Positions 1-50,338 of a DNA stretch of 50,338 nucleotides are shown one piece after another. The stretch covers positions 8,498-58,835 of IMG/VR virus record IMGVR_UViG_3300030104_003325; one strand, given 5' to 3'. The stretch is from a virus. The first letter of the stretch is position 1; each line of letters opens with the position of its first letter. The translations under genes and the position numbers were made by a program. Under the pieces are notes generated by a model. That model did not search any database. It was given only the letters and a program-made list of their open reading frames with translations, and had not been told where the DNA came from.

Positions 1-609
1 TTTGTATGCTTTTTTGTTTATATTCCATACACTTCTCTTACGTCTTGTTGGTTCTTTAATTGCATCAACATCAAAATAATAGTTCTGGTTCTTACTTAAC
101 AAGAACAAATATTCATGTGATTTAGTACATCTATCACGCACACTTTCAGGCATTGGATTACCCTTACTCCATATAATATCCTGCCTTAAGTACCATCCAT
201 CTGCTCTTAATGCAAATGCTAACATCCAAGGTATTCCGATTAAATCTTTCTCTTTGTATCCCTTTAGTTTATTACCTCGTCTTGCACATTTGTCTGGTAA
301 GTCTTGCTTACTGTTACTCACAGTTTGTTGTACTAATGCCTGACCTTTTCCAGGTCTATAGTTATAATAACTATCACCTATATTCAACCATAAAGTACCA
401 TCATCAGTAAGACAATCTCTTACTAATCTAAACACTTTAACCATCTCTTGAATATATTCTTCTGGTGTTTGTTCCTGACCTATTTGATTATCTTCATCAC
501 CATAATTGCGTAATCCGTAATAAGGTGGGGATGTAATACAACATCTTGCTTTATCAATAAATGCTGGTAATGTGTCTCTACAATCACCATATAATATGGT
601 ATCTTTCAT
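1..609 (-). CDS. DNA methyltransferase, N4-cytosine/N6-adenine type (partial)
   Basis: The first 203 residues of an S-adenosylmethionine-dependent DNA amino-methyltransferase; the 3' part lies beyond the window edge. Motif IV is plain: TSPPY followed by YGLRNYG at about residues 28-39. This is the usual beginning of the N4/N6 methylase family in which the catalytic block comes first and the AdoMet-binding block (FxGxG-type) follows near the C-terminus, here not visible. Further family-like blocks are DGTLWLNIGDSY (about residue 70) and a region around IIWSKGNPMP. The ATG at 609 overlaps the stop of the upstream small gene as ATGA, so the two are probably translationally coupled. It is the last visible gene of a cluster with a Dam-like methylase and an endonuclease-like gene. 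The target sequence cannot be read from the protein. Confidence 0.9.
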   Translation of the reverse strand, partial: MKDTILYGDCRDTLPAFIDKARCCITSPPYYGLRNYGDEDNQIGQEQTPEEYIQEMVKVFRLVRDCLTDDGTLWLNIGDSYYNYRPGKGQALVQQTVSNSKQDLPDKCARRGNKLKGYKEKDLIGIPWMLAFALRADGWYLRQDIIWSKGNPMPESVRDRCTKSHEYLFLLSKNQNYYFDVDAIKEPTRRKRSVWNINKKAYK

Positions 610-788
610 CTGTTTAGTACAACAATTAAACGAACAATTATGCCTGTTATTAACACATAGTATGACCACATTACAAGCATACCAAATTTATTATAGGCAC
701 TACCACGTTTGAAATTAGTAACTGGTGGAATATTTCTCTTCCACACATCACTAGAAAAATATTCTTTTGGATGGATTTGTCTAGTCAT
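606..788 (-). CDS. small membrane protein, hypothetical
   Basis: A 60-residue protein. The N-terminal half is polar and basic; residues about 36-57 form one hydrophobic helix (LVMWSYYVLITGIIVRLIVVL), so a single-pass membrane protein is likely. It starts 3 bp after the helicase stop and its own stop overlaps the methyltransferase start, which ties it to the same transcript. No family recognised. Confidence 0.6.
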   Translation of the reverse strand: MTRQIHPKEYFSSDVWKRNIPPVTNFKRGSAYNKFGMLVMWSYYVLITGIIVRLIVVLNR

Positions 789-791
789 AAG

Positions 792-2093
792 TTACACATA
801 GGATAGTGGTGGAATACCTTCTACGAAGATATAATTTACAATAGATTGTAATCTCTTCTCTATTCTTTGACCATACTTACCAGTCATAGGTACAACAATC
901 TTACCACAACTTTTCTGGTATAAATCAAACTTACCTGCTGGAATTACACCACTATCTACACTCTTTCTGTCCTCATTATGTACTCTAATTACTCTACCTA
1001 TTGTCTGTGCCATTTCTATAGTTGGTAAGTTTCTAAGCATAACTGAATGAGTTAAACCTGGAACATTTATGCCTTCTGATAGTATAGAATAGTGGAAGAT
1101 TACGAACTTCTTAGTATCATCTTTACCCCACTCTGTAAGAGTATTAAAGAACTCTTCTCTACCTACTTTCTTCTTATTGATATATGCACCATGCTTAGAT
1201 GTTATGTGCATTATATCATAACCCTCACGATATATCCAGTCCTGAGTATCAGTTTGTGATAGCATATTCCACATAATTCTTGTTGTTGGAGCAGACACAA
1301 GTATCTTAGGTGCATGTATATCCATACTCCTAATTATGTCCTTTAAGTTATCACCATCAACCTCATGTGCGTTCTGTTTAGTTCTCTCTCTATCGGTCTC
1401 AAATGTTATTACTTTAGGTGGTAAGATTGTACCACTATCTAATAACTCTTGTGCCTGTGTTTGCTCTAATACATTACCATATACTTGAGCATTATTCATA
1501 CCACGCTCTGCACTTACACTCTTCTTACTACGTGAAACTCTTGGTGTAGCAGTAAAGAAGTAACGTGAAATACCAGATGCAGCAACTCTCTTTATCTGTT
1601 GAAAGAATGATTTACCAGTGCCATTATGTGCTTCATCAAAATAGATAGTGTCAATATTAACACCACTATCTAATACTCTGTGAAGAGAGTGGTAGGTAGT
1701 AAAGATTAACTTATGACCTAAAGTATTATTGTGATATACACTCAACTTGTGTGAATTAGTAGTGCTAAAGTGATGAGTTTCACCACTATGTACATGGATT
1801 ACTTTAGCATTAGTAACCTTACTTAGAAACTCTTCTGATAACTGATTAGCAAGCAATATACGTGGTGCAACTATAACAATAGTCTTGAACATACCAGTAG
1901 TTGCTGATAATCTTCTGACGCAATCTGCTATCATAATATATGTTTTACCACCACCAGTAGGCACAATTATTTGACCACTAGGGGCAATGTTCATAGCATA
2001 ATAAGCACGTTGCTGGTGTGGTCTTAATGTGTCTGTCAAATGTAACCTCATCAATGAATTAATAATAAACGATTTTGAATGGTTTGTCAGCAA
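792..2093 (-). CDS. superfamily 2 DEAD/DEAH-box helicase
   Basis: Up to 433 residues with the SF2 helicase/ATPase motifs in order: a Q-like LRPHQQRA, Walker A PTGGGKT, Walker B DEAH, motif III FTATPR, and motif VI QTIGRVIR in a second RecA-like domain. The fold resembles phage and restriction-type (Res subunit) helicases, which translocate on duplex DNA with ATP. The longest frame begins with TTG at 2093, overlapping the Dam-like gene by 7 bp; an ATG at 2051 (MRLHL) directly before the LRPHQ block is an equally plausible start and neither has a strong ribosome binding site. Its position between two DNA methyltransferase genes suggests work on modified or restricted DNA, but a UvsW-like recombination role is also possible. 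Confidence 0.85.
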   Translation of the reverse strand: MLTNHSKSFIINSLMRLHLTDTLRPHQQRAYYAMNIAPSGQIIVPTGGGKTYIMIADCVRRLSATTGMFKTIVIVAPRILLANQLSEEFLSKVTNAKVIHVHSGETHHFSTTNSHKLSVYHNNTLGHKLIFTTYHSLHRVLDSGVNIDTIYFDEAHNGTGKSFFQQIKRVAASGISRYFFTATPRVSRSKKSVSAERGMNNAQVYGNVLEQTQAQELLDSGTILPPKVITFETDRERTKQNAHEVDGDNLKDIIRSMDIHAPKILVSAPTTRIMWNMLSQTDTQDWIYREGYDIMHITSKHGAYINKKKVGREEFFNTLTEWGKDDTKKFVIFHYSILSEGINVPGLTHSVMLRNLPTIEMAQTIGRVIRVHNEDRKSVDSGVIPAGKFDLYQKSCGKIVVPMTGKYGQRIEKRLQSIVNYIFVEGIPPLSYV

Positions 2094-2905
2094 ACTGTAG
2101 ACAGTTCCTTGACTGTCACATTGCTAATGTATAAATGATTGACCTTAGATCCTGAGTGGTCTTTCCCTTTACCGAAGTTCTGAGAATACTTAAATCCCAT
2201 TACTTCAATATTACAATCAGAGTATGCTTTTTGAATATAATCACAGTCGCTATGTATAAACAACCAAGGCACATCTATTTGTGTTAATACTGATGCTAAT
2301 CTGTCGTGTAATCCATCACTACCATCGCCTGTAGAGTATCCTAAACGCTCTAAGTATGGTGGATCAATGAATAAGAAATCACCGTCATTGTAGGTCATTG
2401 TTCTTATTAACTTAACTGCATCTTCATTGTATATTTCACAGTTATTAAGGAAAGTATGATGACTAGGTGATAGATTACAAGCAAACTTTTTATAATGTCC
2501 AAATGGTACATTGAACTCACCCTTAGCATTGTATCTTTCCATACCTGAAAAGCATAACTGTCTAACAATAATATATGATATTGCTAGATCATATGGTTCG
2601 GGATCATCCTCGTTAATTATATCTCTAGCATCATAATATCTCTTCTCAAGATCATCATGCTGTAGTGTTTTAATATACTCTACATCCTTTAATAGTATAT
2701 TGAAGTAACTCTTATCTCTAATAATATTATAGAGGTTAATAACATTCTTATTACAATCATTCAGTATTGATGATACATTAGCATGAAAAGATACTGCTGC
2801 ACCACCACAGAAAGGTTCAATAATCCTCTTTGCTGATGTTATATAAGGTTGTATTAGTGGTAACTCTCTACTCTTACCACCTTGATACTTAACAACTGGT
2901 TTCAT
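2087..2905 (-). CDS. Dam-like (D12 class) N6-adenine DNA methyltransferase
   Basis: 272 residues, the usual length for DpnM/Dam-type enzymes. It transfers a methyl group from AdoMet to N6 of adenine. Visible motifs: KYQGGKSRELP at the N-terminus and EPFCGGAAVSF (AdoMet pocket, the FxGxG position) around residue 31-41, and catalytic DPPY within FIDPPYLERLGYS around residue 180. The start overlaps the end of the endonuclease-like gene by 4 bp (ATGA). Many members of the family methylate GATC, but the class also contains other specificities. GATC itself is frequent in the surrounding DNA, including inside this cluster, so there is no sign of GATC avoidance. Confidence 0.92.
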   Translation of the reverse strand: MKPVVKYQGGKSRELPLIQPYITSAKRIIEPFCGGAAVSFHANVSSILNDCNKNVINLYNIIRDKSYFNILLKDVEYIKTLQHDDLEKRYYDARDIINEDDPEPYDLAISYIIVRQLCFSGMERYNAKGEFNVPFGHYKKFACNLSPSHHTFLNNCEIYNEDAVKLIRTMTYNDGDFLFIDPPYLERLGYSTGDGSDGLHDRLASVLTQIDVPWLFIHSDCDYIQKAYSDCNIEVMGFKYSQNFGKGKDHSGSKVNHLYISNVTVKELSTVC

Positions 2906-3453
2906 ATACCTTTAGTTTCAAGAACTGGTGCAATTACTTCTTTCATGTATGTAAAGAACTCTTCCTCAGTAAATGGTGCATCAATCTTACTAAGTAACCA
3001 TTTAACACCATAAACATTTAATCCCTTCTTATTATACTTGGTAATGTACTTTTGTGCAATAGTTGATACAACTGGAATAAAATACCCTGCTTCATCTGCA
3101 CCAACTTCATCCTTTATTTCCAATATCTTCTTATTAGATGCCTTAACCTTCTCACTATCAAAGTTTAAGTTACACTTACTTTCAAGATAATATGTAAGAT
3201 CAGCACGAAATAAGTGATCTATTTGTCTATCTTCACCATTAACTTCTACCATATTATTATCTTCAATTAAATTCATAGCAGAACTATCACTAATTACTTT
3301 ATTCCAAAAATCCTCTAATCTTGTGCCTACGGTTATCTGTATTCCATGCCTAGAACAACGCTCAAGACCACATGCCTCAAGTATATAAGACTGTGATGGT
3401 TTTCCTTGAATACTCTCAATCAAAGGAAGTAGATTGTCGTCTAGGTAACTCAT
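2902..3453 (-). CDS. putative type II restriction endonuclease, PD-(D/E)xK-like
   Basis: 183 residues with no obvious cyanophage core homologue that I recognise. The centre reads RQIDHLFRADLTYYLESKCN followed by LNFDSEKVKA: an acidic D before a hydrophobic strand, then ExK in a beta strand and a following N. This spacing matches the PD-(D/E)xK nuclease core, and the ELKxNLxLDxEK-like stretch is seen in several type II restriction enzymes. It is the first gene of a tight cluster whose next gene (4-bp overlap) is an adenine methylase, as expected for a restriction-modification pair. The function is inferred from the motif and context; catalytic activity and recognition site are unknown. Confidence 0.62.
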   Translation of the reverse strand: MSYLDDNLLPLIESIQGKPSQSYILEACGLERCSRHGIQITVGTRLEDFWNKVISDSSAMNLIEDNNMVEVNGEDRQIDHLFRADLTYYLESKCNLNFDSEKVKASNKKILEIKDEVGADEAGYFIPVVSTIAQKYITKYNKKGLNVYGVKWLLSKIDAPFTEEEFFTYMKEVIAPVLETKGI

Positions 3454-3481
3454 TTAAAAATGATGTTTGATTTATACTAAT

Positions 3482-3490
3482 ATTATAGCA
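3482..3490 (-). promoter_or_regulatory. extended -10 promoter for the methylase/endonuclease cluster
   Basis: On the minus strand TGC is followed by TATAAT (3487..3482), an extended -10 box without a clear -35. It lies just after a terminator hairpin and about 30 bp before the endonuclease start, so it would give the cluster its own host-type (early) transcription. A TATAAATC sequence a few bases further in could also serve. Confidence 0.5.
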
Positions 3491-3491
3491 T

Positions 3492-3516
3492 AAAAAAAGC
3501 ACCCCGAAAGGTGCTT
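3492..3516 (-). terminator. intrinsic terminator
   Basis: A 7-bp stem AAGCACC/GGTGCTT (3497-3503 and 3510-3516) with a 6-nt loop; read on the minus strand it is followed by a run of T. It would end transcripts from the small gene at 3539-3694 and insulate the endonuclease cluster. Confidence 0.85.
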
Positions 3517-3538
3517 GTTACACTTTTTAAATTGTCTG

Positions 3539-3694
3539 CTAGAGCATAAGTATCTCCTTACATATCCTTTTATCTGAATGTGTCTCTTCTGCATCTAACA
3601 TGCAGTTGAAATAGTCATCTATCCTATCAAATTCTTCCGTATCTTCATGGTTCCAACTTGCTAATTGGTTACTACTTAGAACATTATGCTGCAT
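3539..3694 (-). CDS. small hypothetical protein, 51 aa
   Basis: ATG at 3694 is preceded by AGAGG with 6-nt spacing, a good ribosome binding site, and the frame runs 51 residues to TAG. The product is acidic and polar (MQHNVLSSNQLASWNHED at the start) with a central stretch EEFDRIDDYF and two cysteines. No family recognised. The gene is followed by the terminator at 3492-3516. Confidence 0.6.
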   Translation of the reverse strand: MQHNVLSSNQLASWNHEDTEEFDRIDDYFNCMLDAEETHSDKRICKEILML

Positions 3695-3821
3695 AGATTA
3701 CCTCTACTAAAATTAACGGTTCATAATCAAGAGAGTTTCATTTCATCTTGTTATCTTTAATTCTACCACTATTTATTATAATATGTTCAATCTAATATAT
3801 TTACTTAACAAATATAAATGC
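3695..3821. other. intergenic stretch with possible promoter
   Basis: No reading frame of note. On the minus strand it holds an AATAAATA sequence near 3770, similar to the late-promoter motif used elsewhere in the window, which may drive the small gene at 3539-3694. Confidence 0.3.
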
Positions 3822-4190
3822 CTAATCATCATCTTCATACTCAACTTCATCACTTCTAAATGATCCTATGAATGACAGTGTAGAAACACCAGTTAACACT
3901 ATTAAAATAGGTAACCAGAATTCTGCTGCAATAACAATACCCATTATTAATGGTAATGTTAAACATAAACCCATTAACCCTTGATAATTAGGTCGTCTTT
4001 GAACGAACCAATTAACATTATCTTCTGTTGATGTATCTGTCTTACCTTTCCATAATACTCGGAGTACCTCCATACCGTACATACTCTCAGCAACTTCTGC
4101 TGCCTCGCTTTCATACATACAATCTTCAATGATAACAGTTCTATTAAAACCGTTATCACGTTTTAGTAATACTTCCCAGTTGTTAGTCAT
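3822..4190 (-). CDS. hypothetical membrane protein
   Basis: 122 residues. The first 70 are soluble (NWEVLLKRDNG at the start); residues about 72-112 contain two closely spaced hydrophobic helices (LMGLCLTLPLIMGIVIAAEF and LPILIVLTGVSTLSFI), and the end is strongly acidic. Likely a two-pass membrane hairpin protein. Its ATG overlaps the stop of the 42-residue gene upstream as ATGA. No family recognised. Confidence 0.65.
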   Translation of the reverse strand: MTNNWEVLLKRDNGFNRTVIIEDCMYESEAAEVAESMYGMEVLRVLWKGKTDTSTEDNVNWFVQRRPNYQGLMGLCLTLPLIMGIVIAAEFWLPILIVLTGVSTLSFIGSFRSDEVEYEDDD

Positions 4191-4315
4191 AGGTTTGCCA
4201 ATAGATCAGAAAATGCGTCATCCTCAGTTCCTATGACTGACGAAACCCAATCATCCTCTTGCTCTTGACAGTTGTCATAATTCTCATCATAATCAACTTT
4301 CAATCGTTTTGTCAT
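4187..4315 (-). CDS. small acidic hypothetical protein, 42 aa
   Basis: The frame from ATG at 4315 to TGA at 4187 encodes 42 residues rich in D and E (MTKRLKVDYDENYDN at the start). GAGG lies 8 nt before the ATG. It overlaps the gene at 4293-4493 by 23 bp and the membrane protein gene by 4 bp, so it sits naturally in the chain of coupled small genes. Function unknown. Confidence 0.5.
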   Translation of the reverse strand: MTKRLKVDYDENYDNCQEQEDDWVSSVIGTEDDAFSDLLANL

Positions 4316-4493
4316 AACCAAATCCTCGGTTGAGTAGTTGTCGGTCTTGCTCTTCTTTATCACGAAGATTGCGAAGAGAAGATTTTAGTTTGATGATCTC
4401 TGATGTTTCATATAGAAACGGATCTTGATCACTTTTCTTCAATGCTTTTTTAATCATTGAGATCTGTGATTTGTTAGAGAAGAAGTTTCTCAT
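4293..4493 (-). CDS. small hypothetical protein, 66 aa
   Basis: 66 residues, charged and mostly helical (RDKEEQDRQLLNRGFGYDK near the end), suggestive of a short coiled coil. No signal peptide or membrane segment and no recognised family. It belongs to the run of small genes between 3539 and 5650. Confidence 0.55.
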   Translation of the reverse strand: MRNFFSNKSQISMIKKALKKSDQDPFLYETSEIIKLKSSLRNLRDKEEQDRQLLNRGFGYDKTIES

Positions 4494-4547
4494 ATTCTTA
4501 AGATACTATAGTTTTAAATAAAGGTCAATCGAGTGTGTGACAGTTTT

Positions 4548-4748
4548 TTAATTGTCATACCCTAAATGCAATTTCTGTACAATGCTTTCAATATCATATC
4601 GAACTTGTCTATATGCAGCAGCAGTTAGCAGTTTCTCTTTCTTTGATTTAACCTCTAACTCTTTAATGTATGATAGGAAAGCATCTTTCAAAAGTTGCTT
4701 CTCTTTATCATTTAATAATATACACTCAGGAAGTTCAATGTTCATCAT
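4548..4748 (-). CDS. small hypothetical protein, 66 aa
   Basis: 66 residues, amphipathic and lysine/glutamate-rich (KEKQLLKDAF and LEVKSKKEKLL), probably all-helical. The start ATG shares one base with the TAA stop of the upstream gene (TAATG), indicating coupling; a second ATG follows immediately. No family recognised. Confidence 0.55.
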   Translation of the reverse strand: MMNIELPECILLNDKEKQLLKDAFLSYIKELEVKSKKEKLLTAAAYRQVRYDIESIVQKLHLGYDN

Positions 4749-5077
4749 TAATACTCCCTCTTATCTGCATAATAATCACCCAATGCACCACTCATTAGAG
4801 TTTCACTAATATCACCGTTAGGTGTAGTGATAGTTGGTTCAATGTGATTATTCTTTTTACCAAATGCTAATGGTGGACTATATGGATTGTCCATATTTTT
4901 AACATAATCGATGATTGTGTCGTTTAATTCCATTAATTCGTGGAAACATTTTTGATTGTGTGAACAACCTCTCAAATGATTGTCAGGTTTGTACAAACTT
5001 TCTAGGAATAAAGACTTTGCTCTATCCCATTTTTCTTGTTTGGTTTCACTATCATGGATAGTATTTTGATCTTTCAT
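4748..5077 (-). CDS. hypothetical protein, 109 aa
   Basis: 109 soluble residues. It has a histidine/cysteine-containing stretch (LRGCSHNQKCFHELM, about residues 35-49) that could bind a metal, but the spacing matches no motif I know. The start follows directly on the stop of the 38-residue gene. Function unknown. Confidence 0.6.
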   Translation of the reverse strand: MKDQNTIHDSETKQEKWDRAKSLFLESLYKPDNHLRGCSHNQKCFHELMELNDTIIDYVKNMDNPYSPPLAFGKKNNHIEPTITTPNGDISETLMSGALGDYYADKREY

Positions 5078-5194
5078 TTATTGTTGGGTTGTGTATTCTA
5101 ATTCAACCGTACATTCACTTGCATCATCATATTGAAGATCTTCATCAAGATCTTCATAGAATTCATCTGGGAATGTATTCTTTTCCAAGTTCAT
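5078..5194 (-). CDS. small acidic hypothetical protein, 38 aa
   Basis: ATG at 5194 to TAA at 5080..5078 gives 38 residues, very acidic (EFYEDLDEDLQYDD in the middle). It abuts the next gene with no gap (TAA then ATG) and begins right after the stop of the 55-residue gene upstream, so the chain of coupling supports it. Function unknown. Confidence 0.45.
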   Translation of the reverse strand: MNLEKNTFPDEFYEDLDEDLQYDDASECTVELEYTTQQ

Positions 5195-5362
5195 TTAATC
5201 CTCATAATAGGTTTCAAATTTCTTAGATTTTTCTCGTGATCGATTGCTATCTTCTTTATAATCAGGGGAACGATTAATCCCTCTTTGTCGCTTATCTCGT
5301 AGTGATTTGCCTGGTGAGGAATAACCTCTTTCAGCACCACCACGCCTATAAGTTTTGCCCAT
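5195..5362 (-). CDS. small basic hypothetical protein, 55 aa
   Basis: 55 residues from ATG at 5362, rich in R, K and S (MGKTYRRGGAERGYSS at the start, then SLRDKRQRG). Probably disordered and possibly nucleic-acid-binding. The stop TAA is followed at once by the ATG of the next small gene. No family recognised. Confidence 0.5.
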   Translation of the reverse strand: MGKTYRRGGAERGYSSPGKSLRDKRQRGINRSPDYKEDSNRSREKSKKFETYYED

Positions 5363-5407
5363 TAGTTTAGAAATAGTACACTACAATGATTGTAAATTAT
5401 ATAGTAA

Positions 5408-5650
5408 TTAATGTGCCTTGCGAAATATCGAAGGAGTAGTATTTACTACCTCTTTAATAGATTTTTTAGATTTAATCTGTGTTTCTTCGATGAGTTTATC
5501 TTGAACAAGTTCAAGTCCATCAAATGCAAATCCAGATCCTAATAAAAAATCTTCAACATGGTCTACCACATCAGTCAACCATTCACTTTCAAACGAGTGT
5601 GTAGTTACACTACCGTCATTGTCAGTAGATTGTAAATAAAATTTAGGCAT
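5408..5650 (-). CDS. hypothetical protein, 80 aa
   Basis: 80 residues beginning MPKFYLQSTDNDGSVTTHSF. The first half looks like a small beta-containing domain with an aspartate/leucine-rich helix (VVDHVEDFLLGSGF), then a lysine-rich tail. It resembles small proteins common in cyanomyoviruses, but I cannot assign a function. It is divergent from the oxygenase at 5744. Confidence 0.6.
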   Translation of the reverse strand: MPKFYLQSTDNDGSVTTHSFESEWLTDVVDHVEDFLLGSGFAFDGLELVQDKLIEETQIKSKKSIKEVVNTTPSIFRKAH

Positions 5651-5707
5651 TTTCCATGCTCGATTACCCTATGAGTATAACACAGTCAAATTATTTTGTC
5701 TATAGTG

Positions 5708-5736
5708 TTGTGCCATTAAGATAATTGGTATATAAT
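5708..5736 (+). promoter_or_regulatory. sigma70-like promoter for the plus-strand oxygenase
   Basis: TTGTGC at 5708-5713 and TATAAT at 5731-5736 with 17-bp spacing. The start codon at 5744 is only 7 nt beyond the -10 box, so the transcript would have almost no leader; AGGTGA just before the ATG may still serve as a ribosome binding site if transcription starts further upstream. Confidence 0.6.
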
Positions 5737-5743
5737 AGGTGAA

Positions 5744-6322
5744 ATGACAAATAATATGTCTCAACTCATTAAAACATACGACAATGTACTACCTAGTGAT
5801 GTCCTAGAGAAATGTATAGCATATGCTAGATCTAATGTGAATGATGGTCTACTTACTAGGATAGAACAGGGTAATTGGCAAGATAAGTCAACATTATATG
5901 CTGGTTCACTCAATAAAATTGACAGTACATTGAGCAAAAAATTAGGTGATTTGATAATTACGTGTTTTGAAACTTATCGTGAAGAGGTAAAGCAAGCACA
6001 ATTTATTGGTGCTACTGGATTAAAAGACTTTAACATTAAAAGATATATCAAAGGAGATGCTTTCTCACTTCATTGTGATAATACCACTAAAGATACTGCT
6101 ACAAGAGCAGTTGGTATATTGATTTACTTAAATGAAGATAGTGGAACACGTTTCCCATTTGATAATATAACTATAGACGCAAAAGCAGGTAGGGTATTAA
6201 TCTTTCCTCCTTACTGGACACACCCCCATGAGGGATTACCAGCAATTAAGGAGAAGTTGATTATTACTTCCTACCTGCACTTATATAAAAATGGTATGAA
6301 TTGGGAAAACGAACAGTATTAG
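5744..6322 (+). CDS. 2OG-Fe(II) oxygenase (prolyl-4-hydroxylase-like)
   Basis: 192 residues of a cupin-type dioxygenase fold that uses Fe(II), O2 and 2-oxoglutarate. The facial triad is visible: H110-x-D112 (FSLHCDNTTKD) and distal H160 in FPPYWTHPHEG, with a lysine about 10 residues later as the likely 2OG ligand. The GILIYLNED and AGRVLIFPP strands are typical of viral P4H-like proteins. The substrate is unknown. It is the only gene on the plus strand in the first 34 kb and has its own host-type promoter; its 3' end overlaps the convergent fibre gene by 4 bp. Confidence 0.85.
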   Translation: MTNNMSQLIKTYDNVLPSDVLEKCIAYARSNVNDGLLTRIEQGNWQDKSTLYAGSLNKIDSTLSKKLGDLIITCFETYREEVKQAQFIGATGLKDFNIKRYIKGDAFSLHCDNTTKDTATRAVGILIYLNEDSGTRFPFDNITIDAKAGRVLIFPPYWTHPHEGLPAIKEKLIITSYLHLYKNGMNWENEQY

Positions 6323-7542
6323 TAGATAATTATAGAACACATAGCATATCCACCATTAACCCAACTACCTTGTTGTCCTTGGAATGATCCACCATATCCA
6401 TAAGTACCACTAAATGATGAGTGATCCATTTCACTTCTTCTACTATCAGTATTAGTCATCCAATGAGAAGGTACTTGTCTAGGTGATGAATATGATCTAC
6501 CTTGCTGGTTACCACCGTTCTGTCGTGATCTATAGTTAGTAACAGTAATACCACCATCCATAGTAGTACCAGTAGCGTTTGATGGAGTACCACCAGATCC
6601 ACCGTCATAACTGTTAGAAGCATTACCACCACTAATCTTACTAATGAATACTTCACCAGTACCATCAGTTCCTGATACTACATCTGAAACCCAAACAAGA
6701 CTATCGCAAGATGACATACCACCGTATGTACCTTGTGTTCTACTATTAGATCTATTAACACCAGGATAGTTATAACTATATGGATTAATAGGATTAATAA
6801 CTGGGTTATTAGCACCGTAACTATAACTGAAGTTACCTCTTGATCCTAATGATACATGTAAATATTTTGGTGCAGAACCAGTGAAATAGTTCTTACAAGC
6901 ATCATTGTTAAAGTTGATGTACACCATATTACCATCATCACCTGGTGTTGCTCCATCATAATCATCTCTATGACCACCTGACCCTGCTGCTTGCACTAAG
7001 ATCTTCATAGACTTAGATGACATATCACCTAAAGCAAATGCTACATGCCTTGCATTACCTTCATAATATCCACTAGGTCCACCACCACTAGGACTATGTG
7101 TACCAGTATAATCAAACTGCACATTACCTTGATCGGAAGGAAATACTTCACTACCAGAAGATCCAGAAGTACTATCTGTAACTGACCAAGGTACTGACGC
7201 TGCTCCACCTGCTGCTGGTGCTATCTCTGCCCATGATGAACCGTTATATATCTCTAAACTATTAGTCTCTGTATTATATCCTATCTGTGCTGTAGTTGGT
7301 CCTGCAGGTCGTGTTGCAGTTGTCCATGTTCTTAAGTTTGCTGCTCCAAGACCTGCCCATGCAGTACCTTTCCAAACATCAACATCCGATGAAGTCGTAT
7401 TATAAATTAGATAACCATTACCCGAAGGAGTTGGTCTAGTTGCGTCACTAAAACTTCCCAACTTAACACCTTGAGTGGCATCTACTGTCCCTGTTGCTGT
7501 GACATTAGTTGCTGTTACGGTTGTTACATTTAAGGTAGACAT
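6319..7542 (-). CDS. tail-fibre-like virion protein with glycine-rich C-terminus
   Basis: 407 residues. It begins with a short beta-rich repeat (LNVTTVTATNVTATGTVDAT), followed by two copies of an adaptor-like module, each with the pattern TRP-x-G-x-YNT-x-V/I-x-G-x-W (about residues 35-65 and 75-110). The C-terminal third is rich in G, S and Y (YGYGGSFQGQQGSWVNGG near the end), as in glycine-rich fibre tips that contact the host surface. It is the last member of the fibre gene array and has its own late-type promoter at 7574. No exact counterpart in T4 is apparent. Confidence 0.7.
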   Translation of the reverse strand: MSTLNVTTVTATNVTATGTVDATQGVKLGSFSDATRPTPSGNGYLIYNTTSSDVDVWKGTAWAGLGAANLRTWTTATRPAGPTTAQIGYNTETNSLEIYNGSSWAEIAPAAGGAASVPWSVTDSTSGSSGSEVFPSDQGNVQFDYTGTHSPSGGGPSGYYEGNARHVAFALGDMSSKSMKILVQAAGSGGHRDDYDGATPGDDGNMVYINFNNDACKNYFTGSAPKYLHVSLGSRGNFSYSYGANNPVINPINPYSYNYPGVNRSNSRTQGTYGGMSSCDSLVWVSDVVSGTDGTGEVFISKISGGNASNSYDGGSGGTPSNATGTTMDGGITVTNYRSRQNGGNQQGRSYSSPRQVPSHWMTNTDSRRSEMDHSSFSGTYGYGGSFQGQQGSWVNGGYAMCSIIIY

Positions 7543-7573
7543 GCTTCACTCAGTAAATTTTAAGTTCTCTTTT

Positions 7574-7581
7574 TATTTATA
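7574..7581 (-). promoter_or_regulatory. late promoter TATAAATA
   Basis: TATAAATA on the minus strand, identical to the T4 late -10 consensus, 32 bp before the start codon of the glycine-rich fibre gene. Confidence 0.7.
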
Positions 7582-7583
7582 TA

Positions 7584-7958
7584 TTAACCTGCTGCTACGG
7601 TTGCCCATAACGCAGTTGCTGGTGAAGTGCTATTATCCTCACCATAATAGATTTCCATCTGCTGATCAGCAATATTGAAATGCGTATAACCTATTGCTGG
7701 TGTTGATGGTCTAGAATCAGCATTAGCAACAGTAGGTAACACTGGAATACCACCTACATTTTTCCAAGTACTTCCTGTATATACTTGAGCATATTGTTCC
7801 TGTGTATTATATACGAAGGTGCCTTGTGCTACACCACTTAAAGAATTTCTTTGTGACGTAGTAACGTAAGGTACTTTTATTCCACCTTCAGCGATAACAT
7901 TGGCACTTGCATTAATAGTAGTTGCGTTAAGTTGTGCTGTATGAAATGATCCTGACAT
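7584..7958 (-). CDS. short tail-fibre/adaptor virion protein
   Basis: 124 residues, made almost entirely of the adaptor-like module found in neighbouring fibre genes: G-x-FVYNT-x-AQVYTGSTW followed by SRPSTPAIGYTHFN. N-terminal residues (FHTAQLNATTINASANV) resemble the beta-prism leader of the other fibre proteins. It lacks a long receptor-binding tip and may be an adaptor or a minor fibre subunit. Confidence 0.6.
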   Translation of the reverse strand: MSGSFHTAQLNATTINASANVIAEGGIKVPYVTTSQRNSLSGVAQGTFVYNTQEQYAQVYTGSTWKNVGGIPVLPTVANADSRPSTPAIGYTHFNIADQQMEIYYGEDNSTSPATALWATVAAG

Positions 7959-7981
7959 TTTTTACTCCATGCTCCTATGTT

Positions 7982-7991
7982 TATTTATTTA
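7982..7991 (-). promoter_or_regulatory. late promoter, two overlapping TAAATA
   Basis: The minus strand reads TAAATAAATA here, 23 bp before the short fibre gene at 7958, with GGAG further downstream as ribosome binding site. Confidence 0.55.
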
Positions 7992-9184
7992 ATCCACCAC
8001 CACAGTTTTTGTGTTGAAATAGCACCGTTGTTACCAGCATTGCTAGTTCCATTTGATGTTGCACCACCCCAGTTTGTGCCATCATCATTACCAACCTTAG
8101 CACCAATATTACTATCTACGTCTTGTCCTGTAGTATCTGTACCAGCACCATTAGTGGGAATAGCTAGACTACCGTCACTATCTCCACTACTGTTGTTCTG
8201 ATAGTTTGCACTTCTACCAATATAATATGCGTTAAACTTATTACCAGCACTTGCTAGAGTAACCCAAGGATCCCACCAACCTGATGCTGGTGCATTACCA
8301 CCGCCTATAGTACCATAACTATAATCTGCTGTATCAGTTCTACCATTAGTATTACCAAAGTCACTTATATTATTATATTTGTGATTAGGATTATTATATG
8401 AGAATTTTATATTATAACTACTGTCAAACTTTCTTAAACAAGTTCTTTGTACGTTGGGATTAGAACCATTGGAAAGATAATGTTGATCTTGTGCTGGTGC
8501 CCACACTTCTTTCCATGCAATCTGGTCTTCCCACTTGTAATACCAATCAGCAGAAGCACCACTACCAAGACTGTTAGGATCTTCACTATCACCTACATCA
8601 CCACCACTAGCAGAAGTAATCCTAAACATATTTAATTGATCTTCCAAGAAATTAGAAGATACAACATAACTTGAATTACCACTATCAATCAACTCATCAG
8701 TTGTTGTAACATCCGAAGATTTACCACCCCAGTACCTACCCTGATCAAATGCACCTACCATCATCCATCCAGACTTACCATTTTGATCTAGTGTATCAAA
8801 ATCACAATATACTTCTTTAGGACCATTTGTTGTTCTTATCCATCTAGTACCCTTACCAGAAGTTACAATACCATTTTCCCATAATGCTCTTGCTGATTGT
8901 GCTGCCTGACCTTGTGTTGATCCGTCTGCAGCAGAGGCAGTTGTATAACACAACCATTTACTTCCATCATATACCTCTACACCACGCAGTTGTGTATTAT
9001 ATCTTATCATACCTGCAGAAGGTATTGGTGGTCTAGTAGAAGTTGGTCCTCTAGGTATAGCAAGAATACCACCAGATCCCATACTCATAGTGCCATTGAT
9101 ATTAAGATGAGATTCACTATCGGTTTTCATTTCCCGATTGTGCATCTCTAATCCTTGAAGTTCATTTGTAATGATGGTACTCAT
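7985..9184 (-). CDS. tail-fibre-like protein with fibrinogen-like C-terminal region (paralogue 1)
   Basis: 399 residues. The N-terminus carries the adaptor-like motif (STRPPIPSAGMIRYNT, then EVYDGSKW). From about residue 100 there is a large domain with VYCDFDT followed by SGWMMVGAF and RYWGG, a pattern close to fibrinogen-related lectin domains (VYCDM-DT-GGGW). Its C-terminal half is clearly paralogous to the protein at 9460-10656, both sharing WKEVWAP, SNPNVQRTC, YSYGTIGG and a terminal LWWWIK. A receptor-binding role in host recognition is inferred. It lies directly after the 82-residue gene with a 2-bp gap. Confidence 0.7.
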   Translation of the reverse strand: MSTIITNELQGLEMHNREMKTDSESHLNINGTMSMGSGGILAIPRGPTSTRPPIPSAGMIRYNTQLRGVEVYDGSKWLCYTTASAADGSTQGQAAQSARALWENGIVTSGKGTRWIRTTNGPKEVYCDFDTLDQNGKSGWMMVGAFDQGRYWGGKSSDVTTTDELIDSGNSSYVVSSNFLEDQLNMFRITSASGGDVGDSEDPNSLGSGASADWYYKWEDQIAWKEVWAPAQDQHYLSNGSNPNVQRTCLRKFDSSYNIKFSYNNPNHKYNNISDFGNTNGRTDTADYSYGTIGGGNAPASGWWDPWVTLASAGNKFNAYYIGRSANYQNNSSGDSDGSLAIPTNGAGTDTTGQDVDSNIGAKVGNDDGTNWGGATSNGTSNAGNNGAISTQKLWWWIK

Positions 9185-9186
9185 AT

Positions 9187-9435
9187 TTAACTACCTAAAT
9201 TAATCCACTGTGAACCAGACCACGTTTCAACTTCCTGAGTAGTTGTATTCCATCTTGTATACCCTGCACTAGGACTACCTGGTCTTTGTCCAGTAGAACC
9301 TGTAGGTAACTGTAATGCACCATCATTCGTCATATCAATCGTTCCTTCAACTCGGAAGTCGTGACCTGCTGGTATCTGTATTAGACTTAATGTCGAAGGG
9401 ATACCACTTAACTTGTAGGCAGTAAGTGTACTCAT
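9187..9435 (-). CDS. short fibre-associated adaptor protein, 82 aa
   Basis: 82 residues consisting of little more than the common adaptor-like motif: QRPGSPSAGYTRWNT then EVETWSGSQW. Its N-terminus (MSTLTAYKLSG) resembles that of the fibre proteins. Probably a virion component or an assembly partner of the paralogous fibres on each side. Confidence 0.55.
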   Translation of the reverse strand: MSTLTAYKLSGIPSTLSLIQIPAGHDFRVEGTIDMTNDGALQLPTGSTGQRPGSPSAGYTRWNTTTQEVETWSGSQWINLGS

Positions 9436-9451
9436 GGATATACTTTTTGAT

Positions 9452-9459
9452 TATTTATC
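9452..9459 (-). promoter_or_regulatory. late promoter GATAAATA
   Basis: A TAAATA-type box about 17 bp before the start of the 82-residue adaptor gene; the short distance leaves a leader of only about 10 nt. Confidence 0.45.
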
Positions 9460-10656
9460 TTACTTAATCCACCACCATAATGGAACAGTAGATATTGCTC
9501 CATTATTTCCAGCATTTGTCGATCCATTTGTTGTAGCACCACCCCAATCAACGTTGTCATCATTACCGACCTTAGCACCAATATTAGTATCTACGTCTTG
9601 TCCAGTAGTATCAGCATTAGAACCACTTGTAGGTATTCCAAAAGTACCGTCACTGTCACCACCTGATCTTGATCCGTAACTGGCATTTCTACCAACATAA
9701 AACCACTCAAATTGTGATCCACTATTCTGCAATGCACCCCAAGGATATGCCCATCCACCACCAGGAGCAGTACTACCACCTATAGTACCATAACTATACT
9801 CTGAGGAAGTACTCTTACTATTTTGATATCCAAAGTCACTTAAGTTATTCCACTTATGATTACTACATTCATATGACCATTTAATATTGTAACTACTATT
9901 AAACTGTCTTATACAAGTTCTTTGTACATTAGGATTAGAACCACTAGACATATAATGTTGGTCATCAGCAGGTGCCCAAACTTCTTTCCACTTAATAGCA
10001 TTATCCCAATAATAATACCAATCAGCATCAGCGTTTTGACCTAAAGTATTACCACTATTAATTACAGGTATATTACTTGATGAAGTAATTCTAAACATTT
10101 GCAAACTATCATCCCACATATTAGAGGTTACTCTATATGGTGTTGTGACTGGAGATATCTGAGAACTTGTTGTATATACATTATTACTATCACCACCCCA
10201 GTATCTACCTTCACCAAACGAAGCAACTAACATCCATCCACTATTACCATCCTTATCTTTAGTATCAAAATCACACCATACTTGTCTAGGACCATTACTG
10301 GTATTAATCCAACGATACCCTTTACCTGAAGTTACAATACCATTTTCATATAGTGATCTAGCAGACGCTACAGCACTAGCAGAAGTCGTTCCATCTGCTT
10401 GAGTAGCAAGTAATGAAGGAACAACCCATGTACCAGTTGAACCATCAAAAACTACGAATGAATTGATAGTTGTATCAAAATATAATGCTGCAGGTATCGC
10501 CTCAGTTGGTCTACTATCAGTACCACCAGCAGGAAATGGTATATATTGTTGATTATTAACTCTTAAATCACTATCCATTTTTAGGGTAGTGTCATCTTTA
10601 ACACTTACTCTAAAGTTTGGAGAATTTCCTTGTACTGTTCCAACATTTACTTGCAT
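9460..10656 (-). CDS. tail-fibre-like protein with fibrinogen-like C-terminal region (paralogue 2)
   Basis: 398 residues from ATG at 10656, chosen because it overlaps the upstream stop as TAATG and has GGAG about 9 nt before it; the longer frame to 10671 adds five residues without such support. It has the adaptor-like motif (DSRPTEAIPAALYFDT, FVVFDGSTGTW) and then a large domain with VWCDFDT, SGWMLVASF and RYWGG, paralogous to the protein at 7985-9184. The order of conserved blocks is the same in both while the N-terminal 100 residues differ, consistent with duplication and fibre module exchange. Confidence 0.7.
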   Translation of the reverse strand: MQVNVGTVQGNSPNFRVSVKDDTTLKMDSDLRVNNQQYIPFPAGGTDSRPTEAIPAALYFDTTINSFVVFDGSTGTWVVPSLLATQADGTTSASAVASARSLYENGIVTSGKGYRWINTSNGPRQVWCDFDTKDKDGNSGWMLVASFGEGRYWGGDSNNVYTTSSQISPVTTPYRVTSNMWDDSLQMFRITSSSNIPVINSGNTLGQNADADWYYYWDNAIKWKEVWAPADDQHYMSSGSNPNVQRTCIRQFNSSYNIKWSYECSNHKWNNLSDFGYQNSKSTSSEYSYGTIGGSTAPGGGWAYPWGALQNSGSQFEWFYVGRNASYGSRSGGDSDGTFGIPTSGSNADTTGQDVDTNIGAKVGNDDNVDWGGATTNGSTNAGNNGAISTVPLWWWIK

Positions 10657-11078
10657 TATACAACACTCCAAGCACCACCCGCTTCAATCGTAACCGTAAA
10701 TCCATTTGCAATAGTTATTGGACCAGCACTCATACCATTAGCAAACTTTGCATCATTATTAGTAGTAGGTCCAACTGTTATATTCTCAGAAATAGTATTA
10801 GGGTTTGTCCTAACAATACTATCAGTTCCTAATGCTGGACCACCACCTGATACAGGTGACCAACCAGGACTTCCCGTTCCATCATCTGCTTTATAAATCT
10901 CAGCACTATCTGTATCACTATTAAAACGAATAGTACCAACTGAAACACCAGTCGGTCTTTGTGCTTGAGTACCTGCTGGCATTCTGAACACACTATTTGT
11001 ATTTACGAAACTTAAAGTGGCAATGATTGCTTCTGTTGAAGTAGCAATTTGATTTCCACTAACTTTTGTTATTGCCAT
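10656..11078 (-). CDS. short fibre-like virion protein, 140 aa
   Basis: 140 residues starting MAITKVSGNQIATSTEA, followed by the common module AQRPTGVSVGTIRFNS and AEIYKADDGTGSPGW. The C-terminal 50 residues (NTISENITVGPTTNNDAKF and a final GGAWSVV) look like a beta-repeat trimerisation tail of phage fibres. Stop and next start overlap (TAATG). Confidence 0.6.
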   Translation of the reverse strand: MAITKVSGNQIATSTEAIIATLSFVNTNSVFRMPAGTQAQRPTGVSVGTIRFNSDTDSAEIYKADDGTGSPGWSPVSGGGPALGTDSIVRTNPNTISENITVGPTTNNDAKFANGMSAGPITIANGFTVTIEAGGAWSVV

Positions 11079-11101
11079 GTTACTCTAGCGACCTCCTCTA
11101 T

Positions 11102-11108
11102 TATTTAG
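11102..11108 (-). promoter_or_regulatory. late promoter CTAAATA
   Basis: CTAAATA followed on the minus strand by a purine-rich AGAGGAGG, 24 bp before the start of the 140-residue fibre gene. Confidence 0.6.
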
Positions 11109-14100
11109 ATTGGTAATTCTACAATATGAACTGTATCTGTTGATAATGGTGCATCACCAGAATTAAATATTACGTTAGCACCAGCAGCATCAACAGTAAA
11201 GTTAGTACCACCTATCTGAACAACACCATTAAGTGACACTATTATAGAGTTAGCAGTATGTTGAATACCACCTGTATATGTACTTAATGCGAATGTTAAT
11301 GTAGATCCATCACCAGTATATGTTTTAGTCTTATACTTATCAGCAGAAACACCACCAATACCAGTGATTTGAACATCACCAGTAATTCTTACATCACCAG
11401 TAATATCAATCTTGAAACTAGATGTTGCAGCAGTAGAAATACCAATGTTGCCACTAGCATCAATATTGATGTCAGAAGTATTAGTTAAACCAAACTCTTT
11501 CCAAACAGCACCATAGTATATCCAACCAAGGGATTTACCTGGTGTCCAGTCAGTATTATAAACTAAGTCACCATCAGCAGGAGTATCATACCCTAAAATA
11601 TTAGAGAAATCTGGTGCAGTTCCACCAGCATTTTCAGGAGCAAGTAAAGTCTGTTTAACTACCGTACCATCTTGGTTAAAGTATGATATCTTTCTTGCTT
11701 GAATATTATTACTAAATGTAGTTAATCCTTGGAAAGTAACAGGACCAGTGAATATTGATTCTAACTGGTTAGATGCTCCACCGATTACCGTTATCTTATC
11801 AGTAAGAACCAACTCAGAGAATGTCTCAACTGTTGTCCCTTCTTCACCAATAACATTTAACTGTGCAATATCCTCGTTAGTGATCTGACCTGTAACTGGG
11901 TTAATAACTTGGTTACCAATGAATAGGTCACCATTTGAGTTAAGACCAGAGTAGAAAGCAACTCCTGCTTCTTCTTTAATAGACTGTGAGAATTTAATCT
12001 GATTAGCACTTAAAGTTTCTACCTGTGTTTGAGGGAACGCAGTTGAATAGTTACCTGGACCAAAACCAAGGTACTCAAACGTATGGTTACCTGATCTTAG
12101 AATTGAGTGTCGTCTAAACTCTACGTTAATAGGTGCTACAGTTCCATCATTATTAGATCTAATTTGTATCTTCCGTACTTCCTCATCACCAGAACGAGCA
12201 GTTAATTCTACGTTAGATAGTCTCTTGTTAACTGAGTCATAGTTAGGTGTAGTACCAGGTTGTTGCCACCCAGTATCAGTTAGTAATAATTGAGTACCTT
12301 CCTTAGTAATTGATAACTTAGGATCTTTATTTGGTGTTGGTGTTGCACCATCAGTTGCATTTACCAATCCAATCGTTTCGTTATCTGCGACTGACACAGC
12401 AGCATCAGGGTCAGCAAGAGGATTGTCTCTGTCAAACGTTGGATATACTTCGTTGACGTTTTGAGAGAAGAGTCTGTCGTCAAAATTAGATGTAGTTGGT
12501 GCGATACTACCACACAATAATGTGAGATAGAATATACCATCATTAACACCTCTTTCAAATGGTTGAACTACTTCGATATCATAAACATAGAAACACTTAG
12601 CTAATGAATATGCAGTAGTATCAGTGTTCAATGGTTGCATAACATAACCAGAGATAGGATCTCTTGGTAATGGATTAGTCTTATCCTTATCAATTACATA
12701 TCTAACACGATAAGTTCTATCTTGTAAATCTCTTGGGTCAGGTATTCTCTTCAAGAATGTTGTTGGAGAGAAGTTAACTGTGTTATATGTTGAGTTAGTA
12801 GATAATGTAGTATAAATTTCGTTGTTAGCAGCACTAACAGATAGATACCAACCACCAACTACAGAAGTACCTGCAATTGTATATGATGTAGCATCAAATT
12901 GTAATGGAGATCCAGCAGTACCAGCACTTTTACCTGATACACTAGGTCCATATGGTGATATAAATGCAGATTGAATTGTTGCCTCAGATGCACCTTGAGC
13001 AACTAATAGACAGTTGATCTTATCTGCTACAGCACTTGCACCAGTACCATCTTGTCTAGCACCGATTGTATAACCCTGTACTCTATTAGTTGGTGGAGAT
13101 GCTTGTACTGTATAACCATATAGATATAGTCTTGTACCAGGTGTACCACCCTGTCCTGCTAATGCAGAGTTAATTGTTTTAGTTCTTTGTATGTCAATGT
13201 TAACCCAGTTAACAGAAGTTTCTTCACCAAAGATGATATTACCATTAACAGTTCCAGTATTTGCTACTGTTAGAGTTATAACTCTAGTATTGGTATTGAC
13301 ATTACCAACAGTTGCACCTGGACCTAAACCATCACCAGTAACCAACGTACCTTCAATCACACCATTAACACTACCATCATTTGCTAATGTTATTGATGAT
13401 GCACCAGATGTTCCAGTTGCAGTTGTTGAGATAACATTAAGTGCTTTAGGTGGAATAATGTGAGTTAATGCACCTGCCTTATCTTTAGAGAATGATTTTG
13501 ATTTAAATCCAGCAGATCTAAGTGCAATACTACCAAAGTTAGAGTTACTGTTAGTAATTGACATATCAGCACCTCTAAGTGCTGTAAAGTGTCCTTGGAA
13601 TCCAACAGCGAACACCGAGACTGCCTGAATAAACGCATCATCAGAACACAGAATGTGTCTATGACCCCAACCTTTACGGTACTCAGCGTAACCATCTAAG
13701 TGGGCACCATCTCCAGCAGTAGCATTATCATAGTTACCAGTTGATTGATTAAATCTTACAAATGCTCTATCGTCTTTCTGTAGTGATAGTCCAGTAAACT
13801 GTGCCACAACCATTGATTTGAAACCTGTTGCTTTAGCACCGTTTGCATGCATACCATTCATACCCCATACACTTCTTAGTGATAGGTTGAAAGCATAAGG
13901 TGATGCAGAGTCAACTGTATCAATCTCAGTCTTAACTGTGATGTTAGAACCAATAGCATTACCAGTTGGTTCACTTGACATTTGGTAAGTAAATACGTTA
14001 CCAGATGCAGATGTTACAGTAAATGATCCATTATAAACTGTTGCGTCTAATTCTGACTGAGGTCCAGTTGATCCAGTAACACCAGATACGTTAATGTTTA

Positions 14101-15058
14101 CACCAACAGAGAAACCGTGATCTCTTGGGTTATCAAATTCATCAACAGTAACAGCAGTTGCAGTTTGTCCGTTTCTTGTGATCTGTAATATTCTATATTC
14201 ATCACTAATAGGACCAACAATTCTGTTTTCCTCAACCCTTGCCTGTATTTGGTCAGTTGATGGATCTCCAGATGTATCAGGAATTGTTGCGAATGCTTTA
14301 GATACTTTCTGATAGTATATGTCTAAGTCAGTTCTTGAAAGTATATTAGGAACAGCAGAATAGTCTGCATTAGGAACTGTTCCATCAGAAATAAGTTTTG
14401 ATAATGGATTTAAACCATCAGCAAACTCGAAACATGTAAGTCTATGGTGTGAGAACTTAGGTGCTAATGTCTCTACACTATCAGGTTTGAAATATACACC
14501 TTCTTCAGCACCATCAAAGAATGAGAATTGCCAGAAGTAAGTACCACCAGTTACTTTGAATATTGCTGTACGTGGGGGAACCTGATCTTCTGTGTTAATA
14601 CCCTTAGCAGCAAATGTTGTAGGGTATGGAACATATTTTGGAATTATTTTAGTTCTTCTAAGGTCAGTACCAATAACAGAACAACCTCTAGGTACAATGA
14701 TACCACCTTCGGTTGAATTGTATTTGTATAATACATTATTAGGAGACGTTAAGTCTAGGTTGGAGTTCTCATCAATAGGAGCAACGTTGGTATATAATAT
14801 ATCACCAGGTCTATTATCTACAACATATTCAGCAGGATATAAGTAAATTGAAAATGCATCAAATTCGTCATTACTTAAACCAACTCTATATGAAAATCGT
14901 GCCACCTCAAGGAAAGCACGTTGTAAACTCTTAAACGGACGTAATGCCGAGTTACCCCTGTTATCAATTGCATCAGAAGCATCGAAATCATCAGGGTTGA
15001 CGTAGATAATCCGTCCCGTACGGGACGTAATAATATTCTTTAACCTAGTTAGTGACAT
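11105..15058 (-). CDS. large virion structural protein, fibre-like (1317 aa)
   Basis: The longest gene in the window. The N-terminus (LKNIITSRTGRIIYVNP, then RPFKSLQRAFLEVARFSYR) matches the cyanomyovirus family of very large virion proteins. A long stretch of beta-strand-rich sequence follows, with parallel beta-helix features (NGMHANGAKATGFKSMVV, YRKGWGHRH, ALRGADMSITNSNSNFGS), as in tailspike or fibre shafts. The last 250 residues include fibre-type repeats and another adaptor-like YNTDWTPGKSLGWIYYG. Probably a long tail fibre or baseplate-attached structure; no direct T4 equivalent can be named. The next virion gene upstream lies 30 bp away. Confidence 0.7.
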   Translation of the reverse strand: MSLTRLKNIITSRTGRIIYVNPDDFDASDAIDNRGNSALRPFKSLQRAFLEVARFSYRVGLSNDEFDAFSIYLYPAEYVVDNRPGDILYTNVAPIDENSNLDLTSPNNVLYKYNSTEGGIIVPRGCSVIGTDLRRTKIIPKYVPYPTTFAAKGINTEDQVPPRTAIFKVTGGTYFWQFSFFDGAEEGVYFKPDSVETLAPKFSHHRLTCFEFADGLNPLSKLISDGTVPNADYSAVPNILSRTDLDIYYQKVSKAFATIPDTSGDPSTDQIQARVEENRIVGPISDEYRILQITRNGQTATAVTVDEFDNPRDHGFSVGVNINVSGVTGSTGPQSELDATVYNGSFTVTSASGNVFTYQMSSEPTGNAIGSNITVKTEIDTVDSASPYAFNLSLRSVWGMNGMHANGAKATGFKSMVVAQFTGLSLQKDDRAFVRFNQSTGNYDNATAGDGAHLDGYAEYRKGWGHRHILCSDDAFIQAVSVFAVGFQGHFTALRGADMSITNSNSNFGSIALRSAGFKSKSFSKDKAGALTHIIPPKALNVISTTATGTSGASSITLANDGSVNGVIEGTLVTGDGLGPGATVGNVNTNTRVITLTVANTGTVNGNIIFGEETSVNWVNIDIQRTKTINSALAGQGGTPGTRLYLYGYTVQASPPTNRVQGYTIGARQDGTGASAVADKINCLLVAQGASEATIQSAFISPYGPSVSGKSAGTAGSPLQFDATSYTIAGTSVVGGWYLSVSAANNEIYTTLSTNSTYNTVNFSPTTFLKRIPDPRDLQDRTYRVRYVIDKDKTNPLPRDPISGYVMQPLNTDTTAYSLAKCFYVYDIEVVQPFERGVNDGIFYLTLLCGSIAPTTSNFDDRLFSQNVNEVYPTFDRDNPLADPDAAVSVADNETIGLVNATDGATPTPNKDPKLSITKEGTQLLLTDTGWQQPGTTPNYDSVNKRLSNVELTARSGDEEVRKIQIRSNNDGTVAPINVEFRRHSILRSGNHTFEYLGFGPGNYSTAFPQTQVETLSANQIKFSQSIKEEAGVAFYSGLNSNGDLFIGNQVINPVTGQITNEDIAQLNVIGEEGTTVETFSELVLTDKITVIGGASNQLESIFTGPVTFQGLTTFSNNIQARKISYFNQDGTVVKQTLLAPENAGGTAPDFSNILGYDTPADGDLVYNTDWTPGKSLGWIYYGAVWKEFGLTNTSDINIDASGNIGISTAATSSFKIDITGDVRITGDVQITGIGGVSADKYKTKTYTGDGSTLTFALSTYTGGIQHTANSIIVSLNGVVQIGGTNFTVDAAGANVIFNSGDAPLSTDTVHIVELPI

Positions 15059-15082
15059 TACGTTACGCTATTCCTATATGGT

Positions 15083-15090
15083 TATTTATT
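15083..15090 (-). promoter_or_regulatory. late promoter AATAAATA
   Basis: A TAAATA-type box 25 bp before the start of the 1317-residue virion gene, overlapping the end of the preceding gene. Confidence 0.55.
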
Positions 15091-16543
15091 ATGCTTGGTT
15101 AAACACTCTTGTTGTGAATGCTGAAGAGTTATCTTCAAAACCAAGTAGGTGGAAAACATTATTAGCAGTTGTAGATTTAACAACTATTCTTTCACCAGGT
15201 CCAACAACAATCGAAGTTATCTTATCAATCTCGTTACTACCATTACTCACTCCCTTAACAAAATAATTATCTGCCTCAACAGCAGCAGTTGCAACACCAA
15301 CAGAACTTACAGTAACCGTTGATCTTGATGCAGTACCTAATTTAGGATTATCTCTAAATGTATCTGAACCTGCAAAATCACCAGAACCTGAACCTTTAAC
15401 TACATAAAGATCAGTTCCACTATAACTACGAACATAACCATATGGTTCCACAGTTTTAGAGTTAACAGTGTAAGTAGTACCACCTAAAGTAAATGAATCA
15501 GTAGAGTTGACCCAAGTACCATCGACATCATAAACAAAAATCTCATCATATTGATAAGTAGTTTGTTTTGCTAATGATCTATCAGAACCACCATAAACAG
15601 AGTTACCAGCAGTACCAGTACCACCATCATAAAAATATAATGTAGAAGGTGTTGCAGCATTTGAGAAATCATACTGAACATAAGCACCAGCAGAACCTGC
15701 GGATCCATTGGTAGTCTTACCAGTAGTATATTCTGTACCATCATCAGAGTTACCTGCAGTACCATCAGGTCCAAACTCACCGTTAGCAACAGTAGAGAGA
15801 TGAAAATCTCTTCCACTCATAGTGCCATCAGAAACATTGAAACGATATGGTCTATCACCAAAGAACTCTAATGGACCTTTGATGTTAATGTTATATGTAC
15901 CACCAGCAGTTGTTGTAGAGAATACCCAGTCGTTAGATGCAGAACCAATACCACCAGTAGATACTGTTGCTGTTACTCCTGAACCATTATTAACACTATC
16001 ACCAGCAGCAAATTCTGTACCAGTTCCATTTAGTGTAGAAGGACCACAGTACAATACATTTGGATCTGATCCAGTACCATATATTAATGCAGTTGTTGTA
16101 TTACCACCAGAACCCTTAGTTAAACTTTCACCAGCATTAAACACACCACTTGCAGATTCTACTGTGATTTGTCTAATTGATATTGTCTTTACAAATACTT
16201 CTTTAAATGCTGGAACATAAAATGATTCAAACTTAGCACTCTTTTCTGCATCATCACTTGCTAATGTTGCACCAGCGAGTATTGATGTAGTAGTATCCAT
16301 TGGTGTGCTAAGTGCAAACCTATATCCAGTGATTATATCACCCTTATGTAACTTATATGCACCTGACCCATCCACTACCAATTTTTGATCGTAATCTTTT
16401 ATTGCAACATCATAAGCAGATCCTGTACCGTCATTGGTAATTGTTAGGACACTGCTAGAAGAAGCGTTAATAGGAGCAGAGTACAGAAGGGTATCTGTAT
16501 TTGCTGATGGTTTTAATTGTGCTAATATTCCTTGTTGTGCCAT
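15089..16543 (-). CDS. virion structural protein, 484 aa
   Basis: 484 residues beginning MAQQGILAQLKPSANTDTLL, a form I associate with cyanomyovirus virion proteins near the fibre genes. It is rich in G, S, T and beta strands, with a central acidic glycine-rich region (GPDGTAGNSDDGTEYTTG) and a C-terminus containing ITSIVVGPGERIVV. No enzymatic motif. Probably a neck, fibre or baseplate-associated structural protein; it is separated from the next virion gene by 6 bp. Confidence 0.6.
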   Translation of the reverse strand: MAQQGILAQLKPSANTDTLLYSAPINASSSSVLTITNDGTGSAYDVAIKDYDQKLVVDGSGAYKLHKGDIITGYRFALSTPMDTTTSILAGATLASDDAEKSAKFESFYVPAFKEVFVKTISIRQITVESASGVFNAGESLTKGSGGNTTTALIYGTGSDPNVLYCGPSTLNGTGTEFAAGDSVNNGSGVTATVSTGGIGSASNDWVFSTTTAGGTYNINIKGPLEFFGDRPYRFNVSDGTMSGRDFHLSTVANGEFGPDGTAGNSDDGTEYTTGKTTNGSAGSAGAYVQYDFSNAATPSTLYFYDGGTGTAGNSVYGGSDRSLAKQTTYQYDEIFVYDVDGTWVNSTDSFTLGGTTYTVNSKTVEPYGYVRSYSGTDLYVVKGSGSGDFAGSDTFRDNPKLGTASRSTVTVSSVGVATAAVEADNYFVKGVSNGSNEIDKITSIVVGPGERIVVKSTTANNVFHLLGFEDNSSAFTTRVFNQA

Positions 16544-16549
16544 TTTTAA

Positions 16550-17869
16550 TTAGAAACCTGCGTAGAAGAATTGTTGTTGTCTGGTTCTACCAGATAAGTT
16601 TGCAGCACCAATACCAGCACCAAAGTTAACATCATCTAAAGTAACGTTCTCAGTAGATAGTAGTGTTGCATCTGCGTCAGGAAATCTAACTGTCCTAGCA
16701 GCAGTAATGTTGTCAGTGTTTATAGTAACAGATCCAGTAAGATTACCTTGATTTTTAATCGCAGGTGTATAGATGGATTTGTTCTTTAAATCTTGAGTTG
16801 CTAACTCAGTAACAACAACGTTGTTATCAGTACCATTATTTAGTGTAGCAACCTCTGGAAACTCATATGTACTATTTGTTAATGTAAGTTGATTAGCAAG
16901 GTTCCATGTAATCCTTTTACTAACATCAGTTGTATCAGCAAGTGATAAACCCTGAATAGTTTTGTTAGAAAGTGTCTGAGTTGATTCAGTACCTACTAAA
17001 GTTAAACTAATATCAGGAACAGTAAGAGTTCTTACTGCAGTTAATGCAGTAGTATTCCATTGGGCAACAGCAGTGCTATCTGCTGTAGCAGCAAATTTTG
17101 GAGTAACTAACGTCTTATTAAGAGTAGTTTGCTCTGCTTTAGTATCAAGTAACGTAGATGAAGTAGCAGTTGGTTCGGAAGTTGTTGTTGTGACACCACC
17201 ATCAGGTAAGAAATAAGATCTTCTTGCACCTGAAGTTACCGCCCAGTTAATCTGGAAGATTGCTTCTTCAGTATTATCAGTAATTACAAAATTATCCTCA
17301 TCAATAAGAAGAGTTTTATTTGTTAATGTTTGTTGTGTATCAGTACCTACAAGAGTTGTACCATTACCAGCAGTTATTGCTGGCATCGTCATAATTCTAG
17401 TGCTTGTACCCGTTCCAACGTTACCAATTTCAAATCTTACTTTTGGACCTTGAGCATCTTCTAAGATAAAAGATCCATCCTGCATCAAAAATTGTCCAGT
17501 AACCTTAACAGAACCCGTTCCCTTTGGAGCAAGAACTACATCAGTATTACTAGCAATATCATCAACAGCAGTAACAAACAGTGATGTACTACCACCACCA
17601 TTATCAATCCTTGAGCAATATAAACCACCATCACCAAATGCAACACCTATCTGGTCATATGCATTTTGATAGATTCCTGTGTCTCTGTCCAAATCAAAAG
17701 CTACACCTGGTGCTGCTTTTGTTCCTTGTGATACACCTTTAAATAATTGATTTACCTTTGCTTTTCTGTTAGGGATCAACGGATCAGATACCACAACAGG
17801 AAGAATCGCTTCTCCTGACAAATTGGAGTCTGATATTGTCTCTAACTGTGATATCTTCTTAGTTGCCAC
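16550..17869 (-). CDS. virion structural protein, 439 aa
   Basis: 439 residues, starting with GTG because the frame is closed by a stop three codons upstream. MATKKISQLETISDSNLSGE at the N-terminus is typical of phage fibre-associated proteins. The body contains repeats of the type LVGTDTQQTLTNKTL (about residue 175) and LVGTESTQTLSNKTI (about residue 310), the classic fibre-shaft repeat in which TLTNKT marks each turn. It is the promoter-proximal gene of the structural block, with a CTAAATA late promoter at 17897. Confidence 0.65.
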   Translation of the reverse strand: MATKKISQLETISDSNLSGEAILPVVVSDPLIPNRKAKVNQLFKGVSQGTKAAPGVAFDLDRDTGIYQNAYDQIGVAFGDGGLYCSRIDNGGGSTSLFVTAVDDIASNTDVVLAPKGTGSVKVTGQFLMQDGSFILEDAQGPKVRFEIGNVGTGTSTRIMTMPAITAGNGTTLVGTDTQQTLTNKTLLIDEDNFVITDNTEEAIFQINWAVTSGARRSYFLPDGGVTTTTSEPTATSSTLLDTKAEQTTLNKTLVTPKFAATADSTAVAQWNTTALTAVRTLTVPDISLTLVGTESTQTLSNKTIQGLSLADTTDVSKRITWNLANQLTLTNSTYEFPEVATLNNGTDNNVVVTELATQDLKNKSIYTPAIKNQGNLTGSVTINTDNITAARTVRFPDADATLLSTENVTLDDVNFGAGIGAANLSGRTRQQQFFYAGF

Positions 17870-17896
17870 GAATAATCATACGTTTTGCTACAAGTC

Positions 17897-17903
17897 TATT
17901 TAG
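17897..17903 (-). promoter_or_regulatory. late promoter CTAAATA
   Basis: CTAAATA in the gap between pyrE and the 439-residue virion gene, 28 bp before its GTG start. Confidence 0.6.
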
Positions 17904-18442
17904 CCAGGTTTGAAGGTTGCAATTTCATTTAAAGTCAATAAACTACGAAGTTTGATATTATTCTTCTCCATAAGTTCATCTGCTTCACTATTTTGTTGTC
18001 TATCAACAATAGTAAGTATAGTATCTACGTCATATCCAGCATCACGAATTTTTTCTACTGCTAGAATAGCAGACCCACCTGTTGTGATTACATCTTCTAA
18101 AACTACAACCTTTGAACCCTTTTCTAATGTTGGACCTTCGATCCATGCACCAGTGCCATGACCTTTTGGTTTCTTACGAACAATAAGACCACTATAATTA
18201 CCCATTAATGCCATACCTGCCACTAATGGATCAGCACCAAGAGTAAGTCCTCCAACTGCTCTAGTACCTGCAGGTACTAAATCCAATAGCAACATACATG
18301 TAAGACTAAGACCACCACCATTTAATGTGACAGGTTTACAGTTAACATAATGTTCACTTTCTATACCAGAGGAGAGTTTAAACTTACCTTTACGATAAGC
18401 ACTCTTGTGTATCATACCCAAAAGGTCATTTTTCAAACTCAT
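17900..18442 (-). CDS. pyrE: orotate phosphoribosyltransferase
   Basis: 180 residues. It joins orotate with PRPP to give OMP, the precursor of UMP. The PRPP-binding signature VVLEDVITTGGS is intact near residue 112-123, and RKKPKGHGTG matches the flexible catalytic loop (K-P-K-x-H-G-T). GGLTLGADPLVAGMA is another family block. Length is slightly below bacterial PyrE (about 200). Pyrimidine synthesis fits the other nucleotide genes here (thyX, purN). Its start overlaps the stop of the upstream 51-residue gene. Confidence 0.9.
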   Translation of the reverse strand: MSLKNDLLGMIHKSAYRKGKFKLSSGIESEHYVNCKPVTLNGGGLSLTCMLLLDLVPAGTRAVGGLTLGADPLVAGMALMGNYSGLIVRKKPKGHGTGAWIEGPTLEKGSKVVVLEDVITTGGSAILAVEKIRDAGYDVDTILTIVDRQQNSEADELMEKNNIKLRSLLTLNEIATFKPG

Positions 18443-18594
18443 TTTCTTTCTTTAATTTTTACGTCATATTCAATAACAATCTTCTTAGAAGATCTACCAT
18501 TACTGGAATATGTAGTTGATCTTGTCATATTACCACCAAGTTCTGCTGTTATGGTTAATAATTCTGCTATTAGATCACCGTTTTTATTTGTCAT
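18439..18594 (-). CDS. small hypothetical protein, 51 aa
   Basis: The start at 18594 (MTNKNGDLIAELLTI) is preferred over one at 18648 because GGGG lies 7-8 nt upstream and the overlap with the oxygenase gene is only 11 bp. The protein has a helical N-terminus and a basic C-terminus (RSSKKIVIEYDVKIKERK). No family recognised; it overlaps pyrE by 4 bp. Confidence 0.5.
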   Translation of the reverse strand: MTNKNGDLIAELLTITAELGGNMTRSTTYSSNGRSSKKIVIEYDVKIKERK

Positions 18595-19096
18595 TGGTTT
18601 CACCCCATAATTGAATAGTAACTCTTGGTTCTGGTGGGTAGGGTTCAATAGCAGTAACTAAATGTTCCTCCTCTTCATCATTAACCACCATAACATTTTT
18701 TTCTGGCAATAAAGTTTTCCACTCTTTATTGTGTTTATCTTGCCAAATAAACCATCCTCCAGAATTAGGATGCCAGTTAGTGTTTACGTATATTGTAGCA
18801 CCAAAACCATGATTTTCATCATTGTGAATAGCAATTCCAGAAGATCCTTGCCATAGATAAAACTGAACGATCAACCTATCATACTCTGGAACCTTATCTT
18901 TAACACTATCTTCTATAAGTTTTGCCAAATCCTCTGAAACTGGTGTAGTCATAACAGATCCAGGTAGTCCCTGCTTAAGCACTTTGTCCCATAAGACAGT
19001 ACTCGTATTCCATAATGGTGATGGAATTTTTATGTTTAGTTCACCTACAATTCTCTGAAATATTTCATCAGATAGTGTATCAAATACAATTTTCAT
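18584..19096 (-). CDS. 2OG-Fe(II) oxygenase
   Basis: 170 residues. The iron ligands are visible as H91-x-D93 (IAIHNDENHGFG) and H145 (EEEEHLVTAIEP), and R158 in PEPRVTIQLW is the likely 2OG-binding arginine. GATIYVN and FIWQD are typical strands of the double-stranded beta helix. Substrate unknown. Start overlaps the stop of the adjacent oxygenase by 4 bp, so two divergent members of this superfamily are translated as a coupled pair. Confidence 0.82.
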   Translation of the reverse strand: MKIVFDTLSDEIFQRIVGELNIKIPSPLWNTSTVLWDKVLKQGLPGSVMTTPVSEDLAKLIEDSVKDKVPEYDRLIVQFYLWQGSSGIAIHNDENHGFGATIYVNTNWHPNSGGWFIWQDKHNKEWKTLLPEKNVMVVNDEEEEHLVTAIEPYPPEPRVTIQLWGETNDK

Positions 19097-19605
19097 TCAA
19101 GACCCCATTTTGTGATATAAGATTGAGGAGCACATTTAACTGCAACAGTAAATCTATGCCCATTTCTAAAAGATGTTGCACGATGTAATATCGATGCATC
19201 AAATACAACCATACGGTTAGGAAGAGGTAAAACACAGTATATATGATCTTTTAGAAAAAGTTGTGTCTCACCACAGTTATTAAGTTTCCACTCAGTATGA
19301 GGATAGTATAAAAATGTTAATCCTTCATCACCATCTGTGTGAAAATTTGGTTTATCGTTAGAGAAGTTGACATTGATATACATTCGGTATATCTTCATAT
19401 CTCCTACAATATCTTTAAAGTCACTACAAATCCTATTTGAAAATAGATCCCACATTTCTCCTTTAACGTCAGCAGTACCGCCAACAGGTTCCATATCAGG
19501 ATGATCTAATTCAAATAGGTTATAGTATTGACGTTGACAATAATCCCCTATTCTTCTTTGAGTTTCAATATCAAAGAAATTATCCGAGGTCTTCAACATG
19601 GTCAA
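19093..19605 (-). CDS. 2OG-Fe(II) oxygenase
   Basis: 170 residues with H89-T-D91 (PNFHTDGDEG), distal H141 (DASILHRATSF) and R151 (RFTVAVK) as predicted Fe and 2-oxoglutarate ligands. TFLYYPH and NRMVVFDASILHR are characteristic of cyanophage members of the family. Substrate unknown. It overlaps the upstream 61-residue gene by 26 bp. Confidence 0.85.
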   Translation of the reverse strand: MTMLKTSDNFFDIETQRRIGDYCQRQYYNLFELDHPDMEPVGGTADVKGEMWDLFSNRICSDFKDIVGDMKIYRMYINVNFSNDKPNFHTDGDEGLTFLYYPHTEWKLNNCGETQLFLKDHIYCVLPLPNRMVVFDASILHRATSFRNGHRFTVAVKCAPQSYITKWGLE

Positions 19606-19765
19606 GTAATGCAGATACTTCGCATAAACAATCTATTTTCATCATCATATCAGAGATATGCTTGCTGATATAAGGTTTTTCACTCCTTGCTGCGAAAGCT
19701 AATGCTTCTCTCAGGTTGCCTTGTGCTTCTTGTAAAGAAGTTTCAACTTGTTCTGATAATGCCAT
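19580..19765 (-). CDS. small hypothetical protein, 61 aa
   Basis: 61 residues, all-helical in appearance (SLQEAQGNLREALAFAARSE). Similar small helical proteins occur in cyanomyoviruses. It overlaps the oxygenase downstream by 26 bp. Function unknown. Confidence 0.55.
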   Translation of the reverse strand: MALSEQVETSLQEAQGNLREALAFAARSEKPYISKHISDMMMKIDCLCEVSALLDHVEDLG

Positions 19766-19767
19766 AA

Positions 19768-19911
19768 TTAAGTTTCAGTTTCTTCGAGTTTTTTTAATCG
19801 TTTGTGTTCTTTTTTATATTGTTTTGCATAAAAAACATCCTTTTTGGAATACCAATCAGGATGTTCTTTTGCTAATTTTATTAATTTCTTTGCTGCCTTA
19901 AGATCCTTCAT
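19768..19911 (-). CDS. small lysine-rich hypothetical protein, 47 aa
   Basis: ATG at 19911 to TAA at 19768 encodes 47 residues, about one third lysine (MKDLKAAKKLIKLAKEHP at the start). It overlaps the 77-residue gene by 14 bp and ends 2 bp before the 61-residue gene. Strong positive charge suggests nucleic-acid contact, but this is inference. Confidence 0.5.
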   Translation of the reverse strand: MKDLKAAKKLIKLAKEHPDWYSKKDVFYAKQYKKEHKRLKKLEETET

Positions 19912-20131
19912 TTAATTGTACTTCTTTCTTATCCCTTAAATAAGTATTTATTACCTCTATCTGGTCATGATACCGAGAGATCTTGTCTATTTCTACTTGT
20001 ATTGCATCTGTTATATCCGAATGTTCACCTATACCAGCAGGATTACTAAGATATACCTCAACGTTTGCCTTGTGCCTTTCAATCTCACCTCTAGCGTGTG
20101 ATAATATTGCTTTGATTAATTGATCTCTCAT
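19898..20131 (-). CDS. hypothetical protein, 77 aa
   Basis: 77 residues beginning MRDQLIKAILSHARGEIERH, a form I recognise as recurring in cyanomyoviruses without known function. It looks like two helices joined by a short loop (LSNPAGIGEHSDI). The start overlaps a short upstream frame as ATGA. Confidence 0.65.
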   Translation of the reverse strand: MRDQLIKAILSHARGEIERHKANVEVYLSNPAGIGEHSDITDAIQVEIDKISRYHDQIEVINTYLRDKKEVQLNEGS

Positions 20132-20241
20132 GTTAAATATGATACTGGTGTATAGGGAGTAGGCAGTCCTTCTATATGGACATCTTTTGTATTCCTACTA
20201 ATTTGAAGTAATTCTATTATCCATAGAACCGTAAGTACCAA
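20128..20241 (-). CDS. possible tiny membrane-anchored protein, 37 aa (TTG start)
   Basis: An open frame of 37 codons from TTG at 20241 fills the gap between two genes and its TGA overlaps the next ATG as ATGA, the usual arrangement here. It starts VLTVLWIIELLQ (hydrophobic) followed by a polar part with GLPTPYTPVSY. There is no ATG start and no clear ribosome binding site, so it could also be untranslated or reached by frameshift from the overlapping oxygenase. Confidence 0.3.
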   Translation of the reverse strand: MVLTVLWIIELLQISRNTKDVHIEGLPTPYTPVSYLT

Positions 20242-20794
20242 CTGGTTGATAATTCATTGATACTGTATATCTATCTATACCGCTATGAAGAACAATAGAA
20301 TGTTCTAGATAACCAGGAAAGAATAGCATTGAGTTCTTTGGTGGTGTGACTGTAATGTCCTCACTATTATAAGGGTTTAATGCAGAATAGTCAAATGAAA
20401 AACTGTTTCTAAGTGTTAAAGGATTCTTAAATTCTATTTTAGAATTACCTTGTAAGTATAACACAGAAGAAAAGAAATAGTTCTTATGGTCATGTGTTAA
20501 AGACCATCCACCATCTTGTGTTTTTGTAGTCCAAGAAACTCCCATCTTGAAATCACATTGATCTATCATTAATAGATTTCTAGCAATTTCAGTGAACATG
20601 TTCACAAAACGTTCTTCGTACTTTGTCCCTTTAAGGAAATCAACGTTATCTGATCCAGATGATTTTGAATTAGGAAGATAATCCTCCTTTTTACATAGAT
20701 CAAGTATTTCTATGCTCTCTAAATCATCAATGGCATTAAAGACATAAAGCAATGGCACATTAAATGAGTCAATAATTTGTGCTTCAACTGCCAT
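20198..20794 (-). CDS. putative 2OG-Fe(II) oxygenase
   Basis: 198 residues. HDH at 101-103 with the following FFSSVLYL, then FPGYLEHSI (H165) and DRYTVSMNYQPVG (R175) match the putative 2OG-Fe(II) oxygenase family in which a conserved histidine pair and a C-terminal RxS-x-N block surround the iron. Substrate unknown. The start overlaps the end of the small basic gene upstream by 11 bp. Confidence 0.8.
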   Translation of the reverse strand: MAVEAQIIDSFNVPLLYVFNAIDDLESIEILDLCKKEDYLPNSKSSGSDNVDFLKGTKYEERFVNMFTEIARNLLMIDQCDFKMGVSWTTKTQDGGWSLTHDHKNYFFSSVLYLQGNSKIEFKNPLTLRNSFSFDYSALNPYNSEDITVTPPKNSMLFFPGYLEHSIVLHSGIDRYTVSMNYQPVGTYGSMDNRITSN

Positions 20795-20912
20795 TTAATT
20801 TGTTGATAAGAGTTTTAGTACGTTTTTTGAGTTGACGCAAACGAGCAGACGCTGACCTTGACTTGGTATTACGTCCTTGCTTTCTAGGAGTTTCATGGCT
20901 TTTAAGACGCAT
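20784..20912 (-). CDS. small highly basic protein, 42 aa
   Basis: 42 residues with about 14 K or R (MRLKSHETPRKQGRNTKSRS at the start, RQLKKRTKT near the end). The frame ends inside the oxygenase start region with an 11-bp overlap. Composition suggests binding to nucleic acid. No family recognised. Confidence 0.5.
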   Translation of the reverse strand: MRLKSHETPRKQGRNTKSRSASARLRQLKKRTKTLINKLNGS

Positions 20913-20950
20913 CGGTCTGCCCTGTCTACTTGCTTAGTATAGGGTATTTA

Positions 20951-21214
20951 TCATTTGATGTCAACCCCTTGATCATCTATATCGTCAGGAGTAATTTTAA
21001 CTGCATCTGACATAAATGCTTTTTTAAAATCTTCTACCTGTTCTATTACTTCTGGGTCTATAGGAGGACCAGATTGAATGACAGGAGATAGCATAGCAGC
21101 AGATCCGTTTGCTAGTTGTATCCTAAAGACACATCTATTACGGTCAACCAAACTTAAATAGACACCAAGAGCAGCTTTTGCTTCCTCTTCAGTGATTTCA
21201 ATAACATCATTCAT
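20951..21214 (-). CDS. hypothetical protein, 87 aa
   Basis: 87 soluble acidic residues (IEITEEEAKAALGVYLSLVD near the start, then an NGSAAMLSP turn). The stop-start overlap with the 53-residue gene upstream (8 bp) ties it to that gene. Function unknown. Confidence 0.55.
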   Translation of the reverse strand: MNDVIEITEEEAKAALGVYLSLVDRNRCVFRIQLANGSAAMLSPVIQSGPPIDPEVIEQVEDFKKAFMSDAVKITPDDIDDQGVDIK

Positions 21215-21368
21215 TAGTAAATTCCACTTTTAATTTTGCATCAGATAAAGCACCGACCATTGTCCATGCAGTTTCACCTGATACTAAGTTGTCATCACAG
21301 AAATACTGAATACTATCCTCAAGGAGTTCCTTGAGTTCTACCAATTGCTTCTGTCTTAGTTCATCCAT
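21207..21368 (-). CDS. small hypothetical protein, 53 aa
   Basis: ATG at 21368 to TGA at 21207 gives 53 residues (MDELRQKQLVELKELLEDSI at the start), an acidic helix followed by a polar segment with VSGETAWTMVG. It lies between two genes with minimal gaps, overlapping the 87-residue gene by 8 bp. Function unknown. Confidence 0.55.
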   Translation of the reverse strand: MDELRQKQLVELKELLEDSIQYFCDDNLVSGETAWTMVGALSDAKLKVEFTNE

Positions 21369-21370
21369 AG

Positions 21371-21643
21371 TTATATTTGGAAAGGAAGACCACCATCACA
21401 TTCATCAGCAGCTTCTAGAGATGCTTGATCTACAATTCTTGCTACTTTAGCAAAAATCTCTTTATCAACTCTTTTCTCCCAATTAAGGCAATTTACCATC
21501 TTGTTAGTAAGTCTAACAAACCTATCAGCTTCTGAAGTAGTTAGTTTTAGTCTACCTGGTCCACTTTTACCTTCAGCATTACTAAGAAGAAACTTAAAAT
21601 GCTCTTCCGTAATGGCAGTTCCTTTTTGACTTGGGTTACTCAT
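21371..21643 (-). CDS. hypothetical protein, 90 aa
   Basis: 90 residues, probably helical (LKLTTSEADRFVRLTNKMVN in the middle), with one cysteine in a CDGGLPFQI tail. No membrane segment. It follows the gp5-like gene in the same direction. Function unknown. Confidence 0.55.
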   Translation of the reverse strand: MSNPSQKGTAITEEHFKFLLSNAEGKSGPGRLKLTTSEADRFVRLTNKMVNCLNWEKRVDKEIFAKVARIVDQASLEAADECDGGLPFQI

Positions 21644-21676
21644 GATAAATGTAATTCATGCTCATATTATAGCACA

Positions 21677-24232
21677 TTAATTCAAGAAAATCGATGTTGC
21701 GGTCAGTTTCATAACTGCACCAGCAGTAAGGGTCATAGCACCACCAGCAATAATACTTGCAGCAGTAGAACAGTTCATAGCAATCACACCAGCAGCAACG
21801 TTAACATTATAAGCACCAGTCAATACGTTATTATTATATCCAGTACCACCAGATGTCAGTGAAATTGGACCAGCAGGGTTACCAACCAAAAATCTGGGTA
21901 TAGCATCAGTAGCAGATCCCGCAGGAGTTTGAATAATATCAACAGATCCACCAACAGCAAATATAAGACCAGTCTTGACTTTTGGTGTAGTTGGCATTGG
22001 TGAGTTGATCATACCATCAATGGTTGGAGTGATGATGTTTACAGCATTCTCAGCAGCAACTGTAAATTCTCCTGTACCATATATCTGTGATTTAACTTCA
22101 TTATTCCACTCTCCACCAGTTATAGAATACTTAGTAAAGTCAGTTAGCAATGTACCACCTGCTTTAATATGCATATCTGCACCATTAGTTACCATTTCTA
22201 CATCAGATCCAAAACTAATTAAATGTTTTTGGATATTATCTTCACCATCAGATGCTTTAGGAGCACCTTGAGCATTGAAAGTTAATGCACCACCAATCGT
22301 TATATCACAATTTCCAGTAATATCTAATGCAAAATCACCATCAACAGTTAAAACTTTATCTTTATCAACAATTTTACAATCATCACCAGAAACACTTGTA
22401 GTAAGGTTACCAGAATAACCAAGATGATCTGCTAATATAACACCTTCATCACCCTTGGTTTGTTGCTTAACATATGCCTTTACCTTTGCCTCAAGTTCTG
22501 CATCACTTATATCATTACTATCACCTTCAACAGCTTTACTTCTCTTTTCTTCTAATTTCTTTCTGTAGTTCCACTCTGCAAATTTTGCTTGATTTAATTT
22601 AACAGATGTCCAAGTAGTTCCATTAGTTCTTGTTTCTACAGTTGCTTTACGACCAGGTGTTCCCATATACATCATATAGGAACCATCTATTTCAGTCTTT
22701 GCTTTTGTTAAATCTGGATCTGCATCTCTACTCAAACTATCAAATATATTATCACCAGGCAAACCAGGAGAGTTACAAGTACCCCTTGTAGTTCCCATAG
22801 TCGTTTTCAGTAAAGCAAATTCTTGTGCAGTACACTTAGTTACTCCAAATAAAGGGAACCAAGTTTTAACATTTGTACCACTATTATTTTTCCTATTACA
22901 ACCTCCACCTAAAAGACTTGTGAATAACGTAATAAGACTGGTTATTGATGTTATGTTCAGTGCTTTCGTAAAAATCTCTGCTCCTTTTGACCATGTTTCC
23001 ATAAGTTCCTTTGCTTTTTGGAAAGTAGATACGATCTTAGTAACCTTACTGATTACATCTTTCATACTATCCAAAATTTTCTGAACATTACAAATAACAT
23101 CACTAACTACTTTATCAACAGTCTGTTGGACAAATAAGATTTGACTTATAATACCCTCCATGTAACTGTTTAGTTGTGCCTTAATAGAAGAAAGAGGATC
23201 ATTGATAAAACCCATGAGTTTGCTATCTTCAATACATAATGCATTAAGAATAGCAGTAACTGCAGCACGTACTAGACCAAATTGAACAAAAGGTATACCA
23301 GTAGATCCTGCCACAATAGTAGCAATATTCAATTTCTCCATTAAGTCAGTCATTTGCTGACGAATAGCACTAATAACCTGAGTAAATATTGCTGATAGAA
23401 AATCTTGTATCTTACCGAGAAGTTTCTCTGTTGTCTCAATCTTACCAGTAACTATATTAAGGAAATTACCTTCTTCTGTTTTAACCAACAAACCAGCAGT
23501 ATCAGAAAGATCTTCTAAAAGATAACTAAGTTTATGTTCTAGAGTTCCCCAAGGACCAGAAGAACCTCTAGCTACAGGTATTCCATTATTAGCACCTCTA
23601 GGTTTTTGAGGATTACCACTACTACCATTAATACCTGGAACTGTACCAATATTATTAGGTGATCCACTACCACCTGTTTCTAAAGTTTTTTGCGTTTCAA
23701 CAGTTGATACGCTATTATTCTGGTCTCCAGGTCTACAGAAATCACCTTTTGAAATACTATCAACTTTTCCTATTTCTTCGGATGCAGGATTAACAACACC
23801 TGGACTATGTTCTGGTATATCTTCACCTGTAAATGCAAATACTCTTTCTTTCTTTGTTGATGGATCTTTCTTAACTCTCATTACACCTATAACAATAGGC
23901 ATCTGAGCATTTTCACCATCCATAAAGAAACCCATAACAATAGCACCAGGTTGCAACTGTCCCGATGATTCACCTTGACCATCATTTCCTGGTTGGCATG
24001 TATGTTGTAACACTGTTGCCCAAGGAAGATGATCTGTTTTAAGATCTGCTACGGTTCCTCCTCTAACATTAGTATAATAACCAAGAACCCGTACTTTTAC
24101 CCTACCCAATTCTTCAGGATCTCTATTGTCTTCGACTTCACCTACCCACCAGAAAAAACCGTCTTTACCTACAAAATTAATGGTAGGTTCATCGACAATT
24201 CCATCTATGCTATTAAGTTCCCTGATCGCCAT
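21677..24232 (-). CDS. 5: baseplate hub/spike protein, gp5-like
   Basis: 851 residues. The N-terminus (residues about 25-110) is the OB-fold seen in T4 gp5 and VgrG: FFWWVGEVEDNRDPEELG then RVKVRVLGYYTN and the AIVMGFFMDGENAQMPIV block. The long middle (about 240-450) is helical and replaces the T4 lysozyme domain; I see no lysozyme catalytic motif. The C-terminal part has short repeats of a triple-stranded beta helix (DFALDITGNCDITIGGALTF; AGAVMKLTATSIFLN at the end), the membrane-piercing needle. It is larger than T4 gp5 (575). It begins the hub region that runs to 34.5 kb. Confidence 0.82.
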   Translation of the reverse strand: MAIRELNSIDGIVDEPTINFVGKDGFFWWVGEVEDNRDPEELGRVKVRVLGYYTNVRGGTVADLKTDHLPWATVLQHTCQPGNDGQGESSGQLQPGAIVMGFFMDGENAQMPIVIGVMRVKKDPSTKKERVFAFTGEDIPEHSPGVVNPASEEIGKVDSISKGDFCRPGDQNNSVSTVETQKTLETGGSGSPNNIGTVPGINGSSGNPQKPRGANNGIPVARGSSGPWGTLEHKLSYLLEDLSDTAGLLVKTEEGNFLNIVTGKIETTEKLLGKIQDFLSAIFTQVISAIRQQMTDLMEKLNIATIVAGSTGIPFVQFGLVRAAVTAILNALCIEDSKLMGFINDPLSSIKAQLNSYMEGIISQILFVQQTVDKVVSDVICNVQKILDSMKDVISKVTKIVSTFQKAKELMETWSKGAEIFTKALNITSITSLITLFTSLLGGGCNRKNNSGTNVKTWFPLFGVTKCTAQEFALLKTTMGTTRGTCNSPGLPGDNIFDSLSRDADPDLTKAKTEIDGSYMMYMGTPGRKATVETRTNGTTWTSVKLNQAKFAEWNYRKKLEEKRSKAVEGDSNDISDAELEAKVKAYVKQQTKGDEGVILADHLGYSGNLTTSVSGDDCKIVDKDKVLTVDGDFALDITGNCDITIGGALTFNAQGAPKASDGEDNIQKHLISFGSDVEMVTNGADMHIKAGGTLLTDFTKYSITGGEWNNEVKSQIYGTGEFTVAAENAVNIITPTIDGMINSPMPTTPKVKTGLIFAVGGSVDIIQTPAGSATDAIPRFLVGNPAGPISLTSGGTGYNNNVLTGAYNVNVAAGVIAMNCSTAASIIAGGAMTLTAGAVMKLTATSIFLN

Positions 24233-24240
24233 TTGATTAT

Positions 24241-24885
24241 CTAAAGGTTTTTCTGCTGTTTATATTTATCGGTAAAGAAGAAGACCTGATTACACCGATA
24301 TTCATCACTAAAATATCTATCATTGCATATATTAGCACCATGAACAAATTTGTTCCCATCAAAAAGAACCATTCTATTGTATTTTGGTGCTAAATGATCT
24401 ATAAATTTATACTTATGTTTTGGTCTCCAAGGTTGATAATGTTCTGGAACTGGTGGAGTATCTCCACAATTTTCGTATAGATTAGTCCCACACTCACAAT
24501 CTTTATTGAAATATACTATTGCATTATATCCCTCATCTCTATGTGGCCACCAGACATTATCAGTATAGTTATTATTATGCACTTCAATAAACCTAGTCAT
24601 ATTAGTAAGCACATCACTCACTAAAGGTTCTTGCTTACATAACTCACTTAAAAATTTAATAACATTAAAAATTCTAGCATTTCTCTTACATAATCTCCTA
24701 TCCTCAAACATCACACCATTGTTAGATGGTGTTTGTTCTATCTTCCATAGTGGAGGTTCTTCACTAAACAAATAACTTTCAACCTCTTCAGGTTTTAAAT
24801 AAAAGTCATCTATGCAAAAAATAGGAGAACCATCAAGATTCTCCTGTAATATTTTTAAATTTGGATTTAATTCAAACTCGGACAT
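24241..24885 (-). CDS. 2OG-Fe(II) oxygenase-like protein (DUF6445 type)
   Basis: 214 residues from ATG at 24885 (MSEFELNPNLKILQ); a longer frame to 24924 would overlap the neighbour by 53 bp instead of 14. The oxygenase ligands appear as WWPHRDEGYNAIVYF (H-x-D) and FDGNKFVHGANI (distal H), with a later RCNQVFFF arginine. This combination resembles the DUF6445 family of cyanophages and bacteria. Cysteines cluster at DCECGTNLYENCGD. Substrate unknown. Confidence 0.7.
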   Translation of the reverse strand: MSEFELNPNLKILQENLDGSPIFCIDDFYLKPEEVESYLFSEEPPLWKIEQTPSNNGVMFEDRRLCKRNARIFNVIKFLSELCKQEPLVSDVLTNMTRFIEVHNNNYTDNVWWPHRDEGYNAIVYFNKDCECGTNLYENCGDTPPVPEHYQPWRPKHKYKFIDHLAPKYNRMVLFDGNKFVHGANICNDRYFSDEYRCNQVFFFTDKYKQQKNL

Positions 24886-25327
24886 ACTTGTAGATCTCAT
24901 CAGCACCCCAAATAATTCTGCCATCAGAATCTAAAAATCTATCTCGCATAAAAAGTTTATGCCCATATAGACCAAGTTCTGCATGACCTGATATTACTTG
25001 TCCATTGTCTTCCATAGTTGTGTCAAATTGACCCATCCATGCAGTTCCATCATATTCCATAATCATATCACAATTCTCATTGCGTGTCAAACCACTATAA
25101 GTACCACCCCAATGCTCAAGTATAACTTTAGTATCGGATAGTACTTTTAGTTTTTTGTTAGTTGTTAGATATGGACTATGTTCCTGCTTTCTTCCCCAAT
25201 GAATAGAGTGTAAGTATTCTCCATCATCTTCCCACCTAACGAATACTTGTTTGTATAACGTAGGTGATGATTGTGCTTGTGTCTTATTAGACCAAGTTCC
25301 AAGTAAACATGATAAAAATTCTCTCAT
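24872..25327 (-). CDS. possible CpeT/CpcT-like chromophore lyase
   Basis: 151 beta-rich residues. The N-terminus FLSCLLGTWSNKTQAQSSP resembles the G-x-F/W-x-N-x-x-Q-A start of CpeT/CpcT phycobilin lyases, which attach bilins to phycobiliproteins, and the C-terminus (RIIWGADEIYKYVRV) could be the last strand of that calycin barrel. The middle is too divergent for certainty, so a generic lipocalin-like protein is the alternative. It lies next to cp12, a second photosynthesis-related gene, and shares one base with its stop. Confidence 0.4.
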   Translation of the reverse strand: MREFLSCLLGTWSNKTQAQSSPTLYKQVFVRWEDDGEYLHSIHWGRKQEHSPYLTTNKKLKVLSDTKVILEHWGGTYSGLTRNENCDMIMEYDGTAWMGQFDTTMEDNGQVISGHAELGLYGHKLFMRDRFLDSDGRIIWGADEIYKYVRV

Positions 25328-25554
25328 TAATCGTCATACACTAAGCACTCTGGCTCGTCAGGATGATTTTCACAGAATAGTTCAATGGTATTAGGATCAT
25401 GATGGTCACCTGCCTCAATCTCCTCAATATGATGCTCACGATATACTTCTAGATCATGCAACTCTTCTGCGACATGCCTACGAGATGCAGGACTGGTTGT
25501 TGGGTTGTCAAGAATGTCTCTATCTTTTTGAATGTGTTCTTCGATAGTTTTCAT
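25327..25554 (-). CDS. cp12: CP12 Calvin-cycle regulator
   Basis: 75 residues. CP12 binds GAPDH and phosphoribulokinase and switches off carbon fixation. The C-terminal signature is present: ELFCENHPDEPECLVYDD, with the redox cysteine pair spaced as in cyanobacterial CP12. The central helix RRHVAEELHDLEVY corresponds to the PRK-binding helix (AWD-VEEL in host CP12). The N-terminal cysteine pair of the host protein is missing, as in other phage versions. It sits inside the tail gene region behind its own late-type promoter. Confidence 0.85.
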   Translation of the reverse strand: MKTIEEHIQKDRDILDNPTTSPASRRHVAEELHDLEVYREHHIEEIEAGDHHDPNTIELFCENHPDEPECLVYDD

Positions 25555-25590
25555 AATTTTTGTCTCCGTTACTATAGGTAACTATAGCAC

Positions 25591-25598
25591 TATTTATG
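25591..25598 (-). promoter_or_regulatory. late promoter CATAAATA
   Basis: Minus-strand CATAAATA overlapping the end of the gp27-like gene, 36 bp before the cp12 start. It would give CP12 late expression. Confidence 0.6.
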
Positions 25599-26973
25599 CA
25601 CCAATGGTATCTTTAAGTAGCATTAACTCGGTTCTAAAACTTGTTCCATCACCAGCAGAAGCATGTGCTACACCAGCAATTAAGTATCTTCCGCTATATT
25701 TTTTATCCAATTCTGGTTTAACACCAACCTTTAAAGTAGATGGAATCTTAACACTAATACCTTTACCAGCATAAAAATCCAATCTACCTGGTACACCAAT
25801 AGATAATTTGATATTTCTAATAGTTTCCAATCTCAACCATTGATATGCTTGCAGTTCAACCAACTCAGAATAGTTTGCTTGAGGATTTTGTTGATACTTT
25901 GGATCAAATATTTGATTAGGCATCATAGTAAAACGAACCCTTTTAGGGAAGTTTACAATATTTTTTATACTGGTATCCATAGTATTAATTGGATTGACCT
26001 TATTGGTTCCACCTATATGAGACATCTTCTTCCATATAGGAGTAACACCATATTTAAATTCTGATTGAGAAAAATCTTTACTTCCACCAACTTTAGATTT
26101 TGCTATGTTAACAGGATCAAAACCAATACTATATCCAGCCCAAGTACCATGTCTCAACCCCATTAGATAACTTTTCTCATCAGGAAATACTAATGTATCA
26201 ATCAAAAATTCATCACTTTCACCACCATCCATAGAGGTTTTTGGAGTATAAACATATTCATAAAGTCTTGCCTTACCTTTACTCTTATCGGTCTTATCAG
26301 TTTTTTGTTCATTAACATCTTCAACCATCTTATCAACTGATTGAAAATTAAATCCTAATGCATTTTCCCAGAAAATAAATCCATTTTGTAATGTTCCACC
26401 TTTATTTGTTTTACGAATACTACGCTGACACATCCAGTAAATAAGATCTATTGGTCTCCAATTAGGAACAATCATAGTCTGTTTATTCATTGTCTGTTCC
26501 AAAAAGACTTTTTTAGTCGTACCAATATATTTCTTATCTTTCAATAACTTTTTAATAATTTGCGATGCCTCAACATCACCCTTAAATACTTTTTCAGTAT
26601 GACCAAAGACATTCAGTACTTCATTTTTTATAAACTCATTAGAAGTAGCATTGATACGATAAAGTTCACCACCTTGAGTTGATCTAACTCTGTCCACAAT
26701 TTCATAAGATCTCATAATGTAACTACGTTTTTCATCAGGAGTGTCCAATTGCAATTGAAATTCCTCAGAACCTGTCAGAGAATTAATCAATCCACCCATA
26801 TCTTTGATAATAAAACTTGCTTCTATAGTTGCTGACTGAATAGATTCAAAAACTTCCCATCCTTGGAGATATTCTATCAATTCATATTTTCCTTTAGCAT
26901 CAGTAACCTTTTTCCCATCTCTAATAATACTGAAAGATGCTTGAACCTCTGATGCCTTTTGCTTCATTGCCAT
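25594..26973 (-). CDS. baseplate hub protein, gp27-like
   Basis: 459 residues. The N-terminus starts VQASFSIIRDGKKVTDAKG and contains SATIEASFIIKDMGG, a strand arrangement like the hub proteins gp27/gpD/VgrG; PNWRPIDLIYWMCQRSI with FIFWENALGFNFQS resembles their conserved central region. Location next to gp5 and upstream of the tape-measure-like genes fits a hub subunit. Sequence similarity to T4 gp27 is low by eye, so the assignment rests on architecture and order. Confidence 0.55.
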   Translation of the reverse strand: MAMKQKASEVQASFSIIRDGKKVTDAKGKYELIEYLQGWEVFESIQSATIEASFIIKDMGGLINSLTGSEEFQLQLDTPDEKRSYIMRSYEIVDRVRSTQGGELYRINATSNEFIKNEVLNVFGHTEKVFKGDVEASQIIKKLLKDKKYIGTTKKVFLEQTMNKQTMIVPNWRPIDLIYWMCQRSIRKTNKGGTLQNGFIFWENALGFNFQSVDKMVEDVNEQKTDKTDKSKGKARLYEYVYTPKTSMDGGESDEFLIDTLVFPDEKSYLMGLRHGTWAGYSIGFDPVNIAKSKVGGSKDFSQSEFKYGVTPIWKKMSHIGGTNKVNPINTMDTSIKNIVNFPKRVRFTMMPNQIFDPKYQQNPQANYSELVELQAYQWLRLETIRNIKLSIGVPGRLDFYAGKGISVKIPSTLKVGVKPELDKKYSGRYLIAGVAHASAGDGTSFRTELMLLKDTIGA

Positions 26974-26977
26974 TCTA

Positions 26978-29557
26978 TTATCGCCTCAAAGGATTATTAA
27001 AGGAATTCATTATCGAAACAGCAGTCTTAAATATATTAGCAGAAGATCTAACACTCGCATTACCACCCGATGATTGAGCTCTATAAACATCAGTTGTTGC
27101 TTTCATTGTACCTTGAATAAATGCTCTATTCTTTGCATTGGATTCTTCTACTGCTAATACTGCTTTCTGCATAATTTCAACACCTTTGCTATTTAACAAC
27201 TCTCTTGCTTCGCTACGTTCACGCATTACCTTTTGAAGACTACGTTCCTTTTCTTTCTGTTGGGCATTCATTTTCTTCTTCTTATTTTTATCTTGATTTA
27301 CCTTTGCTTTAGCACCAACACCCTTACCACCAGTACTTCCACCACCAAAAGCTGCAAATATATTACTCATTCCACCAAGACCAGGTTTCTTTAAACCTCC
27401 TGGACCCTTTCCACCAAACATACTTGATACTTTTTCTAATATACCTTCTTTCATTATAGTTCCTTTATCTCCACCAAATATACCACCCATACCACCACCA
27501 CCTTTACCTCTAAGCATATCCATCATAACTCCACCTTTAGCACCAGTAATCTTACCTGTTTTATATTGATTCATCAATCCCATAAGAGACTTAGCATATG
27601 CTGGATCTGTAGCATATCCTTCACTCATAAGCATTTTCGCTGCTTCACCCGCACTACCAGCATTATTAACACCTTTAAATCCTTTATAATCCTTATACCA
27701 TAAATTTACAAGATTGTCGATAGATTCTTTAGGACTATTAAAATTCCTAAACTTAGCAGATCCCTTTACCTCTTGACCATTGAAAAACTCAGTTGTTGGT
27801 GTTACAACTCCATCCTGACTAGCAGTTGCCTTCATACCAAAATAATTATTCTTAGCAGATAATTTAGTTCCCCAAGCAGATTCTAAAGCAAACTGTGCTG
27901 CTACTAACTCTGGATACTTGGCACCTGATTGCCTTGCCATTTTCAGTATCTTTGACCATTTTTGTTGATTAGTTCCCATAATACCACCAGGACTATTACC
28001 ACCTAATATACCGTCTCTAGCTTTTCTAGATGGAGTAAACAATCCACCAGTATCAAATCCTGGAAGAGCAAATCCCTTTGATCTAGCATCCTTCATCTTC
28101 CTAGATGTAAGACTGCCGTCTTTTGCTGTTGCAGCATTAGAAAGTGGTATTACATATCCATCATTTGATCCAGGTTTTCTAGCAATATATTCTGTACCGT
28201 GTCCAATAAAGGAAGTAGGTCCACCTTTTGACATCGCAACAGGATATCCAGAATTCGGACCTTGAATTAAACCACCACTTTCTCTTTCTTTCAGTTTGAA
28301 TAAATTAGTAAACCAATTACCACCTTTCTTTTTATCTGAGCTGTCAGTAATGGAACTAATTGTATTTGTTACTTTATCCATTCCTCCTAGAGCATCCTTA
28401 AAAGTATCTGATGCCTTAGTTAATTTTCCACCAAAAATTTTATCAAATCCTGAGAATAATGAACTCTTAGCATCTTCTTCAGTCTGTTTGAAACTGTCTC
28501 TAGTCTTATCAGCAAGTACCTTTGCATCAGTTATACCAGTAATTTTTCCAACAATATCTACATCATCCTTTTTCTTATCTCTCTGGAATAATTTCTTCCA
28601 CCAAGATACAGCTTCTCCTTTATCTGTATTGTTACTTGTAGTTTTCTCTTTATCCGTATTTTTATTTGATCCTGCAGTACCTTCATCATATCCCTTATCA
28701 CCAGGCAACTTACCACTCTCATCCATTTGAGCATCTAATGTTCCATCTGCTGTAGCGTTAGGGAATAACCCCTCCATCATACCCCAAAGTACAGTAGCAC
28801 TTAATGTAACACCACCAAGTTTTCTACCAAATCCAGCTAATCTACCCTTTCGTTTTAATAGTGTCTTATGACTTCTTTTAAGATTATTATTAAACATCCT
28901 AAGCACACCACTGAATGCTTTAAGTGTTTTAACAGGATTTAAGAGGAACCCAATTCCAGTCATGGCTCCCCATACGGCTGCGAACCGTATCATCACTGAT
29001 GCAAATCCCTTTAATCGTTCCCACCAAGTTGCATCATCTTTAAGCATCTCATAGAGACCGTCAAGAGCTCCCCCAACAGTCCATTTAGCAAATTTAGTTA
29101 ATACTTTAAATATTTTATGTAAGACTTCAACAGTCTTCTGAATTGCTTTTTGATTTTTTGGATCTGATAACCATTTTAAAGCAGGTCTTATAACAAACCA
29201 CTTAAACAAACCACCAAAAAGACCAAGTAAACTTTCTAAAAATCCCTTAACTTTAAATGTTTTAACCGCTAAGAGCATTTTCTTAAACGGTTTTACTTTT
29301 GGATCACCATAACTAGGTTTAAATGCCTTTAATCGTTTCTTTTGTTCAGCATTTAACTTACTATATTGTATTTTCTTTAAATCTATTACAACCTTAGCAA
29401 TACCATTAACAACCAATCCAAGGTTATTCATTGCAGAAGTAGTCTGAGACATACCTTCTGCTATTTTTTGCACCTCTGGACTATCGGATGAAGATGCTGT
29501 TGATTTAGCATTAACAAACTTATAGAGATTAATTTTAGAATTCTTTTTAACAGTCAT
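26978..29557 (-). CDS. tape-measure-like hub protein with glucosaminidase domain
   Basis: 859 residues. Basic, helical N-terminus, then hydrophobic stretches (FLESLLGLFGGLFKWFVI, about 105-120; MIRFAAVWGAMTGIGFLL) as in tape measure proteins. About residues 530-685 form a glucosaminidase (FlgJ/LytG-like) domain: AAQFALESAWGTKLSAKNNYF with catalytic E in ALESAWG, and DNLVNLWYKDY. This enzyme cuts glycan strands and could open the cell wall during injection, standing in for the lysozyme missing from the gp5-like spike. A glycine-rich linker and a lysine-rich tail follow. It starts immediately after the stop of its neighbour. Confidence 0.72.
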   Translation of the reverse strand: MTVKKNSKINLYKFVNAKSTASSSDSPEVQKIAEGMSQTTSAMNNLGLVVNGIAKVVIDLKKIQYSKLNAEQKKRLKAFKPSYGDPKVKPFKKMLLAVKTFKVKGFLESLLGLFGGLFKWFVIRPALKWLSDPKNQKAIQKTVEVLHKIFKVLTKFAKWTVGGALDGLYEMLKDDATWWERLKGFASVMIRFAAVWGAMTGIGFLLNPVKTLKAFSGVLRMFNNNLKRSHKTLLKRKGRLAGFGRKLGGVTLSATVLWGMMEGLFPNATADGTLDAQMDESGKLPGDKGYDEGTAGSNKNTDKEKTTSNNTDKGEAVSWWKKLFQRDKKKDDVDIVGKITGITDAKVLADKTRDSFKQTEEDAKSSLFSGFDKIFGGKLTKASDTFKDALGGMDKVTNTISSITDSSDKKKGGNWFTNLFKLKERESGGLIQGPNSGYPVAMSKGGPTSFIGHGTEYIARKPGSNDGYVIPLSNAATAKDGSLTSRKMKDARSKGFALPGFDTGGLFTPSRKARDGILGGNSPGGIMGTNQQKWSKILKMARQSGAKYPELVAAQFALESAWGTKLSAKNNYFGMKATASQDGVVTPTTEFFNGQEVKGSAKFRNFNSPKESIDNLVNLWYKDYKGFKGVNNAGSAGEAAKMLMSEGYATDPAYAKSLMGLMNQYKTGKITGAKGGVMMDMLRGKGGGGMGGIFGGDKGTIMKEGILEKVSSMFGGKGPGGLKKPGLGGMSNIFAAFGGGSTGGKGVGAKAKVNQDKNKKKKMNAQQKEKERSLQKVMRERSEARELLNSKGVEIMQKAVLAVEESNAKNRAFIQGTMKATTDVYRAQSSGGNASVRSSANIFKTAVSIMNSFNNPLRR

Positions 29558-32311
29558 TTATAATCCCATTCTAGATGATAAACTTGTCCAAGCACCACCA
29601 GTATCTATCCTTGCGTTATTATTTATTGCCTTTGGATCAGGTATTGGTGCCACTAAGATTTTCTCTATAATTACTGGAACACCTTGAATATCAAAATCTC
29701 CAATCTGTAACATAGCTTGTTTCTCAGAACTTCCACCTGCTCCAAAAATATCAGCATAACTATCATAAACTCCAAAGATTTGAGGATCAACTCCTGCTTG
29801 AGCAGCAAATCCTTCAAGACCACTTCTTATATCACCACCTGCTAATCCCATAAAACCTTGATATAAGTCACCCAATCCTTCAGTATCTGCAATACCACCT
29901 ATAAATGCTGCTGGACTAAAGTTTCCACTAACCAAAGATCCAACACCAGGCAAATCAGATAATCCAGGAATATTTGCAAGAGCAGATCCAACACCAGGAA
30001 TTGATCCTAATATTCCAGATAATCCCATAGCATCTATCTGTGCCCCAAATCCTTTAAGAGCACCTTCCATAGCAGTACCCTCTAATGCAACTCCCATAGC
30101 ACCAGTTATATTTCCAGATATTAATTCCTTTCCTATTTGTCCAATCTTACTATCCATAATATTATTCCAAGCATTATTAATAGGTCCAAAGAAGTCACCA
30201 ATTTGTTTATTAATGCCAGCAAATGTTTCTGTCCATATATCACCAGCAGCACCCCAGAGACTCATAATAGCACCTAAAGGATTACCATTTGCTAATGCTG
30301 CAAAACCTTTTATTCCATTAATCATTGGAGCTAACCATGCAGCACCAGGGAACATATAGGGCAATGCTGTCATCAAGATCTGCCCGAAAGGAGAATTTAC
30401 TATATCCTGAACTACACCTCCAACAGTATTAACAACACCACTTATACCATCCCATATACCCTTACCAACACTCTTAACACCATCCCATAAACCACTAAAG
30501 AACTTACCAATTCCTGCCTGTGGCACACCATCTTGAGGTCTTGGAACACCGTCTTTACCTGTGCCATTTACCGAACCCATTATTGATTGGATTAATCCAC
30601 CAGGATCACCAACCTTAGACATAGCATCTTGTGCTAAGGATGATAGACCTTTTAATTGACCACTAATTGAACTTAAACCCTTTTCTTCCCACCCAAGTAT
30701 TTTATCACCAACTTTGGGTAAAATACGAGCAAGTAAATAAGCATCAAGTGCTGTTCCAGCTATGATTAATGGTACACCGACACCGCCAGCACCAGCTGTG
30801 GCATAACCAACAAGTTCTAAAACACCTGCAATTGTTTCTAAAACACCTCCAACATTATCTCCTGCTGCGAATGACATACCAGCAAAACCTAAGTTTGCTA
30901 ATCCACCAACTAAGGGAAGAACAGATGCAGCACGTTTACCCCATGCCTTACCTGACTTAGCGACGGATTTCATATTTATCCCTCTAGAACCCAGAGCCTC
31001 CAACGTTTCTTTTATGATAGGAGCCTTCTTAAAGAGATTCATGAAACTATCACCAAACCCTTGCATCCTCTTAACGAAAGGTTGAAGTGCTTCTCCTATA
31101 GGATTAAGGAACTTTGCTTGTATCCCATCCATCGTTTTCTTTGGAAGAGACTTTAAATTATCAACACCCTGACCTACCCAAGACTGTGCTGCTTTATACT
31201 TTGCAGATGCACCTTCTGCTATAAATTTACCAAATTTCTTTAACGACTCTGCAGCCTTACCACCATATTTTAGAGTATTCTGTTTAGTTATCTCTCCCCA
31301 ATTACCAAGTGTCTTACCAATATTTTTAAAAATATTATCGCCTTGTCCAACTAACTTCCCACCTTTAATTCCTTGATCAAATAGACCTTCTAACCCTGCT
31401 CCACCTCTTCTTACTACTCTTAATTTATCACCAAGATCAGCAGTTCCTTCTATAAACTTGGAATATGAATTATTGAAACGGGAAAGTTGTGCAGGTGTTT
31501 TAGTTTTCTTTTGCCAAAACTTCCACCATTGCTTGCCTTTTACTTTCGGTGTTTTAGGTTTTTTAAGTTTACCTCTGGGTTTTTTACCATCTATATTAGG
31601 TGGACCCCAATTAAATATCCAATCTAATACACCTAAAATATCAGTTATTAAAGAAAATGGGTTCATTAGGTACTTTAAACCCGTGATCCCGATTAATATT
31701 TTTCCTAGTCCACTTATCCTCTGGAAAAAATCAGATTTTGTACCATCTGCATTTTCACCAAAAAATGCTTGCTTAAACCCATCAACAAGATTATCTTTGA
31801 CTAGAAATTTACCAAAACCATAGAGTTTAGTAAAAACTACATCAAGTTTATGGATAAATGTCTCAATCTTTGTAAAATTACTATCATCCGATGCCCATTT
31901 CAATAACTCTCGCATAGCAAGAGTAGCACCTAAATTAACTAAGAATTTTCCTATAGGACCAAGGAAGGTATCTAACCATTTAAAATTATCTAAAAAAGAC
32001 TTTTTCTCTTTAGTATCAGGTTTTCTTGGTTTAACCTTCTTTTTACCAGCAATCTTTTCTAATTCTGTTAACTCTTCAGCTTGCTGATCCGCATCCCTTC
32101 TCGCTTTTCTTCTTTCCCACTTTTCTCTTAGTTTATCATTTTTAACAGAAGCGAGACTAATAGATTCTATATCTCTAACAATACCACTAAGACCTTTCAT
32201 TGTCTTAGTTAGACCAGTTACTGAGGTATATTGTATATTCGCAGCAGATATTATGGGTGACGAATCATCGCTACCCCCTCCTAAAAATTTTTTAGTAAAT
32301 GCTGGTGCCAC
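29558..32311 (-). CDS. tape-measure-like structural protein, 917 aa
   Basis: 917 residues with a GTG start at 32311 preceded by AAAGG (8-nt spacing), which decides the start. N-terminal 130 residues are charged helical (REKWERRKARRDADQQAEEL), then KFLVNLGATLAMRELLKWAS resembles the neighbour at 26978. Residues about 460-540 are strongly hydrophobic (VGGLANLGFAGMSFAAGDNVG, then AGGVGVPLIIAGTALDAYLL), and the last 350 are rich in G, I and P, as in phage tape measure proteins. It lies directly downstream of the gp26/gp51 frameshift site, the place tape measures occupy in many tailed phages. Confidence 0.6.
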   Translation of the reverse strand: MAPAFTKKFLGGGSDDSSPIISAANIQYTSVTGLTKTMKGLSGIVRDIESISLASVKNDKLREKWERRKARRDADQQAEELTELEKIAGKKKVKPRKPDTKEKKSFLDNFKWLDTFLGPIGKFLVNLGATLAMRELLKWASDDSNFTKIETFIHKLDVVFTKLYGFGKFLVKDNLVDGFKQAFFGENADGTKSDFFQRISGLGKILIGITGLKYLMNPFSLITDILGVLDWIFNWGPPNIDGKKPRGKLKKPKTPKVKGKQWWKFWQKKTKTPAQLSRFNNSYSKFIEGTADLGDKLRVVRRGGAGLEGLFDQGIKGGKLVGQGDNIFKNIGKTLGNWGEITKQNTLKYGGKAAESLKKFGKFIAEGASAKYKAAQSWVGQGVDNLKSLPKKTMDGIQAKFLNPIGEALQPFVKRMQGFGDSFMNLFKKAPIIKETLEALGSRGINMKSVAKSGKAWGKRAASVLPLVGGLANLGFAGMSFAAGDNVGGVLETIAGVLELVGYATAGAGGVGVPLIIAGTALDAYLLARILPKVGDKILGWEEKGLSSISGQLKGLSSLAQDAMSKVGDPGGLIQSIMGSVNGTGKDGVPRPQDGVPQAGIGKFFSGLWDGVKSVGKGIWDGISGVVNTVGGVVQDIVNSPFGQILMTALPYMFPGAAWLAPMINGIKGFAALANGNPLGAIMSLWGAAGDIWTETFAGINKQIGDFFGPINNAWNNIMDSKIGQIGKELISGNITGAMGVALEGTAMEGALKGFGAQIDAMGLSGILGSIPGVGSALANIPGLSDLPGVGSLVSGNFSPAAFIGGIADTEGLGDLYQGFMGLAGGDIRSGLEGFAAQAGVDPQIFGVYDSYADIFGAGGSSEKQAMLQIGDFDIQGVPVIIEKILVAPIPDPKAINNNARIDTGGAWTSLSSRMGL

Positions 32312-32314
32312 TAC

Positions 32315-32509
32315 TTAACCTTTTGCTGCTTGTTGCTCTTTTGCTCTTCTTTCTTCTTCTTTTAAGAAGTTAATTAAAAGATTCATATAAATCTCCTTTT
32401 CCCAAGGCATCAAATTTTCAATGTGGTCAATATCCCATTTATGGTGGTGTATTAACGCAAAATTGGTTTCATAGTAAGCTTGAAGATTTTGATGGAGAAG
32501 AGCTATGCG
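32315..32509 (-). CDS. gp51-like extension read by -1 frameshift from gp26
   Basis: A 64-codon frame (RIALLHQNLQAYYETNFALI at the start, ENLMPWEKEIYMNLL in the middle) overlapping the last codons of gp26. It has no ATG, GTG or TTG before its codon 33, so its first half cannot be translated independently. A perfect slippery heptamer T TTT TTC (32515..32509) sits at the junction in the right frame. The NLMPWEKEIY pattern is found in T4-like hub assembly proteins downstream of gp26. I infer a 299-residue fusion made by programmed frameshift, analogous to lambda gpG-gpGT. Confidence 0.65.
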   Translation of the reverse strand, partial: RIALLHQNLQAYYETNFALIHHHKWDIDHIENLMPWEKEIYMNLLINFLKEEERRAKEQQAAKG

Positions 32510-33213
32510 AAAAAACTTGCTAGACCCTCTAGAGTTACATCACTTTCAACTTTAGTGCCAGGATTGGTTACCTTAACAGTATGTGAAAGTTTAGGCATGG
32601 TTTCAAAGAAATCCTGAACCTTTTTAAACTGTTCAGAAGTCAATTGATCCAAAAACTCCAGCATCTCTTCTCTTGGTGTGTCTAAAGCATCGTATACTTC
32701 TTCCTCATCAGCAATTGATTTTATACAACTGGCTGCCATATCAAAAATCTGATCAACACCTGGTTCCTCACCTTGGAAATTCATTTTAACAAAAGAATCC
32801 AAACTTGGATAATTCATTGTTATTATGATTTTCTCATCTAATTTAATATCTTTCTTGTGTCCTTTGGTTTTAACAACCTTAATATCAGACAAAGGAATAT
32901 TTACTGGAACTTGAGTTTCGTTGTCATCTGGACAAGTAACGCTAACCTCAACACTTTCACCAACTGATTTAGTACGAATTTGTAAAAACAAAAATTCAAT
33001 ATCGAAGGTAGGCAATTCATCAACGTCATGTATATCACTACATGCGACAATAATATCTTTAATTGCTGCAACAATATCTTCTTGTTGTCCTGTCTCAGTT
33101 GCTAAGAGAAGTAGTTTTTCTTCTTTAACGAGGAATGGTCTATAATTCACGGTTCTGCCGTCTGAAGGCAGTTTCAATTTGTACTTAGGTACATTTAATT
33201 TAGGTAACGACAT
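32503..33213 (-). CDS. 26: baseplate hub assembly protein, gp26-like
   Basis: 236 residues similar to the T4 gp26 family (T4 gp26 is 208). Characteristic blocks: LKLPSDGRTVNYRPFLVKEE near the N-terminus, EFLFLQIRTKSVGE in the centre, and LDQLTSEQFKKVQDFFETMP near the C-terminus. The family acts in baseplate hub and tail assembly as a chaperone. Late-type CCTAAATA lies 22 bp upstream. The final codons contain the slippery sequence for the gp51-like extension. Confidence 0.85.
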   Translation of the reverse strand: MSLPKLNVPKYKLKLPSDGRTVNYRPFLVKEEKLLLLATETGQQEDIVAAIKDIIVACSDIHDVDELPTFDIEFLFLQIRTKSVGESVEVSVTCPDDNETQVPVNIPLSDIKVVKTKGHKKDIKLDEKIIITMNYPSLDSFVKMNFQGEEPGVDQIFDMAASCIKSIADEEEVYDALDTPREEMLEFLDQLTSEQFKKVQDFFETMPKLSHTVKVTNPGTKVESDVTLEGLASFFA

Positions 33214-33234
33214 AAATTTTCAATTCAGTATAAT

Positions 33235-33242
33235 TATTTAGG
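33235..33242 (-). promoter_or_regulatory. late promoter CCTAAATA
   Basis: CCTAAATA between the tube-like gene and gp26, 22 bp before the gp26 start; would drive gp26, the tape-measure-like genes and the hub genes. Confidence 0.6.
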
Positions 33243-33248
33243 TAGTAT

Positions 33249-34112
33249 TTAGAAAACATTTAACATAGATTGGATAGTTCCTGTAATACCTGCCCAAACT
33301 CCAAGACCATCGCTAGCTGGATTGATACTACCGTCTCCAGGAATTGAAATAGCACTTCTCACACCTGGATCATCAAACTCATCTTCAACCCAAAATCTAT
33401 ACCTTTCATAGAAGAACCCAACAGTCATAGACATAGTTCTTGCTTTTTCATTATTTAATTGAATAGATCCAATATTATATGGAAATGCCTTTCTCAACTC
33501 CCATGCAGCAGTGCATTTATATTGTTTTGGCCAGATATAATTTGCTTCATCGTATTCTGTACCATACAAATTTCTCATTGCTTGTTTAATCTCATTAATA
33601 TTTGATACATCTCCTCCTCCACCTCTTTCCCACTTGTATATCATAATTCTTGGAGAAACATAATGATCATAATGCTCTACATACTGGTTAGAATCTGGTG
33701 AAAGTAATGACATCCACCTTTCAAAATAATTTCTTGTATGCTGTGATCTTGGCATAAGGAACGTTGCATTTATCTGACTATATGAAGTTCCAGTACCATA
33801 CTTATAAGCAGATCCAACATTAACAACCTGACCAGTGGTCAACTGCTTACTTGGTAAATTAACTGTCTTGCAGTAAAAATTTAAGCAGTTCTGCAACTTA
33901 CCTATTTCTGATGTAAAAATTGTAGAAGTTTGTCCTATAGTACTGGTATTCCCAACACCAAGTTGTTCGGTACTTCTAAGAATAGTAGGTGTTCCTATAT
34001 GGAACGAAAATAAATTGGTAAAACTTGGTGCATAATTCCTATCCTTCAGCGAAAACGATTGAAACGCTTGAAGAGATGGGTACCTAGCACCGTCTTTTCC
34101 TGGAATTGCCAT
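33249..34112 (-). CDS. baseplate-tail tube junction protein, gp54-like
   Basis: 287 residues with the look of a tail-tube-fold protein: an N-terminal NLFSFHIGTP strand, LQNCLNFYCKTVNLPSKQL, SQINATFLMPRSQHTRNYFE, and YDHYVSPRIMIYKW near the centre, then EKARTMSMTVGFFYERYRF. Tube initiator gp54 of T4 (320 residues) has the same order of elements. It abuts gp4 (ends share the ATG base) and lies near gp48. A tube-like hub adaptor other than gp54 is the alternative. Confidence 0.55.
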   Translation of the reverse strand: MAIPGKDGARYPSLQAFQSFSLKDRNYAPSFTNLFSFHIGTPTILRSTEQLGVGNTSTIGQTSTIFTSEIGKLQNCLNFYCKTVNLPSKQLTTGQVVNVGSAYKYGTGTSYSQINATFLMPRSQHTRNYFERWMSLLSPDSNQYVEHYDHYVSPRIMIYKWERGGGGDVSNINEIKQAMRNLYGTEYDEANYIWPKQYKCTAAWELRKAFPYNIGSIQLNNEKARTMSMTVGFFYERYRFWVEDEFDDPGVRSAISIPGDGSINPASDGLGVWAGITGTIQSMLNVF

Positions 34113-34534
34113 TATACTTTAAGTTCTTTTTCTGTAATTAACATAAACTCCATTCCATAATCTTTACAAAATTCTGTTGCTGCATGCCATTTTGCCTTAT
34201 TAACACTCCAAGTAATAACTTCGGTAATATACCTTTTAGTATGTCTTTTTTGTGTTTTAGGTTCTTTAGTCTGCTTAGAGGGTTTTACCTCAACAACATA
34301 TTTCTTACCGTTCACTTTCACATAAAAATCTGGGTAATATCTATGTCGTTTTCCATCAACAGGAGAAGTATAGGGAATAATAATCTCTTCACTACCCCAT
34401 TCAGTTACTGAAGTAGTTGTATCACACCAAAGCATGAACTTTAATTCCCATCCCGACCTGTAAAAAACTTTGCGAATATCGCCTTTATATTTACTTGGTC
34501 TTCGAGGATTGTATTTTCCTTGCTTATAACGCAT
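34112..34534 (-). CDS. 4: head completion protein, gp4-like
   Basis: 140 residues, near the length of T4 gp4 (150). It is a nuclease-fold head completion protein, needed to finish the capsid vertex for tail joining. Visible: SGWELKFMLWCDTT, then the PD-(D/E)xK-like core YYPDFYVKVNGKKYVVEVKP. The ATG at 34534 overlaps the divergent late promoter of gp48. Its own CCTAAATA lies 22 bp upstream. Confidence 0.85.
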   Translation of the reverse strand: MRYKQGKYNPRRPSKYKGDIRKVFYRSGWELKFMLWCDTTTSVTEWGSEEIIIPYTSPVDGKRHRYYPDFYVKVNGKKYVVEVKPSKQTKEPKTQKRHTKRYITEVITWSVNKAKWHAATEFCKDYGMEFMLITEKELKV

Positions 34535-34539
34535 AAATA
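34532..34539 (+). promoter_or_regulatory. late promoter CATAAATA for gp48
   Basis: CATAAATA on the plus strand, 30 bp before the GTG start of gp48. With the minus-strand box at 34556-34563 it makes a compact divergent late promoter pair; the two -10 boxes are only about 16 bp apart. Confidence 0.6.
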
Positions 34540-34555
34540 TATACAGATCACATAA

Positions 34556-34563
34556 TATTTAGG
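34556..34563 (-). promoter_or_regulatory. late promoter CCTAAATA for gp4
   Basis: CCTAAATA on the minus strand, 22 bp before gp4, facing away from the gp48 promoter. Confidence 0.6.
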
Positions 34564-34569
34564 CGGTCA

Positions 34570-35679
34570 GTGGCAGAAATATACAGATATCCCAAACAAC
34601 CCCCAGTGCCTTCTGGATCTAACGATCCTGATGTAGAAGCACCAACAGAGGCTATTGACTATGTAAGATTTAGACCATTTGAAATGCAATTTGGTGATGG
34701 TTCTGCTGGTGAAACTGGATTTGCTGCTGGAACAGGTAGTGGTGCTGTTGGTCAAGGTGCTAGTTATAGCAGTGGTGGATATGGATATGGTTTGGCAAAT
34801 GTAAATGCAACAAAAATATTCAAGAAAGAAGATATCTATATGGCAATGCCACCTAACCTACAAACAGGTTATCAGGCAAACTATAGACAAGTAGATATTG
34901 GTGCTGGTGGTGTTGCTCTTGCTGGTATGATGGGAAGTGGTGGTGATTATAAAGATATTGCTGGAAAATTACAAGATGCAGCGAAAGCAGCGTTACCTGA
35001 GTTTAGTGCTAGTATTATTACCAATGCTGCTAATGATATTAGTGGATTTCTAGGTATGCAAGGAAATATTGATGTTAACAGTCTAGAAGCATTAACTAGA
35101 GGAAGGGTATTTAACCCATATACGGAACAAATATTCAATAGTATGAGTTTTCGTAATCATAACTTCAGTTTCAAAATGTTTTCTAGAAATGATGATGAAG
35201 CAGTAGAAATACAAAAGATAATAAGAGCATTCAAGATGCACTCCCATCCAGATATTCAATCTGGTAAAATATTTGATCATCAAGGTGGAAATGTTAAAAA
35301 AATGGATAAAGATGGAGATAGTTTAGATTCAAATTTCTTAGATGAGATTGCTGGCACTACTAACAGTACTACTGATAGTGCTAATGCAAACCGTTTCTTT
35401 AAAATACCTTGCAAATGGGAAATAGATTTTATGCGTATGGATCCTAATAGGAACTCATTCACATCAACTAATGCACCAGGAATGCATTTTAAAGTTATGC
35501 CTTCTGTATGTACTGGAATTAGTGTTAACTACACTCCAGATAATCAGTATGTTGCATTTAAGAGAACTGCTGCTGGTGATACTGGTAAAAGAGAAATTCA
35601 AGTTCCAGCAATAGTTTTGAACATAGCATTTACTGAAACAAAACTACTTACGCAAAAAGATATCGAGTTCGGAGCATAA
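34570..35679 (+). CDS. 48: baseplate tail-tube cap, gp48-like
   Basis: 369 residues, close to T4 gp48 (364). It starts with GTG at 34570, after GGCGG. The N-terminus contains a PTEAIDYVRFRPFEMQFGDG segment, the next 60 residues are rich in G, and residues about 180-220 carry the conserved RGRVFNPYTEQIFNSMSFRN with FSFKMFSRNDDEAVEIQ, matching the gp48 tube-fold core. It caps the baseplate and seeds tail tube growth. Only a 1-bp gap separates it from gp53 on the same strand. Confidence 0.85.
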   Translation: MAEIYRYPKQPPVPSGSNDPDVEAPTEAIDYVRFRPFEMQFGDGSAGETGFAAGTGSGAVGQGASYSSGGYGYGLANVNATKIFKKEDIYMAMPPNLQTGYQANYRQVDIGAGGVALAGMMGSGGDYKDIAGKLQDAAKAALPEFSASIITNAANDISGFLGMQGNIDVNSLEALTRGRVFNPYTEQIFNSMSFRNHNFSFKMFSRNDDEAVEIQKIIRAFKMHSHPDIQSGKIFDHQGGNVKKMDKDGDSLDSNFLDEIAGTTNSTTDSANANRFFKIPCKWEIDFMRMDPNRNSFTSTNAPGMHFKVMPSVCTGISVNYTPDNQYVAFKRTAAGDTGKREIQVPAIVLNIAFTETKLLTQKDIEFGA

Positions 35680-35680
35680 A

Positions 35681-36631
35681 ATGTCTTATTTTAAACAATT
35701 ACCAAGCGTATACGTTGGAGAAGGTATTAAAGATGATGAGGCATTTAAATACCGTCTCGTAAAAAACATATTCAGACGTGTTCAGTTAAGAAACTCTGTA
35801 GAGAAATACGTGACAATGTTTGAAAATAGAAGTATAACTCCAGGTCAAAAACCTTCTGATGTTGCTCAGGCAATGTTGGGTGATCCTCATCTAGATTGGG
35901 TTATATTGATTACAAACAATATTACTGATGTATACAGTCAATGGCCAAAAGATGATCAAACACTATATGACTATGTTGTAGATAAGTATGATCTTGCAGA
36001 AGTTGATGGAAACCATCATTACGAAACTAATGAAGTTCTGTATAATGGTAATATTTTCATACAAAAGGGCATTCAAGTAAATAAGTCATTTCGTGCAATA
36101 TTACCAGATGGAACAACTAAGACAGAAAGCGAATCTATAACACCAGTATCAAACTTTGAATATGAAACTTGGATAAATGAGAAAAAAAGACTTATAAGAA
36201 TACCTCAAACATTCCTAGTAGATAAGATGGTTTCTGAATTTGATGATCTAGTGGCATACTTACCACATAAAGAATTAGATGATTTTAATCATAAAAAAAC
36301 ACCCCTGAGTGTTTCTCAGAGGTTCTTAGATACTAGAGGATATATTAGTGCTAGTGTTAGTAGATCAGTTGCTGTAGGAAATGTAGCATCATACGATAAT
36401 GGTCCTAGTTCACTTAGCGTAAATCTTCAAACTGCAGCAGGTGTAGCAACATCGACTTCTACTACACCGACTACTACATCAACTACGACTAGCACCACAT
36501 CTTCATCAACCAGTAGTTCTTCATCAAGTTCTAGTTCAAGTAGTAGTTCTTCATCAAGTTCTAGTTCAAGTAGTTCTAGTTCAAGTAGTAGTTCTTCTTC
36601 TGGTTCCTCTGGTAGTTACGGGGGTTACTAA
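35681..36631 (+). CDS. 53: baseplate wedge protein gp53 with polyserine tail
   Basis: 316 residues. Residues 1-230 are a normal gp53: MSYFKQLPSVYVGEGIKD at the start, AQAMLGDPHLDWVILI, and a middle region with YETWINEKKRLIRIPQTF. gp53 links wedges to the hub. After residue about 255 the protein turns into Thr/Ser repeats and then about 40 consecutive or nearly consecutive serines before GSSGSYGGY. T4 gp53 is 196 residues with no such tail. The Ser tract uses TCT, TCA, AGT and AGC codons mixed and contains a 30-nt DNA repeat (36512-36571). Confidence 0.85.
   Translation: MSYFKQLPSVYVGEGIKDDEAFKYRLVKNIFRRVQLRNSVEKYVTMFENRSITPGQKPSDVAQAMLGDPHLDWVILITNNITDVYSQWPKDDQTLYDYVVDKYDLAEVDGNHHYETNEVLYNGNIFIQKGIQVNKSFRAILPDGTTKTESESITPVSNFEYETWINEKKRLIRIPQTFLVDKMVSEFDDLVAYLPHKELDDFNHKKTPLSVSQRFLDTRGYISASVSRSVAVGNVASYDNGPSSLSVNLQTAAGVATSTSTTPTTTSTTTSTTSSSTSSSSSSSSSSSSSSSSSSSSSSSSSSSSSSGSSGSYGGY
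36512..36571 (+). repeat. 30-nt tandem repeat in the gp53 polyserine tract
   Basis: Two 30-nt units (36512-36541 and 36542-36571) are identical as read, each encoding ten serines with the same mixed TCT/TCA/AGT codon pattern; shorter partial units follow up to about 36600. The pattern points to unit duplication rather than slippage of one codon. Confidence 0.7.
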
Positions 36632-36692
36632 AAAACCTTTTTGACTAAAAAATATGCCGAGTTTTTTTTGCGGTTTCCTGAGAAATGGAAGT
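36629..36692 (+). repeat. dispersed conserved element, copy 1
   Basis: About 63 nt starting in the gp53 stop codon. Against 48582-48644 it aligns with no more than a single-base adjustment and shares blocks in the same order and spacing: TAAAAAAC, a 10-11-nt spacer, AAAAAAT, TGCCGAG, TTTTTT, GCGG, CTG and GAA. The spacers differ. The A6 and T6 blocks could pair around TGCCGAG as a hairpin loop. It lies between convergent genes. Confidence 0.65.
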
Positions 36693-36707
36693 TGAATAAT
36701 ATATGAC

Positions 36708-36881
36708 CTACTCTCTTAATGGACTGTCGTTTCTCCACCTTGCTTGAACAAACATACTTTCAATCTCTAGGACGTAATTAGTATTCTGCCATCTCGACTC
36801 CTTAATCTCATCCATTGCTTGTGATGCTTTGCAAGGCAAAGGAGGTTGTTGATCGTTATGTGAAAAATAATCGCCTGACAT
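36708..36881 (-). CDS. small hypothetical protein, 57 aa
   Basis: ATG at 36881 to TAG at 36708 gives 57 residues (MSGDYFSHNDQQPPLPCKAS at the start, ending NDSPLRE). No strong ribosome binding site is visible, but composition is protein-like (QAMDEIKESRWQNTNYVLEI). Convergent with gp53 and with the conserved element in between. Function unknown. Confidence 0.45.
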   Translation of the reverse strand: MSGDYFSHNDQQPPLPCKASQAMDEIKESRWQNTNYVLEIESMFVQARWRNDSPLRE

Positions 36882-36916
36882 GTATTGTGTTGATATCTAC
36901 ATATTATTTTATAACG

Positions 36917-36942
36917 AAATCCTCACAAATGGGGGTTTTTTT
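36917..36942 (+). terminator. likely intrinsic terminator for gp48-gp53
   Basis: An 8-bp stem with two G-T wobbles (AAATCCTC 36917-36924 with GGGGGTTT 36931-36938), loop ACAAAT, followed by T on the plus strand. It lies 286 bp after the gp53 stop, beyond the small minus-strand gene. Confidence 0.55.
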
Positions 36943-36962
36943 ATAATAATTTAAGTTTTTCG

Positions 36963-37304
36963 TTACACTCTTGCAATAATATCTCCGTCATCATCATCTT
37001 CATCATCCCAAGGATCATTCAACTGTTGTATTCTTTTTTGTAATGATTTGTCTAATACTTTGTCAGTAAAATCATTATCAGGAGTAAATTTAATATCAAC
37101 TTCACCTTCCTCCCAATCAGGTGAAAATTTAACAACCAATAACTCATCCCCTTCATTTATCTCTTCAAGTTCTGGATGTCTTCTTCTTTTTGGTTTTGAT
37201 TGTAACTTATTGATATCACTAAGATTTTTAAAGATCAAAGCAAATGCTGCACCTGTAAGGCACAGCATGACTGCGATGAATAATAGTGATATTAAGGGTG
37301 TCAT
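36963..37304 (-). CDS. hypothetical membrane-anchored protein, 113 aa
   Basis: 113 residues. An N-terminal hydrophobic helix (LISLLFIAVMLCLTGAAFAL, residues 4-23) is followed by a basic patch PKRRRHPELEE and an acidic C-terminus rich in D (DEDDDDGD). GDELLVVKFSPDW is a motif I recognise from cyanomyovirus homologues of unknown function. Its start overlaps the stop of the next gene by 4 bp. Confidence 0.65.
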   Translation of the reverse strand: MTPLISLLFIAVMLCLTGAAFALIFKNLSDINKLQSKPKRRRHPELEEINEGDELLVVKFSPDWEEGEVDIKFTPDNDFTDKVLDKSLQKRIQQLNDPWDDEDDDDGDIIARV

Positions 37305-37630
37305 CTTCCCAGTAATTTCTGTATTGGCACTTGTCTTATCTTATCTATAACATCAGTCTCAACTCTATTAGCAATCTTATCTAAAATATTAACATCGATG
37401 TGCATAAACGGTGGGATGACACCAAGTATACGAAGTAAACCATCAACAAATAGTGCAAGGGTAGTAAACCCAAGGATCATACTAATGATAGTTGCCTCTC
37501 GGTTATGCTTACGCATAGATTCTTCATCAATAGCACGTGCCTGAGCAACTGCTATTTGAACTGCATGAGCAATCATCCTATCGACTTGTTCTTTAGTATA
37601 AGTATACTTCTTAATGGTTTCTTCAGTCAT
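37301..37630 (-). CDS. hypothetical membrane protein, 109 aa
   Basis: 109 residues with a helical N-terminus (YTKEQVDRMIAHAVQIAVAQ) and a single hydrophobic segment about residues 47-70 (TIISMILGFTTLALFVDGLL), then a polar amphipathic tail. Probably anchored in the inner membrane, with unknown role. It abuts the secreted glycine-zipper protein gene. Confidence 0.6.
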   Translation of the reverse strand: MTEETIKKYTYTKEQVDRMIAHAVQIAVAQARAIDEESMRKHNREATIISMILGFTTLALFVDGLLRILGVIPPFMHIDVNILDKIANRVETDVIDKIRQVPIQKLLGR

Positions 37631-38170
37631 TTATCCTCCGTCTATATCACAACCGATCATCGAACCTCCAACAATCCCAAGAGGAATTGCCCACCAACGT
37701 CCATCTCCTTGAGACATCGCTGCTGCAGCACCACCACCTAAGATACCACCAAGAACACTTCCTTCTATGCATTCGTTACCATCAGGTGATGGTGTTCTGG
37801 GACGTATAACACTGGGTCTAACAGGTCTATTGCATGGTACTTCTATAGTATCATGCCAATTCTTTACATAACCTGGTCTACGTGCAGTACCAGGAACATA
37901 CTCTTCTCTATACTCTTTACGAGTACATGTGCTACTGGATGAATAACCTGGTTGATAAGTAGCAGTTTTCCACCAAGGTCTGCTTGATCTGGGTTCTTCC
38001 CAACTATCTTGTACATTAACGTGTCTGTATGGGGCACGAGAATGTCGTATTAATTCTCTTTCTTGACTTGTTGTAGCAGTAGCAAGACGAGAAGGATCAG
38101 TCAAAAAGTCCAGTGGACCTGCAGAAGCAGGACCAGCAAGGACTAACAATAATAAAGGAGTGAGTTTCAT
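37631..38170 (-). CDS. secreted glycine-zipper protein
   Basis: 179 residues. The N-terminus is a signal peptide (LTPLLLLVLAGPASA, then GPLDF) with an AxA-type cleavage site near residue 17. The C-terminus contains GSVLGGILGGGAAAAMSQG and then WWAIPLGIVGGSMIGCD, a glycine-zipper motif as in 17-kDa surface antigen-like proteins. The middle is rich in R, P and Y with two cysteines. Probably located at the cell envelope; possible roles include lysis or superinfection control. The ATG overlaps the gp32 stop by one base. Confidence 0.65.
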   Translation of the reverse strand: MKLTPLLLLVLAGPASAGPLDFLTDPSRLATATTSQERELIRHSRAPYRHVNVQDSWEEPRSSRPWWKTATYQPGYSSSSTCTRKEYREEYVPGTARRPGYVKNWHDTIEVPCNRPVRPSVIRPRTPSPDGNECIEGSVLGGILGGGAAAAMSQGDGRWWAIPLGIVGGSMIGCDIDGG

Positions 38171-39087
38171 TAATCTTCTTCAGCTAACTGTGAAAAATAT
38201 GATAGGGGATCTTCACCTTCAGCACCTACAGGAGCAGCAGAAACTGCTTTCTCTCTGAAGTCTGATACTTCTTTACCCCAAGCAGCAGGTTCTACTGCTT
38301 CATCTTCTTCAGGAACTGCAGCAGGTGCTTGACGTACTGCCTTACCAAGTACAAGTTTTAACCTTGACTGGAGTTGCTCATAAGTTTTGAAGTTCTTCTG
38401 ATCTTCAAACTCTGCAAGGGAGTATCCCTTCTTCCAGATACCTTCAAGTTCAGCATCATCAAATCCACCTAGTGTAGCAGGTGCTGCGAACTCTGACTTA
38501 TCATAGTTCCAGTATCCATCTACCTTTCTGATCTTAACTTTAAAATCAGCACCCTTCCAGAAATTGAATGGGTCTAGAGGTGTCTCGTCAGCAAATGCAG
38601 GTTGCATTGCTTCAACAAGTTTGTCAAAGATCTTCTTACCATACTTGTAAAGGAATACTTTTCCTTCATTTTCTGGATGTGCAGGATCACTTACAACATA
38701 GATGTTAGAGTAGTAAGAAAGCTTACGCTTCTGTACTCTAGCAGTTGCTTTGTCCTGTTCACGACCACTATTCCAAAGTTCTCTATTTAATTCTCCAACG
38801 GGATCATCCTTACCAATAGTAGTAAGAGAGTTCTCGATGTACCACTGACCACCAGGTCCTTTGAAGGAGTGTGACCAGATCTTTGCCCAAGGCATGTCCT
38901 CTCCGTCAGGAGCAGGAAGGAAACGAACTACTGCGTAACCGTTACCTGATTTATCTAACTCAGGTTTCCAGAGACGCTCATCAGCACCTCCACCACCTTG
39001 AGGTTGGTTTAACTTCTCGATCTCTTGCGTGAGTTTAGCGAAGGTATTTCCTGCAGAGGAAGCCTTCTTTAATGAAGCAAAAGACAT
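38170..39087 (-). CDS. 32: single-stranded DNA-binding protein gp32
   Basis: 305 residues, close to T4 gp32 (301). It coats ssDNA during replication and recombination. The N-terminal LAST-like segment MSFASLKKASSAGNTFAKL contains the basic cooperative-binding motif; then GNGYAVVRFLPAP and WAKIWSHSFKGPGGQWYIEN of the OB-fold core, and a C-terminal acidic tail (EDPLSYFSQLAEED) that recruits other replication proteins. The zinc-binding cysteines of T4 gp32 are not apparent. Late/middle promoter-like CCTAAATA lies 59 bp upstream. Confidence 0.92.
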   Translation of the reverse strand: MSFASLKKASSAGNTFAKLTQEIEKLNQPQGGGGADERLWKPELDKSGNGYAVVRFLPAPDGEDMPWAKIWSHSFKGPGGQWYIENSLTTIGKDDPVGELNRELWNSGREQDKATARVQKRKLSYYSNIYVVSDPAHPENEGKVFLYKYGKKIFDKLVEAMQPAFADETPLDPFNFWKGADFKVKIRKVDGYWNYDKSEFAAPATLGGFDDAELEGIWKKGYSLAEFEDQKNFKTYEQLQSRLKLVLGKAVRQAPAAVPEEDEAVEPAAWGKEVSDFREKAVSAAPVGAEGEDPLSYFSQLAEED

Positions 39088-39145
39088 AATTGTATTCTCC
39101 GTATTGAATGTGTATTTGATTTACTACTGTATAATCGTAGCATAC

Positions 39146-39153
39146 TATTTAGG
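39146..39153 (-). promoter_or_regulatory. late-type promoter CCTAAATA before gp32
   Basis: CCTAAATA just ahead of the oxygenase stop, 59 bp before the gp32 start. Motif identical to that before gp4 and gp26. Confidence 0.5.
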
Positions 39154-39154
39154 T

Positions 39155-39859
39155 CTAGTCAACAGCTAATGTGACAGTTTTCTTGGTGTTCTGGGGTACT
39201 TTTATTCGCATACCATCACTATTACTTTCAACCTTTTCATGGTTAGCCTCAACCATATTATAATTTGAGTTTGGTATTGGGTCAAGATTGAAATTGATAA
39301 TACATCTATCATTATGTTGAGGGTGAGTAGACCTATGCTCAAACTGTCCGTCAAATATTAACAGTCTTCCTTTCTTAGGATCAACTCTCTTTATTATCTT
39401 ACCTTCATTAAGTATCTCAGTAGGACCATCGGCATCGTTAACATAATATATCATAGCAAGATGAGGAAAATCCTGATCTACATGCAGTTGATCTCTTCTA
39501 TCTTCTAACTTACTTTCATTCTTAATGTGTAAGAATGCCCTACAATTAAAAATACTAGCGTCTTGTAAGTTTAATGTATTGTAAACATTAAATGCTATCG
39601 GTAAAAATATTTGAAAGTATTCTGATTTAGTTCCTTTACTTAGGAGTAAGGAAGAAAATGTTGTACCTCTTTCAGATACTCTATCGGGAAAGGTTGGATC
39701 AAAATTATAGAACCAAGGAAACTTATGTCCAAAACATAACTGCTCAATATAATTTTGATGATGTTCTGAGATAACATTATCAATCACCAACATCTCATCA
39801 AGAATTTTTAAATGATCTCTATGATCAGAATTCTGATAAGACTCATCACTTTCAAACAT
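39155..39859 (-). CDS. 2OG-Fe(II) oxygenase
   Basis: 234 residues from ATG at 39859, chosen because it overlaps the upstream stop as TAATG and follows GAGAG; the longer frame to 39922 overlaps the neighbour by 64 bp. The iron site is visible: QLHVDQDFPHLAMIYYVND (H-x-D) and IFDGQFEHRS (distal H), with R in DRCIINFNLD as the likely 2OG ligand. Substrate unknown. Sixth oxygenase-type gene of the window. Confidence 0.8.
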   Translation of the reverse strand: MFESDESYQNSDHRDHLKILDEMLVIDNVISEHHQNYIEQLCFGHKFPWFYNFDPTFPDRVSERGTTFSSLLLSKGTKSEYFQIFLPIAFNVYNTLNLQDASIFNCRAFLHIKNESKLEDRRDQLHVDQDFPHLAMIYYVNDADGPTEILNEGKIIKRVDPKKGRLLIFDGQFEHRSTHPQHNDRCIINFNLDPIPNSNYNMVEANHEKVESNSDGMRIKVPQNTKKTVTLAVD

Positions 39860-40200
39860 TACTCTCTTTCCTCCTCTCTCAAAGCAGCTTTTTCTAAAGT
39901 CTCCACCATTGCATCCATGCAATGTAACAATGAATCATATCCAAATGCTTGAGACAATGCATTAATTCTCATTTTCATATCTGCTGCTTCAGGATCTTCC
40001 TTAGAAGCAAGAGATAGTCTAGTAAAAAATGTTCTCTGTTTATCAACTAATACCTTACACTTATCAATATGTTCTAACTTCTCTTGCTTATTAAACTTAG
40101 GTAGTTGTGAAGTGACAGATGCAATCTCTTGATAGGTATTAAATATATCATTTAGATTGTTTTGAACTTGATCCGATTTAAAAAATGTACCTTGTGTCAT
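39859..40200 (-). CDS. DUF1825-like cyanobacterial/cyanophage protein
   Basis: 113 helical residues: FFKSDQVQNNLNDIFNTYQE at the start, then QEKLEHIDKCKVLVDKQRTF and a second helix pair. This matches DUF1825, a small cyanobacterial family also carried by cyanomyoviruses, of unknown function. It sits next to gp33 and gp32 as in other cyanophages, which hints at a link to replication or late transcription. Confidence 0.75.
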   Translation of the reverse strand: MTQGTFFKSDQVQNNLNDIFNTYQEIASVTSQLPKFNKQEKLEHIDKCKVLVDKQRTFFTRLSLASKEDPEAADMKMRINALSQAFGYDSLLHCMDAMVETLEKAALREEERE

Positions 40201-40454
40201 AAAGGTAAAACCCCTTTAGTTGTTTGCTTCATATAATTAAGACGTTGTGCCTCGTGCTTCAATCTTTCCTTCAATGGTTTAGATATTAACTTAGGAACAG
40301 TCTCTAATTCAATTTCATTTTCTTGACAGTAGGTTACTACCGCCTCAATGTAAGTGATAAGACCGTCACTCTTTAGAACTAATCGTTCTATTTCTGCTGA
40401 GAATTTTGATTGTGTTAGGAACTTATCCTCTAGATTTTTAGTTTCTTTAGGCAT
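40197..40454 (-). CDS. 33: late transcription co-activator gp33
   Basis: 85 residues from ATG at 40454, preceded by AGGGG at 6 nt; this is preferred over the long open frame to 40568, which lies inside the nuclease gene. Key block: ETVPKLISKPLKERLKHEAQ and a C-terminus ending KGVLPL, the family signature. In T4 gp33 bridges RNA polymerase and the sliding clamp for late promoters (TATAAATA type), consistent with the TAAATA boxes here. Overlaps the nuclease by 8 bp and DUF1825 by 4 bp. Confidence 0.85.
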   Translation of the reverse strand: MPKETKNLEDKFLTQSKFSAEIERLVLKSDGLITYIEAVVTYCQENEIELETVPKLISKPLKERLKHEAQRLNYMKQTTKGVLPL

Positions 40455-41127
40455 TTTTTCCCCTAACAAATTCTTCAATGTATGATTTGAGTAGTTGTAG
40501 ATAGTCATCAAGATTGTACTTCTGAAATACTTGTACAGACCCGTCTTCAACCGCAATGAGTGTGACAATTTTCTTTACCTCAATACCTGTGAGTTCGAGG
40601 AACATCGCTGCGTACGCAGTTTCTTGAACAAAATAATGTTCAACCCAATCTTCCTTCTTTTCTTTAGTGGAGGTTTTAAAATCAATTACTGCTAACTCAC
40701 CATCAAACTCTGCAATACAGTCTACACGACCAGCAAGTCCAAGGTAATGTGAGTATAGGAAAGTTTCCAAACAGTGTATGTTATCAATGCGGTCAAGAGT
40801 AGTCTTTGCCGACTGAAACATTCTAACAGATAATGGGTTATTTTCCAAGTATATTTCAAGATTTAATTTATCTTTAATATAATCCTCAGTGATACTATGG
40901 AAGGCAGTACCTCTTTGTGTTGCTCTAGCAGTGATTTGATTAGCCTCATGCTCACCTACTTTCTTTCTCCAACCTGCGAAGAATGCTGCGTTCTTAAACG
41001 ATGTGATTGAGGTAACGCTCGGATAATATTTATCAGCACCAGGAATAGGGTAAAATCTTACACCATCCTTGCTAATTGGTTCAACATCTATCGGTACGAT
41101 AGGATCATTAACAAAGGTAAAACTCAT
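40447..41127 (-). CDS. RecB/MGME1-like PD-(D/E)xK exonuclease
   Basis: 226 residues. SVTSITSFKNAAFFAGWRKK and RATQRGTAFHSITEDYI lead to the nuclease core GLAGRVDCIAEFDGELAVIDFKTSTK (catalytic D and D-x-K), then HYFVQETAYAAMF. This order fits the RecB-family exonucleases that act on single-stranded or recessed DNA. Its place between phoH and gp33 is common in cyanomyoviruses. It may take part in recombination or host DNA breakdown. Confidence 0.82.
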   Translation of the reverse strand: MSFTFVNDPIVPIDVEPISKDGVRFYPIPGADKYYPSVTSITSFKNAAFFAGWRKKVGEHEANQITARATQRGTAFHSITEDYIKDKLNLEIYLENNPLSVRMFQSAKTTLDRIDNIHCLETFLYSHYLGLAGRVDCIAEFDGELAVIDFKTSTKEKKEDWVEHYFVQETAYAAMFLELTGIEVKKIVTLIAVEDGSVQVFQKYNLDDYLQLLKSYIEEFVRGKNA

Positions 41128-41886
41128 TTAGAAACCAAGATTATATTTTGTAATTAGATATTGTTTGACTAGACCAGACCTTACGATGTCATCTACGCCA
41201 AACTCAATGCAAGCAAAGTCCTTCATTTCCTGAAGGATATTAATGAAGTCTGATATCTTAGACTTCTCATACTCCCTTGTTAGATCGGTCTGGGTGATGT
41301 CACCACAGAACATAATCTTAGAATCTTCACCAACTCTTGTTATTATACTATCTAATTCATGAAAATTCAAGTTACTGAACTCATCTACTATAATAATAGC
41401 ATTGTCAAGAGTAGTACCCCTGATAAAAGATGTAGACCAGAAGTCAATTGTATCCTGTGTTCGTAAGTTATCATATAACATCTCGAATGAATTGTCATCA
41501 GGCATACCAAACATATACCTAACCATATTTTTGTATGGTATTTGATATAAGTATGACTTATCTTCATGATCACCAGGAAGAAATCCAATCTCTCTAGTAG
41601 GTACGAGTGACCTTACAATGTATATCTTATCGTGAGGTGAGTGTTCATCTAACACTTCTTGTAGTGCTAGGTAAATCATAATGAATGTTTTACCTGTACC
41701 TGCTGCACCATGTAATAATACATTTTTACCTGCCTTATATGCATCAAAGGCAAGTGTTTGATTGTCAGTTAGAGGTTTGATATCGGTCATGTATGACCTA
41801 TCAATCGGTTTTTTCCTCTTCATCATCTTTTTAGACATTGGTTGGAGGGGGGCAGTACCGTTGGATTTCTTTTTCGCTCTTGGCAT
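41128..41886 (-). CDS. phoH: PhoH-like ATPase
   Basis: 252 residues. Walker A HGAAGTGKTF and Walker B IIIVDEFSNL with KIMFCGDITQTDL (sensor region) are the PhoH ATPase motifs, and IVRSLVPTREIGFLPGD is the family-specific block. A common marine phage gene; its role is uncertain though proposed in phosphate-linked RNA metabolism. Stop and next start are one base apart, matching the nuclease neighbour. Confidence 0.93.
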   Translation of the reverse strand: MPRAKKKSNGTAPLQPMSKKMMKRKKPIDRSYMTDIKPLTDNQTLAFDAYKAGKNVLLHGAAGTGKTFIMIYLALQEVLDEHSPHDKIYIVRSLVPTREIGFLPGDHEDKSYLYQIPYKNMVRYMFGMPDDNSFEMLYDNLRTQDTIDFWSTSFIRGTTLDNAIIIVDEFSNLNFHELDSIITRVGEDSKIMFCGDITQTDLTREYEKSKISDFINILQEMKDFACIEFGVDDIVRSGLVKQYLITKYNLGF

Positions 41887-42116
41887 TATGTAAATCTGCT
41901 TAGGTTAGCACGGGGATGTTCAGATTGAACTTTGGACATGACTTCTTTAAATCCATCATCCATTTTGGGGTTCCCGTAAATGGCAGAGGTACCTTGATTA
42001 CCAAAGTATCTCTCCATCTCTGGATGATCCGCTTTATATTTATCGAGGTCATTCATAGACATAACAAGCTCAGTAACTTCACCTGTTTTCTTATTAATAA
42101 AATCGTACGTAGGCAT
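41886..42116 (-). CDS. small conserved phage protein, FmdB-like N-terminus
   Basis: 76 residues starting MPTYDFINKKTGEVTEL, similar to the start of FmdB zinc-ribbon proteins, but the cysteines are absent, so zinc binding is not expected. DKYKADHPEMERYFG follows. The frame recurs in T4-like phages; function unknown. It overlaps phoH by one base. Confidence 0.6.
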   Translation of the reverse strand: MPTYDFINKKTGEVTELVMSMNDLDKYKADHPEMERYFGNQGTSAIYGNPKMDDGFKEVMSKVQSEHPRANLSRFT

Positions 42117-42128
42117 TGTTGATAAGTT

Positions 42129-42779
42129 CTATTGGGTGTGTAGTGCATAATTTAATGCTTCTGCAGTGATAGGAAATTGTTCTATGAATATCCCTCTGAC
42201 TGCTTCTGCAATATCCATGTGTTCCTTTTGGGTTCCATGTGCAGAACGTAAATCTATGTAGTGGATCCACGAACGAATACTTCCTGTCATATACAGACGG
42301 GTTGGCGTAGCAAGAGGTAGTACAAACCGAGCACACTCCTTTGCTATACCAGCATCAAGCATCTCTTTATATAATTTCATTCCATCTACAAAATGTCTTT
42401 GCATTTTAATCTCAAAGTCTTGTTGCATTAATGGATCTACATCATCAATACTATTCTGTCTGTTCTTATCATCTTGCCTCCGAAGTTCTGGTAGGGGAAT
42501 AGTATCTCCTAACAAACTACTATCAGCATACCTCTGAGAGAACTCTTGATATGTAAATGATCTGTGTCTCAGTATCTGAGCAGCAAGACCCCTAGTAGTC
42601 TCAATCTCTACACTCATGTGTGCTTGCTCAAAGACACTCCAGTGTCCATGTTTAATACAATACTTTAATAGTCCAGCAACCTTTGGATTGTCCTGATTTT
42701 TAGGGTTTGATACCCTAGCAACATAACCAATAGTTTTCTCTGCGTCAGGTGTCACAGAAATCAATGATACTTTACTCAT
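42129..42779 (-). CDS. thyX: flavin-dependent thymidylate synthase
   Basis: 216 residues from ATG at 42779 ([12 protein letters not shown]), 8 bp inside the upstream gene; a longer frame to 42833 adds 18 unlikely residues. ThyX makes dTMP from dUMP using FAD, NADPH and methylene-THF. The signature [14 protein letters not shown] (RHRx7S) is present at about residues 70-83, and [17 protein letters not shown] is the second conserved block. Supplies thymidine for the AT-rich phage DNA. Confidence 0.92.
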
Positions 42780-43038
42780 ATACTGAAATTTCCTTATGAT
42801 TAAATAAAAGTCTGGACATAACATACAGACCAAATGCTTGTAAGTAACCTATCGTTACTAGTCCGAACAAACCAGGCATTATCCAGTTCCATAATAGCAT
42901 AAGAGCTAATGGTCTAGTAAAATTTGCTAAGACTTCAGCACCCTTAGCAATGTCTCTTTTGTTCTTGATCTCTTTTTCTTGATCAGCAGCAGCGTCTTCT
43001 TCTGCTGCTCCTTTAGTTCTATCAAAGTAAACAGTCAT
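42772..43038 (-). CDS. hypothetical membrane protein, 88 aa
   Basis: 88 residues: a charged N-terminus rich in D, E and K ([20 protein letters not shown]), then two hydrophobic helices ([20 protein letters not shown] and [14 protein letters not shown]). Its end overlaps the thyX start by 8 bp and its start overlaps the neighbour by 4 bp. Function unknown. Confidence 0.6.
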
Positions 43039-43301
43039 TTTTTAGGTTTGTTAGGTGCTTTCGCTTTCTTCTTATTGTTGTTCCATAAAACTGGATTGAC
43101 TTTTCCCTCTGCTTGCTTCAAAGTTTTAAAGTTTTTCTTGTACTTATCATAGTACTCATCAAAGAGTTCTACGGAGGTACCGCATGTTGCTAAATCATAT
43201 GCGATTCTATCCTCCTTAATATACTCCACAAGATATGCATTATAAGGTAATGTTTTATCTTGTGCGAGTGTTGGATCACAATCTTCATTAAGAATGTTCA
43301 T
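43035..43301 (-). CDS. hypothetical protein, 88 aa
   Basis: 88 residues from ATG at 43301 (MNILNEDCD), preferred over ATG at 43307 because AGAGG is 6 nt upstream of it. Acidic first half, then a lysine-rich tail ([15 protein letters not shown]). Soluble, function unknown; coupled to its neighbours by ATGA overlaps. Confidence 0.55.
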   Translation of the reverse strand: MNILNEDCDPTLAQDKTLPYNAYLVEYIKEDRIAYDLATCGTSVELFDEYYDKYKKNFKTLKQAEGKVNPVLWNNNKKKAKAPNKPKK

Positions 43302-43303
43302 GG

Positions 43304-43774
43304 TCATCCTCCTCTACCACCCCACTCAATTGCGGGGAATGCTTCAGAAATAACCGCCTTAGTAATCCTTTTATACTTCTTTGAAAGTCCACCGTCTTTA
43401 ACTAAGCATAGAAGTTCTGCTTCTTCAGCAGCAAGTCCTTCAAGGAGTTGAATGAACATAGATTCTCTTTTAAGACTTGGGAGTTTCGTATCTCCACCCT
43501 TAAAGAACCTATATAAACCCCTATACTCCTGCTCTAAGCGACTGTGATCAGTGCCTACAGGTGCATCGTTAGGTGTGTAAGGTACTTCCCCTTCAGGGAT
43601 AATAGAGACCACACTGTCATCAAAATTAATAATTAATAACTGACGTAATGCAACACTATTATTTTCCCTAAGCAGTTTTATTTTTTCTGCTTTGGTTTTA
43701 GCATTAGAAACTTTACGTAAGATCTCACTTAATAGTAATCGAGGATTACTATTTTCCATAGATTTAGCAACCAT
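43304..43774 (-). CDS. conserved T4-like phage protein (DUF6433 type)
   Basis: 156 residues. LSEILRKVSNAKTKAEKIKL near the start, ALRQLLIINFDDSVVSIIPE and PSLKRESMFIQLLEGL are blocks seen in the DUF6433 family of T4-like phages; function unknown. Strongly helical, ends WGGRGG. It begins 2 bp after the gene at 43777. Confidence 0.65.
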   Translation of the reverse strand: MVAKSMENSNPRLLLSEILRKVSNAKTKAEKIKLLRENNSVALRQLLIINFDDSVVSIIPEGEVPYTPNDAPVGTDHSRLEQEYRGLYRFFKGGDTKLPSLKRESMFIQLLEGLAAEEAELLCLVKDGGLSKKYKRITKAVISEAFPAIEWGGRGG

Positions 43775-43776
43775 AA

Positions 43777-44001
43777 TTAGTCCTCATCATTTTCTTCAAT
43801 TTCTAGATTTTGAGTACGAAGGTAAATGAGTTCATCATGTAACATGTTCCCATCACCGTCCAACATTTCGGGATGTATTACTGCTCTGGCATAAGCAGCG
43901 TTTTCAACGTAGTCTTCTACGTATCCTTTTGCCAACCAAGAGACCGTAATCCCTAGTATGAATGCACCGATTACTATTAAAACAGTTAATGCAATTTCCA
44001 T
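43777..44001 (-). CDS. hypothetical membrane-anchored protein, 74 aa
   Basis: 74 residues. The first 25 form a membrane helix (EIALTVLIVIGAFILGITVSW), followed by an acidic polar part (MLDGDGNMLHDELIYL). Probably anchored in the inner membrane with the tail in the cytoplasm or periplasm. A TCTAAATA box lies 22 bp upstream. Confidence 0.6.
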   Translation of the reverse strand: MEIALTVLIVIGAFILGITVSWLAKGYVEDYVENAAYARAVIHPEMLDGDGNMLHDELIYLRTQNLEIEENDED

Positions 44002-44021
44002 AGGTTTCTCCCTAGTTAATT

Positions 44022-44369
44022 TTATTTAGACAGTTTCTTACGACCTGGTTTACGATCTATCTCGTATTGCCAAGCATCACTCAGTATAGCATGAAGATAC
44101 TTTCGTATTTTTCTTGCTCTTGGTTTGCCTAAGTGACCGTATGCTTCTTTAAGTTGACAGTGTTCATTGTCTTTACCACCTTTGATGTAACCATCAAGAT
44201 CGTAAACTACTAAAGCTAATTCTCCAGCAGTACTAGAATCAATAAACTCTTTCACCTGTCTACGTGTTGCCTTGATGTGCTTCAAATAAGTATAGCATTT
44301 GAAAAGATACATTTCTTTTTCAAATGCTGCATCGATAGCATGTTCAACAAGGTCGTAGAATTCTTCCAT
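44022..44369 (-). CDS. hypothetical protein, 115 aa
   Basis: 115 residues, helical and basic at the C-terminus (RKIRKYLHAILSDAWQYEID, then KPGRKKLSK). TATRRQVKEFIDSSTAGELA-like sequence suggests a small helical adaptor; it recurs in cyanomyoviruses without known function. The start shares a base with the glutaredoxin stop. Confidence 0.6.
   Translation of the reverse strand: MEEFYDLVEHAIDAAFEKEMYLFKCYTYLKHIKATRRQVKEFIDSSTAGELALVVYDLDGYIKGGKDNEHCQLKEAYGHLGKPRARKIRKYLHAILSDAWQYEIDRKPGRKKLSK
44023..44030 (-). promoter_or_regulatory. late-type promoter TCTAAATA
   Basis: TAAATA box overlapping the end of the 115-residue gene, 22 bp before the 74-residue membrane protein. Confidence 0.45.
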
Positions 44370-44605
44370 CAGACAAGATTTTTTTCTCGTAGGTACTTAA
44401 CTGCGTCAGTACATCCACCAAGGTTCTCGTTATTTAAAACAACTTGAGGGAATGTAGACCCATTGCCAAACTGAGTATAGAATGCTTCTCGTTGAAAGTC
44501 AACCCCCAATTTATATTCTGCATATCTATAACCTTTACCAGATAGCACTTGTTTGATCTGTGTGCAGTACGGACAACCGTCTCGTGTGTAGACTGTAAAA
44601 TTCAT
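44369..44605 (-). CDS. nrdC: glutaredoxin
   Basis: 78 residues with the CPYC redox motif in RDGCPYCTQIK (cysteines about residues 11 and 14), the cis-proline region TFPQVVLNN and GGCTDAVKYL as the glutathione-binding block. It reduces ribonucleotide reductase, supporting dNTP synthesis; length is typical of class I glutaredoxins. A terminator and a TCTAAATA box lie upstream. Confidence 0.92.
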   Translation of the reverse strand: MNFTVYTRDGCPYCTQIKQVLSGKGYRYAEYKLGVDFQREAFYTQFGNGSTFPQVVLNNENLGGCTDAVKYLREKNLV

Positions 44606-44623
44606 ATGTGTTTAAAGAACAAA

Positions 44624-44647
44624 AAAGGGTGACCGAAGTCACCCTTT
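44624..44647 (-). terminator. intrinsic terminator after the outer-membrane-protein gene
   Basis: A 10-bp stem (AAAGGGTGAC with GTCACCCTTT) closed by a CGAA loop, followed by T on the minus strand. It ends the 44668 gene transcript; the palindrome could also stop plus-strand transcripts. Confidence 0.9.
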
Positions 44648-44654
44648 ATTTAGA
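44647..44654 (-). promoter_or_regulatory. late-type promoter TCTAAATA overlapping the terminator
   Basis: TCTAAATA immediately upstream of the hairpin, so a transcript starting here would begin inside the terminator's left arm and read into nrdC at 44605. Confidence 0.4.
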
Positions 44655-44667
44655 TATTCACTTCTAC

Positions 44668-45063
44668 TTAGAATGTGAACTTAGCACCGATTTTAGCACC
44701 CCAGTTACGGATGGTGTCGCCATCGCTGTCTTCGCCAGCAGTAGCACCAGAGATCTCTGCATAAGCAGCAAGATCATTAGTAACAGGTACAGAAGCACCA
44801 ACCTTACCAGAGATTTCTGTCTCTGTATCGTCAGCAGTTTCGCTGTGTACTAGTGAAGGACCACCTTGTACATAGTAAGCAATAGAACCTTCAGAACCTA
44901 CTGTTCCTTCGTATCCGATATGTACATCTGTAGTTGCTGCAGAGTACTCTCCATCAGGATAGCTAAGGTTGCTTTCTACGTTCACATAAGGACCAGCAAA
45001 AGCGGCTCCAGCGAAGAGAAATGGTGATGCTGCTACAGCAGCGATTGTTGATTTGATTGACAT
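44668..45063 (-). CDS. outer-membrane beta-barrel-like protein
   Basis: 131 residues. A signal peptide (FLFAGAAFA, cleaved before GPYVNVESN near residue 23) precedes beta strands in regular alternation, ending with NWGAKIGAKFTF, an aromatic C-terminus as required for BAM-dependent outer membrane insertion. Eight short strands fit a small barrel. Cyanophages sometimes carry porin-like genes; the role may be envelope change during infection. Preceded by a TATAAATA late promoter and a structured leader. Confidence 0.7.
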   Translation of the reverse strand: MSIKSTIAAVAASPFLFAGAAFAGPYVNVESNLSYPDGEYSAATTDVHIGYEGTVGSEGSIAYYVQGGPSLVHSETADDTETEISGKVGASVPVTNDLAAYAEISGATAGEDSDGDTIRNWGAKIGAKFTF

Positions 45064-45090
45064 GATTGTTTAAAGTATCTCGCAAGGCAT

Positions 45091-45168
45091 AAAAAAACCT
45101 GCGGATGATAGTCTCCCCGACATGGGAAACCTTTGACATCTACACAGGGTTACGATTCTTTCGAGTCC
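45091..45168 (-). promoter_or_regulatory. structured leader RNA with terminator-like end
   Basis: On the minus-strand RNA a GACTC-GAAA-GAATC hairpin (one mismatch) is followed by CCTGTGTAGATG (45148..45137), which pairs with CATCCGCAGG (45107..45098), enclosing a small TCCC/GGGA hairpin; seven T follow (45097..45091). It lies between the TATAAATA at 45182 and the outer-membrane-protein ATG at 45063, where it could act as an attenuator, or it may be a terminator for the genes upstream. Confidence 0.5.
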
Positions 45169-45181
45169 TTTGTATCAGTAT

Positions 45182-45189
45182 TATTTATA
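45182..45189 (-). promoter_or_regulatory. late promoter TATAAATA
   Basis: Exact TATAAATA, 118 bp before the outer-membrane-protein start; defines an unusually long leader for this genome. Confidence 0.65.
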
Positions 45190-45200
45190 CTACCACACAC

Positions 45201-45431
45201 TTACATATCTGTCAAGTGTTCTTTACGACGTAAATCTTTCTGTATTTCCTTACGAATTTCCACTAGTTTCTGAGCAACTTCTAGTCTGCCTTCGTTGTAT
45301 GCATCTTCATCGAAGTCATCAATAACTATATCTGTGGGATCAACTATGGCATCAAATTCAATATCATTATCACCAACAACCTCTCTAAGTTGTTTTGTAA
45401 GTTGATCTTTATTAATCTTTGGTAGTTCCAT
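45201..45431 (-). CDS. hypothetical protein, 76 aa
   Basis: 76 residues, acidic with a lysine/arginine-rich helical C-terminus (KLVEIRKEIQKDLRRKEHL). IVIDDFDEDAYNEGRLEVAQ in the middle. Its start shares a base with the Nfu stop. Function unknown. Confidence 0.6.
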   Translation of the reverse strand: MELPKINKDQLTKQLREVVGDNDIEFDAIVDPTDIVIDDFDEDAYNEGRLEVAQKLVEIRKEIQKDLRRKEHLTDM

Positions 45432-45667
45432 TATAGTACCTGTACAACACCAACAACATCAGGAATTTCTTCCATCAGTTTACGTTCGATACCTTGCTTC
45501 AATGTCATGGTACTCATAGCACATGTTTCACATGCACCTCCGAGTTTTACCTTAACATATCCTGTTTCGTGTTCTATTTCATAAAGTTGTAGGTATCCAC
45601 CATCAGCTTCAATGTAAGGAATGATTTCCTCTAACACTTTGAGTACGTTTTCTTCTGTTAATTCCAT
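45431..45667 (-). CDS. Nfu-type iron-sulfur scaffold protein
   Basis: 78 residues, a single NifU C-terminal (Nfu) domain, which carries and delivers Fe-S clusters. The motif is clear: GGACETCAMSTMTLKQGIE with CETC, and YIEADGGYLQLYEIE before it. The size equals cyanobacterial NfuA/CnfU. It could supply clusters to photosystem I or phage enzymes. Its start shares one base with the SET-domain gene stop. Confidence 0.88.
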   Translation of the reverse strand: MELTEENVLKVLEEIIPYIEADGGYLQLYEIEHETGYVKVKLGGACETCAMSTMTLKQGIERKLMEEIPDVVGVVQVL

Positions 45668-45960
45668 TATGTTACTTTATAAAATGTATACTTGAGAAAT
45701 AGTTCTTCACCCTTTTTGATTGGTTTGATAGTTTTCATGTGATAGATATCTCCCTCATGCCATTTTACACAGTTAGGATCTTCACTATGGTTTATAAACC
45801 CACCTAAAGGAGTTCTAATAATTTCATCAAAATATAGAACATGAGAGACACCAAGATACATCATGGCATCGATATCTTCTTTAGCAAATAGTCCTTGCCC
45901 TGCAGTAGGACTATCCTTTACATGTAAAACTGGCGGGAGTGCAGTATAAGGTTTAATCAT
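45667..45960 (-). CDS. SET-domain protein
   Basis: 97 residues, a minimal SET domain: AGQGLFAKEDI at the N-terminus (GxGxFA motif), GGFINHSEDPNC (NHS motif that binds AdoMet) and KKGEELFLKYTFY (GEEL-x-x-Y). These match the lysine methyltransferase core without pre- or post-SET domains. The target, if active, is unknown. ATGA overlap with the structural gene upstream. Confidence 0.8.
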   Translation of the reverse strand: MIKPYTALPPVLHVKDSPTAGQGLFAKEDIDAMMYLGVSHVLYFDEIIRTPLGGFINHSEDPNCVKWHEGDIYHMKTIKPIKKGEELFLKYTFYKVT

Positions 45961-47780
45961 GGTACATAATATTCATAACCTGAAGCAAGTCTGGTATGCC
46001 AGAGTAAATTTCCGTTTCCAGCGTTGTTCAGATCAAGTGAAGTCATTATAACATTATTACTAGCATCACGCAAGACGAATGCCACACCACCTGGATTGTT
46101 AGTCCAACTACTGTTACCTGTACCATTATAAACTGTCACTCCTAGTGTATGATCTCCAACTGCAACACCAGTAATATTAAACGTTGTACTACTAGAGAAA
46201 GAAGAAGTGAAAGGTGATGTATTCTGTCCTATACTTCCTACACTAGCACCATCCCATGTAAATGCTGCATAGTTATCTGCTCTACACTCAAGAGTATAAG
46301 TTCCTGCACTAGGACACGTTGCAAGGTAGTTGGCAGTATGATTAACACCCTCTAACGTAAGAACATTGGAAGGATAAACTGCATAGTCATCCATGAACTG
46401 TGGCCATGCAGGATGTGGTCCTGATCTAACCCAATCAATAGTGTTATCACCAGAACACACTCCACCTTGACAGATTTTTATGTACCATCCACCTGGATTT
46501 TTAGACCATTCGTAAGGTTCACCTCTAACATCATTAGTAATATCAAAAGTTAACTTATGATCTCCTACTGGCAATAAACCTAAGTTTATAATCTGATCAC
46601 TCTGTCCAACAGTATTATTACCATAATCAACAGGACCATTGTGAACTATATTACCGTTAGGTAATTCCCATTTAAAGTTTGCTTGGTTATCACCTTCTAC
46701 TTTTATTGAGGCAGCTATCTCAGAACTAATAGTAATGTAAGTAATTGCCTGTTGCTTTACCTTTATTCTAGGGTCTACAACATCACCAGCAGGTAATGGT
46801 GGTGAATATATTGCATAATCATCCAAGAAAGTACCCCAAGGTACTTCTGGATTAGGTGGAGGACCACTTCTAACCCAATCATTAGTACCTGCTTGACCTG
46901 TATTACCAGCAGCAGTACATTGTAAAGAGGTTGCTAAAGTATTATCAGATCCATCATAAACTCTCCAACCTATACCAGCAGGGTTAACGTACCAAGTATT
47001 ATCTGTACCCCAATCATTACTCATACCAACTGTTAGTTTAAGAGTACCAGCATTTAAAGTTGTTGTTGCTGTGTATGGAGTACTCTGTGAACCAGTCTTG
47101 AAGATACCACCAGTAGCGTTTATAAGTGCAGTGCTACTATCATTTAAATAAATGGCACCATTGAGGTCAGCAGCAAATGTGAACCCATACGTTGCTGTAG
47201 TTGGTATGTCAATCATATAAGTAACACTCTGATCTTCACCTGGTAATGTACATACAGCAGGGTTGACCCATACTCCAAACTCATTACCTTCTTCACTCCA
47301 CTGAGCACTCTCAACAGGGAATGTTACTGGTGTTGATTTCTCTCTCTTATATTTTACAGTGGTAGTACCATCAGCATTAATGAAAGTAAATGGTCTTATA
47401 TTAATGTCAGGATCAAATGGTTTACACGTCTTTGCATCAAAGATAGGAACAAAGAACTGATCTGTTAATCCAAAGTCAGTAAGGTCTGGACCATCACCAT
47501 CGCCATCACCTTCACCATCATTATATGTGTTAACACAGTCATATAAAGTACCATCAGGTCTGACCTTACAATTTCTACCTATAAGAGTATGACCTGGTCC
47601 TCCAGGAACATTAAATGGTCCCCACGGTGGGAAGAGATCTCCATTCGGATCTGGCCACTCATCAATAATATCTGTTACTACTTCAGGAATAGCACGACGA
47701 GATCTATCTGCGATTTCATCATCACTCCAAGGAGCATCGCAGATAGGACCAAAATAACCTTCAGGATAATAGTATGCCAT
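45957..47780 (-). CDS. virion structural protein with three internal repeats
   Basis: 607 residues. After an acidic N-terminal region (EGDGDGDGPDLTDFG) come three copies of a roughly 130-residue beta-rich module, each ending in a variant of W-x-N-P-x-G-x-x-x-x-x-x-D (WYVNPAGIGWRVYDG, WSKNPGGWYIKIC, WTNNPGGVAFVLRD); the first two are followed by WVRSGP and DDYA-(I/V)-Y. This resembles carbohydrate-binding or PA14-like modules of fibre proteins. No enzymatic motif. Probably a receptor-binding or decoration protein. A GATAAATA lies only 5 bp before the ATG. Confidence 0.6.
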   Translation of the reverse strand: MAYYYPEGYFGPICDAPWSDDEIADRSRRAIPEVVTDIIDEWPDPNGDLFPPWGPFNVPGGPGHTLIGRNCKVRPDGTLYDCVNTYNDGEGDGDGDGPDLTDFGLTDQFFVPIFDAKTCKPFDPDINIRPFTFINADGTTTVKYKREKSTPVTFPVESAQWSEEGNEFGVWVNPAVCTLPGEDQSVTYMIDIPTTATYGFTFAADLNGAIYLNDSSTALINATGGIFKTGSQSTPYTATTTLNAGTLKLTVGMSNDWGTDNTWYVNPAGIGWRVYDGSDNTLATSLQCTAAGNTGQAGTNDWVRSGPPPNPEVPWGTFLDDYAIYSPPLPAGDVVDPRIKVKQQAITYITISSEIAASIKVEGDNQANFKWELPNGNIVHNGPVDYGNNTVGQSDQIINLGLLPVGDHKLTFDITNDVRGEPYEWSKNPGGWYIKICQGGVCSGDNTIDWVRSGPHPAWPQFMDDYAVYPSNVLTLEGVNHTANYLATCPSAGTYTLECRADNYAAFTWDGASVGSIGQNTSPFTSSFSSSTTFNITGVAVGDHTLGVTVYNGTGNSSWTNNPGGVAFVLRDASNNVIMTSLDLNNAGNGNLLWHTRLASGYEYYVP

Positions 47781-47785
47781 AGAAA

Positions 47786-47793
47786 TATTTATC
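47786..47793 (-). promoter_or_regulatory. possible late promoter GATAAATA
   Basis: TAAATA box ending 5 bp before the ATG at 47780; if used, the transcript would be almost leaderless. Confidence 0.35.
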
Positions 47794-47800
47794 TAGTCAT

Positions 47801-48322
47801 CTAAAGGCATAAATCATTTATTACTAGAGGTAATAACCTATACTCAGCACGTTGTATACGATGAGTTAAAGTTTCAACAGTATCACCCTTACATACATGT
47901 ACTCTAGACTGATCTATTATCTCTCCACCATCTAATTCCTCATTAACATAGTGAACAGTACATCCAGTCTCCTCCTCACCAGCATCTAGTGCTTGCTCTA
48001 CAGCATTCAATCCCTTGTACTTGGGTAGTAATGATGGGTGTACATTAATAATAGGAGCAGGGAAAGCAGAAGGATCTTTAATTATCCTCATGTATCCAGC
48101 AAGAACTATAAGATCTACATCCCACGCTTCAAATAATTTTACCATATCATCCTCATGCTTTGCCTTGATACGACAATGAGGAATACCAAACTTTTCTGCT
48201 CTCTTAGCAGCACCACACTCTTTCTTATCATGTACCATGATAACTACTTCATGTTTATTGACTGAACGGATTATGTTCTCGAAGTTGGTTCCGTTGCCAG
48301 AACACATAACACCTAGTCTCAT
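47801..48322 (-). CDS. purN: phosphoribosylglycinamide formyltransferase
   Basis: 173 residues. It transfers a formyl group from 10-formyl-THF to GAR in purine synthesis. Visible: GVMCSGNGTNFENII (GxGSN-type phosphate-binding start), VLAGYMRII, INVHPSLLPKYKGLNAVEQALD (catalytic H of the NxHPSLLP motif) and GCTVHYVNEELDGG with catalytic D. Slightly shorter than E. coli PurN (212). Purine synthesis complements pyrE and thyX. Start overlaps the neighbour by 4 bp. Confidence 0.92.
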   Translation of the reverse strand: MRLGVMCSGNGTNFENIIRSVNKHEVVIMVHDKKECGAAKRAEKFGIPHCRIKAKHEDDMVKLFEAWDVDLIVLAGYMRIIKDPSAFPAPIINVHPSLLPKYKGLNAVEQALDAGEEETGCTVHYVNEELDGGEIIDQSRVHVCKGDTVETLTHRIQRAEYRLLPLVINDLCL

Positions 48323-48579
48323 TCTTGTAACTCATCTAAACGATAATTGTATTCAGGTACATCATAAGGACCGTTAAGTTTCTTTTGATATTCCCTTTCG
48401 TCAAGGACTTCATTAATAAGATCTTTTAACTCTTGTCTTAATTTAGGTTCAAGTAATGGTAATGGTGTGGGAATATATGTTGGATAGATGATATTACCAT
48501 TCTCATCTTTAGGATATACATTGTCAGTACATCCCTCAGTTGTTTCACCACTCATTCCTTGTGTGTCTATCTTGCTCAT
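48319..48579 (-). CDS. hypothetical protein, 86 aa
   Basis: 86 residues, polar, with a proline-rich middle (YPTYIPTPLPLLEPK) and a helical tail (ELKDLINEVLDEREYQKK). Its start lies 2 bp from the conserved dispersed element. Function unknown; coupled to purN. Confidence 0.55.
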   Translation of the reverse strand: MSKIDTQGMSGETTEGCTDNVYPKDENGNIIYPTYIPTPLPLLEPKLRQELKDLINEVLDEREYQKKLNGPYDVPEYNYRLDELQE

Positions 48580-48581
48580 TT

Positions 48582-48644
48582 TAAAAAACTATAGGGGTCA
48601 AAAAATTTGCCGAGATTTTTTAGCGGATATCTGGGAACCAAAAG
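48582..48644 (+). repeat. dispersed conserved element, copy 2
   Basis: The same element as at 36629-36692, between two minus-strand genes and directly upstream of the 86-residue gene. On the plus strand both copies could also encode a short peptide with P-x-F-F-x-G-x-L, in an ATG (copy 1) or TTG (copy 2) frame. Confidence 0.6.
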
Positions 48645-48656
48645 TCAAATTTGGTT

Positions 48657-48920
48657 TTACCCTTGCCAAATCATATCAGGCATAGGACTTTGCTGTCCTC
48701 TCATAGCAATCATAACAATAAAGTATCCAACAAACCAAATGATATTAAAGAGCCATGCTTGTCTCCAGAAATATTTTCGTACTGCCATAGACCTAAGCAC
48801 TTCAGGTGCTTTGTCTTGTGATCTAAAGATTTGTTCAATAATAAACGCAATGATTGTTGCTATCACTAGAGGATAGAATACAAAATTTGCAAAGGACATT
48901 ATGCCTATTAAAAAATTCAT
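48657..48920 (-). CDS. hypothetical membrane protein, 87 aa
   Basis: 87 residues with two hydrophobic helices (FVFYPLVIATIIAFIIEQIF and LFNIIWFVGYFIVMIAM) separated by a charged loop (RSQDKAPEVLRSMAVRKYF). Located directly after psbD, so it might be a thylakoid membrane protein linked to photosystem II, but there is no sequence support for a name. Confidence 0.55.
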   Translation of the reverse strand: MNFLIGIMSFANFVFYPLVIATIIAFIIEQIFRSQDKAPEVLRSMAVRKYFWRQAWLFNIIWFVGYFIVMIAMRGQQSPMPDMIWQG

Positions 48921-48931
48921 AGAAAGAAAAA

Positions 48932-48953
48932 AAGAGACCCCGAAGGGTCTCTT
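48932..48953 (-). terminator. psbD terminator
   Basis: Stem AAGAGACC/GGTCTCTT with a 6-nt loop (48932-48939 and 48946-48953) followed by a T run on the minus strand, 30 bp after the psbD stop. Confidence 0.9.
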
Positions 48954-48960
48954 ATTATAC

Positions 48961-48984
48961 GGTTGATTTATTTATCTGTCAACC
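48961..48984 (-). promoter_or_regulatory. late promoter within a 6-bp inverted repeat
   Basis: GATAAATA (48976..48969) lies inside GGTTGA and TCAACC arms. It would feed the 87-residue membrane gene past the psbD terminator. The palindrome may be an operator or chance. Confidence 0.35.
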
Positions 48985-50060
48985 TATAGTGCGTTACCTC
49001 TTGGTAACACTTCTTCTGGGAACACGAAGTTCTCATGCGGTTGATCTACAGATGACATCCATGCTCTCATACCTTCATTAAGAAGTATATTCTTAGTGTA
49101 GAAAGTTTCAAACTCTGGATCTTCTGCTGCTCTTATCTCTTGAGATACAAAGTCGTATGCTCTGAGGTTAAGTGCTAGACCTACGATACCAATTGATGAT
49201 GCCCACATACCTGCTACAGGTACGAATAGCATAAAGAAGTGAATGAACCTCTTGTTAGAAAATCCAATACCAAATATCTGTGACCAGAATCTATTAGCAG
49301 TAATGAAAGAATAAGTTTCTTCCTGTTGTTGCGGATCAAATCCACCAAAGGTTGTACTCCTCTTTTCATTATCTGAATAGATAGTTGCATCTTCATACAA
49401 GGTGTTCTGAACTGTTGCACCATGAATGGCACAGAGTAAAGCACCACCAAGAATACCAGCAACTCCCATCATATGAAAGGGGTTGAGTGTTATGTTGTGG
49501 AAACCTTGAATGAATAAGATGTATCTAAAGATTGCTGCTACTCCAAATGAAGGAGCAAAGAAGAATGAATGCTGACCTAAAGGATAGATCAAGAATACAC
49601 TCACGAATACAGCAATGACAGCAGAGAATGCTAGAGCATTGTAAGGTCTGATCCCTACAAGTCTTGCTATCTCAAATTGTCTTAACATAAAACCTATAAG
49701 TCCGAACACACCGTGAAGTGCTACGAAATTCCATAGTCCACCTAATTGAAACCAACGCACAAGATCTCCCTGTGCTTCTGGTCCCCAAAGGAATAGAAGA
49801 CTATGACCCATAGCATCTCCAGGTGTAGAGACTGCTGCGGTTAAAAAGTTTGCTCCTTCAAGATATGAAGAGGCAATACCATGTGTGTACCAACTAGTAA
49901 CGAATGTAGTTCCAGTGAACCACCCACCTATTGCTAGAAAGGCACAAGGAAGGAGTAATAAACCTGACCAACCAATAAAAACGAATCTATCTCGCTTTAA
50001 CCAGTCATCAAGATCATCAAACCATCCTCTATCTGTTTGTTGTAGTGTCGAGGCTACCAT
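48984..50060 (-). CDS. psbD: photosystem II D2 protein
   Basis: 358 residues, a full-length D2 (host proteins about 352). It binds the electron carriers Q(A), chlorophylls and non-heme iron in the reaction centre. Visible: [20 protein letters not shown] at the N-terminus, [37 protein letters not shown] (histidines for P680 and iron) and an [18 protein letters not shown] loop. No truncation or frameshift is seen. Phage copies keep PSII repaired in the light. It follows psbA in the same direction. Confidence 0.97.
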
Positions 50061-50077
50061 TAATTTCTCCTATGAAA

Positions 50078-50098
50078 AAGGGGTCGTGAAGACCCCTT
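50078..50098 (-). terminator. psbA terminator
   Basis: Stem AAGGGGTC/GACCCCTT with loop GTGAA, followed by T on the minus strand, between psbA and psbD. Confidence 0.88.
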
Positions 50099-50120
50099 GT
50101 TTATATTATGGGTTAAAGAA

Positions 50121-50338
50121 TTAACCGATAGCAGGTGCTGTTAAAGCAACTGTTGTTGACTCTGCAGAAGCAAGGTCAAGTGGGAAGTTGTGTGCATTTC
50201 TTTCATGCATTACTTCCATTCCTAAGTTTGCTCTGTTAAGAACATCACCCCAAGTAGGAACTACCTTACCTGATCCGTCTACGACAGACTGGTTGAAGTT
50301 GAAACCGTTAAGGTTGAATGCCATTGTACAGATACCCA
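50121..50338 (-). CDS. psbA: photosystem II D1 protein (partial, C-terminus)
   Basis: The last about 72 codons of D1, cut by the window edge; the frame is open to 50338. [16 protein letters not shown] is the end of the last helix, [20 protein letters not shown] contains the manganese-cluster ligands (His332, Glu333 region, Asp342 nearby), and DLASAESTT spans the C-terminal processing site used by CtpA. psbA and psbD lie in tandem with a terminator between. Confidence 0.97.

Follow-up and report, generated by a model that had tools for sequence, protein, structure and literature searches.

Bacteria ordinarily use restriction-modification (R-M) to fight off phages. The Type II systems of the DpnII/MboI kind, which act at GATC, offer the nearest comparison for the locus described here: its D12 N6-adenine methylase is closest to the DpnII methylase among solved structures, and a candidate nuclease gene of predicted PD-(D/E)XK fold adjoins the methylase gene, as in Type II systems generally. 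Unlike DpnII/MboI, the pair is carried by a lytic phage, its GATC specificity is a prediction, and its nuclease has no above-cut-off match to any Pfam restriction family, the DpnII type included, or to a PDB chain; no useful Pfam match links it to the DpnII/MboI endonuclease, of which the R subunit of a DpnII-type system is a homologue. Chlorella virus R-M systems, for example CviAII of PBCV-1, likewise have both restriction and modification enzymes encoded by a virus (references listed in PMC4081073), but these are viruses of eukaryotic algae, and the passages considered here describe no exchange of nucleases at a fixed methylase. In jumbo phages, Mom-REase fusions have been proposed to combine modification with a REase-fold domain that attacks host or superinfecting DNA (PMC7824862); there the nuclease is fused with a different modification enzyme, whereas here we find separate genes and an ordinary Dam. 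A jumbo-phage Dam and a REase-fold protein from the same paper have consecutive accessions (AUZ94846.1 and AUZ94847.1) and may be neighbours. Phage methylases are common, and the D12 Dam studied here resembles the orphan Dam of T4 and the N6A-methylases of cyanophages; those are regarded as solitary, whereas a nuclease candidate adjoins this one. Searches of the open-licence literature returned no report of the nuclease-Dam pair.

The window, by which we mean the whole stretch of 50,338 nucleotides analysed, comes from a viral record of 58.8 kb. The presence of psbD, phoH and T4-like structural genes bears out the cyanomyovirus origin proposed in a first-pass annotation. At the left end of the window lie the five closely consecutive ORFs which that annotation had described as overlapping or near one another; all are on the minus strand, which it had left unsaid. 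In order, they are the 183-aa ORF, the D12 methylase, an SF2 helicase, a 60-aa ORF and a beta-class methylase, with overlaps of 4 bp between the nuclease stop and the Dam start and 7 bp between Dam and helicase:

2902..3453, minus strand: candidate restriction endonuclease, 183 aa, phrog_26553, predicted PD-(D/E)XK fold; residues invariant in the alignment of relatives are E47, Q77-x-D79-H80 and E91-S-K93
2087..2905, minus strand: Dam-type D12 m6A methyltransferase of 272 aa, probably GATC-specific
792..2093, minus strand: SF2 helicase, 433 aa, TTG start, a common cyanomyovirus gene
606..788, minus strand: 60-aa ORF with one hydrophobic stretch
1..609, minus strand: beta-class DNA methyltransferase, N-terminal part (TSPPY...DPFMGSGTT), a common cyanophage methylase
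3482..3490, minus strand: extended -10-like site TGCTATAAT upstream of the nuclease gene, read directly
3497..3516, minus strand: terminator-like hairpin AAGCACCT-TTCG-GGGTGCTT followed by a T-run, upstream of the module

A promoter and a terminator had been placed ahead of the cluster. Both motifs can be read in the DNA, but the -10 site has no statistical support and the terminator scan gave 2 candidates against 1.5 in shuffled sequence, which is no excess.

The same annotation had treated the five genes as a single unit, a view that does not hold up for the helicase and the second methylase. The helicase matches ResIII at 8e-17, and its relatives occur in 418 phage records, nearly all of them named cyanophages. 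We rejected it as a Type III Res subunit, a helicase that carries a C-terminal nuclease and is encoded beside Mod, on the basis of this wide distribution and because the 433-aa protein has no nuclease domain match. The beta-class methylase matches PF01555 at 2e-26 and has close relatives in dozens of cyanophage records, in keeping with the earlier remark that methyltransferases are common in such phages. An N6A-methylase and a helicase are among the genes common to many cyanophages (PMC3037559). Since the helicase and the second methylase are widespread in cyanophages, neither is specific to the module, and both probably stand outside it. The methylase gene, with a likely ATG start near 609, breaks off at the window edge and runs into a scaffold N-gap, on the far side of which its C-terminal part (DPFMGSGTT) resumes; the N-run that splits it, at about 8485-8500 of L018, is an assembly gap. 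The 60-aa ORF has no Pfam family match. This leaves the nuclease candidate (2902-3453) and Dam (2087-2905), which we consider likely to make up a Type II-like R-M module carried by the phage.

The 183-aa protein matches phrog_26553, annotated as "unknown function", and had no meaningful match among Pfam, NCBIfam or PADLOC families; a sequence-profile search of PDB chains gave nothing. Homologues were likewise absent from a genome-contig collection, from plasmids and from 390 cyanobacterial genomes, the cyanobacterial search having been run without a positive control. We aligned the window protein with relatives found in viral contigs, 34 in all and 42-83% identical. Residues D79, E91 and K93, together with E47, were invariant across the 35 sequences; the IDH...ESK motif noticed at first pass is genuine. 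An AlphaFold model built with the 34 relatives (pLDDT 93, pTM 0.88) has an alpha-beta-beta-beta-alpha-beta core (helix 35-56, strands 68-92, helix 100-117, strand 121-125), which is the element order of PD-(D/E)XK enzymes. The PDB structures it resembles most in fold are PD-(D/E)XK nucleases, including Card1, NucS/EndoMS, BamHI, BstYI and HindIII; these matches agree with the modelled core but are weak to marginal (E 1e-3 to 0.5). With the core fold and the conserved catalytic D...(D/E)xK both present, the fold and active site are well supported as predictions, and we infer that this candidate is an active nuclease.

The neighbouring Dam matches PF02086 at 1e-39 (137 bits against a cut-off of 22) and TIGR00571 at 153.7 (cut-off 114.85), and it carries the DPPY motif, all of which place it in the D12 class, and within that in the Dam subfamily. 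Besides the DpnII methylase, its closest solved relatives include E. coli Dam and T4 Dam. The RYN..GEFNVPFG recognition hairpin of E. coli Dam, whose residues read GATC in that enzyme, is kept in the phage protein. Judged from this hairpin, GATC is the likely specificity of the phage Dam and probably the site of the module.

As the first-pass annotation had suspected, the pair is rare in cultured cyanophages, and the nuclease does travel with the D12 methylase. Among 50,697 phage records, the nuclease occurs in six, from two species only, the cyanophages S-CAM8 and S-WAM2. Both also carry Dam, which at 43% identity or above was otherwise found only in three enterobacterial T4-like phages: the records with such a Dam are the six with the nuclease and six from these three phages. 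In viral contigs retrieved with the nuclease as seed, Dam follows it in most loci and precedes it in a few (L051, L059 and L060, with linkage kept); in L047 the two are about 8 kb apart. A search seeded with Dam gave 51 nuclease matches within 3 kb among the best 80 of 150 loci. When these 80 loci were clustered at 90% identity, the nuclease lay within 3 kb of Dam in 25 of 37 clusters, and in 22 of those 25 it was directly upstream, with a 4-5 bp overlap or a gap of at most 34 bp. Another nuclease candidate stood directly upstream in four more of the 37, and eight had none. These fractions are upper estimates, with the linkage frequency biased upward, because most of the Dams behind the query were themselves linked to the nuclease and because only the best 80 of 150 loci were retained. 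In L215, L221, L224, L230, L238 and L254, the SF2 helicase directly follows Dam and no nuclease candidate was seen upstream; in L215 and L230 the side upstream of Dam is cut off.

The association could instead be incidental, the PD-(D/E)XK protein being a host-DNA-degradation, repair or recombination nuclease that works independently of Dam methylation, with Dam as a separate anti-restriction gene. We regard this as unlikely, although several lineages keep the nuclease, catalytic residues intact, with no Dam on the contig, as it would predict. Conservation of the gene in phages lacking any methyltransferase had been named at first pass as something that would refute an R-M function. Relatives do occur on contigs of 60-73 kb with no detectable D12 or N6/N4 methylase, which goes part of the way, but these contigs are fragmentary. 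Such Dam-less loci are also the chief difficulty for the R-M reading itself. The Dam-less label requires at least four changes on a 37-row tree, and L039 and L040 match L047 around the position of its Dam, with no Dam gene there. Since several Dam-less contigs end no more than about 5 kb from the nuclease, and 60-73 kb is perhaps a third of the genome, Dam may lie elsewhere in these genomes; if it is truly absent, something else must keep the nuclease from harming the phage. Two diverged nuclease copies lie close together on the 6.4-kb contig L007 (1355-1915 and 2198-2752), which has no Dam, and a possible PD-(D/E)XK-like ORF (HIVDVLL...LISLKYQ) is found at 1407-1895 of L012, near a Dam-less nuclease copy.

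Site counts also bear on Dam-independence, since a Type II nuclease would not be expected to persist without its methylase unless its sites are avoided. GATC is not avoided in the window (221 observed against 233 expected), as had been noted, nor in three Dam-less nuclease contigs (observed/expected 0.91-1.11), and the latter result would suit a nuclease indifferent to Dam. We dropped CCGG as a candidate site: it is missing from most nuclease contigs, but also mostly from 12 control cyanomyovirus genomes chosen as nuclease-free. Indeed, CCGG is missing in most cyanomyovirus sequences examined (the window and L066-L095), nuclease or not. TTAA is missing from 50 kb of S-ShM2 and CTAG from 50 kb of S-SM2, and GTAC is strongly avoided in S-WAM2; such missing or avoided sites may result from restriction by host or phage. 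Against an incidental association stand the proximity of nuclease and Dam genes in most lineages, whichever comes first, and the exchange of other nucleases into the same place beside Dam.

This exchange goes beyond the original observation and is clearest in two loci, L202 and L203. Their upstream flanks are 92.9% identical over 2323 bp, they are 89.5% identical over 1394 bp from the Dam start, and their Dam proteins are 97.7% identical, yet the gene between these flanks is wholly different: exactly the nuclease gene has been exchanged, with the stop/start overlap with Dam kept. The replacement protein of L202 type was modelled by AlphaFold at pLDDT 85 with the PD-(D/E)XK element order, and the model's fold matches are the R.BspD6I small subunit, Card1 and XisH. 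L202 may be an assembly chimera, but the pairing of this gene type with Dam recurs in independent contigs: each of the eight loci found (that of L257 and seven more) has the gene directly upstream of Dam. Other occupants of this position are a distant relative of the window nuclease in L260 and L265 (hhalign probability 81%, E 1.2e-5), an HNH gene in L272 and L273, and in L261 a gene with weak PD-(D/E)XK likeness. The three enterobacterial phages, STML-198, KP179 and KP182, have a third type of gene ahead of their Dam relative; this gene is PD-(D/E)XK-like and Hjc/Cas4-like, overlaps Dam and shares the same six records with it. The STML-198 pair adjoins denB and ndd, T4 host-shutoff genes, a setting that would suit a nuclease acting without Dam. 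These relatives are best read as holding the methylase constant while the nuclease can be exchanged.

A slot with changing occupants could also be one into which free-standing homing-type nucleases insert, in which case the nuclease would be a selfish gene rather than a restriction enzyme. We consider this quite improbable. It has in its favour the HNH nuclease of L272 and L273, the coincidence of the L202/L203 exchange boundaries with gene ends, and the occurrence of homing nucleases in cyanophages (PMC3037559). In L202/L203, though, a whole gene was exchanged rather than inserted and the overlap was preserved, and the nuclease remains with Dam across diverse phages. Very improbable, finally, is a modification-dependent nuclease that attacks methylated host or rival DNA, which could be retained without Dam but would, wherever Dam is linked, expose the phage's own DNA to cutting.

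We thus favour an R-M module, in which Dam would mark replicating phage DNA with N6-methyladenine, GATC being the most likely site, and the PD-(D/E)XK nuclease would cut DNA left unmarked, be it the host chromosome, co-infecting phages or both. A near full-length D12 methylase is present in only about 20 of 300 Prochlorococcus-family genomes (matches at E 1e-13 or better). Given so few D12 methylases, host GATC is probably mostly unmethylated, although methylases of other classes could methylate it; if the hosts do lack the mark, the nuclease could be aimed at their chromosomes. The Salmonella and Klebsiella hosts of the enterobacterial phages are themselves Dam-methylated, so that a cutter of unmethylated GATC would spare them; there the target would be other phages, or the specificity differs.

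We give an even chance to the wider proposition that lytic T4-like marine phages maintain an R-M locus in which Dam stays fixed while unrelated or very diverged nuclease families are swapped, changing the weapon used against host chromosomes or rival phages. The exchange of nucleases at a near-identical methylase would provide a natural series of enzymes that have to tolerate the same mark, and S-CAM8 and S-WAM2 are sequenced isolates that carry the pair. If the R-M reading is true, this locus would be how some lytic cyanophages tell their own DNA from that of the host, or exclude their rivals.
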